DNA of 64,000 nt, taken from contig DRGL01000051.1 in the NCBI GenBank assembly GCA_011050085.1, positions 62,001 to 126,000 on the forward strand, read 5' to 3'. The position numbers were made by a program, and so were the translations under genes. The DNA comes from Pricia antarctica (GTDB lineage Bacteria > Bacteroidota > Bacteroidia > Flavobacteriales > Flavobacteriaceae). This document shows, piece by piece, positions 1 to 64,000 of this stretch (position 1 is the stretch's first letter; every line of letters begins with the position of its first letter). Below the pieces are notes generated by a model that was given only the letters and a program-made list of their open reading frames with translations, did no database searches and had not been told where the DNA came from.

Positions 1-69
1 CGTACCGCGAAAATGGATACAAAAAAGACAGCAACAGCGAAAGTGAGAGAAGGTACGAATGAGAACTAA
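1..69 (+). CDS. C-terminal tail of an upstream gene (partial)
   Basis: Frame 1 is open from the first base to a TAA at 67-69 and encodes about 22 residues rich in Lys, Thr and Glu. It ends 47 bases before the RND permease on the same strand. RND permeases are usually preceded by their periplasmic adaptor (HlyD/AcrA type), so this may be the adaptor's hydrophilic C-terminus. That identity is inferred from context only; the tail carries no diagnostic motif. Confidence 0.45.
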   Translation, partial: RTAKMDTKKTATAKVREGTNEN

Positions 70-116
70 CGGTATAAAACAGAACCGTTTTTGCCACGCG
101 TGAAATTGTAAAGGCT

Positions 117-3100
117 ATGGAGGAGAACGAAGATAAACAAAAGGAGAAAACTAGGAAGGAAGGCGTTATTGGGTACATGGCCCGAAACTCCATTGCCGTA
201 AATCTCTTGATGTTGGTACTGCTTGCCGGCGGCATCTTTACCATGTTTAAAATCCAGAAGGAAGTTTTCCCTGAATTCCAGCTTGATTTTGTGGAAGTAT
301 CCGTAGCCTATCCCGGTGCTTCGCCTGCCGAAGTCGAGCAAGGTATTTTGCAGCCCGTTGAAGAGGCAGTAAGGGGCGTTCAAGGCATTAAGGAAGTGGT
401 GTCGGAGGCTCAAGAGGGTTCCGGTCAAGTGACTATCGAATTGGTCGCCGGTACCGAACGTATGAAGGCCTTTCAAGACATCGACCAGGCCATCAACCGA
501 ATCAGGACTTTCCCCGATGATATCGAACAGCCCGAAGTTGCGCTACAATCGCGCCAAAGGGATGTCATTCAAATCGGCCTCTATGGAAAAGTAGATGTGT
601 GGACAATGCGACAGCTCGGCGAACGCCTGCGCACCATCTTATTGAGCGACCCCACCATCACCCAAGTAGAACTCGGCAACGTGCCCGAATATGAGACCCG
701 AATCGAAATAACTAGCAAGAACCTTCAGAAATATAATTTGACCTTAGGCCAAGTGGCCGACATTATTCAGCAAAGTAGCAGCGATGTGCCTGCTGGTGCC
801 GTGCAAACCCAAAGTGGAGAAATCTTACTGCGTATGCAGGAACGCAAACAATTTGCGGAGGAATTCGGGAATATTCCCATTATATCTTCAGAATCAGGCG
901 CCAACGTTCGCCTTAAGGATATTGCAGAAGTTACCGACGGTTTTGAGGAAATCGGGTTTTACGGTCAGTTCAATCAACAGAATTATGTTGAACTGCGCAT
1001 CTTTCGAATCGGTGATCAATCTCCACTGGAAATAGAGGAAGCCGCGCTAGCCATAGTAGAAAACTTTCAGTTGCCCCCTGGCGTAAAATACCGTACCGAT
1101 AGCAATCGCGCATCCGATTATCGCGAACGCCTATCGTTACTCACAGAAAATGGAGTGCTTGCCATCGTAATCGTGCTTATTATTCTCACCCTATTTCTAG
1201 AATATCGCTTGGCATTTTGGGTCATGTTGGGTATGACGGTTTCCTTTATCGGCGGGATGATGCTATTGCCCCTGCTTGGCATCAGTATCAACATGATTTC
1301 CATGTTCGGGTTTCTAGTTGTGCTAGGCATCGTGGTCGATGATGCCATCGTGGTCGGGGAAAACGTGTACGAGTATCGCCAAAAAGGCATGTCTGCTATG
1401 GAGGCTGCCATAGCTGGAACTAAAGACGTATCCTTTCCCGTTATTTTCAGTATTGTTACCACGATTATAGCGTTCGTTCCCCTACTCTTTATGCCCGGTG
1501 AAACGGGAAAATTCTGGCAGCCTTTACCGGCAGTGGTCATCGTTATCTTAGCAGTGTCACTTCTAGAGGCCCTATTTATTTTACCATCGCATTTAGGCCA
1601 TCTTAAAAAACAAAAGAGTAAAAATAAATGGGTCCTAAAATTGGAAGGATGGCAGCAGTCTTTTGCCAATGGCTTTGAACGCTTTATTGAAAACCAGTAT
1701 AGACCATTTTTAGATCGTTGCCTCGAATACCGGTACATCACCTTGAGTGTAGCCTTGGCCATTTTGCTCATGGTTGGCGGATACGGCCTTAGTGGCCATA
1801 TGGGCCTCATTCAAATGCCCGAGGTTGCGGCCGATGAAATCGAGGCGGGCGTTAGACTTCCCGTCGGTACTACCCCGGATAAAGCGGCCAAAGTCGCTGC
1901 TGACATTTCGGCTGCTACGCAACGTATGTTCGAAGAACATGACCTTTATAAAGTAGCCGAAGGAATAAAGACCAACGTTCGTGGCCAAAATTTCATCGAT
2001 GTCGAAATCGTAATGTTACCGCCGGACGAAAGGGATATTACCGCTGGAGAGGTCATTGCCCTTTGGCGTGACAATATCGGTGATATTGAAGGGGTTGATC
2101 AAATCACCTTTGAAGCGGAACGCGGGCCCGGAGGCGCTAGGCAGGCTATCAGTATCGACCTTAGCCATGCCGATATAGATGTACTTGAAAAAGCGACAAA
2201 TGCCTTTGTCGAACGTATGGATGCCTTTACCAATACCCGTGATGTAAGTGATAATTACAACAAGGGCAAAATGCAATACGACTTTAAGCTGTTGCCACAG
2301 GGTAGGAATCTCGGGCTGACCTCTGACGAAGTAGGTCGACAGGTACGCGACGGTTTTTTTGGGGCGTTGGCCATGCGACAGTTACGGGGCATGAACGAAA
2401 TTGAAGTACGGGTAAAACTACCCTTGAGCGAACGAAAGGATATAAAAAATCTGGAAAATTTTTTAATACGTACCCCTGCAGGAATTGAAGTCCCACTCAT
2501 GGACGTAGTCGAAGTAGAGCAGCGTGAAGCCTTTAGCAGCATCAACCGTCGTGACGGTCGGAGGGTAGTCAATGTAGGTATGGATGTTGAGCCTTCAAAC
2601 GCCGTAAATCGGGTCATTGCCTCGGTACAGGAAGAGACCCTACCACAGTTGAGGGCCGATTTTCCTGGTATAACGTGGAGCTTCGAAGGTAGCCAAGCCG
2701 ATATGCGCGAAAGTACGGATACGCTTAAGGCAGGATTTGGAATAGCCATTTTATTAATATATACCCTATTGGCTGTAGCCTTTAGCAGTTATATTCAGCC
2801 TTTGATTGTTATGACGGCAATTCCGTTCGGTATTGTGGGTGCGGTAATCGGACATATTTTGCTGGGCTACGATTTATCATTGGTGAGTCTTATGGGCGTA
2901 ATTGCACTATCGGGAGTAGTGGTAAACGACTCGCTGATAATGATAGACTATGCTAACAAACGAAGAAGGGCGGGCGATGCAATCTATAAATCCATTCACG
3001 AGGCCGGGCTTAGACGTTTTCGGCCCATCATCTTGACCACGATGACGACATTTGGCGGACTTGCCCCCATAATCCTAGAAACCTCCAGCCAAGCGTTCTA

Positions 3101-3290
3101 TTTGATTCCCATGGCCATTTCTTTAGGATTCGGAATTGTTTTTGCTACCGCCATTATCTTGGTGATTGTACCCTGTCTGTACTTGGCATTGGAAGATGCC
3201 CGTTTGATGATTGCTAAGGGTAGAACGGTCGAACAGGTAGATGTCTCCGATACCAGCAGTCCTCAAAATCCGGTTCTTGCTGACAAATAG
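117..3290 (+). CDS. RND-family efflux transporter permease (AcrB/MdtB type)
   Basis: Inner-membrane proton-driven pump subunit of a tripartite efflux system; 1057 residues, the usual length. After a charged N-terminus, TM1 lies near residues 23-45 and is followed by the periplasmic porter motif [11 protein letters not shown]. The fourth-helix motif [12 protein letters not shown] with its two adjacent aspartates is near residues 405-416, and the equivalent second-half motif [12 protein letters not shown] is near 930. Two large periplasmic loops separate the two helix bundles, as in the family. The short upstream ORF tail may be the adaptor. No outer-membrane factor gene is visible downstream. 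Substrate cannot be told from sequence; the family includes multidrug and hydrophobic-compound pumps. The start is the first ATG of the open frame. Confidence 0.93.
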
Positions 3291-3449
3291 TAGATATTAT
3301 TTTATTTGAGTCTTCAAATGCCTCGAGGTGTAAATAATCGTCTAGAGCCATGCCCCATGACGTTCAGAACTACTTTTTTTATTAAATGGATCAGGTAGCA
3401 TTTACAAAAAATTAGTAGTTTACAGTTTCATTACTATAATTCTACCAAA

Positions 3450-3821
3450 ATGACAAAAGAAGATTTATTGGGCAAAGAACTTAGTAATCTGTATGCTATC
3501 GCAAAACAGGTGAACCATTATTTTAAGGATAGTGATATCAAGTTTCTTTCGGAGCGGGAACAACTGCTCATGACGACCTACGTTGCATTTAGCAACGCGA
3601 ACGAAAAAGAAACCTCCGAAAACTTGCGTGCCTTACAAGTGAATCCAGGCAACACCATTGATTCAATTGTTAGCGAGATTACCGAAAATCTACATCAAAT
3701 TGCAACGGAAAAGGGAACCGGGAAAAAAGTCAGGGAGCTTAGTTTTATGATGTCGTTCAATCGATTGGTTGCATACCACACCGCGAACATGGAAAATATA
3801 GAATATCTGTTGGAGGACTAG
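3450..3821 (+). CDS. Conserved-looking hypothetical protein, helical
   Basis: A 123-residue soluble protein with no signal peptide or membrane segment. It is predicted by eye to be mostly helical (long runs of Leu, Glu, Lys and Asn without Pro) and has no recognisable catalytic motif or cysteine cluster. It stands alone: 159 bases after the RND permease and convergent with the following minus-strand gene. The start is an ATG in an AT-rich context typical of Bacteroidota. I do not recognise the family. Confidence 0.7.
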   Translation: MTKEDLLGKELSNLYAIAKQVNHYFKDSDIKFLSEREQLLMTTYVAFSNANEKETSENLRALQVNPGNTIDSIVSEITENLHQIATEKGTGKKVRELSFMMSFNRLVAYHTANMENIEYLLED

Positions 3822-3915
3822 TCTTACTGCACTTGCTGCAGTGGATATAAATAATTGGAGGTCGAAGATAGCTTTAAAAGGGGATGATTGGAAATTAAAT
3901 CATATCATTTAAGGT

Positions 3916-5358
3916 TTAGAAACTGATTAAGTAACCCAAAGATACGTAACCGTTTATTTTAGTAGCATTCACTATAAAATTTTCTGGTAAAACGCTGTTT
4001 GCCCGTTTTGTATATGCTTTGCTTATTGTATTATAGTACATATGAATGACTCCAACATCGACGAATATTTTGTTCTTTCTCCCAAATGCCAATCCGGTAC
4101 CGGCCATAAGCCGAGGCTTGAATTTTTCATCGATGCTTAGACCGGCTCCAAAGCCGAAATGCCAGAACATAGGCGAGTCGAGAACTTTACCGATTCGCTG
4201 ACCATATCGAATCATAGTGTTGATGCCCAATTCAAAGCTAGCGGTTTCCTCCTCCAAAAAATCATATACAGTCTGACCGTTCTCGACACGTTCTACAACG
4301 GAATAATTATTTTCCGGGTTTCCGGTCGCATAGAAACCAGTACTGACGCCCCAGAACGATTTCTCAATATCGGGAATGCGAAGTAAGGTCGAATAAGCGG
4401 ATAGCTTGGTATTTTTGTCCCGTGGTTTCAGATGTATAATCAATTCGTTGACATCTGAAAATCTTTGTATGGGAAGCGAGGTATACCTAAAATCAAGATT
4501 GTTCAGCACGGCTATAAGAACGGACGAAAATTTCCCATAATTCTCTGCCGATAGTTGTGCGATAAGATTATCTGAAGCTTTACGTAGCGCTTCGTAAACC
4601 TTTTTGATTTCTGCTGCAGACGCCTTTAGGTCTTTATTTTTGGAGACCGACACTTTATTGATTTCTAAAACCTGTAAAAATTCTGAATCTTCCTCCAAAA
4701 GCAGTTCCTTGGTTTCGACGATAGACTTTTTTGTTTGATCGAATGAATTAATGACGCCCATGATATCAACTTTGGTAGGGACAGCGCCAAAAACATTTCT
4801 ATCAACCGTAGACATGGTATTCTGAAAGCTTTCAGCTTGTTCAAACACTGCATCGACTTCGGCGCTTAGCATAGTAAGCTCGTTAAACTTGCTCTTTGCA
4901 CTAGATTTCAATCCGGAAAAATACGTGGTAAGGCTCTCATCTGATTGTACCTTGTCTATATCAAAATATTGAACGGTTGCAGTAGGGGCATTTGCTACAA
5001 ATTTTTTCACAACACTACTGATAGAGTTCGAATTCCCCAGAGAAGTCTTAATTCCGCCGAAGTCAACCAAGTCTAACAAACTGGCCGGTAGTTCTGCAGC
5101 GGTATCGATGTCTTCATTCAAAATGCTAACATCGAAAAGAAAGGTATTTACATTATCGATCCTGATACGGAAGAACTCTCCACTTTTAAGCGCATTGTAC
5201 TTTTCGATTTGTAGAGGGTCTATCCCCTTTTGATCATTCAAATCGATTATAATTTCAACAATTTTATCGGTATTGCCGACTACACTTTGTTGTTGGCCGA
5301 AGCTATAGCTACAAAAAACTAGGGTCAAAAAATGGTTTATGAACTTGAAGGTCTTCAT
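3916..5358 (-). CDS. Secreted protein with helical middle and barrel-like C-terminus
   Basis: About 480 residues. The chosen start at 5358 gives a clean signal peptide (MKTFKFINHF, hydrophobic core, cleavage after SYSFGQ); the longer frame adds eight residues before it. The middle (about 130-300) is rich in Lys, Glu, Ser and Ala and likely helical or coiled-coil. The last 110 residues alternate aromatic/hydrophobic and polar positions with Gly (FWHFGFGAGL, MAGTGLAFGR) and end in LGYLISF with a terminal Phe, which is typical of outer-membrane beta-strands. Probably exported to the outer membrane; function unknown. Confidence 0.75.
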   Translation of the reverse strand: MKTFKFINHFLTLVFCSYSFGQQQSVVGNTDKIVEIIIDLNDQKGIDPLQIEKYNALKSGEFFRIRIDNVNTFLFDVSILNEDIDTAAELPASLLDLVDFGGIKTSLGNSNSISSVVKKFVANAPTATVQYFDIDKVQSDESLTTYFSGLKSSAKSKFNELTMLSAEVDAVFEQAESFQNTMSTVDRNVFGAVPTKVDIMGVINSFDQTKKSIVETKELLLEEDSEFLQVLEINKVSVSKNKDLKASAAEIKKVYEALRKASDNLIAQLSAENYGKFSSVLIAVLNNLDFRYTSLPIQRFSDVNELIIHLKPRDKNTKLSAYSTLLRIPDIEKSFWGVSTGFYATGNPENNYSVVERVENGQTVYDFLEEETASFELGINTMIRYGQRIGKVLDSPMFWHFGFGAGLSIDEKFKPRLMAGTGLAFGRKNKIFVDVGVIHMYYNTISKAYTKRANSVLPENFIVNATKINGYVSLGYLISF

Positions 5359-5539
5359 CGGATGAGGTTGATTGTGGATCAAACCTTTAACGACTTTAGA
5401 CCTTATATTAGTATATGTTTAGGCGCATCCTTAAAAACTGGCATGATTGCCAACAAGGTGATTTTGAGCCACCCAACATCAAATAACTAAAGAAAAATCA
5501 ATTTTATATACTTTACGCGAATCACATCTTGACAATGGT

Positions 5540-5725
5540 TCAACCTCCAGGGGCATCGAAAAATAGTGCAGAAATTAGGATACCTATCACCAAAATGATT
5601 AGGATACCTACGATTATATAGGTACCGGTTTTCGTTTTCGTATTCTTCTGGAATACATATTCCTCTTTAGACTCATTTTCTTCTTTGACGAATTCTGTCT
5701 TCTCAGGACCTTGTTTTTCTTCCAT
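5540..5725 (-). CDS. Small single-pass membrane protein
   Basis: A 61-residue protein with a very acidic/basic N-terminal half (EEKQGPEKTEFVKEENESKEE), then one hydrophobic segment at about residues 35-54 (TYIIVGILIILVIGILISAL) and a short PGG tail. It starts 10 bases after the stop of the cyclase-like gene on the same strand, so the two are probably co-transcribed. Function unknown; such a tag could anchor or regulate the neighbouring protein, but that is inference. Confidence 0.65.
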   Translation of the reverse strand: MEEKQGPEKTEFVKEENESKEEYVFQKNTKTKTGTYIIVGILIILVIGILISALFFDAPGG

Positions 5726-5735
5726 GGCAATTGTA

Positions 5736-6350
5736 TTAGTTTAAATCAATGTAATTAAAGTTCACCGTACCCAAATGTTCGACTTCGATATGACCTTCTT
5801 GCATCTCTCCCCAATCGAAACTTCGTGTGATTTTTTCTTCGCCATAAACTTCTAAAAGAGTTTGGGTAATTAATACATATTCATCCGAATCAATATTATT
5901 CTTCAACAAGCGATGGGCCACGATGACATCTTCGCCCATTAACTTAATTCGAGTGCCGACGGGTACTGACCCTATTTCCTCACCATAATGTAGCACAATC
6001 TTTAGCCCTAACATTTCTGGGATTTTCTCTCCGCCATTATCGGAATGCTCCTTCCTAAGGATTTCCATCTGATTATAAAACTCCGTATATATAAAATGGC
6101 ACTGTTCCATTAATTGCTCAAAGGGTGGCAGTTCACCATGTCGGTAGAACAGGACGGCATCACCTTCGATTTCAGAAATTTTCATTTCGATTTCATTGCT
6201 GTAAACAATTTTGTTGAGCAAAGAGGGTATCACCTTCGAGCTCATTTCAAAATTGGTGCTTCCCATAAACTTTGTAAATCCGCTGATATCGGGTATGCAC
6301 AGTAATGTCGGTGTTGGCGAACCTTCGCTAGTTTTTCTCGTCTTGGCCAT
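5736..6350 (-). CDS. DUF2652 protein, class III nucleotide-cyclase-like
   Basis: 204 residues. The opening LLCIPDISGFTKFM and the EIEGDAVLFYRHGE segment (residues about 60-73) match DUF2652, a family related to the adenylate/guanylate cyclase catalytic fold. In true cyclases, aspartates in these two places bind the metal ions; here DISGFT and EGDAV keep them. The segment RIKLMGEDVIVAHRLLKN resembles the cyclase helix that follows the substrate-binding region. Whether it makes cyclic nucleotide is not known from sequence. It lies between the DUF2254 membrane protein (22 bases upstream) and the mini membrane protein (10 bases downstream), so the three form a likely operon. Confidence 0.85.
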   Translation of the reverse strand: MAKTRKTSEGSPTPTLLCIPDISGFTKFMGSTNFEMSSKVIPSLLNKIVYSNEIEMKISEIEGDAVLFYRHGELPPFEQLMEQCHFIYTEFYNQMEILRKEHSDNGGEKIPEMLGLKIVLHYGEEIGSVPVGTRIKLMGEDVIVAHRLLKNNIDSDEYVLITQTLLEVYGEEKITRSFDWGEMQEGHIEVEHLGTVNFNYIDLN

Positions 6351-6372
6351 ATGTACTTCCTAATTATATTTT

Positions 6373-7656
6373 TTAATCTTCGAAAAGTGCTAAGATACGT
6401 ACCCTATCGAGATCGTTCTCGATATTTTTGGTAAGGTCGTTTCGTACAGCTACCAACTCTTTGGCGACGGCATCACGGTTATCGTCTGAAAGTCCGGGGG
6501 CACGATGCGTAAACTGCAAACCCTTAATCAATTCATACATAACGGTACTGTCTTGCTTTGCGTACAGTCGGATAGGCTGTACCAATATACGCATGACCTC
6601 ATCTGCCGGTATTTTTTTACGAATCAAGATAGTGTTTCCGTCTTTGAAAGTCGTCGAGACCATATGTGGGAAGTTCAGAAATTTTGCAAGAAGGCGTCCC
6701 AGTTTGGTAACGGCACCGATAGCTGTGCCGGGGTCGTTAACTCCTGGCGACATGGCTTTAACGGCAATTTCCATAAGCTTTATCAAACCACCGATACCTT
6801 TATCGTCTTCATGTCTATCTGATGTAATATCCATACAGAACAAAAGATTCTTAAGTTCCTCATCTGAAATGTCATTTTTCACGCGTAGGGCAACATCACC
6901 CTCCCAAATATGTTCGTTGAGATACGGTACAATCTCTATTTGGTTTTCTTCTTCTTTGGAGGCAGATGACATCAACATGCGATCGAAGCCCCTAAAGTAT
7001 CCTGTTTTATCTGCTTTGATCGGTTTCCAATCGGTGCTATCTATATATTGTAATGAAACCTTTGAAGCATCCTTTTCGTTCAGCTCATCCTCAAGAGACG
7101 CATCGCAACGATTGTAAATTTCGTCGATAATGTTATGTATTTGAATGGCACTCGAAATACTGTTGATGAAATAAATGAACAGTACTATACAGAGCACTGA
7201 CATAACGGCCGCCAGCATTGCCGAAAGGCCTACAGAGTTGGTATCACTACCATAGGCGCCAAGTGAAAGCAATACCAATGTACAATATAGAAGGGTGCCC
7301 ACATAAATACCCAATATGATCTGATGTTTTTTGTTGGATATGAGTCCGGGAAGAAGCCGTGGCGAGAAGTCGCTGGAAGCTTGGCCCAATACCACCATAA
7401 CCATTGAAAAACTGAATACCGTGAGAGAAATGATGCCACCGATGAACGTTGAGAGCATGGCACGTACCGTATCATAATCCTGTATAAATAAATAGGAAGC
7501 TTCGTCCTTCATTTGCGAGACCAAATTTGAGCTATCAAACTTTAAGGAGATAACCGCTGCAATACCGTACAACAAACTGATCAATACCGGATAAAATGCA
7601 ATACTATGCATCACATTCTGATATGTGCGCTTAAAAAACTTGATGATAGCCTTCAT
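6373..7656 (-). CDS. DUF2254 family membrane protein
   Basis: About 427 residues from the chosen start (MKAIIKFFKR); a start nine residues upstream is possible. Four membrane segments lie in the first 180 residues (FYPVLISLLYGIAAV, FIGGIISLTVFSFSMVMVVL, IILGIYVGTLLYCTLVLLSL, AVMSVLCIVLFIYFI), followed by a cytoplasmic domain with the family's conserved region around MSPGVNDPGTAIGA. DUF2254 is widespread and its function is unknown. It is the first gene of a three-gene minus-strand unit with the DUF2652 cyclase-like protein and a mini membrane protein, which hints at membrane signalling. Confidence 0.88.
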   Translation of the reverse strand: MKAIIKFFKRTYQNVMHSIAFYPVLISLLYGIAAVISLKFDSSNLVSQMKDEASYLFIQDYDTVRAMLSTFIGGIISLTVFSFSMVMVVLGQASSDFSPRLLPGLISNKKHQIILGIYVGTLLYCTLVLLSLGAYGSDTNSVGLSAMLAAVMSVLCIVLFIYFINSISSAIQIHNIIDEIYNRCDASLEDELNEKDASKVSLQYIDSTDWKPIKADKTGYFRGFDRMLMSSASKEEENQIEIVPYLNEHIWEGDVALRVKNDISDEELKNLLFCMDITSDRHEDDKGIGGLIKLMEIAVKAMSPGVNDPGTAIGAVTKLGRLLAKFLNFPHMVSTTFKDGNTILIRKKIPADEVMRILVQPIRLYAKQDSTVMYELIKGLQFTHRAPGLSDDNRDAVAKELVAVRNDLTKNIENDLDRVRILALFED

Positions 7657-7898
7657 AGATTTCTCAATTATTTTTAACAACAAAATTTATGATACAGTCA
7701 AACTAAGTTTTGATAAAGCCTTCATATAACTATGGTTGCTGTTATTTTTGTTATCGAAATGTATTAGCAATTTGCTATAATAATACGATAAAAAATACTG
7801 GGGTCGGATTTTTGAAATACCCTTAAAAATAGTTTGGTTGGTTGTTAGAAAATGGTTTCGATGCGCTTGTATCGGAGCCATTTTTATTTTTCGAAAAA

Positions 7899-8111
7899 TC
7901 AATCTGCCCGTTCCACTTCACTTTCGCTTTTAAGCACATAGTCGCCGTCATCTTGCTTAATATATAGTGCTTTATTGTCATCTTCCCCATTTCGTGTTAC
8001 CGAAGAGCCTTTAATAGTTTTAGTGGTTTTCTTGGTATGCGTTTCTACTACTTCACCTTCTGCGGTTCCATTTCCCCACTTCCACTTTACACGTGTTCCT
8101 TCTCGTATCAT
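7899..8111 (-). CDS. DUF2945 (HVA1/TUDOR-like) small protein
   Basis: 70 residues, beginning with the typical REGTRVKWKWGNGTAEGEV segment and containing a charged middle (KKTTKTIKGSSVTRNGE) and the YIKQDDGDYVLKSESEV end. This matches the DUF2945 / hypervirulence-associated TUDOR-like family of small beta-barrel proteins, often found near stress genes. It is transcribed away from the DUF2383 gene; the 229-base gap between them probably holds both promoters. Confidence 0.82.
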   Translation of the reverse strand: MIREGTRVKWKWGNGTAEGEVVETHTKKTTKTIKGSSVTRNGEDDNKALYIKQDDGDYVLKSESEVERAD

Positions 8112-8340
8112 ATTTTTTTTAGTTAAGAATTAATTATTTGGATATTTCCTTTGAAACGTGACGACTTACGCGCTGTATTACAAAGAATCATGCCGCATTT
8201 ATTTGAGTTTTTGAAAAAGTCAATTTTAACCGTTTTTGAACGCATAACTTTGATGAATCACCGTTAAATTTGATATATAATTGGATGAGTTCGGAACACA
8301 TCCCATTTAAAAACGTTCCGCTAATTTAATACGAATAATT

Positions 8341-8790
8341 ATGAGCACATATACAGAAGAAGTTGGAAAAAAGTTAAACGATCTTTTAGAAAAGACGTAT
8401 GATGCGGAAAAAGGATTTAAGAAAGCTTCCGAAAATGTTGAAGACGGTCAACTGAAACGTTATTTTTCAGGTAAAGCACAAGAACGATATGATTTCGGAC
8501 ATGCCCTTAAAACTGAAATTAAACAATTTGGTCAAGAGGTAGATAAAGGTGATAGCTTTGCCGGAAAGGTACATAGGTCTTGGATGGATGTAAAAAGTCT
8601 ATTTTCTATGGATGATGAGGAAGCTATGTTGGAAGAGGCCATTACTGGTGAGAAAAATGCGATTGATGCCTACGATGATGTTTTGAAAGAAACTAGTTTG
8701 CCAGCTAGCACTGCTACCATATTACAACATCAGCGTAATACGATCAATGAAGGTCTTCAAAACATTAAGACCCTTGAAGATATTGCCTAA
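8341..8790 (+). CDS. PA2169-type four-helix-bundle protein (DUF2383)
   Basis: 149 residues, all helical, with the DUF2383 pattern: LNDLLEKTYDAEKGFKKAS in helix 1, ERYDFGHALKTEI in helix 2, ITGEKNAIDAYDDVLKE in helix 3 and LQHQRNTINEGLQNIKTLE in helix 4. The fold is ferritin-like, and acidic/His positions such as the E in ITGEK and the H in LQHQR could bind metal, but a ferritin activity is not established for the family. It has its own strong terminator. Neighbours are other small stress-associated families. Confidence 0.88.
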   Translation: MSTYTEEVGKKLNDLLEKTYDAEKGFKKASENVEDGQLKRYFSGKAQERYDFGHALKTEIKQFGQEVDKGDSFAGKVHRSWMDVKSLFSMDDEEAMLEEAITGEKNAIDAYDDVLKETSLPASTATILQHQRNTINEGLQNIKTLEDIA

Positions 8791-8813
8791 TAGCATAAAC
8801 AAGTAAAATGTTG

Positions 8814-8842
8814 AAAAGGATGCTCTTGCATCCTTTTTTTTT
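8814..8842 (+). terminator. Rho-independent terminator after the DUF2383 gene
   Basis: A perfect 10-bp stem AAAAGGATGC / GCATCCTTTT with a TCTT loop is followed by a T tract. It starts 24 bases after the stop codon of the four-helix-bundle gene. Confidence 0.9.
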
Positions 8843-9087
8843 GATATAAAAAGCAATTTCAAATGTTGTTATAATTAGGTTTGAAGGGCATCGTCAACGT
8901 CTATGTATCTATCGAATAAGCATTTACGAAATCCAAATCGGTGCAATAGTTAAACTTTCGGATGCATTAATTTTAAAATGGATAGCACTACGGGCAATTC
9001 TTAACTTTATACATCTTTACCATCTAAACAGTCATAAAACCTTATTAAAGGTTTTGATTAATAAGTATTAACCTAAACCATATTGAT

Positions 9088-9249
9088 ATGTTACGTTGGA
9101 CAGTAATTTTTATAATTTTGGCAATTGTAGCCGCCGTTTTTGGATTTGGTGGTATCGCTGAAGGTGCTGCAAGCATTGCTAAAATTTTATTTTTTATTTT
9201 CTTGGTATTGTTTGTAATTACACTTTTTACTGGAAGAAAGAAAATTTAA
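9088..9249 (+). CDS. DUF1328 family small membrane protein (YtjA-like)
   Basis: A 53-residue reading frame begins [20 protein letters not shown] and continues [20 protein letters not shown], ending TGRKKI. This is the DUF1328 signature: two hydrophobic segments joined by a Gly-rich GGIAEGAA turn. Family members are small inner-membrane proteins often induced by stress; the molecular role is unknown. It is followed after 40 bases by the acidic lipoprotein gene and both precede one terminator, so they probably share a transcript. Confidence 0.9.
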
Positions 9250-9289
9250 ACATTTTATACTTTACATTTTAAACTTTAAAATCACTTAT

Positions 9290-9478
9290 ATGAAAAAGTC
9301 AGTATATTTTTTTATGACCCTTTTGGCACTATCCTTTTCCGTAAGCACCCTAACAAGTTGCAGGGAAAAGACCACTGGTGAAAAAGTAGAAGATTCTATG
9401 GAAGACGCAGGAGATGATATTGAAGACGCCGCAGAGGATGTTGGAGATGAAGTCGAAGATGCCGTTGATGATAACTAG
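9290..9478 (+). CDS. Small acidic lipoprotein
   Basis: 62 residues with a lipoprotein signal peptide ending in the lipobox LTSC (Cys24). The mature part is only about 39 residues and is made of acidic repeats (KVEDSMEDAGDDIEDAAEDV..), with heptad-like spacing that suggests an amphipathic helix. It lies directly downstream of the DUF1328 gene and ends at a strong terminator. No enzymatic role is visible; an envelope-associated helix is the simplest reading. Confidence 0.8.
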   Translation: MKKSVYFFMTLLALSFSVSTLTSCREKTTGEKVEDSMEDAGDDIEDAAEDVGDEVEDAVDDN

Positions 9479-9501
9479 TAACTAGTTTTACTACTAAATT
9501 T

Positions 9502-9540
9502 AAGTGGACGTTTTCTCTCGAAAGCGTCCACTTCTTTTTG
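9502..9540 (+). terminator. Rho-independent terminator after the acidic lipoprotein
   Basis: A 14-bp stem, AAGTGGACGTTTTC paired with GAAAGCGTCCACTT (one G-T wobble), with loop TCTC and followed by CTTTTTG. It closes the DUF1328/lipoprotein unit. Confidence 0.88.
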
Positions 9541-9585
9541 TTTAAAATTTGAAATTATATACTTAATTATTGCGTAACGACTCGA

Positions 9586-9801
9586 TTAATTTCTTTTGTT
9601 CATAGAAGAGCGGCCTTCGATACCAACCTTCTGTGCCTGTTCGTATAGCTCATGTTTAGTCCATTCCTCGTAGGGTTTCGCGTTTCCACCTTTCTTACTT
9701 GCATTGGGCGTATTCGCGATACGTGCAGATTTTTCCTTACTAAACCCCTTATCACGTAAGGCTTTGTATTGGTCTTCGTTCTTGACGCTGGGAATATCCA
9801 T
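9586..9801 (-). CDS. DUF7218-like small protein, C-terminus cut by a frameshift
   Basis: 71 residues as read: an N-terminal module (VKNEDQYKALRDKGFSKEKS ARIANTP.. SKKGG) followed by a short helical module (WTKHELYEQAQKVGIEGRSS) similar to Rho-N/SAP-like helices. The reading ends MNKRN-stop. Adding one A to the AAAA run just before the end would continue as KKLIESLRNN-stop, finishing at 9563, which is how this module normally ends. The gene is therefore either slightly truncated or carries a sequencing error. Function is unknown; related proteins occur among stress genes. It is convergent with the DUF1328 unit. Confidence 0.75.
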   Translation of the reverse strand: MDIPSVKNEDQYKALRDKGFSKEKSARIANTPNASKKGGNAKPYEEWTKHELYEQAQKVGIEGRSSMNKRN

Positions 9802-9853
9802 ATTCTTACCTATTTGAATTAATATGGTAAAATAATGTTCTTAAAAAAATATA

Positions 9854-10483
9854 ATGGCTTTTTCAGGCCGAAAATTAACGGTAAAATCAAGTATATTTGT
9901 CCAATTGAATGGTAACACCGACAATCATCGGCGAATGGCACATTTTCATTTACGATATAAGGCTTCAGAAGTTATTCGAAATATTATTATAGAACAATTG
10001 AATTATTTACAAATACCGTTTAGCATTAACGCTCAAAATGAATTAAGCGTTCATGGTGAAATTACCGAAAAAGATCGTTTTAAAATCGAGGAAGCTTTAC
10101 AACCTTACGGCATTACTATAGTCGAGAAAGAATCTGATAGCCTTGTCGAAAGTATAAAGTATGCTATAGAAGAACTTTTAAATTCTCCCGTTTCGCGAAC
10201 AGAGAAAGTTTCAAGCTATTTATCACGAAAATTAGGCTATTCGTATTCTTCGCTATCCAACCGTTTTTCAGAGGATACCCATACATCCATCGAGAATTTT
10301 GTTATATTGCGAAGAATAGAACACGCCAAAAGACTGATGCTTCAAGGTGGCAACAGCCTTACAGAAATAGCTGGTAAATTGGATTATAGTAGTGTAGCGC
10401 ATTTGTCGCGTCAGTTCAAGAAAACCACTGGGCTGACCCCCACCACTTTTTTACGTATTATTGAAAGAAGAGAGATAACTTAA
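9854..10483 (+). CDS. AraC-family transcriptional regulator
   Basis: 209 residues. The C-terminal 100 residues contain the two AraC helix-turn-helix motifs (VSSYLSRKLGYSYSSLSNRF and SLTEIAGKLDYSSVAHLSRQ FKKTTGLTPTTF). The N-terminal part resembles the small alpha/beta domain seen in many Bacteroidota AraC proteins (ITEKDRFKIEEALQPYGITI). The ATG at 9854 sits in an AT-rich context; homologous sequence really begins near a second ATG at 9935 (MAHFHLRY), which may be the true start. It is followed 20 bases later by a response regulator and then a sensor kinase, probably as one operon. Confidence 0.88.
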   Translation: MAFSGRKLTVKSSIFVQLNGNTDNHRRMAHFHLRYKASEVIRNIIIEQLNYLQIPFSINAQNELSVHGEITEKDRFKIEEALQPYGITIVEKESDSLVESIKYAIEELLNSPVSRTEKVSSYLSRKLGYSYSSLSNRFSEDTHTSIENFVILRRIEHAKRLMLQGGNSLTEIAGKLDYSSVAHLSRQFKKTTGLTPTTFLRIIERREIT

Positions 10484-10503
10484 CCCTTATAGTGTAAGCC
10501 ATA

Positions 10504-10950
10504 ATGAGTACGTCCCCAATGAAAATTGTATTAGTCGACGACGATGAAGACGATAGAATGTTTTTCGCCGACGCTTTGCAAGAAATAGAGATAAAGACTG
10601 AACTAATGGAGTTCCATAATGGTCAAGAAGTACTTGATTACCTATCGGAAACTACAGCCGATAGACCTCACCTTATTTTTCTAGATTTGAACATGCCGGT
10701 TATGGACGGATTTCAATGCTTGCGCGAAATTCGAAAGAATCCAGACCTTAAGGACATGGTTGTGGCGATTTATTCTACCTCTTCGTCCGAAAAGGATATC
10801 GAAGAAACCTTTGTGAACGGCGCGAATATCTACATCAATAAACCAAACAGGTTCGAAGATCTCAAAAAAACTATTGGTCAAGTAGTTAAGCGCAATTGGC
10901 AATATCGCGAGAATGCGATGGATAAAGCTAATTTTCTTTTTCGTATTTAA
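10504..10950 (+). CDS. Single-domain response regulator (Rcp1/CheY type)
   Basis: 148 residues consisting of one receiver domain. Acidic pocket residues Asp12-Asp14, the phospho-acceptor Asp61 in FLDLNMPVMDG, the switch Thr/Ser in IYSTSSSEKD and Lys113 in INKPNRF are all present. There is no output domain, so it should act through protein contacts. It lies between an AraC regulator and a PAS-rich histidine kinase, only 10 bases before the kinase start, and is the obvious partner of that kinase. Rcp1-like regulators of this type commonly pair with hybrid-free PAS kinases in Bacteroidota. Confidence 0.93.
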   Translation: MSTSPMKIVLVDDDEDDRMFFADALQEIEIKTELMEFHNGQEVLDYLSETTADRPHLIFLDLNMPVMDGFQCLREIRKNPDLKDMVVAIYSTSSSEKDIEETFVNGANIYINKPNRFEDLKKTIGQVVKRNWQYRENAMDKANFLFRI

Positions 10951-10960
10951 TTCATGAACA

Positions 10961-13570
10961 ATGGGTTTGTTCGATAATCTTGGGAAAAAGAAAACAGGTG
11001 TTGTGCCATATGTTTTACTATTGATATTGGCCATCGTTGTACTTTTCTTTATTTCGAATGCTTCTTTTCAACAGAATCGCGCTCTGCGGAAATCGACAGA
11101 AGAGGTTGCCCACATTCAAGAAGTTATAAACGAAATCAATGCGCTATTCGGAACCTACTCGGGTTCGCAATCTGCAGGTATAAAATACCTTGTCACCCAT
11201 GATAGCACCTACCTGTCAGCAATTATTGGCTTTAAAGATGAGAGTAAACTCTCTTTCAAACGATTACAAGCCTTGACCGCCGATAATCCAGAACAACAAA
11301 ATTCATTACGGCGTAGCACCAGTTATAGCAATCAACTTTTTACTGAACTTAAATCGCTCGACCCAAAGGTTGAAGATAATTTGATATTGGCCTCAGTCAT
11401 TTCAGGTAAGATAAAAGCTATCGAGGCACAACTAGACAGTTTGTCATCGATACGGCGAACTATGATATTGACCGAAAAAAACTTATTAGGAAAGCGGATG
11501 GAAGCCTATAAGTCTGCAATGACACTTACCCCTATAAACATTCTTTACTTGGCGCTCTTTGCTTTGGGAATTTTGATGTTCGCATTTTCCAAAATCAACT
11601 CAGATCGTAAAAAATTAGCGGTCACTCGTAGCTTTCTACAAAACATACTTGAGAATACAGATAACATGGTCAATTATTTTGTTCCAGTGACCAACGACCA
11701 AGGCAAGATTATCGATTTTACGGTCACGTATGTCAACGGACAGGTAAAAAAACTCACGGGACAATCGATAGAAGACACTATCGGGAAAAAATTATCGGAA
11801 GCATATCCGTTTAGCGTGGAAAAAGGGGTAAATGTATTATTAGGTGATGTCATCACATCGGGAAAAGCCATAATCAGGGAAATCAAATACAATATTAACG
11901 GTAGTGAAAAATGGTTTCTAACTACTTTTTCTCCAATGGAAAATGGAATTACGGCTACATCACGGGAAATTACAGAAAGTAAAAAAGCGGAAACCGTTTT
12001 GAAGGAATTGAATGCCAAGCTTGAAACCCAGAATCTTGAGCTCGAGCGAACTGGTTCGATTTTACAGAATATGCTAGGTTCATTTCAATATGTATTCAGT
12101 TATTTTGAAGCTGTACGAGATTCTTCCGGAAGCATTATTGACTTTAAAATTGCCTATTCCAATGATAAAATTAAGGAAGTTACAGGTCATTCTTCAAGAG
12201 AAATTATTGGCAAACTGATTTCAGAAGAATATCCGCATCTATTTGATAATGGAGAGTTTGAAATTTATAAGGATGTTATAGATACTAGTGAGGCAAAAGA
12301 ATATGAAAGAGAGTACAATTTAAAATCGGGACATTTCTTTTTCTGTAACGAAGTTGTAAAACTTAATGATGGTGTAAGTGTAGTTTCTCAGGATATTACT
12401 TTGCGAAAGGCAGCGGAAAAAGAATTGGATGAAGCGACAGAGCGTCTAGCGCTCCAGAATGCAGTACTAAATGACGCAGAATCAGTCGCTGGTCTAGGTA
12501 GTTATAGTTATAATTTAGACACCGAAACCTTAACCTATAGCGACAATTGTTATCGTTTGTTAGGGATGGTTCAGGGTGTGGACACTCCTTCTTTGGCTTT
12601 ATTATCTTCAATGGTCCTACCCGAAGATAAGGAAAAGTTTATCCGAAATGTTGCCCGTTCGCTGAAAGATAAAAAAAATGTACGCAATGTATATCGGATA
12701 AAAACCTTGACCGGTGCACAAAAGGATATATCTCTAGAAGGACATTTTTTTATAAAAAACGATGAAAGCTTTATGGTGGGTATTTTACGCGATATCACAA
12801 AAGAAGTATCTAATGAGCTGATTGTACAAAAACGTAACCGTGAACTTGAGCGTTCAAACGCTGAACTGGAATCGTTCAACCGGGTGGTAAGCCATGATCT
12901 TCAAGAACCACTTCGTAAGATACAGATGTTTATAAGTAGATTTTCCGAAATGGATAAGGAACATCTCTCTGAGAGAGGCCAAAAGTATCTTGATAAAATA
13001 GAAGCCTCGGCAAACCGTATGCAGCTGCTGATCCGTAATCTACTGTCGTACGCTAGGTTGGCCGACGAAGTTGATTCACAACTTACTATCGATCTCAACT
13101 TGGCTTTTGAGAAGGTGCTGGATGACCTCAGCGAAAAAATCGAAGAGACCCATGCCAAAATTACTATTCCAGAACTACCGAACATTCATGGCACGGAGTT
13201 TCAACTAGAGCAATTGTTCAATAATATAATGTCGAACGCCCTCAAGTATAAGAAACACGATGAACCACCTATCATAACTGTTTCTTCGGAAATTTTACCC
13301 TTCAACAAAATTGATAAAAGCTTCAATTTGACCCCGTCTAAATATGTCGTACTAACTATTGCGGATGAAGGCGTTGGCTTTGAGCCCGAACAAAGTGAAA
13401 ATATATTCAGACTGTTTCAACGTCTTCACCAAAAAAATGCCTACGAAGGCACAGGCCTCGGACTGGCCATCTGCAAGAAAATAGTCGAGAATCATGAAGG
13501 CCATATCACGGCCCAAAGTGAGCCAGGAAAGGGAACTCGAATTCAGGTCTATTTTCCGATCAAAAATTAA
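10961..13570 (+). CDS. CHASE3/PAS sensor histidine kinase
   Basis: 869 residues. TM1 is near 15-35 and TM2 near 188-208; the roughly 150 residues between them form a periplasmic helical CHASE3-like sensor. Three PAS domains follow (about 215-340, 360-480 and 490-615) with coiled-coil linkers. The HisKA domain has the phospho-accepting His645 in VVSHDLQEPLRK. The ATPase domain shows the N box (NNIMSNALKYKK), the G1 box (ADEGVGFEP) and the G2 box (GTGLGLAICKKI). There is no receiver domain of its own; the single-domain regulator just upstream is the likely partner. The signal is unknown. Confidence 0.93.
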   Translation: MGLFDNLGKKKTGVVPYVLLLILAIVVLFFISNASFQQNRALRKSTEEVAHIQEVINEINALFGTYSGSQSAGIKYLVTHDSTYLSAIIGFKDESKLSFKRLQALTADNPEQQNSLRRSTSYSNQLFTELKSLDPKVEDNLILASVISGKIKAIEAQLDSLSSIRRTMILTEKNLLGKRMEAYKSAMTLTPINILYLALFALGILMFAFSKINSDRKKLAVTRSFLQNILENTDNMVNYFVPVTNDQGKIIDFTVTYVNGQVKKLTGQSIEDTIGKKLSEAYPFSVEKGVNVLLGDVITSGKAIIREIKYNINGSEKWFLTTFSPMENGITATSREITESKKAETVLKELNAKLETQNLELERTGSILQNMLGSFQYVFSYFEAVRDSSGSIIDFKIAYSNDKIKEVTGHSSREIIGKLISEEYPHLFDNGEFEIYKDVIDTSEAKEYEREYNLKSGHFFFCNEVVKLNDGVSVVSQDITLRKAAEKELDEATERLALQNAVLNDAESVAGLGSYSYNLDTETLTYSDNCYRLLGMVQGVDTPSLALLSSMVLPEDKEKFIRNVARSLKDKKNVRNVYRIKTLTGAQKDISLEGHFFIKNDESFMVGILRDITKEVSNELIVQKRNRELERSNAELESFNRVVSHDLQEPLRKIQMFISRFSEMDKEHLSERGQKYLDKIEASANRMQLLIRNLLSYARLADEVDSQLTIDLNLAFEKVLDDLSEKIEETHAKITIPELPNIHGTEFQLEQLFNNIMSNALKYKKHDEPPIITVSSEILPFNKIDKSFNLTPSKYVVLTIADEGVGFEPEQSENIFRLFQRLHQKNAYEGTGLGLAICKKIVENHEGHITAQSEPGKGTRIQVYFPIKN

Positions 13571-13941
13571 CAAGGTAAAATATAGTAGAGGTATATAAAC
13601 ATTTTTTGCAATACACAATAAATTCGATATCGCTAAATCTTTCTCCGAAATCTGACAAGCCCTCAAACTACCAGGAATATTAAAGGATAAAAACGTAACT
13701 CTTGGTTCCGCGCTAAAGATTATACTATAATCAAATTTTTAAAAATTGCATATTACTACTAAACGTATTTGCAGTATACACACGACCACTAGGTTTACAA
13801 AATCGTCGTTGCTCCACTAAAAGTGGTCCGTAATCGGCATTTTGGTACTCATTAGGTAAATTATATAACGCATTTCAGAAATTGTATAACAGTTTTACCT
13901 CTCTATACTGCGACTTTTGCAATCATAATAAATTACTTGAC
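13571..13941. other. Gene-free stretch between kinase and small ORF
   Basis: 371 AT-rich bases with no convincing reading frame. The only structure I see is a weak inverted repeat, GACCACT near 13784 and AGTGGTC near 13822, with a small CCACT/AGTGG hairpin inside it. No terminator with a T tract follows the kinase gene. Confidence 0.4.
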
Positions 13942-14112
13942 ATGACCAAAATCAGAACTTTTTTCGGCTTGGGTAGAAAATCAAAAAAAATCAGCGTCGA
14001 TATATCAGAAATTAAATTCCAAGATAATTTCATAATGGGTAGCACTCATCAAAAAGTATCTAGGGAAGACTCCTCAAAATCCATTCTTTCCGATAAGCAA
14101 CAGAAAAAATAA
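13942..14112 (+). CDS. Small basic hypothetical protein
   Basis: 56 residues from the ATG at 13942; the frame extends upstream only to a TTG. It is rich in Lys and Ser (FFGLGRKSKKISVDISEI) with no signal peptide or membrane segment. It lies 49 bases before the second AraC-type regulator on the same strand and could be co-transcribed with it. No family recognised, and it may not be a real gene. Confidence 0.4.
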   Translation: MTKIRTFFGLGRKSKKISVDISEIKFQDNFIMGSTHQKVSREDSSKSILSDKQQKK

Positions 14113-14161
14113 AGTCTGGCAGTAATAACACTTAATTTTCTTTAAACATATCTAAAATTCT

Positions 14162-15178
14162 ATGAAAACATTACGACTGACCTCCAACGCTATCGATAAA
14201 AATATTAACACAACTAATGTCTTTCTAGGGGGTTCCGTTTCCTCCTATGACAACGAAAGGGTTTTGGCCTTTGATAACGATTTTGGCACAGGTACCATTA
14301 CAGGCATACATCTCGAAGGCGGATTTTCATTTCTACAATACGATGTGAATTTTAATGAGGATTTCAAGATCACAACCGATCCTAGCCCTTCAAAGCCGAT
14401 TTATTTTATATACTGTTTGCAAGGAACCGTTGAGCAAAATTTCGGTGCTTTTGCAAAACCGAAAGTTCTTGAAGAGTTTCAGACTGCAATCTTGGGAGGA
14501 AACGGAAATACTAACGATATTATTTTTCCTCGTAATCAAAACGTCAAGCTTTGTATCATTGGGGTTGTAGAAGGTTCTTCTACGGAAAAAACCGTAACAT
14601 TGAGAGAACAGATGTATTCATTATTCTCAAAGGGTCAAGATGAACCCTTGGATTATTACGGCACGTACAACCTGAGAATCGGCGAGCAACTAACCCAAAT
14701 TGGAAAAATCAATCAAAAAGGTATCGTTAAAAAATTGCTGGTGGAAGGTATATTACATCTTACCCTCGCCATGGAGATACAGCATTTGCAATCGGACCTT
14801 GAAGATGAGCAAAATCCCACAGGTACTTTGACAAAACACGAGTTGAACAGTATCAAGAATATTTCCCACGATATTGAAAGCCACCCAGAAGTGCAATATT
14901 CGATAAAATCAATTTGTACCGATTGTGGCATATCGGCCAGTAAATTGCAAGAAGGGTTTAAATTGTTGCATGGGACAACAGTATCTGATTTTATCCGCAA
15001 TGAACGCCTCAATACAGCTGAACGCCTTATTTCGAACACCGATATGAATATCTCCGAAATCGTATACACAGTCGGTCTATCTAGTAGAAGTTATTTCTCG
15101 AAAATATTCAAGCGAAGATATAAGGTGAGTCCAAAGATGTATCAAGACAACAAGAAGTCTGAAGCTGTCGTTGCATGA
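14162..15178 (+). CDS. AraC-family transcriptional regulator
   Basis: 338 residues. The N-terminal 200 residues form a cupin-like sensing domain (VNFNEDFKITTDPSPSKPIY, IYCLQGTVEQ). The C-terminal part (about 235-330) holds two helix-turn-helix motifs: SIKSICTDCGISASKLQEGF and NISEIVYTVGLSSRSYFSKI FKRRYKVSPKMY. This layout is that of ligand-sensing AraC activators common in flavobacteria. It has a strong terminator 20 bases downstream, shared with the convergent DUF748-like gene. The effector and target are unknown. Confidence 0.9.
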   Translation: MKTLRLTSNAIDKNINTTNVFLGGSVSSYDNERVLAFDNDFGTGTITGIHLEGGFSFLQYDVNFNEDFKITTDPSPSKPIYFIYCLQGTVEQNFGAFAKPKVLEEFQTAILGGNGNTNDIIFPRNQNVKLCIIGVVEGSSTEKTVTLREQMYSLFSKGQDEPLDYYGTYNLRIGEQLTQIGKINQKGIVKKLLVEGILHLTLAMEIQHLQSDLEDEQNPTGTLTKHELNSIKNISHDIESHPEVQYSIKSICTDCGISASKLQEGFKLLHGTTVSDFIRNERLNTAERLISNTDMNISEIVYTVGLSSRSYFSKIFKRRYKVSPKMYQDNKKSEAVVA

Positions 15179-15198
15179 GAAAATATGACACATAGTTG

Positions 15199-15231
15199 TA
15201 AAAAAAGCCAGTCTAAGACTGGCTTTTTTTA
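15199..15231. terminator. Bidirectional Rho-independent terminator
   Basis: AAAAAAGCCAGTC and GACTGGCTTTTTT form a 13-bp stem with a three-base loop (TAA); A and T tracts on the two sides make it work in both directions. It sits between the stop codons of two convergent genes. Confidence 0.92.
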
Positions 15232-15247
15232 ATTGTATCAACTAGTA

Positions 15248-16417
15248 TTAATTCTTCTTTTTCTCTGCTTTCCGCTCGGCACGCTTTTGCCTCCGTTCTT
15301 CCTTTCTGTCGGATTTAGTAGTGTTGGATTTACCTTTTGCTTCAGCATCTTCAAAAGTAACCGTGTTGTCAGTATCGCCTTTGTAAGCACTGATAAAAGC
15401 ATTTTTGAATACGTTAAGGACAGTGGGCAAAATTTTAGTTTCTAAGGCGTTGAGGTCTCCCTCGATTGGCACTTTGGTTGCTAATGTGTTATTGCCTTGA
15501 TTCTTAAGTATAAATTTGAAGAAACCCACAAAACCTTCCCATAATTTTTCGAGGAACTTGTCCTCTTTTTCAATAAGTTTTGAGTCCTTCAATAAAGGTT
15601 TGATATAACCGGTCAAAAATCCTTCGGCAATGGCGAATTCGCTGTACAGATTAAAATTCCCCCTAGCAAAATCTATTCCAGCGTAATAGTTTGTGAAATC
15701 GTTGAGTGCCGTTACCGTTGCATTTTCTAGAGAAAAGCCAATATCCATATCTGGAATTTCCTTAACGATATCCATTTTTCCGTCTAACTTAACCTGCCCT
15801 TCACCAATTGAAATAGCAGTCGCATGGAGCTCAGATGGCAACTCGGCATCTCCCCTATCTACATTTCTGAGGTTAGTGGCGATTAAATCGATGTTTTCGA
15901 TATATAAATCTATATTAGGGTCCGCTTCAATCTGTAAGAACGACGCCTTACCATCAATAATCTTCAAATTGTTGATATCAATGGGCACCAAATCAGTGAG
16001 TGCTTTCGTCCAGACTTCGACATCTGCCTCGGCAACGGTGTCGGCTGCTTGATCCTCAAAAACGTAGTTGAACTGCGGCCGGGTCATCTCAATTTCACTG
16101 ACAATTTTCCCTTTAATAAGGGATTTCCATTCTATCGAAATATCGGCTATTCCCAGATTGATTAAGGGTATTTGAGATTCGCCTTTTACCGTGTTGAGAT
16201 ACAGACTGTCGATAACATATGCCCCGCGAATAAGCGAAATATCTATGTCCTTTACCTGCCCATAGTATCCAGGGATATCGGCCAAAACGCCATTAACATA
16301 ATTCTTGACGATATATGGTAAAAAAATTCGGAACAATACCAAAATTACAATAATGATGATTGGCACGGTGAACCGCTTTTTTTTGTAAGGTTTTCTTTTT
16401 TTACTTTCGTCTTTCAT
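15248..16417 (-). CDS. AsmA/DUF748-like membrane-anchored protein
   Basis: 389 residues from the ATG at 16417 (the frame reaches 26 residues further up). A basic N-terminus (KKRKPYKKKR) precedes one membrane segment (FTVPIIIIVILVLFRIFL). The rest is a beta-rich periplasmic domain with the AsmA/DUF748 pattern: DIDISLIRGAYVIDSLYL, IEWKSLIKGKIVSEIEM, then LVPIDINNLKIIDGKASFL. The C-terminus is very basic (RKEERRQKRAERKAEKKK). Proteins of this group span the periplasm and are linked to lipid transport and outer-membrane biogenesis. A second, longer relative lies two genes upstream. Confidence 0.85.
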   Translation of the reverse strand: MKDESKKRKPYKKKRFTVPIIIIVILVLFRIFLPYIVKNYVNGVLADIPGYYGQVKDIDISLIRGAYVIDSLYLNTVKGESQIPLINLGIADISIEWKSLIKGKIVSEIEMTRPQFNYVFEDQAADTVAEADVEVWTKALTDLVPIDINNLKIIDGKASFLQIEADPNIDLYIENIDLIATNLRNVDRGDAELPSELHATAISIGEGQVKLDGKMDIVKEIPDMDIGFSLENATVTALNDFTNYYAGIDFARGNFNLYSEFAIAEGFLTGYIKPLLKDSKLIEKEDKFLEKLWEGFVGFFKFILKNQGNNTLATKVPIEGDLNALETKILPTVLNVFKNAFISAYKGDTDNTVTFEDAEAKGKSNTTKSDRKEERRQKRAERKAEKKKN

Positions 16418-16652
16418 TGTGAATGTATTGTCATAAACTGAACATTTCTCAAATGCAAGATCAATCTTGGGGTTTTTAATAACCGCAACATGCAAAATGA
16501 CATAATCTATGGTAGATTCTCAAAACCTATCCAAAAAATAATGCCTGAACCTTTAGGGCGTAGCGTATGTTTAGATTTACGAATTACAATTTCCGAATTA
16601 AATAGTTTTCAATCAGTGTAAGATTTTGTAAAACCACACCTTCTGCTATGCA

Positions 16653-17078
16653 CTATACTTCCTCGTCCTTTTTGTAAGGTTTTTCAATGCCCGCACTATC
16701 GCTTTCAATAAACTTCGCGAAATCGGACGGATTTTTAATCGCCAAAAACTGTTTACCCTGTATGACTAGTGGATACGCCAATACAGCTGGTGATTTTTCA
16801 AGTACCCTCAACCAATCGTGCTCATCTAAATCTACCTTTTCAGTCCCATAAGCTTTCTTGAATTCAGGATGGTCTTGATCAATCAATTCATGAATTGGTA
16901 TTTTAACCCCGTCGGCCAATTCAGCCCATTGGGTTCCCGTAACCTTATCCTTCGAGACATCGACAGTTCGAATATCCCGCTCCGATGATTCGACGTAACC
17001 TAACGTCTGCTTTCCTATGGAGTTTTCAGAATTATAAAATAATGTTATCTGATTGTCATCTTTTGCTATTACGCCCAT
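16653..17078 (-). CDS. ArsC/thioredoxin-fold protein without the catalytic cysteine
   Basis: 141 residues. The opening (ITLFYNSENSIGKQTLGYVE) and the later VLAYPLVIQGKQFLAIKNPSDF segment match the ArsC/Spx-type fold seen in arsenate-reductase-like proteins. The catalytic cysteine that opens the ArsC loop is absent (NSENSIGKQ here) and the protein has no cysteine at all, so arsenate reduction by the classical route is not possible. It lies between two DUF748-like genes on the same strand, though gaps of over 190 bases argue against a tight operon. Role unknown. Confidence 0.72.
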   Translation of the reverse strand: MGVIAKDDNQITLFYNSENSIGKQTLGYVESSERDIRTVDVSKDKVTGTQWAELADGVKIPIHELIDQDHPEFKKAYGTEKVDLDEHDWLRVLEKSPAVLAYPLVIQGKQFLAIKNPSDFAKFIESDSAGIEKPYKKDEEV

Positions 17079-17272
17079 GTTTGAAAAATTGAATATGAAT
17101 ATTAGTAATTAGTGATATATTTTTAGAGCACTGTATTCTAGCGGTCTTAAACAATATATTTATAAGCCTATTATTTTGTAATCTTTACTATTTCTTTGAC
17201 AGCGCTTTTATGTCAAATTTTATTCTTTGTAAACTATAAGAAATTCGTAAAACCGTATAATTTCTTGTACCC

Positions 17273-18841
17273 TTACTTCTCGCCATTGCCGGTAAGCGTG
17301 CTCAAAGTACCGTTTCGCACGTTCAACCAAAGATAACTGAAAAAAGATTTTGTCGGGTCGCGTTCTGCCTCGATATCTCCATATCTATAGCCTTGCGCAT
17401 CAGCTGAAGAACCATCATTGACAAATATATTCCCGATAGCGGTCAATAGCTTATTAATACCCGTACGGTCCTTTTTTAGCACCTGAAATTTAAAATTCTG
17501 ATATTTCATTTTCATATCACCAAACGAAGAGGTAGCGTTGCCATCAATAGTAAAATATAGTTCATCAATAGTTCCACTGGCATTGGCCCTTGCGTTCGAT
17601 CTTAAAAATGGATTAATACTTTCGGTATTGAAATTGAAAACCGTTCCTGAAGCGAAAAAAGCGTCATTAGTACGGTTAACATCGAAAGACCAGTTTAAAC
17701 TCATATCAGCACTACCCATAAATTTAGTATTTGCCTTAATAACCGTTGTTTCTCCCTCAGGATAGGTATTAGAGATATTTGAAAGACTGGCGTTCAACAT
17801 TTCGAAAGTCAGCTTACCTGGATCTGTAATATCGGCAACCCGTTCGCTGTACACGACAGTTCCATCTGTAATATTAATCTCTGGCACATTCAAATAAATA
17901 GGTAATTCCCTAATGTTACGCCCGTAAAACTTCTTATATCCAGCACCATCCGCGACCAGTTTATCCCTAAATAATTCCAAAGTTGGTTTATTTATGGTAC
18001 CCTTGCCGGTCTCTATAAAAAAAGTATCCTTTTCAAAACCGAACCGAATCGAATCAAGCCGCATCATTGACACTTGCAGATCGATGTAATCGCGCTCTTC
18101 AATCAGATGTTGGGAAAGTTTATTTTTATCGTATTTAGAATGTAGTTGCAATCCTTTAATCTCTGCTCCTTTTTGATTCCATAACAAGCTAGCGACATCC
18201 AATTTTTCATAAGGACCTAAATTCACGAACAACGAATCGGCACCCAGTTCATAGTTTCCGTACTCGACAGGAATCTTCTTTGCAATCTGTTGAGGTCCGG
18301 TACCTACGTTTTCGATACTGACATTTATGTTCTTCAAAGCAACGGCTGTACTATCGGCATCGTTCTGTATTATATTTAAACTTCCATCTTGCACTACTAA
18401 TTCATCAATAAAAATTTGTTTTAATAGCTTTACTACCCCTTCGGGCTCGGAGGTTTTTTTAGGTAAGATTCGATACGGGTAATACCAGATTTGTGGGCGC
18501 TCTAGATGCAGGCGTTCTACGGAAATTGTATTTTTGAACAGAAAATCCCAGTACCCCAAACCCTCCAATGAAAGGTCATCCATTTTTACTCTTGCGTTCA
18601 AAACCATAGAGTCTTTATCGTAAAAGTCAAGTGAAATTTCCTGCAGACCAATTGTCCCGTTTAGTACACTGGCATGCATTCCACCATAATTCAATTGAAC
18701 ATGTTGAGGCAACTTTCGCTCTAAAAATTTCGTTACTGCAGTTTTAGCACTTATTTGGGCAATGGTAAAAAAAACGAGCACGCCCACTACAATTATGACT
18801 AGCGTAAGAACTACAGGTTTTTTAAATAATTTTCCGGACAT
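17273..18841 (-). CDS. AsmA/DUF748-like membrane-anchored protein
   Basis: 522 residues. A short cytoplasmic start (MSGKLFKKP) and one membrane segment (VVLTLVIIVVGVLVFFTIA) are followed by a long beta-rich periplasmic part. Repeating units such as SVLNGTIGLQEISLDFYDKD, LKQIFIDELVVQDGSLNIIQ and IKGLQLHSKYDK are typical of AsmA/DUF748 bridges, in which successive strands form a lipid-carrying groove. The C-terminal region (FFSYLWLNVRNGTLSTLTG) is shared with bacteroidete relatives. No partner gene of a lipid-transport complex is adjacent. Substrate is unknown. Confidence 0.83.
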   Translation of the reverse strand: MSGKLFKKPVVLTLVIIVVGVLVFFTIAQISAKTAVTKFLERKLPQHVQLNYGGMHASVLNGTIGLQEISLDFYDKDSMVLNARVKMDDLSLEGLGYWDFLFKNTISVERLHLERPQIWYYPYRILPKKTSEPEGVVKLLKQIFIDELVVQDGSLNIIQNDADSTAVALKNINVSIENVGTGPQQIAKKIPVEYGNYELGADSLFVNLGPYEKLDVASLLWNQKGAEIKGLQLHSKYDKNKLSQHLIEERDYIDLQVSMMRLDSIRFGFEKDTFFIETGKGTINKPTLELFRDKLVADGAGYKKFYGRNIRELPIYLNVPEINITDGTVVYSERVADITDPGKLTFEMLNASLSNISNTYPEGETTVIKANTKFMGSADMSLNWSFDVNRTNDAFFASGTVFNFNTESINPFLRSNARANASGTIDELYFTIDGNATSSFGDMKMKYQNFKFQVLKKDRTGINKLLTAIGNIFVNDGSSADAQGYRYGDIEAERDPTKSFFSYLWLNVRNGTLSTLTGNGEK

Positions 18842-19099
18842 ACTTATACGGATTCTTGGTAATGTGCGTTACTACTTATACACCTTTCTTACGAAGTAAG
18901 GTCTTCCGTTGTGAAAGATATGACGTTTTCCGAACACAATGTAACCTGATACACATTTATTAATCTGAACTATTTTAGTTTTGCTTATATTACCCTATCA
19001 ACAAAATTTAAAATCAGAAAACATCAATTTTAAGTTAGCATATCCATCAACGGTACTGTTTTTGCATAAAGTTTAATCATAGTATCACAACCCGTAAAG

Positions 19100-19699
19100 A
19101 TGTTCCGTATAAGCCTATTACTATTTATGACCCAAATTGCCCTGACTGCACAACATATCGTTCCTAGTTCCATTCAAGAAGAAGCCCAAATAGCACTTTC
19201 ACACTATCCTAATTTGGCGGATACGCCGATTACCTTCAAATTTAAAAAGAAGATAAAAAAATCGACCATGCAGGCCCAGCCCATATTTTCTAGCCTTTTT
19301 AGGTCACGAAAAAAAAGGGAGTATATCGTTTTGATTAGCGAAAAAATCAAAATATCGGGGAAGGAATATTTTACTAAAGATGTACCAAAAAATATTATGG
19401 TTGGATGGCTAGGCCATGAATTAGGGCATATCATGGATTATCAAGACCGAAGCAGTCTTAATCTTGCTTGGTTCGGTATCAAATACACACTTTCAGGATC
19501 TTACCTCAAAGAAGCCGAACGTGCCGCAGATACCTACGCCGTTTCTAGTGGTATGGGACCCTATATTGTAGAAACCAAAAACTTCATTTTAGGTAATGCC
19601 GAGATTCAGGAAAAGTACAAGGCCCGTATACGGAAATTCTATCTATCGCCGGAAGAGATAATGGCAATGGTCGAACAGCAGGAAGCTTCTTCTGAATAA
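19100..19699 (+). CDS. Secreted HExxH metalloprotease-like protein
   Basis: 199 residues with a signal peptide (MFRISLLLFMTQIALTAQ). The zinc-binding motif HELGH occupies residues 106-110 within MVGWLGHELGHIMDYQD, and a downstream EAERAADTYAV segment (about residues 143-153) supplies the third acidic ligand expected in M48-like gluzincins. It lacks the membrane segments of HtpX/Ste24. It stands alone, convergent with the GH3-like gene. Substrate unknown; a periplasmic or secreted peptidase is the best reading. Confidence 0.78.
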   Translation: MFRISLLLFMTQIALTAQHIVPSSIQEEAQIALSHYPNLADTPITFKFKKKIKKSTMQAQPIFSSLFRSRKKREYIVLISEKIKISGKEYFTKDVPKNIMVGWLGHELGHIMDYQDRSSLNLAWFGIKYTLSGSYLKEAERAADTYAVSSGMGPYIVETKNFILGNAEIQEKYKARIRKFYLSPEEIMAMVEQQEASSE

Positions 19700-19713
19700 A
19701 AAAAATTAAAAAT

Positions 19714-19755
19714 TGGGCCTATAAAAAACGATACCAAATCCATTTTATAGACCCA
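19714..19755. terminator. Inverted repeat between convergent genes
   Basis: TGGGCCTATAAAA (19714-19726) pairs with TTTTATAGACCCA (19743-19755), with one mismatch and a 16-base loop. It lies between the stops of the metalloprotease and the GH3-like gene. The run of T is part of the stem, so terminator function is plausible but not certain. Confidence 0.45.
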
Positions 19756-19802
19756 TTACTATTTACAAATCGCCCGTAATCTTGAGCTAAAATTTCTTTT
19801 TG

Positions 19803-21326
19803 TTACTGATTACCTTTGACAAAGGCTTCCCATTCCTCAAATTTCTCCTCAGTCATCACGCGTTCCATTTTAACTTGACCACCTTTCTTTTTATTTCTAG
19901 CATTCCAATCCCCAAATACGCTTGGGTCGATGGTAGTGACCTTAACACCTTCAAGGGCTTTTGAGCGCGCTACCTTATAATTCTTATTAGCACTCTTTAA
20001 ATACGCATCAAGAGCTGCCGCTAGTTTCTTATCGTCTTTTTTATCTTCACTTCCCAGATACCAACAATGATAAAATTCACCGTCTATCCGCTTAGCGCAT
20101 AAAGTATACTCAGGTATTTTCATCGAGAATTCGTCTTGAAGATGTTGCAGGGCATCGTCGAGTTTGTTCACGGATAATTGCGAACCTACCGTGTTCAAGA
20201 AAAACTTGGTACGACCCGTAATCTTAATTTCTGCCCGCTCAATATCTGTAAATGCAATGGTATCACCAATCAAATATCGCCAAGCTCCAGAAACGGTACT
20301 GATAATCAATACATAGTCTTTATCGAGCTCGACCTCGGAAAGCGTTAATGAAGGGGCATCATCAGATAAGGATCCATCTTGTTGAATATAATCCGGTTCG
20401 AACGGAACAAATTCAAAATAAATACCTCCATCGGTAACCAATGCCATGGAATCGTTATCAGGACGCTTTTGAAAAGCGATAAAGCCTTCAGATGCCAAAT
20501 AGGTATCGATAACTGTTATGGGTTTACCCAAAAGTGCATTAAAACTTTTTTCATACGGACCAAAAGCAACACCACCAGAAGTATACACCTGAAGGTTGGG
20601 CCAAATTTCATGAATGTTATCCACCTTGTTATATTCAATAACTTTTTGCAGCATCAATTCCATCCAGGATGGAATTCCGCTAAGGCCCCCAATGTCCCAT
20701 TCTGAAGCTTGTTCCGCAATTTTCTGTACTTTTTCGTCCCAATCATCCATCTCCGATATGTCCTGTCCCGGCTTATAATATCCCCTGAACCAACTGGGAA
20801 TATTACTCGCACTGATTCCGCTTATTTCACCCTCTTCGTGACCATCGACTTCTTCAAGATGGGTAGAACTTCCTAACATCAAAATTCCCTTTTCAAAAAA
20901 ATCGGATGGCAAATCGAAATTGCTTAATGCATAAACCTGTTCAATACCTGCATTGCGAATCGAAGAGATCATCTTATCGGTTACAGGAATACGCTTACTG
21001 GTATTTCCAGTGGTACCGGAACTTAGGGCAAAATAATCTGGAGTACCTGGCCAAGTTACGTTCTCTTGGCCATCATGAATTTTTTGCCACCATTCTTCAT
21101 TAATTCTATTATAATCGAAATAGGGAATAGATTTAGCAAAGGCTTCAGAAGGGTTTTCGGCATCTAGAATATCGCTAAAGTTATAGTGTTTGCCAAAAGC
21201 TGTGTTTTTGGCAGTTTTAATTAAATTGATCAGCACTTTACGTTGAGATTCAACGGGATTATCCTCGTCCGCAAGTTTGTCTCGTACATCTATAAAGCCT
21301 TTGATGATGTTTCCTATGATGGGCAT
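19803..21326 (-). CDS. GH3-family adenylating enzyme (auxin-responsive GH3-like)
   Basis: 507 residues, the usual length. The ATP/AMP-binding signature YFALSSGTTGNTSKRIPVT lies near residues 98-117, followed by family segments VYTSGGVAFGPYEKSF, IDTYLASEGFIAFQ and the C-terminal TGRTKFFLNTVGSQLSVNKL. Plant GH3 enzymes adenylate acids and join them to amino acids. Bacterial members are common in Bacteroidota and their substrates are not established. The gene is alone on its strand, with a long decayed stretch upstream. Confidence 0.88.
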   Translation of the reverse strand: MPIIGNIIKGFIDVRDKLADEDNPVESQRKVLINLIKTAKNTAFGKHYNFSDILDAENPSEAFAKSIPYFDYNRINEEWWQKIHDGQENVTWPGTPDYFALSSGTTGNTSKRIPVTDKMISSIRNAGIEQVYALSNFDLPSDFFEKGILMLGSSTHLEEVDGHEEGEISGISASNIPSWFRGYYKPGQDISEMDDWDEKVQKIAEQASEWDIGGLSGIPSWMELMLQKVIEYNKVDNIHEIWPNLQVYTSGGVAFGPYEKSFNALLGKPITVIDTYLASEGFIAFQKRPDNDSMALVTDGGIYFEFVPFEPDYIQQDGSLSDDAPSLTLSEVELDKDYVLIISTVSGAWRYLIGDTIAFTDIERAEIKITGRTKFFLNTVGSQLSVNKLDDALQHLQDEFSMKIPEYTLCAKRIDGEFYHCWYLGSEDKKDDKKLAAALDAYLKSANKNYKVARSKALEGVKVTTIDPSVFGDWNARNKKKGGQVKMERVMTEEKFEEWEAFVKGNQ

Positions 21327-21555
21327 ATTATAATTTTTGGTGAAATTAGCAATATTGATAAAAGGATTTGCGCTGTATTGGAATAGAGATTAATCCAACG
21401 CGGAAGCTAAATACTAAGATATTTTGCGAAACGCAAATCCGCAAATAGACTAGTACTATATCTAAAAGGTGTTTTTTATTTTTTCGGACTAGTTTTAGCT
21501 TGGAGGTACAACCTCGATGAATGCAAACTGTCAAAAGCCAATTTTTTTGCAGGTT

Positions 21556-22149
21556 TTAATCAACTAAACTAATATTCAAAATCTCAATCAAATAGGGCAA
21601 TTTCGCCTCGGTGAATTTATCCGTCGGCATTAAAGCATCAACCGCTTTAGGTGAGCGGACAATACGTTGGCCAATATCCCAGTACACACCACAAAACTCG
21701 GGCTATGCTTTAATTCACTTTCCCAGTCAAACTGACACCTTATGATAAAGGCCGTGTGATACCCACTATCAAGCAAAAATGAGGTTACCGTCTTAGGTTG
21801 TTGTTACAAAATAGGACTTTGAATTGCCCGTCAGTATTCCGCGTTTGAAGCCACTGCTCCATGCATAAATTCAAGTCAAAATACCATACCGTGATGAACT
21901 ACCAACAAATGGCGGTCTATGGTAATCGGCAAACTTTATACCGCTGCTTGCTAACCGTTAATATTCTGAGTAGCAATTCTCCATCGGAATTGAAAGCGCT
22001 AATATCACCTTACCCCAAATCTTCTGCTAAAATAAATATTATGTTAGGCGGAGTACCGTTTGCTTCCATTTTGATTTTATTCTCATTACAAGAAATTAAA
22101 ATTAGTAAAGCAGAAAGGCTGGAATATTTAAAGTCGCTTGTGTTGGCAT
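21556..22149 (-). pseudogene. Decayed sulfatase gene (N-terminal part only)
   Basis: Fragments in three frames reconstruct the first third of a sulfatase. A lipoprotein-like leader (ALLILISC) is followed by NGTPPNIIFILAEDLG-stop-GDISAFNSDG, the classic sulfatase opening. Next, in another frame, comes the active-site region SSSRYGILT-stop-IYAW and FKRGILTGNSKS, then SFLLDSGYHTAFI, ELKHSPSF and TDKFTEAKLPYLI. There are at least two in-frame stops and three frameshifts. The active-site pentapeptide (C/S-x-P-x-R in the family) reads GSSSR at 21889-21903, so the residue that becomes formylglycine is lost. The C-terminal two thirds are gone. Neighbouring intact genes are unrelated. Confidence 0.82.
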
Positions 22150-22427
22150 CAATATCAAATTACATCGTCCCGATACTAAAATAGAAACTTTTTATAACCT
22201 ATAGTCCACTAGAATCGCACACATTTTATAAAAATCCTGTAACTTTATAGCAGTATATACTATTGAAAAATCTTCCATTACGAAAAGTAATACTAGAGAC
22301 AGTACTAAGGTATAGAACGGATGTCCTTAACCTAATCCCTTCCTAGTTCGTAGTATAAAAGGTCTTAGTTTTCAACTGAGACCGACCAATGTTAAGATAG
22401 AAGGTTGACCGATTTCATTAAAAAATA

Positions 22428-23819
22428 TTGATTAATTTGTATTGTATCGTCGACATAGAAACCACCGGAAACGGTCTTAAGGGGAATAAGATTACGGAAA
22501 TTTCCATTTTTAAATATGATGGTCATGACATAGTCGACGAGTTCACTTCTCTTGTGGATCCCGAATGTGAAATTCCGTATTTTATTACACGACTTACTGG
22601 TATCGATAACGACACGGTTCGGAATGCACCCACCATCGATAAAATTGCGGATTCCATCCTCAGAATTACCGAAGGCAGTATTTTTGTTGCCCATAGTGTG
22701 AACTTCGACTACAATATTATCAAGAACGAGCTACGCATCTTAGGCCTGGACTTTATTAGAAAAAAACTCTGTACGGTACGTTTATCCCGAAAATTATTAC
22801 CTGGCTACCATTCCTATAGCTTAGGGAAGCTCTGTTCAGCCTTACGAATTCCCTTGACAGACCGGCATCGAGCTCGCGGTGATGCACATGCCACTACCCT
22901 ACTTTTCAGTAAATTATTACGGACAGATGGTGCCGATAAAGTATTTAAAACATTCTTAAACGCTCGCTCTCAAGAAGCTACCTTACCATCGGGACTACCA
23001 AGTGAAGTTTTTGAAAAAATTCCTTCACAACCAGGTGTTTATTATTTTAAGGATTCAAAGGGAAAAACAATTTATGTAGGTAAGGCCAACGATTTGAAAA
23101 AAAGGGTGCTGGGTCATTTTTATGACAAGTCTACCAAAGAGGTACGCCTTTGCGCAGAAACTGCGGATATCGACTTTGAACTTTCGGGCAGCGAACTGGT
23201 AGCCTTATTAATGGAATCAGCGGCTATTAAACATCACTATCCAATTTACAATCGAGCGCAAAAAAAGAGGATTCAACCCTATGGCGTATTTGCCTATGAA
23301 GACCGCAGTGGCATAATGCACCTTGCTTTCAACAAGCTGAAAATGGCACCTAATGCCTTAGCCATCTTTTACAATCCGACGGATTGCCGACTTTACCTGG
23401 AACAGGTCTGCAACACGTTCGAACTCTGCCCCAAATATTGTCATTTACAGGTGAATATTAAAAGCTGCTCCCATTTTCGGATTGTCACTTGCAAGGGGGT
23501 TTGTAGAGAAAAAGAACCGGTTTCTGACTATAACTCAAGAGTCTCGGCCGCTATTGATTACATGGGCTCGGAAAAAGAGGATTTTATTATTAGGGAGAAA
23601 GGACGCCATTTTGACGAACAAGCTTTTGTACTGATTCGAAACAATGTTTACTCAGGTTACGGATTTGTACAAAATGAATTCTCAATACAAACGCATGAAG
23701 ATTTGGAAGCGCTTACCATACCTAGAAGAAATACGATAGAAACTGAGAGTATCATCAAATCATACCTAGCTAGAAATCCAGAAAAAAAGCAGCTATCGTA
23801 TGTAGGAGAAATTTTGTGA
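22428..23819 (+). CDS. Exonuclease/GIY-YIG nuclease fusion (DnaQ-UvrC/Cho-like)
   Basis: 463 residues. Residues 1-165 form a DEDD 3'-5' exonuclease domain: VDIETTGNG (motif I), FVAHSVNFDYNI (motif II) and HRARGDAHATTLL (motif III). A GIY-YIG domain begins near 200 (QPGVYYFKDSKGKTIYVGKA) and resembles the N-terminal nuclease of UvrC; the C-terminal region includes a cysteine-rich stretch (CPKYCHLQ, CKGVC). This architecture is known in Bacteroidota and actinobacteria and is presumed to act in DNA repair. No ATG precedes the domain: the frame opens at TTG 22428, and TTG 22437 fits the usual family start equally well. Confidence 0.87.
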   Translation: MINLYCIVDIETTGNGLKGNKITEISIFKYDGHDIVDEFTSLVDPECEIPYFITRLTGIDNDTVRNAPTIDKIADSILRITEGSIFVAHSVNFDYNIIKNELRILGLDFIRKKLCTVRLSRKLLPGYHSYSLGKLCSALRIPLTDRHRARGDAHATTLLFSKLLRTDGADKVFKTFLNARSQEATLPSGLPSEVFEKIPSQPGVYYFKDSKGKTIYVGKANDLKKRVLGHFYDKSTKEVRLCAETADIDFELSGSELVALLMESAAIKHHYPIYNRAQKKRIQPYGVFAYEDRSGIMHLAFNKLKMAPNALAIFYNPTDCRLYLEQVCNTFELCPKYCHLQVNIKSCSHFRIVTCKGVCREKEPVSDYNSRVSAAIDYMGSEKEDFIIREKGRHFDEQAFVLIRNNVYSGYGFVQNEFSIQTHEDLEALTIPRRNTIETESIIKSYLARNPEKKQLSYVGEIL

Positions 23820-23877
23820 GCAGTAGAACCTCATGAACTCTCTAAACCGAAATTCAGAGGCACTAAAGTTGGGCATC

Positions 23878-23973
23878 CTACTTATTTAATTTCTTGTACA
23901 TCCGTACAACAAAAAACAGCCATACCATTAATATAGCGGCTACAAGACCAGAATATATCCACAAAAAATCCAT
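23878..23973 (-). CDS. Possible 31-residue membrane micro-protein
   Basis: ATG-initiated frame with one hydrophobic segment (IYSGLVAAILMVWLFFVV) and a basic end (RMYKKLNK). The arrangement is that of a real tiny membrane protein (positive-inside end), but there is no homology evidence. The rest of the gap 23820-24288 is AT-rich and I see nothing else in it. Confidence 0.35.
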   Translation of the reverse strand: MDFLWIYSGLVAAILMVWLFFVVRMYKKLNK

Positions 23974-24280
23974 AGGTACTGGTTACTAATATCATATAAT
24001 TTCTAGGGAGAAGATTGAATAACAATTGGATTGCTCCGCTACTAATTTGGGTAAAATTTGAAAATGTCGAAAAAATCTTATAAACTGGATAACTTCCTAA
24101 TTTATCGTAATTTTTTTCTTGTTAAATATAGTTAAAAAAACTTAACTGTAGCCTAAAAAACTAACATTTAGTTAACATTTTTGACATCCATATAAAAAGC
24201 CTATAATTGTTGATAAATCCTTAATAATTTTATCAATTGTACAATGTTTTTGTGAAATATCTTTTTGATAGAAAATTCTC

Positions 24281-24300
24281 AAGAGCCTTTAACGGCTCTC
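24281..24300 (-). terminator. Hairpin at the end of the SulP gene
   Basis: AGAGCC (24282-24287) pairs with GGCTCT (24294-24299); the stop codon of the SulP gene lies in the loop. The downstream T run on the minus strand is short and interrupted, so termination would be weak. Confidence 0.4.
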
Positions 24301-26007
24301 TTGGGCTACTTTTTTTCCCAATTGGGTGAGCGATTCGGGATTATCGAAATAATCAACGGCCTCTTTGGTACGACCGAAAAGATGCTCCTTAGGTAGTACA
24401 TCGATAATGCGGCTATTAAAAATAATGTCCCTTGTCGGGCCAATGGCGCTTGCCACCAAGAATTTGATATCGCGTTCCTGTATCTCAAGAATGGCGTTGG
24501 CCAACATTTCGACCGCTGTAGAATCAATATAATTTATAGGCTCGGCATTAAGTATTACCCCTTTGAGTCCATCGCCTTTAGCATCTATATAGCGAAAGAG
24601 CTGCTTCTTAAAATAATCTTTATTCCCAAAATAGAGTTGAGAATCGAAACGGAGCATCAGCAAATCGGAACGCAATTCGATATCGCCGCTAAACCTATCG
24701 ACATTTCTATAATAATCCGAGCCTTTGAGATTACCCAATACCACAAAATGAGGTTGCGAGGTTCTATAGACCATGATAAGCAAAGACAACAGCACACCCA
24801 ACAATATGCCTTCGGGAAGGCCGACGGTCAGCGTAAACAGAAAAGTGACCAGTAAAACCACAAACTCGTCTTTACGGTATTGCCACAGTACTTTAGGGTA
24901 GGCGATATTAATAAGCCCGACCACAGATACCATTATAATACTTGCCAAGGCCGCATTTGGCAAATAGTAGAACAAATGGGTGAAAAACAAAAGTGTCAAT
25001 GCCACTAGTGCCATGCTTACCAAAGAAGCCACTGGAGATTTTGCACCCGCAGAATCATTTATAGCTGAACGCGAAAAACTGGCAGAAGCCAGATAGGATT
25101 GAAATAAAGCTCCCAACATATTGGCGGAACCAAGAGCCAATAATTCTTGATTAGGGTCAATCGTAGCTACATTCTTTTTCTCTTCAATCGCTTTTCCGAT
25201 ACCGATGGCCTCGGTATAACCAATTAAGGCTAGGGCAATGGCCATTGAAAAAAGTCCCTTTAATTTGGGCCAACTGAATTCCGGAAGCGAAAAGGAGGGC
25301 AGTCCGCCCGGTACATCCCCTACAATATGAACCCCATAGGTATCAAGCCTGAAAGCGTAAACCACTAAAATTCCAAATACAACTACCACCAAAATTGCGG
25401 GGATCCGTTTGCTCCACCGATTGAAAAGTACAATTAGAGCGATACCGCCTAAACCGATCATCAAATCATACCCATTTGTTTCGGGTATCGCTAGAAAGAC
25501 ATTGGTAATAGTTTTTTGAAACTGATCACTTAATGGAATATTTACTCCGAAGAAATGTTTTAATTGACTAAAAATAATGATTATTGCAGCGGCCGAAGTA
25601 AAACCGCTTATCACTGGTCTTGAGATAAAACGGACAAGAAACCCCATACGAAGCAATCCCAACAAAAATTGAATGACCCCGACCATGAAAGCCAATAATA
25701 GCGCCATGGCAATGTAATTCTCAACCCCTGTAAGTGCCAATGTAGAAAGGCCCGCTGCGACCAACAATGAATCCATGGCTACTGGCCCTATACCTAATTG
25801 TCGAGATGTGCCCAGTAAGGCATAGACCAGAATCGGCACTAAAGCCGCATAAAGGCCATATACCGGAGGCATACCCGCTATCATGGCGTAGGCCATACCT
25901 TGGGGTACTAACAAAATACCCACGGTCAGACCCGCGACCAAATCTTTGGCGAACCAGCCTTTTTTATAGGTCGGCAACCATTGCAAAAACGGAAAAAAAC
26001 GGTGCAT
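24289..26007 (-). CDS. SulP-family anion transporter with STAS domain
   Basis: 572 residues. The family signature is near the N-terminus (VAGLTVGILLVPQGMAYAMI and PPVYGLYAALVPILVYALLG), followed by about 12-14 membrane segments. A C-terminal cytoplasmic STAS domain (about 430-555) contains LRFDSQLYFGNKDYFK and INYIDSTAVEMLANAI. SulP proteins move sulfate, bicarbonate or other anions, often with Na+ or H+. Without an adjacent carbonic anhydrase or sulfur-assimilation gene the substrate remains open. The cysteine synthase-like gene 1.4 kb upstream is a weak hint for sulfate. Confidence 0.93.
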   Translation of the reverse strand: MHRFFPFLQWLPTYKKGWFAKDLVAGLTVGILLVPQGMAYAMIAGMPPVYGLYAALVPILVYALLGTSRQLGIGPVAMDSLLVAAGLSTLALTGVENYIAMALLLAFMVGVIQFLLGLLRMGFLVRFISRPVISGFTSAAAIIIIFSQLKHFFGVNIPLSDQFQKTITNVFLAIPETNGYDLMIGLGGIALIVLFNRWSKRIPAILVVVVFGILVVYAFRLDTYGVHIVGDVPGGLPSFSLPEFSWPKLKGLFSMAIALALIGYTEAIGIGKAIEEKKNVATIDPNQELLALGSANMLGALFQSYLASASFSRSAINDSAGAKSPVASLVSMALVALTLLFFTHLFYYLPNAALASIIMVSVVGLINIAYPKVLWQYRKDEFVVLLVTFLFTLTVGLPEGILLGVLLSLLIMVYRTSQPHFVVLGNLKGSDYYRNVDRFSGDIELRSDLLMLRFDSQLYFGNKDYFKKQLFRYIDAKGDGLKGVILNAEPINYIDSTAVEMLANAILEIQERDIKFLVASAIGPTRDIIFNSRIIDVLPKEHLFGRTKEAVDYFDNPESLTQLGKKVAQESR

Positions 26008-26157
26008 ATAGACAAAGGTAGCTTTTAATCGGAAACGCTGAAGTTACTTTGTTAACGGAAACCTGTAGAGCTTAAGCAAACTAAACAACAAGTATAACGT
26101 GCGAACGCCATCTCACTCAAAATATCCTATGAAATGTGATCAACCAAGGGTTTTCAA

Positions 26158-26931
26158 TCAAGGCATGATGAATACTTTAAACGTCTTCGCAGCATCTCCC
26201 AAATAGTGAAACCCTTCATTCAGATTACGCTGTTCTACAGCATATGGGTAAAAAGTTATGGGTTCGACACATATCATGTTCGGTACTGGCGTCCATAACA
26301 TGAAATTACCAAAACCTTCCGTTCTAATACGAAGCTGCTTTTCATCTTTAAGCAATAGGTCTTCACAATCGGCTATTTGAAAAGCACGGTCGCCGACGGC
26401 CAATATTTCGCTTAGGGAAATTGTCTGCTCACCCGCAACAAACTGCGGATTCTTGGTATACAGTTTAAATGCGGGATGATAGCCTAGCATAAACGGTGAA
26501 TCGCGTTCCCCTGAAACGATAAAGCTAATTTCGAGCCCAGACTCCGTCAGCGAAAACTTTTTTTGGAACAAGAAATCATAGGTCCAGAATAGGTATTCCT
26601 TATTTGATTTTTCGGGATATTTAGAATTCTTTACCGGCGTTCTTGCCTTATATTTTTTTTGAAACAGTATATCGGTCTCCGTTTGTGATACTTTTTCATA
26701 ATCCAATTCCCGTAAAAGGCCATGTTGGTCTTGAATCGCAATATCCCTTGGGGTCTGTACCTGAAACTTTGCCTCGGCGGTAGGACCGATAATGGGAAAC
26801 ATTTCAGTATCGGAACTTCGCCAACCGGGACTTCCTTTTTGATGGATATATTGATGCCCGTCGACTTGATATCCGACGAGTTCTCCAGCATCTACATCTA
26901 GATTCTGGTTATTATAGTGTATTGAAATCAT
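26158..26931 (-). CDS. Aldose 1-epimerase family protein (galactose mutarotase-like)
   Basis: 257 residues with the mutarotase-like beta-sandwich pattern: GSPGWRSSDTEMFPIIG near residue 35, QDQHGLLRELDYE near 70, then GYHPAFKLY (about 147-155) and a C-terminal NMICVEPITFYPYA. The His in QHGLLR and in GYHPAF and the Glu in CVEPIT are the expected catalytic and sugar-contacting positions. It belongs to the LacX-like branch that interconverts sugar anomers. No sugar operon is adjacent. Confidence 0.88.
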   Translation of the reverse strand: MISIHYNNQNLDVDAGELVGYQVDGHQYIHQKGSPGWRSSDTEMFPIIGPTAEAKFQVQTPRDIAIQDQHGLLRELDYEKVSQTETDILFQKKYKARTPVKNSKYPEKSNKEYLFWTYDFLFQKKFSLTESGLEISFIVSGERDSPFMLGYHPAFKLYTKNPQFVAGEQTISLSEILAVGDRAFQIADCEDLLLKDEKQLRIRTEGFGNFMLWTPVPNMICVEPITFYPYAVEQRNLNEGFHYLGDAAKTFKVFIMP

Positions 26932-26957
26932 ATGTATATCAAAATTTAAGGTCTAAA

Positions 26958-27337
26958 TTAAAGCGCTTCGATAGCTTCATCAAGCCAGATTAATCTACTG
27001 GAAATCCATGCTTTCAAATATTTCGTTTCTTCCACATAGGTTTTCCAATAAAATTATTAGGCCAGATGTAATAACCTAGCACGGGCCATTGGTCAAAATT
27101 TAGCTGTACTGCACCAGCACCTTCGACTGTAGTCGAATAGGTATCTACCTTCGATAATATGGCAGGTTCCGAATTAATTTCAGGTTCCGTCGGTTGTTCA
27201 GGCTTTTCTATCCCTTCTTCAGCTGTAGGTGATTCCGGAGTTGGATTATCACTACTACAGGATAACTGTAACTGCAGGAATACAATGCGAAATAATACCT
27301 GAAGTTGGTACTTAGGGAACCGCTTCGAATCTAATCG
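26958..27337 (-). pseudogene. Collapsed CotH-kinase gene (lipoprotein leader fused to C-terminal end)
   Basis: An open frame from 27337 begins like a lipoprotein (LFRIVFLQLQLSCSSDNPTP) and runs through a Pro/Glu-rich linker. It then jumps to VDTYSTTVEGAGAVQLNFDQ and WPVLGYYIWPNNFIGK, where it goes out of frame. Adding one A to the AAAA run restores TYVEETKYLKAWISSRLIWL DEAIEAL-stop, ending at 26958. WPVLG-x-Y-x-WPNNFIGKTY followed by YLK-x-W-x-x-x-RL-x-WLD is the characteristic C-terminal end of bacteroidete CotH-kinase (CotH) proteins. The kinase domain of about 300 residues is missing, so the gene lost its middle and also has a frameshift. Confidence 0.78.
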
Positions 27338-27389
27338 CATCGCAAATTTTTTTATCAAGATACCAAATTTTGCTATGCAGCCGGGAGAA

Positions 27390-28370
27390 CTAGTCCAAAT
27401 ATCCCTTTTCCCGCATCCAATCATCATTAAACATTTTACCTACGTAACGACTACCGTGATCGTGAAAAAGAACGACTACCACATCGTCTTTGGTAAAATG
27501 CTCTTTGAGCTGTAAAAGTCCCTTAATGGCAGCACCGGCGGAATTACCCAAGAAAAAACCTTCTTCCTTCGCCAGCCTCTGCGTATATATAGCCGCATCT
27601 TTATCGGTTACCTTCGTAAAGCCATCGATAATATCAAAATTTACGTTTAAAGGAAGTATATCTTCCCCAATACCTTCCGTCACATAGGGATAAATTTCAT
27701 TTTCATCAAAAATACCGGTCTCATGGTATTTTTTAAAAACGGAACCATAGGTATCTACGCCCCAAATCTTAATATCCTTGTTTTTGGATTTCAGGAAAGA
27801 ACCCACCCCCGAGATTGTGCCTCCCGTACCGACACCTACGACAAAATGGGTAACCTTGCCTTCGGTCTGCTTCCATATTTCTGGCCCGGTACTTTTAAAA
27901 TGGGCCTTACAATTACTGGGATTATCATATTGATTTACATACCAGGCACCGGGAATCTCATCCGCCAGGCGGCGCGCCGTCGAATAATAGCTATTGGGGT
28001 CTTCGGGAGCAACATCGGTAGGGCAAACATGCACCTCGCTACCCATGGCCTTTAAAATATCGACTTTTTCTTTAGATTGTTTGTCGCTCATCACACAGAT
28101 GAGCCTATATCCTTTAACTATAGCGGCCAAGGCGAGTCCCATTCCGGTATTACCTGAAGTACCTTCGACAATAGTTCCACCGGGTTTTAAAATACCCGCA
28201 GCCTCTGCATCTTCAACAATCTGTAGTGCCATACGATCTTTCACCGAGTTACCGGGATTGAATGTCTCATATTTCGCCAAAACCAAACAGGGCAAATCGG
28301 CCGTCAGTTTGTTCAATTTTACCAAGGGGGTATTGCCGATGGTCTCTAAAATATTGTTAGCGTAGTCCAT
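27390..28370 (-). CDS. PLP-dependent cysteine synthase / cystathionine beta-synthase-like
   Basis: 326 residues. The PLP lysine lies in NPGNSVKDRMA (about residues 38-48), the substrate loop in EGTSGNTGMGLAL and the phosphate-binding glycines in VGVGTGGTISGVG. It lacks the C-terminal CBS regulatory domains of full-length cystathionine beta-synthase but is closer to the CBS-like branch than to E. coli CysK (YYSTARRLADEIPGAWYVNQ). Likely reaction: beta-replacement making cysteine or cystathionine. It is followed by the broken CotH gene and lies downstream of the LolC/E-type permease on the same strand. Confidence 0.9.
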   Translation of the reverse strand: MDYANNILETIGNTPLVKLNKLTADLPCLVLAKYETFNPGNSVKDRMALQIVEDAEAAGILKPGGTIVEGTSGNTGMGLALAAIVKGYRLICVMSDKQSKEKVDILKAMGSEVHVCPTDVAPEDPNSYYSTARRLADEIPGAWYVNQYDNPSNCKAHFKSTGPEIWKQTEGKVTHFVVGVGTGGTISGVGSFLKSKNKDIKIWGVDTYGSVFKKYHETGIFDENEIYPYVTEGIGEDILPLNVNFDIIDGFTKVTDKDAAIYTQRLAKEEGFFLGNSAGAAIKGLLQLKEHFTKDDVVVVLFHDHGSRYVGKMFNDDWMREKGYLD

Positions 28371-28443
28371 TAGTCATTTGATTTAAGAGTAGCATACTTA
28401 CTATTTGATTAGAAGCCTCTACACTGATAAATACATTTAGTCC

Positions 28444-29712
28444 CTATTCGAATTTTATCGCTTTTACAGGTGTAATTTTCGTGATAATATACGACGGCAC
28501 CAATAGCATCAACAAACACAAAACTAAAACTCCAAGGTTCAAAAGGAGAATGGTAGCACCATCGATGTAAACGGGAACATAATCAATATAATACTCTTGA
28601 GGATTCGGAAATTTCATTACTTTATATTTGTCCTGTATCCATATCGCACCCAAACCGATAAGATTGCCCCAGAACAAACCGATTGCTATTAAATAGGACG
28701 CATTGTACAGAAATACTTTTCGTATACTCCAATTGGCCGAACCGAGTGCCTTTAAAATACCGATCATCTGGGTGCGCTCTAAAATCAGGACTAATAAAGC
28801 GGTAATCATATTAAAGCCGCTTACGATAATTACGATACCTATGATCAAGATGATATTAAAATCGAACAGGCCGATCCATTCGAAAATTTTATAATACTTA
28901 TCGATGATGGTTTGGGTATCTAAAGAAGAAAGGGTCTTTCCGTATATTTCTTTACTTTTTGCCTCGATATCGTCAAAGCTGTTTAAAAAGACTTCAAAAT
29001 TACCTACTTCATTTTTATTCCAATTGTTCATTCGCTGAATGTGGCGGATATCAGTGAAGAGATATAGCCCGTCAAATTCCTCAAAACCGCTGTCGTATAG
29101 TCCCGTAATGGTAAACTTACGCTGGTTGGGTAGTTGTAGTTGGTCGACATTCTCATCATTTGTATAGACATTGTCATCCTTGAGGAAAAAGGAAAAAAAC
29201 GAATCGCCTGTTTTTAGTTGCAAACGGTTTGCCATCAATCGCGACATGAGTACCTCATCGTTCAGTTTCCCTGAATACTCAGGCAGTCGCCCATCAACAA
29301 GATATTCCTGAAAGACTGTCCAGTTATAATCGCTACCGACCCCTTTGGCAATGATTCCCTCGAAGGTATCTTCGGTTCTGATAATTCCCCCTTTACTGGC
29401 CACGGCCTGAATATGGGCGATACCTTCGACCGATTTAAATTTTGGATAAAAATCTTGACGCAATGAAATTGGCAACACCGAAATTTCGGAGGCATTGTTG
29501 TCATAGTTTGAAATCTGGATATGCCCATTAAACGCGGCGACTTTCTCCCGAATCTTATATTTTAGCCCAACCCCCGTTGATATAGCCACAAGCATCATGA
29601 TAACACCCAAAGCGATGGCTGCGATGGCTATTTTTATTATCGGAGCGGATATACTAACTTTATGCGCTGCACCCTTGATTAGGCGCTTTGCCAAAAAATA
29701 TTCAAAATTCAA
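28444..29712 (-). CDS. FtsX/LolC-E-type ABC transporter permease
   Basis: 422 residues with four membrane segments: one near the N-terminus (IKIAIAAIALGVIMMLVAIS), a large periplasmic MacB-PCD-like domain (about 45-270), then three near the C-terminus (FNIILIIGIVIIVSGFNMIT, GLFWGNLIGLGAIWI, LLLNLGVLVLCLLML). The LERTQMIGILKALGSANWSI RKVFL segment is the coupling region of the LolC/E group, which extracts lipoproteins from the inner membrane. No ATPase gene is adjacent. The start appears to be TTG at 29712 and fits the family N-terminus (NFEYFLAKRL). It is 12 bases from the start of the divergent DUF1343 gene. Confidence 0.9.
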   Translation of the reverse strand: MNFEYFLAKRLIKGAAHKVSISAPIIKIAIAAIALGVIMMLVAISTGVGLKYKIREKVAAFNGHIQISNYDNNASEISVLPISLRQDFYPKFKSVEGIAHIQAVASKGGIIRTEDTFEGIIAKGVGSDYNWTVFQEYLVDGRLPEYSGKLNDEVLMSRLMANRLQLKTGDSFFSFFLKDDNVYTNDENVDQLQLPNQRKFTITGLYDSGFEEFDGLYLFTDIRHIQRMNNWNKNEVGNFEVFLNSFDDIEAKSKEIYGKTLSSLDTQTIIDKYYKIFEWIGLFDFNIILIIGIVIIVSGFNMITALLVLILERTQMIGILKALGSANWSIRKVFLYNASYLIAIGLFWGNLIGLGAIWIQDKYKVMKFPNPQEYYIDYVPVYIDGATILLLNLGVLVLCLLMLLVPSYIITKITPVKAIKFE

Positions 29713-29724
29713 TCCAAGGTATTT

Positions 29725-31152
29725 ATGGTGAATATAATTAGACTCAAAAGTACGTTTTTCATTTTGTTTCTGGCATTCTCTGCTTGTGGAAACCCTACTA
29801 AGTCACTCAATTCAGAGCCTAAAATAGTTATGGTTCAAACAGATTCGCTACTTCCCGAACCGGTAGTCGTTGCGGCCAACAGAACAACGACATATCTTCC
29901 GTTTCTCAAAGGGAAAAAGGTTGGCGTCGTGGCCAATCAGACTAGCGTGATTTTCAAAAAACCAATGGCAGGAATTTTGATGGATGAAGAAGCCGCTAGA
30001 AATACAAAATTACCAAGTGCTGAAACAGCGACCGAAAGTATTGTGGCTAAACCGAAAACCGAAGAGGCGATACAAAATGATCAAATCAATATTGGTAGAC
30101 CGTCGGGCAACCGGCAATTAACGACATCTGATGAGTTACTACCAATATATACGCACTTAGTTGATTCCCTACTTTCCTTGAATGTGGCCGTACAAAAAGT
30201 ATTCGCTCCCGAACATGGTTTTCGGGGTATGGCCGATGCTGGTGAAAAAGTTAAGGATGGCGTAGATGCAAAAACAAACCTAGCCTTGATTTCCCTTTAT
30301 GGGAAAAATCGAAAACCTACCGCCGAACAATTAGAAGGTTTAGATGTGGTTCTTTTTGATATACAAGATGTCGGCGTTCGTTTTTACACCTATATTGCAA
30401 CACTTCAATTGGTCATGGAGGCCTGTGCCGAAAATAATATACCCGTAATCGTTCTCGACAGGCCCAATCCGAATGCAAACTATGTTGACGGACCTGTTAT
30501 GGAAGCGGCACATACCGGTTTTTTGGGCATGACCCAGATTCCTTTGGTATACGGAATGACCATAGGTGAATATGCACGAATGATTAATGAAGAGGGATGG
30601 CTAGAAGGCAAAAGAAAAGCCAACCTGACTATTATTCCCATAGAAAATTGGAATCATGACACTGAATACCATTTACCCATACGGCCATCACCGAATCTAC
30701 CAAATGACACCTCCATAAGCCTTTATCCAAGCCTTGGCCTTTTCGAGGGCACAAACATCAATGCCGGACGTGGTACGGAATTTCAGTTTCAACGTTATGG
30801 GGCTTCTTTTTTAGATAGTACCCAATACAGTTTTACATATACTCCTATGCCAAATTTCGGATCTAAGTCCCCTAAGGAAGAAGGTAAAAAATGCTTTGGG
30901 AAAGACCTATCCGAAATGCCCAGAATGCAAGAAGTTTCAATGCAATGGATTATTGACGCCTATACCAATGCAGTCGATAAAAGCAAGGTTTTCAATACTA
31001 GTGGTTTTACCAAACACGCCGGTACCGAAAAACTTCAACAACAGATAGAAGCCGGTAAGACCGAGGAAGAAATTAAGGAAAGTTGGCAAGCAGATCTTGA
31101 AAAATTCAAGAAAATTCGGAGTAAATATTTGTTGTACGGCGAACAGTATTAG
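29725..31152 (+). CDS. DUF1343 lipoprotein, NamZ-like exo-N-acetylmuramidase family, with insertion
   Basis: 475 residues with a lipoprotein signal (lipobox FSAC, Cys21). The DUF1343 core includes KKVGVVANQTSV, FAPEHGFRGMADAGE, DVVLFDIQDVGVRFYTYIA, VLDRPNPN and FEGTNINAGRGTEFQFQRYG. The family (NamZ) removes N-acetylmuramic acid from peptidoglycan ends, so a role in cell-wall recycling is likely. Oddity: between NQTSVI (about 76) and THLVDSLL (about 143), which normally lie almost together, there are some 65 extra residues rich in Ala, Thr, Glu and Lys. The gene is divergent from the permease gene. Confidence 0.9.
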   Translation: MVNIIRLKSTFFILFLAFSACGNPTKSLNSEPKIVMVQTDSLLPEPVVVAANRTTTYLPFLKGKKVGVVANQTSVIFKKPMAGILMDEEAARNTKLPSAETATESIVAKPKTEEAIQNDQINIGRPSGNRQLTTSDELLPIYTHLVDSLLSLNVAVQKVFAPEHGFRGMADAGEKVKDGVDAKTNLALISLYGKNRKPTAEQLEGLDVVLFDIQDVGVRFYTYIATLQLVMEACAENNIPVIVLDRPNPNANYVDGPVMEAAHTGFLGMTQIPLVYGMTIGEYARMINEEGWLEGKRKANLTIIPIENWNHDTEYHLPIRPSPNLPNDTSISLYPSLGLFEGTNINAGRGTEFQFQRYGASFLDSTQYSFTYTPMPNFGSKSPKEEGKKCFGKDLSEMPRMQEVSMQWIIDAYTNAVDKSKVFNTSGFTKHAGTEKLQQQIEAGKTEEEIKESWQADLEKFKKIRSKYLLYGEQY

Positions 31153-31364
31153 ATAGTAAAGAACAACGAAATAGATGTAGAAAATCTTGGTTTCTATTGA
31201 AACTAAATGCATTTTATACAGCAATCAGCAAGCCCGAAAATAACCTCGATTATAGAATTCTTACCTAAATTTTTAACGTATCTCAACCTGATGTGATTGA
31301 AAATTATTTGTTACCGTGTGGTTTCTCATTATCTTTAAAGGACGGATGATAAGTTTCTGTCAAC

Positions 31365-31894
31365 ATGAATAAGATTAAACTTTTTCATACCCTCCTCTTT
31401 TTCTATACGGCGGTCTTTGGACAAAAATTACAAGAGTCTAAACTTAACTTAGACACGAATCTCGGTACAAAATTTTCGTAATACCAAATACAATTTCCGA
31501 CTGGTCCACAAGGAGAAACGTATTTCAACGTCGCAGCAGCGTATAAAATTTCTGATAATTCAGTGTACGTTTAGAGAATTTCTATGCGAAGTTTGGAACC
31601 CATCAATAAATTACTACCTCATACTTGTTCAAGTGGTAGGTAAAAGAAAAATTATATCTATTCGCCGGGGCTGAAAGTAATATGGATACAAACCAATTCA
31701 CAGGAAAGCAAAAGCTTATCAGAACTAGCTTTAGGTTAGGTATAGGCTATGAGGTAAAGGAAAATCTATTGCTAGAATCAGGATTACATTCAGAAATCGG
31801 TGGTCGCACAGTGGACTCGTTCGGAGAGCCGGTTAAAGGTCATAATTCATTGTCACTTAGAGCTTGGTTCAAATCACGCAGGTTTAAAAAATAA
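31365..31894 (+). pseudogene. Decayed outer-membrane beta-barrel protein gene
   Basis: The signal peptide MNKIKLFHTLLFFYTAVFGQ is intact. In the same frame the protein is interrupted by TAA at 31479 and reads on as FPTGPQGETYFNVAAAYKIS to a TAG. A frameshift then continues as ENFYAKFGTHQ-stop-ITTSYLFKW-stop-VKEKLYLFAGAESN, and the last 70 residues (IGYEVKENLLLESGLHSEIG) form typical beta-barrel strands. With at least four stops and one frameshift it cannot make a full protein. The pieces suggest a small porin-like or OmpW-sized barrel of about 170 residues. Confidence 0.72.
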
Positions 31895-31924
31895 TATTAT
31901 ATTAAATACAAATATTTGTTAGCC

Positions 31925-32190
31925 TCACTCGATGGGATTTCAATTATAAAATCTTGGATGGTCTAAAGACTCATAATTCAATTCTTCACCAAAAACTCTA
32001 CTTTAAATATATTTTAAAACCCTTTTCGCTGTATCGCTCCCTTCAATACATACTAAAAAATTAAACTTTGAGTACTGTTTAGTAATAGATTGATACAGCC
32101 TGAATTTTGCAAAGCTTTAATTTAAAATTATTTCCGGGAATTAATCCAATTTCATCAGTATTTGAACCATTTTCGATATCGGTTAGTATG
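31925..32190 (-). other. Decayed coding fragments, family not recognised
   Basis: Reading the minus strand gives protein-like stretches broken by stops: NGSNTDEIGLIPGNNFKLKL, then in another frame SITKQYSKFNFLVCIEGSDT AKRVLKYI-stop-SRVFGEELNYESLDHPRFYN-stop-NPIE-stop. Composition looks like former coding sequence rather than random AT-rich DNA, but I cannot name the family. Confidence 0.4.
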
Positions 32191-32228
32191 CAGTAGACCT
32201 AATTTAGCAAAAGTTTTAGCTAGTAGTT

Positions 32229-32369
32229 ATGATACAACGATTGAAAAGAGTGGTTTTGGGTAGTGAATACAGACAAAGCGATGAACTTTTATCCATTCTT
32301 TTAACCTCGCTTCTTTTCTTCGTACTTGCCTTATTTTTAGTAATGCTGTATCTCTACATGACATCCTAA
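32229..32369 (+). CDS. Possible 46-residue membrane micro-protein
   Basis: ATG-initiated frame: a basic N-terminus (MIQRLKRVVLGSEYRQSDEL) followed by one long hydrophobic segment (LSILLTSLLFFVLALFLVML) and a short end (YLYMTS). It follows the positive-inside rule and is intact amid otherwise decayed sequence, which favours a real gene. No known family. Confidence 0.4.
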   Translation: MIQRLKRVVLGSEYRQSDELLSILLTSLLFFVLALFLVMLYLYMTS

Positions 32370-32767
32370 ATTTTTAATGATTTGAATGTAAATCCATTTT
32401 GGTTAAAACACATTGACTAGTCTATTACACTGTAATCCCAGTCAATCATGGTATATCAAAATACCCTCAATCTATTCTAACGAATTAGAATAACAACATA
32501 GCGAATTTGAATATGTAAGACCTAGTAATTAACTTAGGTCATAGTAACTTATTGATTGTTAATTTACTATAATTCCATAGCAGCAACCGAAATTTTAGGA
32601 TTATATGTTCGAATTTAGCCTTCTGATCCCCCGGTGTCATTGTCCCTAAAATGCTGTTAGTCTTATTGGATATAATAGTGATGAAAATGATTTTAACGTA
32701 CAGGATTAATCTTACATCGCGGATATATACAAAACCAGTTGTTGCTGAGGGGGAAAAAGATCATGTT

Positions 32768-32974
32768 CTAAAATTCTTGCTTGCCAAATTCGCTTTCGAT
32801 AAACTTTGAAACATCATTATTTCTATCAAAAGTGTACCCTAAATTCAGCAGAATAACATCAACCTAGTACACATAATTGGTATTTGTAAAAAATGATTCT
32901 TGGCTAAAAGTCGTAATCCACTGGTTGTTGGTTTTTAATAAACCCAGCTCATGTACCGAAAATTCTTTGGACAT
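32768..32974 (-). pseudogene. C-terminal remnant of a TonB-dependent/outer-membrane receptor gene
   Basis: A minus-strand frame reads LLKTNNQWITTFSQESFFTN TNYVY-stop-VDVILLNLGYTFDRNND VSKFIESEFGKQEF-stop. A final ILLNLGYTF strand followed by a short charged linker and a terminal FGKQEF end is characteristic of a bacteroidete outer-membrane beta-barrel receptor. It has an internal stop. Upstream on the same strand (to about 33700) I cannot follow an open frame, so the rest has decayed or been deleted. Confidence 0.62.
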
Positions 32975-33704
32975 CAGGTATCGCTCCAACCATTAAAAAA
33001 TTACCATTAATGATAATCATATCGAAAATTCGCAAATTGATGCGTATCCTTTATTTATTTGCTTTACCTATTTAGGCATAATAAACAAATCTATTGCTCA
33101 TTGACATACATCAAATTCAATGTAGGGTAATTCGCTTTCTAGACTATTCTAGGAATTTTTAATGTATTCAAGAAAGCTTACAACCAACGCATCGCCTAAC
33201 CGTAAGGAATGTTCGACTTATAGGTAAGTGCAATTTCTGAGTTTGGTATTGCTGGGAAGACTCACATATTCTTTTTCATATATTTATAGACTCATTGCAG
33301 TATTGCTTCCTATTCATTACCCACTATATTATTTCATGCCTAAAACGTCCGTGCTCAACTCACAATCCGAGCTTTTACTTCGTGTTTAATAATGAAACCA
33401 TCCTATAATTCAACCATGAAACGAGGTATGTTCTTAGTTCCATTAGCTATGGGAAATTCTGAATACGTTGTAAATAGCAAGGATATGAAGTGGAATTAAA
33501 CCTGAATTTTAAACTAGTAAAAAATCAGATTTTTAAAATTATAGTAATTGAGTGGAAAATTTGCCAAGACAAACGCTAGACCAATAGCAGTTTCTCGAAT
33601 ACATACCCAAGCAAATTTTATGAAAATCAGACACTTGAAATAAAGCTAAGCCATGTAATGATAAGTGAGACATAATCGCGTTAACCTACACGCGAAAAAT
33701 GTAT
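32975..33704. other. Gene-free, AT-rich, probably decayed stretch
   Basis: No reading frame longer than about 40 codons looks coding on either strand. Short minus-strand pieces such as SEIALTYKSNIPYG and FLNTLKIPRIV look like former beta-barrel coding sequence belonging to the remnant to its left, but the stops are too dense to reconstruct it. Confidence 0.4.
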
Positions 33705-34532
33705 TTAGGATCCTGTGGGTTTCCTATAGCTATGAAATGGTTGTTTAAGAAGTTTTTTTAAATTACCATTATCCACGGCATCTGGAAAAGTATCAACGCC
33801 ATATACGATATTTTCCCGGTCATATGCCATGTACGTTCCGAGCAGACGATCCCAAATAGAAAAGATATTCCCATAGTTTGAATCTGTATAGGGCAGTACG
33901 TAATGATGGTGCACTTTATGCATATCTGGCGACACAATGAACCAACTTAGGGCTTTGTCAACCCTTTTCGGCAATTTAATATTGGCGTGACTAAACTGTG
34001 TAGCTACCAAAGACAGCGATTGATATAGAAAAACAATACCAATAGGGGTTCCGACAATTACAACTCCCATTAACGTAAACGCAAAACGGATTACGCTTTC
34101 CAATGGATGATGACGGTTTGCCGTGGTCGTATCAACATGATGATCGGTGTGGTGTACGAGATGAATCATCCATAAAGGCTTTACGTTGTGCTCTACGTAA
34201 TGTGCGAGATAAGCTCCAAAAAAATCCAATAAAAGAACTCCAAGAACAACATAAAGCCAAAGCGGCATTTCAGGAAGCCAGTTGATAAAACCGAAATTGT
34301 TGACGGCAGTCCAGTCAGCCGTTTTCAGCAATAGAAAAGCTAATCCCAAATTCACCAGTATAGTGGTAAACGTAAAAAATAGGTTGGGTAGCGCATGCTT
34401 CCATTTTTTGTACGAAAATGCGAATAGTGGTATGGCGCCTTCCAAAATCCAAAAGAAACTGATTCCACCAACTAAAATCAACGACCGGTGCAGTGAAGGT
34501 ATGGTCTCGAAATAGGTAATGATAGTTTCCAT
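33705..34532 (-). CDS. Sterol desaturase/fatty-acid hydroxylase family membrane protein
   Basis: 275 residues with four or five membrane segments. The histidine clusters of the diiron fatty-acid hydroxylase superfamily are present: HYVEH at 111-115, HLVHHTDHH at 124-132 and HKVHHH at 205-210, in a YTDSNYGNIFSIWDRLLGTY context. Such enzymes hydroxylate or desaturate lipids; the real substrate here (fatty acid, carotenoid or hopanoid-like) cannot be told. It lies 74 bases before the YkgJ-type gene in the same direction. Confidence 0.9.
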   Translation of the reverse strand: METIITYFETIPSLHRSLILVGGISFFWILEGAIPLFAFSYKKWKHALPNLFFTFTTILVNLGLAFLLLKTADWTAVNNFGFINWLPEMPLWLYVVLGVLLLDFFGAYLAHYVEHNVKPLWMIHLVHHTDHHVDTTTANRHHPLESVIRFAFTLMGVVIVGTPIGIVFLYQSLSLVATQFSHANIKLPKRVDKALSWFIVSPDMHKVHHHYVLPYTDSNYGNIFSIWDRLLGTYMAYDRENIVYGVDTFPDAVDNGNLKKLLKQPFHSYRKPTGS

Positions 34533-34605
34533 TGGCTTTACAGTAAGATTCCATCCTAAAGATACAAAATCAAGCCAAAAAAAGTATGCCGAGCACCATA
34601 GGGAA

Positions 34606-35118
34606 TTACTGTTTACTGCGACTGTTCGTATCGATTCGTTCTTTCATCGCCTCAACAATATTATATGCGGCAGGACATACCCCCACGTTCTTAAGGGTCA
34701 AATGCGATATTTGCTGGAATTTTTTCCGGTCAGTATGGGGAAATTCACGGCAGGCTTTGGGACGAACCTCGTAAATAGAACAGTAATTATCATCCCCCAA
34801 AAATGTACAAGGTACCTGTTGAAGCACATAATCATTGTCTTCGTCGATGCGTAGATGCTGTGCTATGAACGCCTTTGGTTTTTGTCGAAAATGCTTTGCA
34901 ATACGCTCTATATCGGCGTTGGTGAATAATGGGCCCGTAGTTTTACAGCAATTGGCGCAGGTGAGGCAATCGGTACGTTCAAACTCGGCATCATGCAGCT
35001 CTTGCATTATATAATCCAAGTTTTTGGGCGGTTTCCGCTTGAGGTTTTTAAAGAACTTTTTGTTCTCTGCGAGTTTTTCTCCGGCTTTTTTGGGGAGCTG
35101 CTTTAGTATTTCTTCCAT
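34606..35118 (-). CDS. YkgJ-type cysteine-cluster protein
   Basis: 170 residues from the ATG at 35118 (the longer frame adds 26 poorly matching residues). The cluster CLTCANCC (Cys51, 54, 57, 58) and the later PCTFL, YCSIYEVRPKACREFP and VGVCPAAYN segments match the YkgJ/CxxCxxCC family thought to bind zinc or an iron-sulfur cluster. Biochemical role is unknown. It is divergent from a methyltransferase gene, with about 160 bases between the starts. Confidence 0.85.
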   Translation of the reverse strand: MEEILKQLPKKAGEKLAENKKFFKNLKRKPPKNLDYIMQELHDAEFERTDCLTCANCCKTTGPLFTNADIERIAKHFRQKPKAFIAQHLRIDEDNDYVLQQVPCTFLGDDNYCSIYEVRPKACREFPHTDRKKFQQISHLTLKNVGVCPAAYNIVEAMKERIDTNSRSKQ

Positions 35119-35275
35119 CCTATAAAATCCATCCAAAAGTAAACAAGAAAAATCAAGGGGAGAAATAGGGTGTATCAGATACAAATTTTTCATCACTACT
35201 GATCTAGTATAACGCCATTAAAGTTCTCTATCCGTAATTTTTGGTATTGCCGCTAATTGTCGAATTTTGCCAGGT

Positions 35276-35977
35276 ATGGAAGACATCCTGGGAAACGCGG
35301 TATTGGAGTATCAAAACGGAGTCTATTCGGAGGATATTCTTACCTTCTCATCTTTGGATGAAGAGGATAACATTCCCCTCCCCTACCTTTTCCGTGATTT
35401 TAAAGGGATGCCGTCTTTAGAGCAAAAAGCACTGGCACGTTGTACTGGAAGTATACTCGACATTGGATGTGGTGCAGGAAGCCACAGTCTTTACCTCCAA
35501 GAAGAAGGATACGATGTAACGGCCCTCGACAGCTCGAAAGGAGCCATTGAAACCTGTAGGTTACGGGGTATCGAAAAAAGGGTGCTTACCGATATTATGA
35601 ATTACAAAAATTTAAGGTTCGATACACTGTTGATGCTCATGAACGGTATCGGTATAGTTGGCAAACTTGAAAATTTAGGCCCATTTTTGACCCATTTAAA
35701 AACTCTTTTAAAGCCCAAAGGGCAAATTTTATTGGATTCTAGTGATATTATCTACATGTTCGATGAGGATGAAGATGGTGGCCGTTGGGTTCCCGATACG
35801 GACAGCTACTATGGCGAGGTAGCCTTTACAATGCAGTATAAAAGCCTAATAAGTGAACCTTTTAACTGGCTATATATCGATTATGCTACCTTAGAAAAGA
35901 TGGCAAAAATGAATGGTTTACAATGTGAACGTATTGTAAATGGCGAGCACTATGATTATTTGGCCCGATTGTGGTAA
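35276..35977 (+). CDS. Class I SAM-dependent methyltransferase
   Basis: 233 residues from ATG 35276 (an upstream in-frame TTG at 35267 is possible). SAM-binding motif I is SILDIGCGAGSHSLYL, followed by YDVTALDSSKGAIETC (motif II). The motif IV region reads LLMLMNGIGIVGKL, and the end is LQCERIVNGEHYDYLARL. The target is not evident; the nearest relatives are small metabolite methyltransferases of unknown role. The start context AGGTATGG lies 157 bases from the divergent YkgJ-type start. Confidence 0.85.
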   Translation: MEDILGNAVLEYQNGVYSEDILTFSSLDEEDNIPLPYLFRDFKGMPSLEQKALARCTGSILDIGCGAGSHSLYLQEEGYDVTALDSSKGAIETCRLRGIEKRVLTDIMNYKNLRFDTLLMLMNGIGIVGKLENLGPFLTHLKTLLKPKGQILLDSSDIIYMFDEDEDGGRWVPDTDSYYGEVAFTMQYKSLISEPFNWLYIDYATLEKMAKMNGLQCERIVNGEHYDYLARLW

Positions 35978-36049
35978 ACTATTTATTTGATTATATCGTA
36001 CATACGGTCATCCCATCTTTTACGTTATTATTAAAGAAAACAGATTCAT

Positions 36050-36985
36050 ATGAAAAGGAAAAACTTCCCCTTATTTTATCTTTTAGGCTTGCTATTTATA
36101 TTTGGATGCTCAACGGATTCTGACACTGAAACCCCGGTAAGCCCAGAAATCCCCGAGGTTGTCGATAAGGTTCCCAATAGGCAGGGGACCGGAGACTCGG
36201 CAGTAGACCTACTTACCAACGACAATTTTTCCGATTTACGTGTCGAAATCGCTTATGTGACCGGTTTTAGACCTACTCAAGAGGCCATGGACGCCTTTGT
36301 GGCATATCTGAAAGAGCGTACTTTCAAAGAAAATATTGAACTTCTCTACACCGAACTTGATTCCCCTGATGAGGAAAATCTGACTTTGGATGAAATCGAT
36401 GATCTAGAAGAAAAAAACAGAACGGTCTATAATGACGGTGAAATCTTGGGCATTTACATTTATTTTTCGGATGCGCCGGCTGAAGAGGACGACGAAGATG
36501 CGGGTCTGGTTACCCTAGGTGCTGTCTATCGAAATACTTCGATGATTATCCACGAGGCCACCGTGAGAAAGCTGGCTGGTCAAAGTATTTTTATTTCGGA
36601 TGCCGACGTTGAGAGTTCTACCCTTAATCATGAATTCGGGCATCTCTTCGGATTGGTTAATTTGGGGATTACACCCATAAACGACCATGAAGGTGTGCTA
36701 AAAGATGAAACGGGCGAACCTATTTTAGATGACCAGGGAAATACTTCGGGCAATAGTCATTGCGATGTGGCTGGATGTCTTATGAATGCCGAACTAACTT
36801 TTGGAAACGGAACGGGCAAAAATGCGGCACTAACGGCCAAAAACGAAACGGGATTGACTGCCGTATGCCGATTGAGCGGCCGAAGTGTACTTAACATGCT
36901 ATCTTCAAAATCGGCCAAAGGAGGCGCTGCCCCGGGCCTTGACAGCGAATGTATTCTTGATCTGCAGACCAACGGGGGAAGGTAA
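36050..36985 (+). CDS. Membrane-anchored zinc metalloprotease (lipoprotein)
   Basis: 311 residues. The lipobox FIFGC (Cys20) predicts a lipoprotein. The zinc motif HEFGHLFGLVN begins at residue 194, and a downstream GNSHCDVAGCLMNAEL segment contains the methionine-turn-like CLMNA seen in bacteroidete membrane metalloproteases (metzincin style). The prodomain-like region (30-190) is acidic. Its stop codon directly abuts the stop codon of the convergent queE gene. Likely located on the cell surface or in the periplasm. Confidence 0.8.
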   Translation: MKRKNFPLFYLLGLLFIFGCSTDSDTETPVSPEIPEVVDKVPNRQGTGDSAVDLLTNDNFSDLRVEIAYVTGFRPTQEAMDAFVAYLKERTFKENIELLYTELDSPDEENLTLDEIDDLEEKNRTVYNDGEILGIYIYFSDAPAEEDDEDAGLVTLGAVYRNTSMIIHEATVRKLAGQSIFISDADVESSTLNHEFGHLFGLVNLGITPINDHEGVLKDETGEPILDDQGNTSGNSHCDVAGCLMNAELTFGNGTGKNAALTAKNETGLTAVCRLSGRSVLNMLSSKSAKGGAAPGLDSECILDLQTNGGR

Positions 36986-37633
36986 TTAAGGTATATTTAA
37001 ATATTTATGGGTTTGCAGCGATACCTTCCATTTGGGGTTAGCCATCACATAATCGACTATCATCGGTGTAACTTTATCGCGGACGCTCCATTCGGGCTGC
37101 AAATATAAAATGCAATTCTTGTTCGTTTTGGCAGCTTCCTGTTCCGCAAAAACTAAATCGTGTTTGTTATAGACGATAACCTTTAACTCATGCGCCTCTT
37201 CATATATCGGGCCAGTTGGAAGTTTGTTCTTTTTGGGGGAAAGGCATATCCAATCCCAAATTCCGGTCAATGGATAGGCACCCGAAGTTTCGATATGAAT
37301 ATTTAGGTTCTTGGCTTTTAGCGCTTCCGTCAATGGCAGCATATCCCACATTAGCGGCTCCCCTCCCGTAATGACTATGGTATCGGAATACTTTGCCGCA
37401 TTGTCGACAATCTTTTGAATCTCGGTCGGCGGATGGGTCTCTGCATTCCAGCTTTCCTTTACGTCGCACCAATGGCAGCCCACATCGCAGCCACCCAACC
37501 TAATGAAATAAGCGGCTGTACCTTTGTGGAAACCCTCACCCTGAATTGTATAAAATTCTTCCATCAAGGGCAACAACAACCCCTGCGCTACCAAAGCGGA
37601 CACATTATCCTTTGCTAATTCACTTTCTACCAT
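36986..37633 (-). CDS. queE: 7-carboxy-7-deazaguanine synthase (QueE)
   Basis: 215 residues from the ATG at 37633; the frame extends 12 residues further upstream. This radical SAM enzyme converts 6-carboxytetrahydropterin to 7-carboxy-7-deazaguanine in queuosine biosynthesis. The iron-sulfur cysteines are Cys49, 53 and 56 (GGCDVGCHWCD). The opening PLMEEFYTIQGEGFHKGTAA YFIRLGG, the ITGGEPLMWDML segment and the closing WKVSLQTHKYLNIP are family hallmarks. No other queuosine gene is in the window. Confidence 0.93.
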   Translation of the reverse strand: MVESELAKDNVSALVAQGLLLPLMEEFYTIQGEGFHKGTAAYFIRLGGCDVGCHWCDVKESWNAETHPPTEIQKIVDNAAKYSDTIVITGGEPLMWDMLPLTEALKAKNLNIHIETSGAYPLTGIWDWICLSPKKNKLPTGPIYEEAHELKVIVYNKHDLVFAEQEAAKTNKNCILYLQPEWSVRDKVTPMIVDYVMANPKWKVSLQTHKYLNIP

Positions 37634-37906
37634 TTGGCAAAGATAGGGCAAGAAAATTCCATAACCCAAAATCCAAATACCGAAAATACTTACGGAATAC
37701 CAGGTTTACAGCGTCTATAAAACCCATTGAGTAAGCCACTATTCGGTACGTACTGCTGTTACTTATTAAATTTCACTTTAAGAAAATCGATAATAGGTTT
37801 CGCGAATTCTTTTGTCCCCTAGTTTTCTACAAAACAAACCAACTAATGAACCTCTTAATTTAGAAAGCCCGATTTTTCCCTTATTTTTGAGTCAAAATAC
37901 GCCACT

Positions 37907-39409
37907 ATGCCCAACCAAGAAGAATTCCGTAAACATATCGACGAAGGCTATGCTACCCAAGGCGATTTCATCAGTATGGGAGCAGCTATGTTACAAGGTA
38001 AAGCCATTACCGATGCTTTAGTGAAAATTCCAATTAGTACCTTGAACCGACACGGATTGATCGCCGGGGCAACGGGAACCGGAAAAACGAAAACCTTACA
38101 ATTGCTGGCGGAGAACCTTTCGGAGAAAGGCATTCCTGTGCTGTTAATGGATTTAAAAGGAGATTTAAGTGGACTGGCGCAACCGAGTCCGGGACATGCA
38201 AAAATTGATGAGCGGCATGCGCAAATTGGCATTCCCTTTGAAGCCAAGAGCTTCCCAGTTGAAATCCTTTCCCTTTCAGATCAAGATGGCGTCAAGCTAC
38301 GGGCAACAATTTCGGAATTCGGACCCATACTGCTATCGCGCATCCTAGACCTATCGGAAACACAACAAGGTATTGTCGCGGTGGTCTTTAAATATTGCGA
38401 CGATAATAAATTACCACTCTTAGATTTAAAGGATTTTAAAAAGGTACTGCAATATGCCACGGACGATGGAAAGGCGGAGTTTACCAAAGATTATGGTCGC
38501 ATTTCTACAAGTTCTACGGGCACCATCCTCAGAAAAATTATTGAACTGGAACAACAAGGGGCGGACCTGTTCTTCGGTGAAAAATCGTTCGAGGTTAACG
38601 ACCTCACCCGAATCGACCCTGAGGGCCGAGGCTATATCAATATCTTGCGATTGACCGATATACAAGACCGTCCAAAATTATTTTCGACCTTTATGTTGAG
38701 TTTATTGGCCGAAATCTACGACACGTTTCCCGAGCAGGGAGACAGTGACCGCCCCGAGCTCATTCTATTTATAGATGAGGCGCACCTTATTTTTAACGAG
38801 GCCTCAGACGCGTTATTGGATCAAATCGAAAGTATTGTAAAATTGATACGTTCAAAAGGTATAGGCTTATATTTTGTTACGCAAAATCCCACCGATGTCC
38901 CCAATGAGGTTTTGGCGCAGCTCGGCCTCAAAGTGCAACATGCTCTTCGTGCCTTTACCGCTAGAGACCGAAAAGCGATAAAGCTAACGGCCGAAAACTA
39001 TCCTGAATCAGAATATTATGACACTAAAGAGGTATTGACCTCATTGGGAATCGGAGAGGCCCTAATTTCTGCACTGGACGAGAAAGGAAGGCCAACACCT
39101 TTGGCCGCGACTCTACTACGTGCTCCCATGAGCCGTATGGACATATTGACGGAAAAAGAGCTGGCCGATGTTATTGAAGGTTCGAAACTTGTCAGAAAAT
39201 ATGGGGAAGTCATTGACCGCGACAGTGCCTACGAGATTTTGAACCGAAAGATGGAAAAGGCGGAAGCCGTTGCTGAGGCGGAAAAAGAAAGGCCTAAAAC
39301 CACTACCCAAAGAAGAACTAGCACGCGGCAGAATCCGTTTATAAAGGTATTGACAAGCGCTACATTTATACGGGGCGTTCTTGGAGTTCTGAAAAAAGTT
39401 ATGCGATAA
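37907..39409 (+). CDS. HerA-like ATPase, DUF853 family
   Basis: 500 residues. Walker A GATGTGKT is at 54-61 and Walker B LILFIDEAHLIF near 285-296, with an arginine-finger-like region ALRAFTARDRKA near 345. The N-terminal FISMGAAMLQGKAITDALVK and the C-terminal basic tail are typical of the DUF853 helicase HerA-like group. HerA proteins are hexameric DNA translocases; a nuclease partner (NurA) is not visible here. The C-terminal 60 residues are rich in Lys, Arg and Thr and may bind DNA. It is a solitary gene. Confidence 0.9.
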   Translation: MPNQEEFRKHIDEGYATQGDFISMGAAMLQGKAITDALVKIPISTLNRHGLIAGATGTGKTKTLQLLAENLSEKGIPVLLMDLKGDLSGLAQPSPGHAKIDERHAQIGIPFEAKSFPVEILSLSDQDGVKLRATISEFGPILLSRILDLSETQQGIVAVVFKYCDDNKLPLLDLKDFKKVLQYATDDGKAEFTKDYGRISTSSTGTILRKIIELEQQGADLFFGEKSFEVNDLTRIDPEGRGYINILRLTDIQDRPKLFSTFMLSLLAEIYDTFPEQGDSDRPELILFIDEAHLIFNEASDALLDQIESIVKLIRSKGIGLYFVTQNPTDVPNEVLAQLGLKVQHALRAFTARDRKAIKLTAENYPESEYYDTKEVLTSLGIGEALISALDEKGRPTPLAATLLRAPMSRMDILTEKELADVIEGSKLVRKYGEVIDRDSAYEILNRKMEKAEAVAEAEKERPKTTTQRRTSTRQNPFIKVLTSATFIRGVLGVLKKVMR

Positions 39410-39595
39410 GAAAAATGGGGCTACCTTCAAGAATGAATTCGGCCTTTTAAGCGGCACAAATAGACTCGTTATAAACATCAACTTAATAGAACCACGCTAG
39501 GGATGGAAAACTTCGAATATTCAGAAATATCCCCTGAAAAATAATTAAAAAACGTAAAAACCTTCAAACTAGATAATTACAAAATCTCAATTCGA

Positions 39596-40144
39596 ATGAA
39601 AATTATTTTACCTACAGTAACTATTATCCTTTTACTCTTAGGATGTAAAGAAGAAGTCGATACTACATTCTTGGTTACCAAAGACGCTATCGGTAAGCTT
39701 GATAAAATTAGCCTCACTAGAGATTTGGATGTAATCTATGCGAATGATTCAATCGTAAAAGACACCACGTATGTCAACGCCTCCAACAACAGTAAAAAAA
39801 TAAAGATATTTGAGAAAGGAGGAAAACAGCTGTTGACACTTACCCCAAATTCGGATAGTATTCCGACCATTCAGAATATACGAATCGAAGATGCACGTTT
39901 TGTGACAGAGAAAGGTGTTGGCCTTAAAAGTACTTTCAAGGATGTAAAAGACAATTATACAATACGAAAAGTAATCACATCGATGAACAATGTTGTACTA
40001 TTGTTAAAAGACAGCGATATCTATTTTACCATCAGCAAAGATCAGTTACCATCTAGTTTGCGCTACGCCTCGAGTGTGAACATTGAGGCGGTTCAGATAC
40101 CTGATGACGCTAAAATAAAATATATGATGGTGGGGTGGGATTAG
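39596..40144 (+). CDS. Hypothetical lipoprotein
   Basis: 182 residues. The signal peptide ends in the lipobox LLLLGC (Cys17), followed by an acidic start (KEEVDTTF). The mature part is a mixed alpha/beta domain with segments such as LLTLTPNSDSIPTIQNIRIE and DSDIYFTISKDQLPSSLRYA. No catalytic motif. It is 75 bases upstream of the YitT gene in the same direction. Family not recognised. Confidence 0.75.
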   Translation: MKIILPTVTIILLLLGCKEEVDTTFLVTKDAIGKLDKISLTRDLDVIYANDSIVKDTTYVNASNNSKKIKIFEKGGKQLLTLTPNSDSIPTIQNIRIEDARFVTEKGVGLKSTFKDVKDNYTIRKVITSMNNVVLLLKDSDIYFTISKDQLPSSLRYASSVNIEAVQIPDDAKIKYMMVGWD

Positions 40145-40218
40145 TTGAATAGTTGGTATGTCTACTAAGCCTAAATACATGATTATAATGTCACAGTAAC
40201 AAACCATAAGCCCATACT

Positions 40219-41193
40219 ATGCTCCGAATATTGCAATTTATCGCCGTACAGCGAGCAAAAAAGAAATTGACCGACTCAAAAGTGTCGCAGAAAGCGAATA
40301 AGCGGCAATTGGTCAAGGAAATCCGGGGGGCACAGGTCGAACTGGTACATGCAGTAAAAGAAATACTGTTTATCGCTATCGGTGTAGCTGCAGCGGGGTT
40401 TGGTCTTAAGGGATTTTTATTACCTAACCAGTTTATAGACGGAGGCGCTACAGGAGTGTCCCTTTTAATCCAGGTAAAATCGAACATTTCGCTGGGTTTA
40501 CTACTTATGATTGTTAACCTCCCCTTTCTATTTTTAGGAGCCCGTACTATTGGTAAAACTTTTGCCCTAAAAAGTATTTTAGCGATTGCAACCCTTGCCA
40601 TCGTTGTACACTTTGTTCCCTACCCCATTATTACGGATGATAAGCTTTTGATAGCGGTATTCGGAGGATTCTTTTTAGGTCTGGGTATAGGTATGGCTAT
40701 GCGTGGTGGTAGCGTTATCGACGGAACCGAGGTACTGGCCATCTATCTTAGCCGTAAATGGCATTTGACCATCGGTGACGTTTTGTTACTAATCAATATC
40801 TTAATATTCTCGGCTGGCGCGTATCTATTATCCATCGAAGTGGCTCTATATGCGATTCTAACCTATCTGGTAGCCGCCAAGACGGTCAACTATGTGGTAG
40901 ATGGGGTGGAAGAATACATAGGAGTGACGATTATTTCACCGAAAAATGAAGAAATACGGGTGATGCTCACCACAAAAATGGAAAGGGCCTGTACCATTTA
41001 CCAAGGTAAACAGGGGTATAGTCCCCATGGTGGTCAGCGTCAAGACACGGTAATTATCTATACGGTTTTGACCCGTTTGGAATTGGCCAAACTTAGTACT
41101 GAAATCGATAAGATTGATAAAAACGCTTTTATTGTGATGGGAGTTGTCAAGGATATCATTGGCGGGATGATAAAGAAAAAACCGATGAAATGA
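40219..41193 (+). CDS. YitT family membrane protein (DUF161/DUF2179)
   Basis: 324 residues. A basic N-terminus of about 50 residues precedes five or six membrane segments (ILFIAIGVAAAGFGLKGFLL, LFGGFFLGLGIGMAMRGGSV-like stretch near 155-175, LLLINILIFSAGAYLLS). The C-terminal DUF2179 domain reads YIGVTIISPKNEEI and CTIYQGKQGYSPHGGQRQDT. The family is widespread and its function unknown. It is followed by a 340-base gap holding a short direct repeat. Confidence 0.88.
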   Translation: MLRILQFIAVQRAKKKLTDSKVSQKANKRQLVKEIRGAQVELVHAVKEILFIAIGVAAAGFGLKGFLLPNQFIDGGATGVSLLIQVKSNISLGLLLMIVNLPFLFLGARTIGKTFALKSILAIATLAIVVHFVPYPIITDDKLLIAVFGGFFLGLGIGMAMRGGSVIDGTEVLAIYLSRKWHLTIGDVLLLINILIFSAGAYLLSIEVALYAILTYLVAAKTVNYVVDGVEEYIGVTIISPKNEEIRVMLTTKMERACTIYQGKQGYSPHGGQRQDTVIIYTVLTRLELAKLSTEIDKIDKNAFIVMGVVKDIIGGMIKKKPMK

Positions 41194-41238
41194 CATACGG
41201 CAATGCCTATTAATCCCATTTTCTTAATTCGACAGGTC

Positions 41239-41527
41239 AAATAGAGAAATAAACCCTTCACAAAATCATGAAAATACTAATGATGGCATTTTAAAATTTG
41301 CAAGTCGAACTAGCGATTTGAACATATAAGAAGTTGCATATGCTTCCATTCAAAGTCCAATGACCTCCACAATATAAATCAATAGACACAAATTGTGGAT
41401 AAGGCTTTACTTTTAAAACTAATGTCTTTGTACAGGCAACCCTGTTTTTTCTCTACCCTGCGGTAAACGCCTAATCATTTCGGTAATCAGAGATAAGGGC
41501 GATTTTTCGCAAAATAGAGAAATAAAC
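41239..41527. repeat. 16-bp direct repeat flanking a 257-bp gap
   Basis: AAATAGAGAAATAAAC occurs at 41239-41254 and again at 41512-41527, at the two ends of the intergenic region between the YitT gene and the aldo/keto reductase gene. No gene or terminator is visible between them. It may be chance in AT-rich DNA, or mark a former duplication or insertion. Confidence 0.6.
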
Positions 41528-41536
41528 TTATGTTTT

Positions 41537-42508
41537 CTACTGTGACCAAGCCGTTGGTTTTCTATCCCAGCGGTGCTTTTTTAATTCTTCATACAAATCT
41601 TCCGAAAGTCCTTTACCATCACTTGTGGCTGTATTGGCCTTGACATGATGTGCCTTGCGCATACCGGGAATCATGGTACCTACGGTCTTGTTCATGGCTA
41701 TAAATCGCAAGGCCATCTCTGCCATGGTCATACCCTCTGGAACTAAAGACCGAAGTGCATCGGCATGTTCTACACTGGAATTCAAATTTTCAGGTACGAA
41801 ATAGGTACTCCGCCAATCCCCTTCCGGAAAAGTTGTCTCTTTCGTAATTTTTCCGGTCAGCGTACCCTCGTCAAAAGGGACCCTAGCGATTATAGCGATA
41901 TCCTTTTCTTCGCATAACGGGAATAACTTATCTTCGGGATTTTGATCGAAAATATTGTAGATAACTTGCACAGCATCGAGCATTCCCGTCTGCAACGCCT
42001 TAATTCCGTTCTCTGGTTCCCAACGGTTTACGCTGATACCCATTGCTGCGATTTTTCCTGCTTTTTTTAAATCTTCGATTGCCCGTTGCCATTCTTCCCG
42101 GTGTGACCACTCATCGTCCCATGTGTGAAACTGCATTAGATCGATGCGCTCCATCCCTAAATTTTTCAAGGTTTTTTCGGTGTATTCAATGATATGGTTT
42201 GTGGGATAAGAATCCTCGAATGCGTATTCGGGTTTTGCTGGCCATTCGAAATTCTTGGGAGGAATCTTACTGGCCGTATATAATTTTTTACCGGGATGCC
42301 GTTGAACGAGTTCGCCCAAAAGTTCTTCACTATGTCCTTCGCCATAACCCCAAGCCGTATCAAAAAAATTGACACCTTTCTCCACTGCTAAGTCAAGGGA
42401 TTTAGCGGACTCTTCATCGTCTGACTGCGTCCAACCTGCCATGCCCCACATACCGTATCCTACTTCACTTATTTGCCAACCGGTTCGGCCGAATCTTCTA
42501 TATTGCAT
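41537..42508 (-). CDS. Aldo/keto reductase
   Basis: 323 residues forming one TIM barrel. The catalytic tetrad regions are FDTAWGYGEGHSEELLGE (Asp and Tyr, about 49-66), TASKIPP (Lys) and LMQFHTWDD (His). The NADPH-binding end is near GTMIPGMRKAHHVKAN. It is the last gene of a seven-gene minus-strand run with an oxidoreductase, DUF1080 hydrolase, esterases and an MFS transporter, so it probably reduces a keto-sugar or aldehyde made there. Specificity is inferred from context only. Confidence 0.92.
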   Translation of the reverse strand: MQYRRFGRTGWQISEVGYGMWGMAGWTQSDDEESAKSLDLAVEKGVNFFDTAWGYGEGHSEELLGELVQRHPGKKLYTASKIPPKNFEWPAKPEYAFEDSYPTNHIIEYTEKTLKNLGMERIDLMQFHTWDDEWSHREEWQRAIEDLKKAGKIAAMGISVNRWEPENGIKALQTGMLDAVQVIYNIFDQNPEDKLFPLCEEKDIAIIARVPFDEGTLTGKITKETTFPEGDWRSTYFVPENLNSSVEHADALRSLVPEGMTMAEMALRFIAMNKTVGTMIPGMRKAHHVKANTATSDGKGLSEDLYEELKKHRWDRKPTAWSQ

Positions 42509-42552
42509 TTGTAGTATTGATTACTGATTATTGATTGCTACCCTTAGGTAGG

Positions 42553-43413
42553 TTAATTTTGATGAAAAGCGTCCGAAACAAATCCAAGTACGTTAGGAAG
42601 CGAAGTACGCCAGTATGACCAACTATGTCGACCATCGCGAACACGGTATTCATGCGGAATCTCTTTTTTGGTCATGGCGATGTGCACCAAGCTATTGCCC
42701 TCATATAAAAAATCGTCATCACCACAATCCATGTACCATCGCACTGATTTCACATCCTCGACTGGAACTGATTCAATAAGTTCTAGCGCATTGTGCCTTT
42801 TGAAATAGTCTTTCATCTCGGCTTGGGTGTATTTAACGTCGCCTTTTTCTAAACGTTCCTTCAAATCATCCATCGTCAGTGGACCGACATAGGCACTTAA
42901 AGGACAGGCGGAAGAAAAGAGCTCTGGATGATGCAAGGCATACATAAAAGTACCGCCACCGCCCATAGACAGTCCAGCTACCGCCCTATAACGTTTTTCA
43001 CTTTTGATGCGATATTTTTTTTCAACGGTAGGCATGAGTTCCTCAAAAAAGAAATCCTCGTACCGCCATTCGCCGCCCTGATTGAAATAGCCACGCTTAC
43101 CGCTATCGGCATCTGGCATTACTATAATCATTGGGGTTGCCGTACCGGCTTTGATGGCATTGTCGGTAATTTGCAACACCTCGCCAAACTGCACCCATCC
43201 CGTATGGTCATCGCCCGCTCCGTGCAATAAATATAACACGGGATAGCTTCGTTCCGAAGATTCGTAGTCCGGCGGCAAGTAAACGGCATACTTGCGTTCA
43301 CCACCCAAAATTTCACTTGTCAGGGTCAAGTTATCGAATACTTTACCCGTTTGCGATAGAGCGGAAGGTATCGTACACAGAAATGCGCACAATAGCATTA
43401 TAAATGATTTCAT
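42553..43413 (-). CDS. Secreted esterase (alpha/beta hydrolase, esterase D-like)
   Basis: 286 residues. The signal peptide runs to about residue 20 (FLCTIPSALS). The alpha/beta-hydrolase pattern includes YPVLYLLHGAGDDHTGW, IIVMPDADSG and the nucleophile elbow GLSMGGGG with Ser149; a His near the C-terminus (DGRHSWSYW) completes the triad. It resembles esterases attached to xylanases (feruloyl/acetyl esterase type), so removal of acyl groups from polysaccharide is plausible. It lies between the aldo/keto reductase and the Gfo/Idh/MocA gene. Confidence 0.9.
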   Translation of the reverse strand: MKSFIMLLCAFLCTIPSALSQTGKVFDNLTLTSEILGGERKYAVYLPPDYESSERSYPVLYLLHGAGDDHTGWVQFGEVLQITDNAIKAGTATPMIIVMPDADSGKRGYFNQGGEWRYEDFFFEELMPTVEKKYRIKSEKRYRAVAGLSMGGGGTFMYALHHPELFSSACPLSAYVGPLTMDDLKERLEKGDVKYTQAEMKDYFKRHNALELIESVPVEDVKSVRWYMDCGDDDFLYEGNSLVHIAMTKKEIPHEYRVRDGRHSWSYWRTSLPNVLGFVSDAFHQN

Positions 43414-43487
43414 ACTAGTAGCTATTGTTTTTGAATGATGTTAAGTTCATTAATGATTCCTAACATTTGTACCCTTATCGCGATTAT

Positions 43488-44912
43488 TTAAAACTCCCGA
43501 TAATCAGCGTTCAAATATTGATTGGCCTCTTCCTCCTCGAATTTCGCCGTTTCGGCATCCCAATGTAATGTCGTGTTTGGAAAACGTCCGGCAATAGTTC
43601 CTAGGAGAATGGTTTCCGTCAGTTTGGCCGCATACGAAAATGGGGCCGAAGTTTCTGCTTTTCCAAGGCAGGCATCAACAAACTGATGGTAGTGTTTAGG
43701 ACCCTCGGATTCATAGTTGCGAATAATTTCACCCAAATTATTGGCTTTTGAAACTTCGTCTATTTCCTTTGAAATATCTACATATTTCCCCTTTACGATT
43801 TTCTGGGGCAACTGCATAAAATGGGGTAATAACAAGCGCCCTTTTTTACCTATAAACATCGCTCCTTGATCTGGAAGTTGACCTTCCGCAGCGGTCTTGG
43901 CGTCTAAAGACATTTTTTCTTCTACGCTTTGCTCCTTCCCTTCATTTTTACCTGTACTTGCCGTTCCTCCAGGTAATTCCAAGTCCTCGTGTGCCGGTGG
44001 CATTCCGGGACCATCATACCACACCCACTTTAAGCTTTTTGCAGTGTAAGGTGTCTCTGGAAATTCATAGGTAACCGTATTGTTTTCGGGATATCCAAAG
44101 CCGTTCGGTTCACGGCATTCGTTTTTAACGGTCAAGGGCACGTCCAATTCAAGGGCGTTATATGGGGTGTCAAAAATATGAACGCCCATGTCACCGAGGG
44201 TACCACAACCGTAATCCAAAAGCTTACGCCAGTTACCGGGATGATAAAATCCTTCTTTGTAAGGACGTTGTTTTGAAGTACCCAACCAAAGGTTCCAATC
44301 CAATTGGTCCGGAATAGGATCCTCTCCAGTAGGTTCGGGACCGTTGTAACCCCAAGATTTTGGTGACCAGGCCCTCACTGTATGTACCTTGCCAATAATG
44401 CCCGACTGAATCAATAAGGTAGCCAATTTGTAGTCATAAAAGGAGTGCACTTGTATACCCATTTGGGTTACCAAATTCTTTTCTTTGGCCATTTTCATCA
44501 TATTACGGGATTCTTCCACATAATGGGTCAAAGGCTTTTGACAATAAACTGGTTTATTCTTTGTCATAGCTAATAAAGAAGCTGGGGCATGGGTATGATC
44601 TGGAGTCGAAACAATGACTGCATCTATCTCATCGCCCATTTCATCAAGCATGGCACGATAGTCAAAAAATACCCTAGCATTCGGATGTAACTTATGCGCT
44701 TTGGCGAGATTTAACGAATCGACATCGCACAAAGCCACTACATCAACAGATTTATGGGACGAAATAGCTTTTAAATCTTCACCACCCATATTGCCAACAC
44801 CTATATGTGCGGTTCGGAGACGTTTGTCTTGTGAAAAAGCCCAGACCCCTGATGGTAGGAGGGCAAAAGATGATGCGGCGGCCGCACTTTTAAGAAATTC
44901 CCTTTTATTCAT
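43488..44912 (-). CDS. Gfo/Idh/MocA family oxidoreductase, exported
   Basis: 474 residues. The N-terminus (NKREFLKSAAAASSFALLPS) is a Tat-like signal with KR instead of RR. The NAD(P)-binding motif is HIGVGNMGGEDL, followed by CDVDSLNLAKAH, and the family's catalytic-region motif is VYCQKPLTHYVEESRNM. The substrate domain contains RKLLDYGCGTLGDMGVHIFD. In Bacteroidota such exported oxidoreductases often act on glycosides together with DUF1080 proteins, which is exactly the arrangement here. Substrate unknown. Confidence 0.9.
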   Translation of the reverse strand: MNKREFLKSAAAASSFALLPSGVWAFSQDKRLRTAHIGVGNMGGEDLKAISSHKSVDVVALCDVDSLNLAKAHKLHPNARVFFDYRAMLDEMGDEIDAVIVSTPDHTHAPASLLAMTKNKPVYCQKPLTHYVEESRNMMKMAKEKNLVTQMGIQVHSFYDYKLATLLIQSGIIGKVHTVRAWSPKSWGYNGPEPTGEDPIPDQLDWNLWLGTSKQRPYKEGFYHPGNWRKLLDYGCGTLGDMGVHIFDTPYNALELDVPLTVKNECREPNGFGYPENNTVTYEFPETPYTAKSLKWVWYDGPGMPPAHEDLELPGGTASTGKNEGKEQSVEEKMSLDAKTAAEGQLPDQGAMFIGKKGRLLLPHFMQLPQKIVKGKYVDISKEIDEVSKANNLGEIIRNYESEGPKHYHQFVDACLGKAETSAPFSYAAKLTETILLGTIAGRFPNTTLHWDAETAKFEEEEANQYLNADYREF

Positions 44913-45078
44913 TTTATTTGATTTGCGTTAAAGTGTACGTCTACAATATAAAGTAAAATATCAGCTTGATTGAAATGACAGGTAAGTAACTAATGCCCAG
45001 AAACCAGATTCGGTAATGTTGAAATCTGGATAGCTTCTAATTTATTTTCAAGCCACATCTTAAGTTGGCCTATCTATA

Positions 45079-45840
45079 TCAAAGTTTTCTAATCTTAATG
45101 TTTTTCAGCCAAAGTGGACTATCGTGATCCTGAAACCCGATGTAACCTGATTTAAAAGTTCCGTATTTCGGGGAATCTTTCCATTTGCCATCACTCTTTC
45201 TTTTTTCCCAATCTTCAGACCAAGGAACGAAAGATAATATCTTTTTTCCGTTAAGCCAATGTTCTACATTTTCTGGAGTAAAAATAACCCGTGAGGTATT
45301 CCATTCCCCCGCTGGTTTGGCAATTTTTTGTTTAGGATCCGGAATGTACATGGCGTAATCGGCACCCGTTTTTTGCCACTCCTCAAGTATTGCATCATTA
45401 ATTTCTTCCCACTTAAAATCGTCAAGCATTTGGTATTCTGGGGAAACCTCTGGAATACTCCAGTCACCTTCTTGAATATGATAAAGCATCCCACTATTAC
45501 CTCCTTCAGGAATTTTCCATTCCCAGGCCAACTCGAAATTATCGTATTCCTCAGCGGCGTAGATTATATCATTACCGCCTTTGCGATTTTCTTCTGTGCG
45601 TTTTTCGGTATCGAATGTAAGGGTACTATCTTCGATGACCCACTGTGGAGGCAAATCTTCTGCGTTGTAAGCACGCCAGCCTTCGGTAGTCGAACCATCA
45701 AATAGATATACCCAGTCGTTAGTTTTTGAAGTCGTTTCAGTTTCCTCAATAGCGGTTTCACTTTTGACCTCTTTTTTTTCTGTTTTGCAGGAGTTCAGCA
45801 TTAAAAAGGTCGATATTATAAGTATAAAATGGGTTTTCAT
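45079..45840 (-). CDS. DUF1080 lipoprotein (3-keto-disaccharide hydrolase family)
   Basis: 253 residues with a lipoprotein signal (lipobox MLNSC, Cys18). The DUF1080 concanavalin-like domain includes WVYLFDGSTTEGWRAYN, FELAWEWKIPEGGNSGMLYH and SGYIGFQDHDSPLWLKNIKI at the end. Characterised members split 3-keto-glycosides. It lies upstream of the Gfo/Idh/MocA oxidoreductase in the same direction, and its start codon overlaps the stop of the preceding small gene (TAATG), so translation is probably coupled. Confidence 0.9.
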   Translation of the reverse strand: MKTHFILIISTFLMLNSCKTEKKEVKSETAIEETETTSKTNDWVYLFDGSTTEGWRAYNAEDLPPQWVIEDSTLTFDTEKRTEENRKGGNDIIYAAEEYDNFELAWEWKIPEGGNSGMLYHIQEGDWSIPEVSPEYQMLDDFKWEEINDAILEEWQKTGADYAMYIPDPKQKIAKPAGEWNTSRVIFTPENVEHWLNGKKILSFVPWSEDWEKRKSDGKWKDSPKYGTFKSGYIGFQDHDSPLWLKNIKIRKL

Positions 45841-46274
45841 TATTTTATTTTTATGCTATGGTCGATAATTTCGTTAATTTCTTTTCGTTTAGTGTTCATT
45901 CCGATAATCAAAACTATTAAAACAATGGCAATGATAATCAATACAAGATTTATTTTTATAATATCCTCAAAATAATACAGGCCGACCAGTAAGACCGTAA
46001 GTCTAGATATAAAAGAAATAGCTAGCAGATAGTTTAAATTTGCGGCAAAGGATATAGCTATTTGGTTATTGGTCAAATGGACTAGTTTAACTTTTCCCTC
46101 ACGAAAAACTTTAAGTGCATCTAATTTATTTTGACCGGAATGTGTTTTAAATGGAATCGGTATTTTAAGCATAAATCCATTTTTCCAAAGCTTAACCTTA
46201 AACCCTTTTTTTCGGCATTCATTGGCTAAACGGTTCACCAAAAGCTTAGCTTCCGAAGTGAAGTCGTTTTGCAT
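45840..46274 (-). CDS. Small membrane protein, unknown
   Basis: 144 residues. The first 75 residues are soluble and basic (ANECRKKGFKVKLWKNGFML), followed by two membrane segments (NYLLAISFISRLTVLLVGLY and INLVLIIIAIVLIVLIIGM) and a basic end. It overlaps the DUF1080 start by one base (TAATG). Position inside the cluster suggests a partner role, but no function can be assigned. Confidence 0.7.
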   Translation of the reverse strand: MQNDFTSEAKLLVNRLANECRKKGFKVKLWKNGFMLKIPIPFKTHSGQNKLDALKVFREGKVKLVHLTNNQIAISFAANLNYLLAISFISRLTVLLVGLYYFEDIIKINLVLIIIAIVLIVLIIGMNTKRKEINEIIDHSIKIK

Positions 46275-46397
46275 TTTTCATTTATTACTTTGTGTAAAAG
46301 ACAATTCAAATAGGACTTTTTCTAGTCACCAATTTCTCTTCATCCAATTTCAATTCCGAAGGATGATACTAATTAGCACACGTCTTTAATAATACCA

Positions 46398-48125
46398 TCA
46401 TTCATACCGCCAACTCGTCAAATCTGCACCCTCGGGCGCGCTATCGGCTATCCGCTTCATAATTTTGGGAACGTACATCGTATTGTAGCGTAGCCTTGTG
46501 ATGGCATTGGGCTGGTCAGGGTCACCGTTCCAGCAATGTTCGGCACGGTCACCATATAAAACCTCACCTTCATAATAGGGTTCGGTAGTGCTTTCGAGAA
46601 AGTCTTCCATCAAGTACACGGCGTTGTTCAAATAATAATTGTCCATATCACCACAATAGATATGTATTTTACCTTTCAGGTTATCGCCTAACTTGGCCCA
46701 ATCCCGCTCAAGAATATACCGAAGATCATAGTTCTCTTGCCAATATTGAGCCACGTTCTGGTCGATATCGCCAGTCATCTTATCCCAAAGCCGTACTGGA
46801 TAGCCATCCTGACCCTGTGGGGAATAGGTTGCTTCCCAGATATCCCATTGCTGGCCAGATCGACTTTTATCGCCTAGTACCAGTTCTAAATGATTGCCCT
46901 GACGTAATGTCGATTGTATTTGACCCAAATAATTACGATGGCTTGGCACCTCCAGCTTCTTATGCTCGCTTTTATAGAAATAGGCATTTTTATCGGAATA
47001 GATATCGGTCAGGCAGTAGGCCCTGAAATCTATAGGATCTGGGCATGCCGCAAAACAGCCGTTATATTCCTCAGGATATTTTACTTGAACCGCCAAGGAT
47101 TCCCATCCTCCCGTGGAACCGCCGTATAGAAAGCGGGACCAACCTTCCCCAAGACCCCTGAATTCCTTTTCAATGTATGGAATTAACTCATACGTAATTG
47201 CATCACCCCAAGGCCCTTGACTTGCAGAATTCACCGCATAGGAATCATCGTAATATGGGCTAGGATGCTGAATCTCGATAATCAACATTCTGGGAAAATC
47301 AGGTTCGTTCCAACGTTTGTAAAAATCAAAAGCTTCTTGTTGTTCGATGATATTATAGCCTTCTAAATCAAAACGTTTCGAATATTCCGGTTTCATATTC
47401 GGATCTGGTGGTGTAGTTCTGAAGCCACCGAAATCGGAAGGGAAATGACCTTGAAAAACCATCAATGGATATTTAGCTTCAGGATGCTCTTTAAATCCTT
47501 TTGGCAACAATACGTGGGCTCCCAAATACATATCCCTACCCCAAAATTCGGATAGCTTTTCAGATTTTATTTTGATATGTTTTATCCATTCCGTGTCTTC
47601 CGGTTCCTCTATTGGGGGAATAATTTTGTCCATTACTACCGTTACATTTTCGATTCCGTTTTCTGTAACCGAAATCTTGAAAGGCGTACTGTACAGATTT
47701 CCTGGCGATGTATTCCATTGCTGCCCTTCACCATTATCCATCGGAAGTTTTACGGTATGCCCTGTTGATAGGTCAAAAGTTTCATACACATGAAGCAGCG
47801 CTTGTACGGTATAAACTCCTAGGGGTATATCGGATAAACTGGCATAGGGGTAGCCGAAAACGCTTGCGTCAAAGGTCTTAGTAGTACCAGAAGCCATTTC
47901 TTCAACGTTCATTCCAAAAATAAGTTGGGTATCAAGGCCATCGCTGATTTGGAAACGCGGTTCTTTTTCATCATCGGTGGAAAGGATCAAGAGTAGACGA
48001 CCATTCATTTTCTCAGTACTGGTGGCTTCCGAAAAAAATACTTTTATAGCGAATTCCGGGGTGTTTTGCCCTAGTAGCATCCCACTACAGAAAAATAGGA
48101 TAAAGCCATACATTTGATTTGACAT
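46398..48125 (-). CDS. Secreted two-domain esterase (alpha/beta hydrolase)
   Basis: 575 residues from the ATG at 48125, which places a signal peptide first (MYGFILFFCSGMLLGQ). Residues about 20-190 form an Ig-like or beta-sandwich domain of unknown type (FAIKVFFSEATSTEKMNGRL). The hydrolase domain follows: YPLMVFQGHFPSD, the nucleophile elbow YGGSTGGWES, and a C-terminal segment HIYCGDMDNYYLN. It differs from the other esterase of the cluster by its extra domain. Likely acts on acylated sugar or other esters taken up by the same cluster. Confidence 0.83.
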   Translation of the reverse strand: MSNQMYGFILFFCSGMLLGQNTPEFAIKVFFSEATSTEKMNGRLLLILSTDDEKEPRFQISDGLDTQLIFGMNVEEMASGTTKTFDASVFGYPYASLSDIPLGVYTVQALLHVYETFDLSTGHTVKLPMDNGEGQQWNTSPGNLYSTPFKISVTENGIENVTVVMDKIIPPIEEPEDTEWIKHIKIKSEKLSEFWGRDMYLGAHVLLPKGFKEHPEAKYPLMVFQGHFPSDFGGFRTTPPDPNMKPEYSKRFDLEGYNIIEQQEAFDFYKRWNEPDFPRMLIIEIQHPSPYYDDSYAVNSASQGPWGDAITYELIPYIEKEFRGLGEGWSRFLYGGSTGGWESLAVQVKYPEEYNGCFAACPDPIDFRAYCLTDIYSDKNAYFYKSEHKKLEVPSHRNYLGQIQSTLRQGNHLELVLGDKSRSGQQWDIWEATYSPQGQDGYPVRLWDKMTGDIDQNVAQYWQENYDLRYILERDWAKLGDNLKGKIHIYCGDMDNYYLNNAVYLMEDFLESTTEPYYEGEVLYGDRAEHCWNGDPDQPNAITRLRYNTMYVPKIMKRIADSAPEGADLTSWRYE

Positions 48126-48200
48126 GGTTCGATTGTTTGATGAAAAGGTAGGGATTTCCATTCAATTGACAAACGGCAGACTTGTGGGTACTTTAAACTC

Positions 48201-49505
48201 TTATTGGGGATTGTTGGCCCGAACTGATGCCGCAGCCAAAAATGCTAAAAAAAGAAGTCCAAGGTAACCGAGCAAACGATATGAGCCGAACGTTGAAAAG
48301 CAAAAACTAAATATTGGTGGTGCGAGTGCACTGGCCAAAATTAAAAAAGACATGACCTTTCCCGTTATTGCACCCAAATGACTGCGACCGAAAAAACGGG
48401 GCCAAACGATAGCGTTGAGAACCGCGAAAAATCCGCTCATGATACCGAACCCCCCTACCAAAAATGGAACGCCTATCGAAGACGATAGAAATAAAAACCC
48501 AACGGAACAGAGTATGCCCCCTAAAATCATAAGGTATAGAAACAGTTTGAGGTTCAGGTAGTCACTTAAATAATTAAAAATTAGCGAGATACTGACCGCT
48601 ACCACAGAAGTCGGTAGAAAAATCGCAATCGCATCTGCCTTGGGAAATCCTTCACTGGCGAAAACGGACACCACATGAAAGGTGAGTCCCGTGATAAAAA
48701 AACTATTAAATGCCAAAATGAGCCCGTACATCCAAAAGGCTCTAGTACGCTTGGCCTCATCCAAGGTATATTGTTTTGCTAATGGCACGGGGTTGACTTT
48801 GCACTCAGTCTCGAGCGTGGCACCGTCAGGAAGTAGGCCGTGATCTTCAGGGCTGTTCTTATAAAATTGCAAGATAAAGAAACTGACCACCAGAAGTCCG
48901 CCTGCAAGTATTTGCCAGGCACCTTGCCAACTGTAACCTTCAATCAATGCATTAACCCATAATGGGGAAGATGAAAAACCAAAAGATATTGCTACACTGC
49001 TAATAGCATTCACCTTACCGCGGTTTTTATCGAACCATATCATAATGACGTTTCGGGAGGCCATTGTCAAAACGCCCTGACCTGAAAAACGCAACATGAA
49101 AAATAGCACCGTCATAATGCTAAAAGGTATTAGCCACGAGCTGGAGTCAAACATTTGTTTGACAAAATCACTCATGTAAACCGACCAGGAGCATAACATC
49201 AATGAAGCTGCCAAAACAAGCGCGGCAAAAAACGCGACATAGCGTGCGCCATAGGTATCGAACCAAACACCTGCCTTACCGATAATCAAAGAACTGCAGA
49301 TGGTACCGATCATATAGGCGTTGCTGAACTGGTTACGCGAAAGGCCCAAAGCATCCTTTACCGGATCAGTAAAAACGGAAACACCAATAGTTTGACCGGG
49401 AATACTACAGTAAATACCTAAGGTGCCGACCGCCAAAATGATGTAGCCATAAAAAAATGGACTTTTAGCGGGATCGATAAGAGAAAATCGGCTTTTGGCT
49501 GACAT
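48201..49505 (-). CDS. MFS transporter (OFA/monocarboxylate-like)
   Basis: 434 residues with 12 membrane segments: FFYGYIILAVGTLGIYCS (TM1), then the MFS loop motif GKAGVWFDTYGARYVAF and a central loop with SPEDHGLLPDG, which is common in the oxalate/formate-like and related families. A second half starts with the matching AFWMYGLILAFNSFFITGLT. It is the first gene of the minus-strand catabolic run. The probable substrate is an organic acid or sugar derivative, but sequence alone does not decide. Confidence 0.88.
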   Translation of the reverse strand: MSAKSRFSLIDPAKSPFFYGYIILAVGTLGIYCSIPGQTIGVSVFTDPVKDALGLSRNQFSNAYMIGTICSSLIIGKAGVWFDTYGARYVAFFAALVLAASLMLCSWSVYMSDFVKQMFDSSSWLIPFSIMTVLFFMLRFSGQGVLTMASRNVIMIWFDKNRGKVNAISSVAISFGFSSSPLWVNALIEGYSWQGAWQILAGGLLVVSFFILQFYKNSPEDHGLLPDGATLETECKVNPVPLAKQYTLDEAKRTRAFWMYGLILAFNSFFITGLTFHVVSVFASEGFPKADAIAIFLPTSVVAVSISLIFNYLSDYLNLKLFLYLMILGGILCSVGFLFLSSSIGVPFLVGGFGIMSGFFAVLNAIVWPRFFGRSHLGAITGKVMSFLILASALAPPIFSFCFSTFGSYRLLGYLGLLFLAFLAAASVRANNPQ

Positions 49506-49662
49506 GTGCTTTTTGAAAGCGGCAAAAGTAAGGGGAATGCTGAGAGTATTCCCCTTTAGACTTCACGATTTTAGCGAAAAAATACCGAAATCGATTTTTC
49601 AGCGTTACTATATAGGTCTTATCTGTCATCTAATTAAACCAAAGTGCAAAAAACTCAACCTC

Positions 49663-49945
49663 ATGAAAAAGTTAGTCTACTTCATTATAATCTTGACATC
49701 CATTATTGCGATGGCCAGTTGCTCTGTGGATGACAGTAACGATATTGAGATTATAAAACCAGGTGATACTACGATATATGGAAAGGTATCCCATAATAAA
49801 AACTTTTAGTCCAGGGACTAGTACACAAAAGTCTTTTGGCACCTCATACTATATTACTGTGCGTAAACGAACAGAATGCATCCAAGCTACCTACCAGATT
49901 TTAACCCTATCCTCAGGATCGAGATATAAAGTATCGGTTTTTTGA
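49663..49945 (+). pseudogene. Frameshifted small lipoprotein gene
   Basis: ATG 49663 opens a lipoprotein: MKKLVYFIIILTSIIAMASC (lipobox MASC), continuing to SVDDSNDIEIIKPGDTTIYG KVSHNKNF-stop (48 residues). In the next frame, KTFSPGTSTQKSFGTSYYIT VRKRTECIQATYQ continues sensibly, and removing one A from the AAAAA run before the stop joins the two. As read, the gene is truncated. Its tail overlaps the 3' end of the M13 peptidase gene on the other strand, so the original end may also be lost. Function unknown. Confidence 0.5.
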
Positions 49946-51942
49946 ACTTTAAAGGCTTCATAAAATTCTGGAATGTTTCGAACTACCCCGTTAACACGAA
50001 ATTCCCTGGGTGAATGGGGATCTGAACTGACTTGGGACCGCAAGGCTTCATCTCTTGACTTACCGTTCCAGACTTGCGCCCATCCGATAAAAACCCTTTG
50101 GTCTCCAGTGAAACCGTCCATTCTTTCCGATTTCTTACCGTTCAGTGAAAGGTGGTAAGCTTTCAGCGCGATATTAAGTCCGCCTAGGTCACCGATATTT
50201 TCACCTAGGGTGAACTTTCCATTGACATTTACGTCGGGTAATACTTTAAAGTCGTTGTACTGGGCAACCAAGGCATTTGTTCGTTTCTCGAATTTTTCGT
50301 TATCGGTTTCTGTCCACCAATTTCGCATCGCACCATCGCCGTCAAAGGTGCTTCCCGCATCGTCAAAACCGTGTCCGATCTCATGGCCGATAACCGCGCC
50401 GATGCCGCCATAATTTACGGCATCTTCAGCTTCCATATCGAAGAAAGGAGGCTGCAATATGGCTGCTGGAAATACAATTTCGTTCTTTGTGGCATTATAA
50501 TATGCGTTGACGGTCTGCGGCGTCATACCCCATTCGTCCCTATCGATAGGTTGGCCCAATTTAGCCAGCTCACGCTCATATTCCATCACGGTAGCCCGGT
50601 CTAAATTGCCATACAGGTCATCAGGCTTAATTTCAATGTCATATGTTTTCCATTTATCAGGATAGCCAATTTTAGGGGAGAACTTGTTCAATTTATCCAA
50701 TGCTTCCTTTTTTGTTTCCGCGCTCATCCAGTCGAGTTCTTTAATGCTCGATTCATAGGCCTTCAACAGATTGGCGACTAAGCCCTCCATGCGTTGCTTG
50801 GCTGCAGGCGGAAAATAGTTGTCCACATATAGTTTACCTACAATTTCGCCCAGATTTGAGTTAACGACAGAAACAGCACGTCGCCACATAGGGCGTTGTT
50901 CTTCCGTGCCCTGCAGTTCTTTGCTATAAAATTCGAAATTCTGTTGGTCTAATGCGTCATTAAGCTCCGTGGCTTTAGCGTTGATAACACTCCATTTGAG
51001 ATAGGTTTTCCAAGTTTTCAAATCGGTCGCCGTAATAATAGTGTCAAGCGCCTGAGTATACCCTAACATCATCACCCCCAGTTTATCTTGTTTTTCAAGA
51101 CCGGCTTCCTTAAGAAAACCCTGAAAATTAAAATCGGGCATAATTTCCGGTAGGGAGTCAGTAGCAATCATGTTGTAATTCTCAACCAGATTGCGGGTAT
51201 CTTCTTTGTCCATTTGTTTTTCGGCCAATTTGGTTTCCAAATCCATAACGGTAGCCGCAGCTGAGGTTCCGTTACCTAACCCGGCGAGATCGAACATTTT
51301 GCCGATATGTTCCATATATTTTACCTTAATTTCTTCTGAACGCTTATCCGTTTTCAGATAGTACTCCTTATCGGGCATACCTAGTCCACTCTGATTTATA
51401 TAGACGGTATAGATTTCAGGATTCTTAAAATCTTGCTCCACATACATACCCAAGGGCGCGTTGATGCCCCGCTTGATGGCGTAAGCAAAATAGGTATTAA
51501 GTGCATCATAATCGGCAATGGCATCGATCTTATCGAATTCCTTCTGTAGCGGTGTAATACCTATTTCGTTCCGCTTGTCAATATTCATGTAGGAGGCGTA
51601 TAGATCACCCAATTTCTGCTCATCGGAACCCACTTTGAAATCTCCGGCCGCTGCCCCTTCTATGATGGCTTTTACCTCATCTTCTGCGTTATCACGAAGC
51701 ACATTAAACGACCCATACGAAGACTTGTCCGCTGGTATAGTATTTGATTTTATCCAATTTCCATTGACGTATTCCATAAAATTATTTCCGGGGTCGACCG
51801 AAGTGTCCATATTTTCCATTATGATACCGGATGTCATTGTCATGGAACCGGTCGCAGTTTTGTCTTTTTGAGCAAAGCCGCTAAACATAGCCAAAACAAA
51901 TAGGAGCAACGTAAGCAGTATAGTAGTATTTTTCATCTTCAT
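49891..51942 (-). CDS. M13-family metallopeptidase (neprilysin/PepO-like)
   Basis: 683 residues with a signal peptide (LLTLLLFVLAMFSGFA). The zinc motif HEIGH is at 520-524 in AVIGHEIGHGFDD, the third-ligand region is LGENIGDLGGLNIAL, and the C-terminus has the family's RVNGVVRNIPEFYEAF and a WGMTPQTVNAYYNATKNEIV FPAAILQP segment before the zinc site. Such enzymes cleave short peptides in the periplasm or outside the cell. Two starts (MKMK) are adjacent, two codons apart. Confidence 0.94.
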   Translation of the reverse strand: MKMKNTTILLTLLLFVLAMFSGFAQKDKTATGSMTMTSGIIMENMDTSVDPGNNFMEYVNGNWIKSNTIPADKSSYGSFNVLRDNAEDEVKAIIEGAAAGDFKVGSDEQKLGDLYASYMNIDKRNEIGITPLQKEFDKIDAIADYDALNTYFAYAIKRGINAPLGMYVEQDFKNPEIYTVYINQSGLGMPDKEYYLKTDKRSEEIKVKYMEHIGKMFDLAGLGNGTSAAATVMDLETKLAEKQMDKEDTRNLVENYNMIATDSLPEIMPDFNFQGFLKEAGLEKQDKLGVMMLGYTQALDTIITATDLKTWKTYLKWSVINAKATELNDALDQQNFEFYSKELQGTEEQRPMWRRAVSVVNSNLGEIVGKLYVDNYFPPAAKQRMEGLVANLLKAYESSIKELDWMSAETKKEALDKLNKFSPKIGYPDKWKTYDIEIKPDDLYGNLDRATVMEYERELAKLGQPIDRDEWGMTPQTVNAYYNATKNEIVFPAAILQPPFFDMEAEDAVNYGGIGAVIGHEIGHGFDDAGSTFDGDGAMRNWWTETDNEKFEKRTNALVAQYNDFKVLPDVNVNGKFTLGENIGDLGGLNIALKAYHLSLNGKKSERMDGFTGDQRVFIGWAQVWNGKSRDEALRSQVSSDPHSPREFRVNGVVRNIPEFYEAFKVQKTDTLYLDPEDRVKIW

Positions 51943-52069
51943 ATTTGTTTCTTTTGGGGATGTTCTAATTCCCTAACATACTTAAAATAGACATCTCCGT
52001 CTTTATTTTACGTCGCCTATTTTGATTTTACCGTTGGACGGATAGAATTTCACTAACTCTGTTTAACCT

Positions 52070-52954
52070 TTACGCATTGACACGGTGCCTTTCACGCGCC
52101 AAAAGCGTATTTTTCAATAACATGGCAATCGTCATCGGCCCAACACCGCCCGGAACCGGAGTGATATAGGATGCCTTCTTACTCACATTTTTAAAATCAA
52201 CATCCCCCGTCAAATAATAGCCCCTTTCTTTAGAAGCATCGGGTACACGTGTGATGCCCACATCAATAATTACAGCACCTTCTTTGACCATATCGGCCTT
52301 GAGAAAATGGGGTACGCCCAGAGCAGATACGATAATGTCTGCCTGCAAGGTCAATTCTTTCATGTTTTTGGTGCGGCTGTGGGTTAAGGTAACCGTGCAG
52401 TTTGCGGCATCTCCTTTTTGGCTCATGAGAATGCTCATAGGCCTTCCGACAATATGGCTTCGACCTATAACCACGGCATGTTTCCCTTCGGTGTCTACTT
52501 TATAACGTCGCAAAAGTTCCATAATTCCATAGGGAGTAGCTGAGATAAATGTCTCCATATCCAACGCCATTTTGCCGAAATTGGCAGGGTGGAATCCATC
52601 GACATCCTTATCGGGATCAACCGCCATCAACACCTTTTCTTCATCGATATGTTTGGGAAGAGGCAATTGTACGATATAACCATCAATAGATGGGTTATCG
52701 TTCAGCTCCTGTACTTTTTGAAGGAGTTCTTCTTCTGTAGTTTCCTCGGGCAATTGAATCAAGGTTGAATCGAACCCTATTTTTTTGCAAGACCTTACTT
52801 TACTACCAACATAAGTAAGGCTAGCTCCGTCGTTTCCGACTAAAACCGCGGCCAAATGTGGAACTTTCTCACCACGATCTTTCATCGCATTGACTTCGGC
52901 AGTGATTTCTTCTTTTATTTCATTTGAAATTTTCTTTCCATCAAGTATAATCAT
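52070..52954 (-). CDS. folD: Methylenetetrahydrofolate dehydrogenase/cyclohydrolase
   Basis: 294 residues from the ATG at 52954; 18 further residues in the open frame lack similarity. It catalyses interconversion of methylene- and formyl-tetrahydrofolate. The family segment [16 protein letters not shown] contains the catalytic Lys, [14 protein letters not shown] is the second signature, and the NADP-binding region is [14 protein letters not shown]. The end [18 protein letters not shown] is typical. It lies 77 bases downstream of ffh in the same direction. Confidence 0.96.
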
Positions 52955-53085
52955 GTATTCGGTATTTTGGGTCCTGAGGGTAACCACTGGCGGTATAATT
53001 GCGGCCAAGTTTTTAAAAAAGGATAGTTAACGAAAGATTCAGTTACTTAAAAGGTCAGCCTATATATCTCGGCTTGCTATCTTTT

Positions 53086-54414
53086 TTATTTCATGTTCTG
53101 CATCATTTGCATCATCTTCTTTCCGCCACCACCCTGCATCATTTTCATCATCTTACCCATTTGATCAAACTGCTTCATGAGCTGGTTCACCTCTGTCATA
53201 TCACGGCCGCTGCCTTTGGCAATCCGTTTTTTACGACTGACGTTTAATTTAGATGGATTTGAACGCTCATCGGGTGTCATGGAGTGTATTATGGCTTCGA
53301 TATGTTTGAAGGCATCGTCGTCAATATCCAAACCTTTAAGGGCTTTTCCAGCACCGGGAATCATTCCCATTAGATCTTTCATGTTCCCCATTTTCTTAAT
53401 CTGCTGTATCTGGGATAGGAAATCATCAAAGCCAAACTTATTTTTGGCAATTTTCTTTTGAATTTTGCGTGCCTCATCTTCATCGAACTGTTCTTGGGCA
53501 CGTTCGACCAAGGAAATGACATCGCCCATACCCAAGATACGATCGGCCATACGGGAAGGGTAAAAGATGTCAATCGCTTCCATCTTCTCACCCGTACCGA
53601 TAAACTTAATGGGTTTATCGACCACAGATTTAATGGATATCGCCGCACCACCACGTGTATCGCCATCTAGCTTCGTCAGAATAACACCATCAAAATTCAG
53701 GATGTCGTTAAATGCCTTTGCGGTATTCACGGCGTCTTGACCGGTCATGGCATCTACCACGAAGAGCGTCTCTTGAGGAGAAACAGCCTTGTGAATATCC
53801 GATATTTCGGCCATCATCTTTTCATCGACCGCTAAACGACCCGCGGTATCAATTATGACCACATTGTGACCTTCTGACTTGGCCTTTGCAATCCCCGCCA
53901 GGGCAATAGCGACCGGATCATTATTTTCTTTATCGGAATATACATCGACATCGATCTGCTCACCGACAATATGTAATTGATCGATAGCCGCAGGGCGATA
54001 GACATCACAAGCGACCAACAAAGGTTTCTTGGATTTTTTCGTTTTTAAAAAATTCGCCAACTTTCCGGAAAATGTGGTCTTACCCGAACCTTGTAGTCCG
54101 GACATTAGAATGACCGACGGAGAACCGGAAAGGTTGATACCTTCGTTTTCCCCGCCCATCAGCTGAGTAAGCTCGTCTTTCACGATCTTTACCATCAGCT
54201 GTCCCGGTTGCAAGGTAGTAAGCACATTCTGACCTAAGGCTCTATCCCTGACCCGGTTTGTAAATTCCTTGGCTATCTTGAAATTGACATCCGCGTCGAG
54301 TAGGGCCCTTCTTACTTCCTTAGTGGTTTCCGCTACGTTGATCTCGGTTATCTGCCCATGGCCGCGTAGGGTATGGAGGGCTTTATCCAGTTTTTCGCTT
54401 AAGCTATCGAACAT
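53086..54414 (-). CDS. ffh: Signal recognition particle protein Ffh
   Basis: 442 residues, the usual length. The N domain (1-95) is followed by the GTPase domain with G1 GLQGSGKTTF, G3 VIIDTAGRL and G4 TKLDGDTRGG, and by the methionine-rich M domain (300 to end: MKMMQGGGGKKMM). It binds 4.5S RNA and targets ribosomes making membrane proteins. The RNA gene itself is not in this window. Confidence 0.98.
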   Translation of the reverse strand: MFDSLSEKLDKALHTLRGHGQITEINVAETTKEVRRALLDADVNFKIAKEFTNRVRDRALGQNVLTTLQPGQLMVKIVKDELTQLMGGENEGINLSGSPSVILMSGLQGSGKTTFSGKLANFLKTKKSKKPLLVACDVYRPAAIDQLHIVGEQIDVDVYSDKENNDPVAIALAGIAKAKSEGHNVVIIDTAGRLAVDEKMMAEISDIHKAVSPQETLFVVDAMTGQDAVNTAKAFNDILNFDGVILTKLDGDTRGGAAISIKSVVDKPIKFIGTGEKMEAIDIFYPSRMADRILGMGDVISLVERAQEQFDEDEARKIQKKIAKNKFGFDDFLSQIQQIKKMGNMKDLMGMIPGAGKALKGLDIDDDAFKHIEAIIHSMTPDERSNPSKLNVSRKKRIAKGSGRDMTEVNQLMKQFDQMGKMMKMMQGGGGKKMMQMMQNMK

Positions 54415-54461
54415 CGAATTTTTTTTTGAGTAGAGGCAAATTTAAGCATAAACGCGGGAAC

Positions 54462-54492
54462 AAAAAAGCATCCTTCTTCTGAAGGATGCTTT
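54462..54492 (-). terminator. Rho-independent terminator
   Basis: AAAGCATCCTT and AAGGATGCTTT form an 11-bp stem with a six-base loop. Read on the minus strand it ends in TTTTTTG and so closes the four-repeat lipoprotein gene that ends at 54520. Confidence 0.87.
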
Positions 54493-54519
54493 GCTACTTA
54501 TGATACTTAAAAAAGTAAA

Positions 54520-55602
54520 TTAATCGATATCGCAACGCTGTTCCAAACGTATATCTCCCATTTCGCCACCCTCCAATTTAATGAGGCCATCACCGATTTC
54601 ATAGGTATATCTAGAGCCATTGAATTCAGTAGCATCCTGAAATTCCATTGTGACAAAAACCTTAAAATCTGAAACGCTGACGGACCATTTACCTTGTTTT
54701 TCAGGCGCTTCCTCAGCGTCTAAAATCAATATCCCATCCTCCATAAAAAAAAGTGTCTCTTCTTGATATTGGGTCGGACTATCATCAGATATCGTTTCGG
54801 GCCCTTTCACTTCCCACGAACAAGTAACCAACAGACTATAAAGGCTTTCTTTGGTAAAGTCGTTATCATTATAATCATCATCGTCATCTTCATCACAGCT
54901 ATCGACAGCTTTCCGCATGGCTTCCGCAAGTGCTTCATTACTGTTTACCGTAAATTCGGTACTATCATGTACTATATAAGTTATTGGGAAATCAATGCTA
55001 AGTAGGTCGGTGTCGGCCAGACCGGCCAAGAAACGACGGAGCTCTTGGTCATGGTTCACGACAATACTTCCCGTTTGCTGAAGTTCGGTATTATATGTGA
55101 AAAGACCTATCGGATAGGTCATGTCGATGCACTCAATATCGCTATCATCTCCTCCCTCTGTGCATTGCCTAGCTAATTCTTCTAAAACCGCTTCATTATC
55201 GATAACGATTTCCGTCTGATCGGAAAGTGTAGCCGTAACTGGATACCTAATTACCACGCTCCGCTGGACTTCATCGACAGCATCGAACGCCTGCTCAGCA
55301 TCTGCAGTATCTAAAATTATCTCGATTTTTTCAAAATCTTCCGTGTTTGCAATGGTCAGCTCTGAACCGTTTGCGATAACCGAATAAGGAAATTGGATTG
55401 CGATACAACTAGCCCCATCAACAATATTATCATAAGACCCATCGTAGGAAGTGGTACGTTCCATCATATCAACGACGTATGAATCGACTGTTAACGTGCG
55501 CTCGGCATCAATATCTTCCACGAACGGTTCTTCGTTTTGGCAGGCAATAAAATTCAACGATAAGGCCAAAAGGCAAAGCGATAATTTAAAAAAGTTATCC
55601 AT
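54520..55602 (-). CDS. Lipoprotein with four internal repeats and beta-rich C-terminal domain
   Basis: 360 residues. The lipobox is FIAC (Cys21). Four related units follow: FPYSVIANGSELTIANTEDF (about 68-98), YPVTATLSDQTEIVIDNEAV (117-147), YPIGLFTYNTEL..VVNHDQEL (161-193) and FPITYIVHDSTEFTVNSNEA (203-233). An Asp/Glu-rich linker (240-248) leads to a C-terminal beta domain (265-355) resembling lipocalin-like folds. It is divergent from the ECF sigma gene and shares the 134-base promoter region. A link to that signalling unit is inferred only from position. Family name not recognised. Confidence 0.82.
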   Translation of the reverse strand: MDNFFKLSLCLLALSLNFIACQNEEPFVEDIDAERTLTVDSYVVDMMERTTSYDGSYDNIVDGASCIAIQFPYSVIANGSELTIANTEDFEKIEIILDTADAEQAFDAVDEVQRSVVIRYPVTATLSDQTEIVIDNEAVLEELARQCTEGGDDSDIECIDMTYPIGLFTYNTELQQTGSIVVNHDQELRRFLAGLADTDLLSIDFPITYIVHDSTEFTVNSNEALAEAMRKAVDSCDEDDDDDYNDNDFTKESLYSLLVTCSWEVKGPETISDDSPTQYQEETLFFMEDGILILDAEEAPEKQGKWSVSVSDFKVFVTMEFQDATEFNGSRYTYEIGDGLIKLEGGEMGDIRLEQRCDID

Positions 55603-55736
55603 ATTTAAGACATTCGTGCCAACTCGAATTTGCTATAAATCAATTACTAAGACGTATTCATTTCTTGTAAAACACCCGCTAACAAAAATACCCTACTTCT
55701 TTAAAATTTTTCAGATATCTTTGAAAAAAATCCCCA

Positions 55737-56249
55737 TTGAAAAGTAAAGATACAGGCAATGTTTGCGAAGAGCAAGTATTCGATACAGTATTCAAGGCCC
55801 ATTCAAAAACGATTTTCAATTACATTTATTACAAATTCGGTAATGAGGAAAAAGCTTATGATGCCGTTCAGGAAGCCTTTGTAAAACTTTGGGAAAATTG
55901 CGCAAAGGTTGCTCCCGAAAAAGCAAAATCTTACGTTTATACGGTAGCGAATAACTTGTACCTAAACGTTATCAAAGCCGAAAAAGTACGTTTAAAATAT
56001 GCGGACAAAAGTTTAAAGACCACACACGAAAATCCGGAATTTCTTATGGAAGAGGCCCAATTCAAGGAAAAACTAAATCAAGCCCTTGATGCCCTGCCGG
56101 AAAACCAACGTATCACTTTTTTGCTACACCGAATCGACGGAAAAAAATATGCTGAAATTGCGGAGATGGAAGGGGTAAGCGTCAAAGCGATAGAGAAAAG
56201 AATGCACCTGGCACTTAAATCGCTACGGGAGAAAATAGAAGGTATTTGA
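55737..56249 (+). CDS. ECF RNA polymerase sigma factor
   Basis: 170 residues. Region 2 is FKAHSKTIFNYIYYKFGNEE KAYDAVQEAFVKLWEN and region 4 is ALDALPENQRITFLLHRIDG KKYAEIAEMEGVSVKAIEKR. It resembles FecI-type sigma factors. The only in-frame start is TTG at 55737; a TGA lies a few codons upstream. A TATCTTTG sequence (the Bacteroidota -7 consensus TAnnTTTG) sits at 55716-55723, so the leader would be very short. Immediately followed by its FecR partner. Confidence 0.92.
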   Translation: MKSKDTGNVCEEQVFDTVFKAHSKTIFNYIYYKFGNEEKAYDAVQEAFVKLWENCAKVAPEKAKSYVYTVANNLYLNVIKAEKVRLKYADKSLKTTHENPEFLMEEAQFKEKLNQALDALPENQRITFLLHRIDGKKYAEIAEMEGVSVKAIEKRMHLALKSLREKIEGI

Positions 56250-56301
56250 AAAGTAGGGTTTTTCCGAAACAAATTGTTATTAAGAGACTAAGATAGAATC
56301 G

Positions 56302-57213
56302 ATGCAAGAAAATTATCTGGCGAAATGGCTTAACGGCGACCTTAACGAGGAGGAACTAAAGGAGTTTAAGAATTCCGAGGAGTACCCTACTTACAAGCGT
56401 ATCGTTGATGCTACCACAGATTTGAAAGCCCCTATTTTCGATTCCGAGACATCCTATTCCGCAGTAAGAAATCGTTTGGAACTTAACGGGTCCAAAATCG
56501 TTAAACTACATCCCTTCAGAAACTTTTTGCGGGTTGCAGCTGCTGCTGCAGTTATTATGGTAGGTGCCTACTTCTATCTTAACACACTGAACGAAAGTAT
56601 ATCAACAGCTTTTGCCGAAAATAGGGAAATCAGTTTACCTGATACTTCAACGGTAATTTTAAACGCCGATTCAAACCTATCCTACAGTAAACGTAAATGG
56701 GAGAAAAATAGAAATGTAAAGCTTAAGGGAGAAGCCTTTTTTAAAGTTGCCAAAGGAAAAAAATTCACCGTGACCACAGACGACGGAAATATATCGGTCT
56801 TAGGCACGCAGTTCAACGTTGAGAACAGGCATGGCTATTTCGAGGTTTCCTGCTTTGAAGGGCTAGTTAGTGTACGATTTAACGACATGGTTGTGAAACT
56901 TGAGGCAGGAAAATCATTTGTTGCGATAAACGGGGAAATTACCGAGGTGGGATCGCCAAACGAATCAGAACCTTCTTGGTTGAAAGATGAGAGTTCATTT
57001 AAAAGTGTTCCCTTAAAATATGTGCTCGATGAGTTTGAGCGTCAACACGATATAGTTGTTACAACAGAGAATATAGATGTAAAACAATTATTTACAGGCT
57101 CTTTCAGTAATTCCGACCCCAAGCTAGCCTTGAAAAGTATTAGTGTCCCTTCGCAAATAAAGTTTAAATTTGAGGGCGACAAAGTGCTCTTCTATGGCGA
57201 AAACACTCCGTAA
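56302..57213 (+). CDS. FecR-family anti-sigma factor
   Basis: 303 residues. The N-terminal cytoplasmic part (1-70) binds the sigma factor. A membrane segment FLRVAAAAAVIMVGAYFYL is near 73-91, and the FecR periplasmic domain includes FFKVAKGKKFTVTTDDGNIS VLGTQFNV and CFEGLVSVRF. The last 70 residues (VPLKYVLDEFERQHDIVV) are the DUF4974-type C-terminus that contacts the receptor's STN domain. It overlaps the TonB receptor gene by 20 bases, which suggests coupled translation. Confidence 0.93.
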   Translation: MQENYLAKWLNGDLNEEELKEFKNSEEYPTYKRIVDATTDLKAPIFDSETSYSAVRNRLELNGSKIVKLHPFRNFLRVAAAAAVIMVGAYFYLNTLNESISTAFAENREISLPDTSTVILNADSNLSYSKRKWEKNRNVKLKGEAFFKVAKGKKFTVTTDDGNISVLGTQFNVENRHGYFEVSCFEGLVSVRFNDMVVKLEAGKSFVAINGEITEVGSPNESEPSWLKDESSFKSVPLKYVLDEFERQHDIVVTTENIDVKQLFTGSFSNSDPKLALKSISVPSQIKFKFEGDKVLFYGENTP

Positions 57214-59716
57214 ATGTACCTATAGTCTACTTTGCCTTGTCTTTTTTTTAATCGCCAAGAACACCCACGCACAAGAAGTTGAGACCTCCATATCTTTAGT
57301 TTCCTATCTACAAGAACTTGAACGAAATTTCGATATCAAATTCTCGTATGCCGACGATAACATCCGAACTATCCGTATTAGCCTTCCAAAAACGGAAGGG
57401 CTAGAGAATATTTTAAAGAATATTCAATGGCAGACGAAGCTTCAGATTCAAAGACTTAACAATCGCTATTACACGCTGACTCAGCGTGCATCTCTTGATA
57501 TCTGTGGCACTATCTTGGACAATTTTGAACAAAATACGGTTCCTGGAGCTTCCATAGAAGTCTTGGGCACCGAAACTGCGGTCATCACCGATTCAGAAGG
57601 TCATTTTGCTATTCGTAATGTACCGCGTACCGCCAAAATTCAAATCAAGCATTTAGGCTATAAATCCCTATTTATCGATGCTGGCGCTTTAGCGGAAACG
57701 CAACCTTGCAAAACCTATTTACTTGATCAATTTTATCAAGAATTAGAAGAAGTAGTGGTAATCGAGCTACTCACTAAAGGTCTCGTAAAACAGATTGACG
57801 GAAGTATAGAAATGAACAGTGAGCGACTAGGTATTCTACCTGGTTTGATCGAGCCTGATGTTTTACAGACCGTTCAGGCCCTGCCCGGTATTGAAAGTAT
57901 CGATGAAACAGTTTCCAACATCAATATTCGCGGAGGTACCAATGACCAGAACCTTGTACTTTGGAACGGTATCAAGATGTACCAATCCGGACATTTTTTC
58001 GGTTTGATATCTGCTTTTAATCCCTACCTGAGCGATAAGGTTATTTTGACCAAAAATGGTACAAGTGCCCAATATGGTGAAGGTGTCAGTGGCATTATCG
58101 ATATACGCACAAAAGATTCTATTTCCGATCAAATGTTTGGGGGTGCCGGTATAAACCTAATTGGGGGCGATGTATATGGCCAAATACCGATTTCGGATAA
58201 GCTAGCCGTGCAAGTTTCCGCTAGACGTTCCCTTACTGATGTCTTGAACACGCCAACCTATAAAAAATTCTTTACCCGCGTTTTCGAAGACAGCGAGGTA
58301 AATCGTGACGGCAATTTTTACTTTTATGATTTTACGGGGAAACTTTTATATGACATCAACAAAAATCAGCGGGCCCGTCTCAGCTTTATCAGCATTAATA
58401 ATCTTTTGGAGTATTCAGAAGAAGAAATGGATTCCGGTAAACGCACCCGCAGTGACCTCGACCAAAGCAATCTTTCGTTTGGGGGAAGCTTACATAGCAG
58501 CTGGAACAATAAATTCTCGTCATTTTTAAATATGTACCATACCCGTTACGATTTAGAAGCCCGTAACACATCATCCAATGCAAAACAGACCCTGTTTCAA
58601 AATAATCAAGTACAGGAGTCCGCGGTGAAATTAAATACCCAGTATACATTGAGCAACCATTTTACCTGGCTGAATGGCTACCAATACAGCGAAACAGCCA
58701 TCACAAATGCCACCGACGTTACCCAACCCCCCTTTCAAAGCAACGTAAAAAATATTATCCGAGGTCAAGCGCTATATTCCGAAATCAGCTATACCTCAAA
58801 CGACCAGAAACTGTTCGTCAGGGGTGGCGTACGATTGAACCAGCTCGAAAATCCCGATACCTTCAAAGAAGTATTGGCAGAACCACGGTTAAGCCTAAAT
58901 TATGCTATCACTCGAGAACTTACGTTTCAATTATTGGGAGAATTTAAGAGTCAGGCTACTAATCAGATCATCGATCTCGAACAAAATTTTCTAGGTATAG
59001 AAAAACGACGATGGATTGTATCCGATAGGGATAATTTGCCTATCACCAAGAGCAAACAGGCCGCTATAGGCTTTAATTACGAATATGAGAACTTGTATAT
59101 CGGTGTAGAGGGATTCTATAAAATTGTAAATGGAATAAGCACAACCACTCAAGGTTTTCAAAACCAAAACCAGTTTAACGGAGAAATTGGAAAATATGAA
59201 ATCAGGGGTGTAGAAGTCTTGGTCAACAAAAAAATGGACGCTTATAGTATTTGGGCCAGCTATGGTTACAACTTAAATACCTATCATTTTCCGGATATCG
59301 TTCCTCAGGAATTCCCGAATAACTTTGATATACGGCATACAGGTACTCTAGCCGGTAGTTATACTTTCGATCATCTAAAATTAAGTTTGGGGTTAAATTA
59401 CCATACCGGAAAACCAGTAACAGAGCCGCAGGCCGATGAACCGATAGATGATACCTTTTTTCCATTTCGAATAAATTATCAATCACCAAATACCAATCGC
59501 TTGCCCGAATATGTAAGGGCCGATGCTTCGGCTATTTATGATTTTGATATCGGTACTGGGGTAAAAGGCTCCGCAGGATTATCGGTTCTCAACGTAACGG
59601 ACCGCAAAAATATTTTAAATGCGTATTACCGTCTTAATGATGGGAATGAGATTGAAAAAGTTGAGAATGTTTCTTTAGGGTTTACACCTAATGTTAGTTT
59701 TAGGGTTAAATTTTAG
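57194..59716 (+). CDS. TonB-dependent receptor with STN signalling domain
   Basis: 840 residues from ATG 57194. The signal peptide (SLLCLVFFLIAKNTHAQ) is followed by an STN domain (about 25-95: SYLQELERNFDIKFSYADDN), a carboxypeptidase-regulatory-like domain (105-185: GASIEVLGTETAVITDSEGH), the plug (215-320: LIEPDVLQTVQALPGIESID, NINIRGGTNDQNLVLWNG) and the outer-membrane barrel ending in NVSFRVKF with a terminal Phe. Together with the sigma and FecR genes it forms a surface-signalling system: the loaded receptor activates the sigma factor. The ligand is unknown. There is no SusD-like partner, which argues against a polysaccharide SusCD pair and for a siderophore, metal or other small ligand. 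Confidence 0.93.
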   Translation: MAKTLRKCTYSLLCLVFFLIAKNTHAQEVETSISLVSYLQELERNFDIKFSYADDNIRTIRISLPKTEGLENILKNIQWQTKLQIQRLNNRYYTLTQRASLDICGTILDNFEQNTVPGASIEVLGTETAVITDSEGHFAIRNVPRTAKIQIKHLGYKSLFIDAGALAETQPCKTYLLDQFYQELEEVVVIELLTKGLVKQIDGSIEMNSERLGILPGLIEPDVLQTVQALPGIESIDETVSNINIRGGTNDQNLVLWNGIKMYQSGHFFGLISAFNPYLSDKVILTKNGTSAQYGEGVSGIIDIRTKDSISDQMFGGAGINLIGGDVYGQIPISDKLAVQVSARRSLTDVLNTPTYKKFFTRVFEDSEVNRDGNFYFYDFTGKLLYDINKNQRARLSFISINNLLEYSEEEMDSGKRTRSDLDQSNLSFGGSLHSSWNNKFSSFLNMYHTRYDLEARNTSSNAKQTLFQNNQVQESAVKLNTQYTLSNHFTWLNGYQYSETAITNATDVTQPPFQSNVKNIIRGQALYSEISYTSNDQKLFVRGGVRLNQLENPDTFKEVLAEPRLSLNYAITRELTFQLLGEFKSQATNQIIDLEQNFLGIEKRRWIVSDRDNLPITKSKQAAIGFNYEYENLYIGVEGFYKIVNGISTTTQGFQNQNQFNGEIGKYEIRGVEVLVNKKMDAYSIWASYGYNLNTYHFPDIVPQEFPNNFDIRHTGTLAGSYTFDHLKLSLGLNYHTGKPVTEPQADEPIDDTFFPFRINYQSPNTNRLPEYVRADASAIYDFDIGTGVKGSAGLSVLNVTDRKNILNAYYRLNDGNEIEKVENVSLGFTPNVSFRVKF

Positions 59717-59734
59717 AAACTACCCTACCTGAAT

Positions 59735-59755
59735 TTCTTAATGTCAAATTAAGAA
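59735..59755. terminator. Weak hairpin after the TonB receptor gene
   Basis: TTCTTAAT and ATTAAGAA form an 8-bp AT-only stem around GTCAA, 18 bases after the stop codon. It has no clear T tract, so function is uncertain. Confidence 0.3.
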
Positions 59756-59765
59756 TAAAACTTAA

Positions 59766-60005
59766 TTAAGCTGTTTTAGCGCGGTTGGCTTTTGTAGAAA
59801 AAGTAAGTTCCTTAGTTACCCTAGTATTGATTCGCTTATACAAACGCGCTACTTCGATGGTAGATTCTAGAGACACCTCTTTAGATGAACCATCAACACT
59901 AACAGTAGTTTCTGTTACAACTTCATTTACCGTATCATTTGCTGTTTGCGCCTGAAGGTTAACTCCGATAAAAAGAACAAAAATTAAAGTTGCGATAGTT
60001 TTCAT
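59766..60005 (-). CDS. Small secreted hypothetical protein
   Basis: 79 residues from the ATG at 60005, starting with a signal peptide (MKTIATLIFVLFIGVNLQAQ). The mature part (about 59 residues) is rich in Thr, Val and Ser, then basic (YKRINTRVTKELTFSTKANR), with no cysteine. It is convergent with the TonB receptor. Function unknown. Confidence 0.62.
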   Translation of the reverse strand: MKTIATLIFVLFIGVNLQAQTANDTVNEVVTETTVSVDGSSKEVSLESTIEVARLYKRINTRVTKELTFSTKANRAKTA

Positions 60006-60278
60006 GACTTGCGTTTTTATATAAATAGAACGCAGCACACCGTCTTGAAGGAAGTTGTAAAACGCTGAAAAACACCTTATTTTCGGTAATCGACATACCT
60101 TCGGTCAAGAGGTATAAAAGTGTCGATAAACGGATTTGTGTGCAGAAACACTTTATCGAAAGAAGCTGCCGTTCACCCTGAGACTTTAGTGTTTACTTTG
60201 AAGATTAAAGCATAAATTGAAGGCTTATACTTGTTATTGTACTGTACCTTTATAAGGATAAGATGCAGAGAATACGCC

Positions 60279-60848
60279 ATGAAGAAAAATAAAAAAACAT
60301 TTGCTGAGATGAACTGGTTGCAGAAAGCTCGTGAAAGCTGGGCGAATACCGGTACCCAAAGACCTGCATTTGCTGTAATCCCGAAAAAAGGACAGCGGTC
60401 CGTTTGGGATTTTCCGAGGCCCCCGGCCATTGAAAAAGTGAAAAAGCTAGTATTGGTTGCACATCACGGCAAGACCATTGCAGAATCAAGAGATGCATTG
60501 GCAGTTCTAGAAACCGCTAGCCCACCAACGTATTATTTACCTAAGAGTGATGTCGATAAAAATGCGCTAGTGGAACTAACCGGTAAAAGTTCAATGTGCG
60601 AATGGAAAGGGTATGCGATATATTGGGCATTGAATACCATGGGCGACCAGCCTGTTGCTTGGTCGTATCCGAATCCCTTTCCGGAATATGATGAGCTGAA
60701 AAATCATATAGCTTTTTATCCGCAACTTCTGGACTGCTACATAGATGGTGAGAAGGTGAAATCACAAGCCAGCACATTTTACGCTGGATGGATAACTTCC
60801 GACCTCACAGGACCCTTCAAAGGTGATAAGGGAACTGAACACTGGTAA
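60279..60848 (+). CDS. DUF427 domain protein
   Basis: 189 residues from ATG 60279; the frame extends 16 residues further up but those look non-coding. The DUF427 core includes SVWDFPRPPAIEKVKKLVLV, the TYYLPKSDVDKNALVELTGK segment, CEWKGYAIYW, AWSYPNPFPEY and IAFYPQLLDCYIDGEKV. The fold is a small beta-barrel; the function of the family is unknown. It stands alone in its direction. Confidence 0.88.
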   Translation: MKKNKKTFAEMNWLQKARESWANTGTQRPAFAVIPKKGQRSVWDFPRPPAIEKVKKLVLVAHHGKTIAESRDALAVLETASPPTYYLPKSDVDKNALVELTGKSSMCEWKGYAIYWALNTMGDQPVAWSYPNPFPEYDELKNHIAFYPQLLDCYIDGEKVKSQASTFYAGWITSDLTGPFKGDKGTEHW

Positions 60849-61093
60849 GTAAAGCTTTGTGATTATCGAAACATTAACCAGGTTGCCACTCTCCCGTCGT
60901 TGGCAACGATATTCTTGTTTGAAAATCTTTGGATAATCGATGAGTAAGCGTTTACTACATTTGGCTTCTAAAGAACAGGCCAATGCTTTCCTTTTAAGGT
61001 TAGTATAATCAAATTCCCATGTGCGATATTAGTACTGTCCCGCACTAAAATTAATTTAGGAATACATAATTAGAATGTATCAAAAAATAAATC

Positions 61094-62962
61094 CTACATC
61101 CGTTCCGGCACTTCGATTCCCAGAAGTCCGAAAGCAGATTTAATGACTTGCCCCACCTTTTTAGCCAGCTGAACGCGCAGTAATTTTTTCAGTTCGTCTT
61201 GCTCTCCTAAAATAGATACTTGTTGGTAAAAAGAATTGAATTCCTTTACCAAATCATAGGTGTAATTCGCAATTAAAGCAGGACTCAAATTCTCCGCAGC
61301 CAGTTGAACAGTTTCCGGGAAAAGCTGTAACTGTTTGATGAGCTCCTTTTCCTTAGGGTGTAAATCGGGACTATTATCTGCTACTAGAATAGTATCGGAG
61401 CCGCTATCCATCGACAAGCCTGATACTTCGTCTTCAAGATGCTTTCCAGATTGCGCTGTACGTGTTTCCAAACCTTTTACCCCTATCTCTTCCGCCTTTC
61501 TTAGGATGGACTGAATACGGGCGTACGTGTATTGAATAAACGGACCCGTGTTCCCTTGGAAGTCCACCGACTCTTCTGGATTAAAGAGGATGCGTTTTTT
61601 GGGATCGACTTTAAGGATATAATATTTTAGCGCACCCAAGCCTATCATCTTGTAGAGGTCTTGCTTTTCGTTTTCGGTATAGCCCTCCAACTTGCCCAAT
61701 TCCTCTGAAATTTCCGCAGCGGTCCGAGTCATATCATTCATTAGGTCATCGGCGTCTACAACGGTTCCTTCCCTACTTTTCATTTTTCCGCTTGGAAGGT
61801 CGACCATACCGTAGCTGAGATGGTGCAGATTTTTGGACCATGAAAATCCGAGTTTTTTTAATATCAGGAAGAGGACTTTAAAATGATAATCTTGCTCGTT
61901 ACCAACAGTGTACACCATACCCTCTATATCGGGATAATCTTTGATTCGCTGTATCGCAGTGCCGATATCTTGGGTCATATATACCGCAGTTCCATCAGAA
62001 CGCAATACTATTTTTTCATCGAGACCCTCATCGGTAAGGTCGATCCAAACGCTACCATCGTCCTTTCGGTAGAAAACACCTTTTTGCAATCCTTCTTCCA
62101 CCACATCCTTACCTAATAAATAGGTATCACTTTCGTAATAGAGGGTATCAAAATCAACTCCCAAATTATTATAGGTTACGTCAAAACCCTTATATACCCA
62201 GCCGTTCATGGTTTTCCAGAGGGCGACTACTTCTTTATCCCCTGCCTCCCATTTTTGGAGCATCTCTTGAGCTTCCAATAGTATCGGGGCTTCCTTTTCA
62301 GCCACTTTCGGATCGATGCCACCAGCAATTTTTTGTGCTACCTGCTGTTTATAGGCTTTATCGAAGGCTACATAATAATTACCTACTAATTTATCACCTT
62401 TCAAACCAGTGCTCTCGGGAGTTTCCCCGTTTCCAAAACGCTGCCAGGCCAACATGCTTTTGCAGATATGTATGCCCCTATCATTGATAATCTGGGTTTT
62501 GTAGACTTTCTTGCCCGATGCTTTTAGAATTTCCGCAACGGAATACCCTAAAAGGTTGTTACGAATATGACCCAAATGCAAGGGTTTATTTGTATTTGGT
62601 GATGAGTACTCCACCATTATGGCATCCTTTTGCTGCTCGGAAGCAAATCCGTAATACGGCGTATTTTCTATATCCTTGAAAAAATTGAGATAATAGGCAT
62701 CCGAAATGACCACATTCAGAAAGCCCTGAATTACATTGAACCCTGAAACGGCATCTACTTCCTTTTGTAAAAACTCACCTATTTGCTGTCCAATCTGAAC
62801 GGGATTACCCTTTACAAAGCGTAACATCGGGAAAACCATTACAGTGATATCTCCCTCAAAATCCTTACGGGTAGGTTGAAATTCGACCGTCGGCAATTCT
62901 ACCGAAAAATGGTTCAAAATGGCTTCCTTGACCTTTATGCTAAGTGTCGTCTGTACATTCAT
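61094..62962 (-). CDS. argS: Arginyl-tRNA synthetase
   Basis: 622 residues from ATG 62962 (a TTG nine bases upstream is less likely). The class I HIGH-type motif is PLHLGHIRNN (about 127-136), and the KMSKS-equivalent is SGKMKSREGTVV. The N-terminal additional domain, and the C-terminal anticodon-binding domain ending FGLLGIEVPERM, are both present. It charges tRNA-Arg. Convergent with the DUF427 gene and divergent from the 63095 gene. Confidence 0.97.
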   Translation of the reverse strand: MNVQTTLSIKVKEAILNHFSVELPTVEFQPTRKDFEGDITVMVFPMLRFVKGNPVQIGQQIGEFLQKEVDAVSGFNVIQGFLNVVISDAYYLNFFKDIENTPYYGFASEQQKDAIMVEYSSPNTNKPLHLGHIRNNLLGYSVAEILKASGKKVYKTQIINDRGIHICKSMLAWQRFGNGETPESTGLKGDKLVGNYYVAFDKAYKQQVAQKIAGGIDPKVAEKEAPILLEAQEMLQKWEAGDKEVVALWKTMNGWVYKGFDVTYNNLGVDFDTLYYESDTYLLGKDVVEEGLQKGVFYRKDDGSVWIDLTDEGLDEKIVLRSDGTAVYMTQDIGTAIQRIKDYPDIEGMVYTVGNEQDYHFKVLFLILKKLGFSWSKNLHHLSYGMVDLPSGKMKSREGTVVDADDLMNDMTRTAAEISEELGKLEGYTENEKQDLYKMIGLGALKYYILKVDPKKRILFNPEESVDFQGNTGPFIQYTYARIQSILRKAEEIGVKGLETRTAQSGKHLEDEVSGLSMDSGSDTILVADNSPDLHPKEKELIKQLQLFPETVQLAAENLSPALIANYTYDLVKEFNSFYQQVSILGEQDELKKLLRVQLAKKVGQVIKSAFGLLGIEVPERM

Positions 62963-63094
62963 CGCTCGCAATACGCTTTAAACCTATTAAGTGTTCCCTT
63001 TTGAAGGGCTGCAAAACTAATCATTTTTCAGGTTTTAAATTCAAACACCCTTCTCAAACCAGCTCGTTTTGGTTAACTTTATAAAAAATTGCCA

Positions 63095-63520
63095 ATGCTT
63101 GTAAACGTATCCTATAACAATAAAGAGATCACCCGCAAGGTCGATGCTGAAGTCGGTAAACCCTTCACCCTGAAAGAACGCTGGAATATGGGAGGCATTG
63201 GTTCGCCTAGGCTCTTCATCACCGAAACCAGTATAGAAATCAGAAACTTGCTAATACTCGATAATAATCGTGACCAATGCAATGTAGAACTGCGGCCCAA
63301 GGGTATTATAGTCCGCTTCCGATCTTTATTGGAGACATTTGCCTTGGTCATTCCTTTTTATAAACTTACCGTATACAAAGGTGACCTAGCGATATATTCC
63401 ATCTATCGCGACCATTACTTTATCAAGGTCCAGGCAGATACAAAAGCTGTACAAAAGTTTTTTAGAAAATTATTAGATTTTAAGGCGGATAATGCGCCGA
63501 CGTCGATCGAAGATTTATGA
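63095..63520 (+). CDS. Conserved-type hypothetical protein
   Basis: 141 residues from ATG 63095; a TTG two codons upstream opens the frame. Mixed beta/alpha protein: VGKPFTLKERWNMGGIGSPR, then FVIPFYKLTVYKGDLAIYSI-like strands near 90-110 and a helical C-terminus (TKAVQKFFRKLLDF). No signal peptide or membrane segment. It lies 40 bases before the epimerase-like gene and is probably co-transcribed with it. Family not recognised. Confidence 0.7.
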   Translation: MLVNVSYNNKEITRKVDAEVGKPFTLKERWNMGGIGSPRLFITETSIEIRNLLILDNNRDQCNVELRPKGIIVRFRSLLETFALVIPFYKLTVYKGDLAIYSIYRDHYFIKVQADTKAVQKFFRKLLDFKADNAPTSIEDL

Positions 63521-63560
63521 TACAGATTAAAATAGGCAATAGGGTCAATCTTTCATACAT

Positions 63561-64000
63561 ATGAAAATACTTCTCACAGGGGCCAACGGCTATATCGGAA
63601 TGCGATTGGTGCCACAACTGGTTGAAATGGGTCACGAGCTCGTCTGCACGGTGCGTGACGAAGAACGTTTCTCAATCGATGAGGAATTGCGGTCACAGAT
63701 TGAAGTTATAGAAATCGATTTTTTGGATGATGTTGTTGACGGGAAAGTTCCCAAAGACATCGATGTTGCGTACTTTTTGATTCATTCCATGAGCTCATCA
63801 ACAGAGACATTCGTTGAAATGGAATCTAAAACTGCTGAAAATTTCAATCTATATCTCAAAAATACACAAGTTGAACAAGTCATATACCTCAGCGGTATCG
63901 TGAACGACGAAAACCTTTCAAAACACCTATGGTCTCGTAAGAATGTGGAGCGTATTTTGTCGGAAGGTCCGTTTCACCTTACCGTGCTTAGAGCTGGTAT
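63561..64000 (+). CDS. NAD(P)-binding epimerase-like protein (partial, runs off the window)
   Basis: The first 146 residues are present. The Rossmann motif is TGANGYIGMRLVPQL (residues 6-20), followed by VAYFLIHSMSSS and VIYLSGIVNDENLSKH, as in atypical short-chain dehydrogenases of the NAD(P)-binding/DUF2867 type. The C-terminal part is beyond the window, so the fused domain that many relatives carry cannot be checked. Start ATG 63561 is well placed. Confidence 0.85.
   Translation, partial: MKILLTGANGYIGMRLVPQLVEMGHELVCTVRDEERFSIDEELRSQIEVIEIDFLDDVVDGKVPKDIDVAYFLIHSMSSSTETFVEMESKTAENFNLYLKNTQVEQVIYLSGIVNDENLSKHLWSRKNVERILSEGPFHLTVLRAG

Follow-up and report, generated by a model that had tools for sequence, protein, structure and literature searches.

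One genetic switch appears to govern a conserved four-gene, putatively surface-sensing locus of Pricia antarctica and a small RNA elsewhere in the genome

Gene content and conservation of the locus

The window analyzed here is a 64,000-nt stretch of Pricia antarctica DNA (GCA_011050085.1, contig DRGL01000051.1), and the locus under study occupies its positions 54520-59716. A minus-strand gene (54520..55602) encodes a 360-aa lipoprotein with repeats and a lipocalin-like domain, its fold taken from an AlphaFold2 model, and 196 of 299 same-family genomes encode a relative. On the plus strand lie genes for an ECF sigma factor (55737..56249), a FecR-like anti-sigma factor (56302..57213), and a TonB-dependent receptor (57170..59716), all four positioned as an earlier sequence-only reading had placed them. 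Both Pfam sigma domains score above cut-off (Sigma70_r2, PF04542, 40.2 bits; Sigma70_r4_2, PF08281, 60.6 bits), as does NCBIfam TIGR02937 (88.6 against a cut-off of 42.9), and TIGR02985 falls below its own (117.4 against 126.4). The FecR protein matches PF04773 at 77.5 bits (cut-off, 24) and has one hydrophobic stretch visible by eye. In the receptor, a plug domain (PF07715, 31.9 bits), a carboxypeptidase-regulatory-like domain (CarbopepD_reg_2), and a full-length C-terminal region are retained. The STN domain that had been claimed for it corresponds to an STN-like FecR_C domain at the N-terminus (PF16344, residues 43-100), which at 24.8 bits barely clears its cut-off of 24.4; Pfam did not report its STN model as such. 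No PDB sequence is related to the receptor at an E value of 0.001 or below, and no SusD or SusC model of Pfam or NCBIfam was matched.

The lipoprotein gene diverges from the sigma-FecR-receptor genes in all 40 fetched relative loci, a count that leaves out L101-L120 and L154-L166, which are given separately. Another 20 loci were chosen by hand because their matches were weak or distant; in these, the sigma gene is directly adjacent in 17, separated by one open reading frame in two, and missing from one. The receptor scores at least 541 bits in all 12 lipoprotein-positive genomes tested and at most 134 bits in 18 of 20 negative genomes, the latter taken from 103 negatives. One of the two exceptions carries a divergent repeat lipoprotein that the single-sequence search had overlooked, and in the other, the receptor gene is followed by one for a DUF4249 protein instead. 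A pattern-based scan of genome contigs returned no lipoprotein relative, whereas the genome sequence search did find relatives. The slot itself tolerates variants, being filled by a lipocalin-like-only lipoprotein in L158 and, in L159, by one whose repeats end in an Asp-rich tail.

Because the genomes are related, these locus counts are not independent events. The lipoprotein, at first considered atypical of such operons, is the rule in this sigma/receptor subfamily, and its position beside this sigma type, offered earlier as a check, is nonrandom in the same 40 loci. That the lipoprotein gene merely hitchhikes beside the operon by chance is barely credible: the 40 loci aside, the chromosomal context of the module is not always the same, the promoter element also comes with both a tandem and an orphan copy, and the gene-order and fecR-promoter counts already contradict such a reading.

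Architecture of the lipoprotein

The four repeats proposed from the sequence are real by two approaches. In hhalign profile-profile comparisons of repeat blocks cut from a 62-sequence alignment, five of six repeat pairs reach 93-98% probability, the weakest pair (r1-r3) reaching only 22%; the halves of the repeat region match each other at 97.7% (E value of 2e-12), and 20 column-shuffled controls stay at or below 1.3%. AlphaFold2 models four beta-beta-alpha units, at 55273..55407 (repeat 1), 55153..55266 (repeat 2), 55015..55134 (repeat 3), and 54892..55014 (repeat 4), all on the minus strand, together with the separate beta domain that had also been anticipated. The formula first given for the unit, Y/F-P-x-x-x..T/S-E, describes it less well than does an invariant proline set in a [Y/F/L]P... 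pair of strands with a helix after it; this proline (P52, P101, P144, and P186 of the mature protein) is unchanged in each repeat across the 62 sequences. Cysteines flanking the two-repeat modules are both present in 31 of 37 segments, both absent in four, and single in two, a pattern that suggests disulfide pairing inside each module. Pairing of C127 with C138 is another option, as both are missing together in four related sequences.

Known families offer few leads. Pfam gave no family for the window lipoprotein at an E value of 1 or below, DUF4249 (PF14054) and SusD-type domains included, and none for its repeats at 10 or below; NCBIfam and PDB sequence searches returned nothing usable. The repeat domain alone found no convincing fold match (best Foldseek E value of 0.074 with probability 0.07; best VIA-align Z of 5.1), an absence that does not amount to a new fold. 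Among 16 repeat-bearing relatives, only the seven-repeat L110 passed the cut-off for DUF7767 (PF24962; 35.6 against 27 bits, best stretch of 29 residues), L112 had weak Rib-type matches (21.0 against a cut-off of 27), and the other 14 had no Pfam family above cut-off.

A signal peptide (55543..55602, minus strand) comes with lipobox Cys21, after which Q-N-E-E resembles a surface-export signal. In Bacteroidetes, the surface-export signal is K-(D/E)2 or Q-A-(D/E)2 right after the lipidated cysteine, as given in PMC5080379. Glutamate occupies +4 in 42 of 42 relatives, two acidic residues occupy +4/+5 in 23, and the full optimal C-x-K-(D/E)2 occurs in seven; the C-Q-N-E-E of the window lacks that lysine, and the Q or R found at +2 in all 42 must be read against a lipobox selection that demanded Q, R, K, or S there. 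From this resemblance, we infer a surface location. An acidic linker (C-D-E-D-D-D-D-D..., 54853..54897, minus strand) with conserved Asp columns and low pLDDT (below 50 at mature residues 218-227) leads to a single lipocalin-like C-terminal domain (54523..54852, minus strand), assigned by VIA-align over mature residues 229-336. It matches 8u2f_B (Z of 11.6, rmsd of 2.3, 101 aligned) and 4qrl (Z of 10.6, rmsd of 2.5, 92 aligned), and the many matches of lipocalin-like fold also include potempin E, with a Z of 9.7, and U-Omp19, a protease inhibitor, with a Z of 7.3; Foldseek found no match for this domain at an E value of 0.001 or below. The domain shares the fold of the bacterial lipocalin-like domains 4qrl, 3hty, and 8u2f (ToxS), but the window protein differs from them in that Pfam recognizes nothing in its sequence. 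By eye, the number of copies in relatives varies from one to three, and truncation of the window protein need not be invoked to account for homologues of 460-600 aa.

Promoter elements of the module

A sigma-A-type -7 box, TATCTTTG, stands before the sigma gene (55716..55723, plus strand), following the TAnnTTTG consensus set out in PMC9723704. Of 40 intergenic regions, 18 have the pattern on the strand of the sigma gene, against 2.8 expected from shuffles. No ECF-type element was found before the sigma gene.

A 28-bp ECF-type promoter element, GTAGGGTATTTT-N8-GGTGTTTT, precedes the lipoprotein gene (55669..55696, minus strand), its 25.9 bits the best of 127,946 window positions, for a site that is itself part of the matrix's training set. 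The second-best position in the window, at 18.0 bits and outside the training set, is GTAGGGTTTTT-N9-ATTGTTAT before fecR and the receptor gene (56253..56280, plus strand). Across relatives, the element (-35 (G/T)(T/C)AGG(G/A)..TTTT, -10 TTGTT(A/T)T) lies upstream of 42 of 42 lipoprotein genes, both members of the tandem pair included, at 26.8 bits per site compared with 8.3-8.7 in shuffles, and sites outside training exceed 3.7 bits upstream of fecR in 41 of 41 loci compared with 3 of 433 other open reading frames. The idea that the sigma factor may drive the receptor gains support from the candidate site of this type just before fecR. The lipoprotein gene has an element of its own, not simply the shared promoter region first described. 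A promoter type common to the lipoprotein and to fecR, whose product is often inhibitory, could also mean that the lipoprotein acts as a brake or lid, which would be produced while the pathway is on to block the receptor or its signaling and shut the circuit down. We consider this quite unlikely, as the receptor gene sits behind the same promoter as fecR and the sequence gives no hint of inhibition, even if the many fold matches do include potempin E and U-Omp19.

The element extends unevenly into more distant loci. Of 25 slot lipoproteins that are paralogous or less closely related, some with wrongly guessed starts, 11 have it above 3.7 bits, and it precedes 11 of 16 fecR genes at further lipoprotein-bearing loci, failing at L107, L108, L109, L111, and L156; in the distant relatives L108, L109, and L111, no element was found. 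By eye, L107 and L159 have a GTAGGG -35 with a different -10. L160, a sigma-FecR-receptor locus without the repeat lipoprotein, nevertheless has the element at 21.2 bits, so the element is not exclusive to lipoprotein loci. In the window's own genome, the strict lipoprotein-type pattern with three mismatches gave three sites against six in a reversed control, the lipoprotein site alone having fewer than three; a looser pattern with one mismatch gave four (lipoprotein, fecR, an RNA, and a VgrG-like open reading frame) against two.

In some relatives, sites of this pattern also lie before unrelated genes or, as at L206, next to the gene of a different sigma factor, and other sigma factors may therefore read it. 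We give little credence, however, to the extension of this point in which a different ECF sigma factor with the same -35/-10 preference, not the neighbor, controls the lipoprotein and the RNA. The -35 octamers of the two sites in one locus agree at 7.20 of 8 positions, compared with 5.48 when permuted (0 of 2,000 permutations reach 7.20), and eight sigma columns, all within residues 132-160 of region 4, track the -35 class perfectly, tying both module sites to residues of the neighboring sigma factor. Four loci of other sigma-FecR-receptor types (L162, L163, L164, and L166) also lack the element.

A putative small RNA behind a third site

A third conserved site, elsewhere in the genome, precedes an unlisted, putative RNA of about 100 nt with an intrinsic terminator. 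The RNA occurs in 39 of 299 genomes, that of the window included, and all 39 are lipoprotein positive. All 20 loci located independently of the promoter (7 plus 13) have the element upstream, with sequences fetched for 30 of the 39 RNA-positive genomes. A tiny peptide in place of the RNA was rejected, as an internal T-run ranges from 4 to 7 bases between genomes. The RNAs of L196, L202, L209, and L221 had no Rfam match at gathering score, that of L209 being overlapped below it by RF01402 (28.1 of 60) and RF02891 (30.4 of 40). When 14 genomes were scanned for extended antisense matches to the RNA core (19-mer, three mismatches allowed), those off the RNA locus all had three mismatches and were about as numerous as in the reversed control, and duplex energies with the start regions of module genes were no better than those with other window genes.

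A proposed circuit

Operons of sigma factor, FecR, and TonB receptor are common in Bacteroidota, and few of their signals and targets are known. We lean modestly toward a FecI/FecR/FecA-type surface-signaling circuit in which the sigma factor would switch on a ligand-capture lipoprotein, the receptor and anti-sigma factor, and a small RNA. Basal sigma factor would be made from the housekeeping promoter and held by FecR, as its family suggests; ligand binding would let the receptor's N-terminal domain signal through FecR and free the sigma factor, which would then fire the promoters before the divergent lipoprotein gene and before fecR and the receptor gene and, in a subclade including the window genome, that of the RNA. 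The lipoprotein would reach the cell surface by virtue of its N-terminal signal, its repeat modules and lipocalin-like domain could capture ligand or present it to the receptor, much like the DUF4249 lipoproteins proposed to work with sister receptors, and the RNA may adjust other messages while the pathway is on. With the lipoprotein's export-like N-terminus and lipocalin-like domain, the earlier suggestion that the repeats form a ligand-binding array on the surface and cooperate with the receptor is plausible.

By analogy with E. coli sigma-E, which drives envelope genes and small RNAs, the locus might instead serve envelope homeostasis, the receptor-like protein sensing the state of the outer membrane or surface and the lipoprotein and RNA being protective outputs. 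A small RNA within the promoter group and the varied lipoprotein architecture in one slot (C-terminal domains numbering one to three by eye, and the L158 and L159 variants) would fit such a role, which we nonetheless think rather unlikely, since the receptor keeps its plug and full-length C-terminal region and a DUF4249 gene comes after each of the five sister receptors tested, its product belonging to a family proposed in PMC11003636 to partner transporters.

What is new in the surface-signaling reading is a predicted 28-bp ECF-type element common to the lipoprotein and fecR sites, with a third site before the RNA. The fuller proposal, that a receptor-coupled ECF sigma pathway controls its own receptor, a surface lipoprotein built of a two-repeat module not described before, and a small RNA acting in trans, strikes us as an even call. 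A literature search found no title or abstract opening describing this system within the PMC subset searched. The sequence itself reveals candidate target promoters, and the output they predict in the window genome is narrow: lipoprotein, receptor, and small RNA. The partner lipoprotein is marked by a repeat domain without a Pfam match, the promoter signature can be used to assign regulons across many genomes, and the ligand, regulon, and RNA function become testable by a few deletions in a laboratory flavobacterium.

Comparison with known systems

With E. coli sigma-E, the system shares an ECF sigma factor with a small RNA among its putative targets, but its sigma factor belongs to another subfamily and its anti-sigma factor is receptor coupled; the likeness carries no shown sequence relation. 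SusC/SusD and BtuB/BtuG types are pairs of receptor and surface lipoprotein, and the window locus resembles them in joining a TonB receptor to a cognate, putatively surface-exposed lipoprotein in Bacteroidota but differs in matching neither model, SusD nor SusC. Closer at hand, receptors related to that of the window are followed by a gene for a lipoprotein-like protein of about 280-325 aa, which is DUF4249 in all five tested of seven, whereas the lipoprotein of the window does not match DUF4249 and its gene is divergent rather than downstream. DUF4249 lipoproteins of the BT2172/BT2173 type are proposed, in PMC11003636, to function with their TonB transporter.

The FecI-FecR-FecA system has the same core in one locus: an ECF sigma factor, a FecR-domain anti-sigma factor, and a TonB receptor with an N-terminal FecR_C/STN-like domain. 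We know of no surface-signaling circuit with an RNA arm for any FecIR-type system. The window system differs from FecI-FecR-FecA in having a divergent lipoprotein as a member of the set, in an element placed before fecR and the receptor gene and before the lipoprotein gene, with none found before the sigma gene, and in the small RNA that its predicted regulon includes.

Gene order and receptor partnership

In the window, the lipoprotein gene (54520-55602, minus strand) faces three plus-strand genes for a sigma factor (55737-56249), a FecR protein (56302-57213) and a TonB receptor (57170-59716). Pfam domains name the latter three, and the whole lipoprotein has zero Pfam matches at E<=1. A small secreted-looking ORF (59766-60038, minus strand) is convergent with the receptor gene. 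The genome itself is a 5.48-Mb assembly of 84 contigs.

Lipoprotein relatives were found in 196 of 299 genomes drawn from the same family, and in 40 of 40 20-kb loci (20 top matches plus 20 chosen by hand to cover paralogues and distant relatives) the lipoprotein was divergent from sigma-FecR-receptor, with single-locus variations: one lipoprotein tandem pair, one split receptor ORF and one additional ORF called between sigma and FecR. The central idea of the sequence-only reading, a repeat lipoprotein that could work with the receptor, survives; its view of the lipoprotein as an unusual guest gives way to this 40-locus regularity. The module lies beside ffh/folD, as in the window, or elsewhere, and several genomes have both kinds. 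The tandem duplication (locus L065:8057-11760) has its own promoter element at each copy, and the split receptor (L054; ORFs of 253 and 579 aa) is a possible frameshift.

Among 20 further hand-picked weak matches, the sigma gene was directly adjacent in 17, separated by one ORF in 2 and missing in 1; in 4 of those 17 (L101, L103-L105) it follows in the same direction without an adjoining FecR. Repeat-domain lipoproteins at L101 and L103-L106 lie near a different ECF sigma lacking an adjacent FecR, and L101 has an additional Lcl_C match, below cut-off. Phylum-wide, 44 of 392 genomes matched the lipoprotein, 39 inside the family and 5 outside, and in 29 of the 30 matching genomes whose best locus was fetched a sigma gene lay within 1.5 kb. 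The sole exception, an orphan lipoprotein in genome G042, nevertheless has the promoter element (17.8 bits).

Repeats and predicted folds

The lipoprotein contains four repeats, whose prolines are invariant in a 62-sequence alignment. In profile comparisons of the repeat blocks, five of six pairs scored 93-98% (r1-r3, 22%) and the two halves of the region matched at 97.7%, against a maximum of 1.3% in 20 column-shuffled controls. AlphaFold2 modeled the lipoprotein with mean pLDDT 81.6 and pTM 0.52 (42 sequences) and the repeat part alone with pLDDT 84.2 and pTM 0.70 (62 sequences), predicting four beta-beta-alpha units. Repeats 1-2 and 3-4 are flanked by cysteines, a set of four that is complete in 56 of 62 sequences. 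For the repeat part, a PDB fold search gave no convincing match and Pfam none at E<=10; only 1 of 16 scanned repeat-bearing relatives passed the DUF7767 cut-off, on a short stretch. That relative, L110:9555-10553, has seven repeats and no flanking cysteines, and its match spans 29 residues. The C-terminal domain is predicted to adopt a lipocalin-like fold (VIA-align Z 11.6 and 10.6 to lipocalin-like proteins); Foldseek gave no match for it at E<=0.001. Judged by eye, relatives have one to three copies of this domain and a variable number of repeats. An E at +4 in 42 of 42 lipoproteins suggests a surface location, given the lipoprotein export signal described in PMC5080379.

A promoter element shared by lipoprotein and fecR

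In a motif search covering 160 bp in front of 42 lipoproteins (the window's and those of 41 relatives), a single 28-bp element turned up before all 42. Its mean score was 26.8 bits as the best of 25 starts; eight letter-shuffled sets reached 8.3-8.7 as the best of 4 starts. In 31 of 42 cases the element ends 30-38 bp upstream of the ATG-equivalent start (range 20-78; window, 66). When a matrix built from these sites was run across 127,946 window positions, the lipoprotein site, itself a training site, ranked first (25.9 bits) and a sigma-fecR intergenic site second (18.0 bits). Regions upstream of fecR, outside the training set, exceeded 3.7 bits, a threshold set at the 99th percentile for random 200-bp stretches of the window (n = 300), in 41 of 41 cases (minimum 4.1); upstream regions of other ORFs in these loci did so in 3 of 433 cases, none above 10. 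Random 181-bp stretches of these loci passed in 12 of 400 cases because they can include true sites. The intergenic region did not show the element on its sigma strand (2 of 42 above 0, maximum 4.1); TAnnTTTG, reported in PMC9723704 as the primary-sigma box of F. psychrophilum, occurs on that strand in 18 of 40 regions versus 2.8 expected.

Within a locus, the two sites shared 7.20 of 8 positions in their -35 octamers versus 5.48 when permuted, and 0 of 2000 permutations reached the observed value. The -10 octamers agreed more weakly (6.41 versus 6.07; 1/2000), as did spacers (3.15 versus 2.57; 9/2000), so part of the agreement stems from shared ancestry. When 41 sigma factors were sorted by -35 class, the eight columns tracking class perfectly fell within residues 132-160, which belong to region 4 (111-163 by Pfam r4_2); columns ranked 10 to 12 were residues 40, 30 and 19. 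Such restriction of the best columns to region 4 would not be expected from ancestry alone.

These patterns suggest that the neighboring sigma factor reads the element. In more distant or paralogous loci the element exceeded 3.7 bits upstream of 11 of 25 lipoproteins, for some of which the start had been misjudged, and upstream of 11 of 16 fecR genes; among loci without the repeat lipoprotein it was absent in L162, L163, L164, L166 and L158 and present in L160 (21.2 bits). The element's absence from distant loci and the L160 exception slightly lower our confidence in the overall reading of the module.

A small RNA behind the same promoter type

Besides its two module sites, the element precedes an RNA. 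When 12 genomes were searched with a pattern allowing no more than one mismatch, 53 sites matched, versus 12 for a reversed control, and one non-module site recurred in nine genomes, including our own (contig C36, locus L196), flanked by pdxH-like and guaA-like genes (named by eye from proteins of L196, L197, L200 and L202). On its 3' side, 30 nt are conserved ([TC]ATGTGTTTAGGTTGG-Tn-GATTTTGAT); an intrinsic terminator is also found there, with a stem that differs in sequence between genomes. Two-sided changes occur at 5 of 19 predicted pairs, in an alignment whose terminator part is imperfect, and our own copy has a predicted folding energy of -27.4 kcal/mol (z -4.37). All Rfam families scored below gathering. 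A covariance model found the RNA in 39 of 299 family genomes, single copy each, all 39 lipoprotein-positive (hypergeometric 1.6e-8, kinship uncorrected). The element lay upstream in 20 of 20 RNA loci found without using the promoter (7 and 13 from two separate rounds; scores 9.1-34.4). The RNA may regulate in trans.

Other sites of this type were noted. One in our own genome (L196:7144-7171, plus strand, 18.2 bits), which may be chance, lies 40 bp upstream of an ORF (L196:7211-9004) that is VgrG-like by eye. Near position 5000 of L205 and L207 (genomes G129 and G018), two sites are followed by another short, similar stretch that contains no long ORF and may encode a second small RNA or a peptide. 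At L206:3351-5661 the promoter type precedes a lipoprotein of 497 aa that, by eye, looks like a peptidase and has a divergent ECF sigma gene of its own, different from that of the module. At L210, L211 and L212-L214, in several genomes, it precedes large proteins that look secreted (about 1,230 aa, and 1,650 aa or more).

Related receptor loci

The receptor scored at least 541 bits in 12 of 12 lipoprotein-positive genomes and at most 134 bits in 18 of 20 lipoprotein-negative ones, the two exceptions being a genome with a divergent repeat lipoprotein that the single-sequence search had overlooked and a genome in which a DUF4249 gene follows the receptor. The lipoprotein probably serves this receptor. 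Paralogous slots vary: L158 has a lipoprotein with a C-terminal-type domain only (weak Lipocalin_4, below cut-off), and L159 a repeat lipoprotein bearing an Asp-rich tail. L160 has a sigma-FecR-receptor set without a recognizable lipoprotein partner. In 5 of 5 tested related receptor loci lacking the repeat lipoprotein, the downstream gene encodes DUF4249, a family that, according to PMC11003636, is proposed to function together with its transporter.
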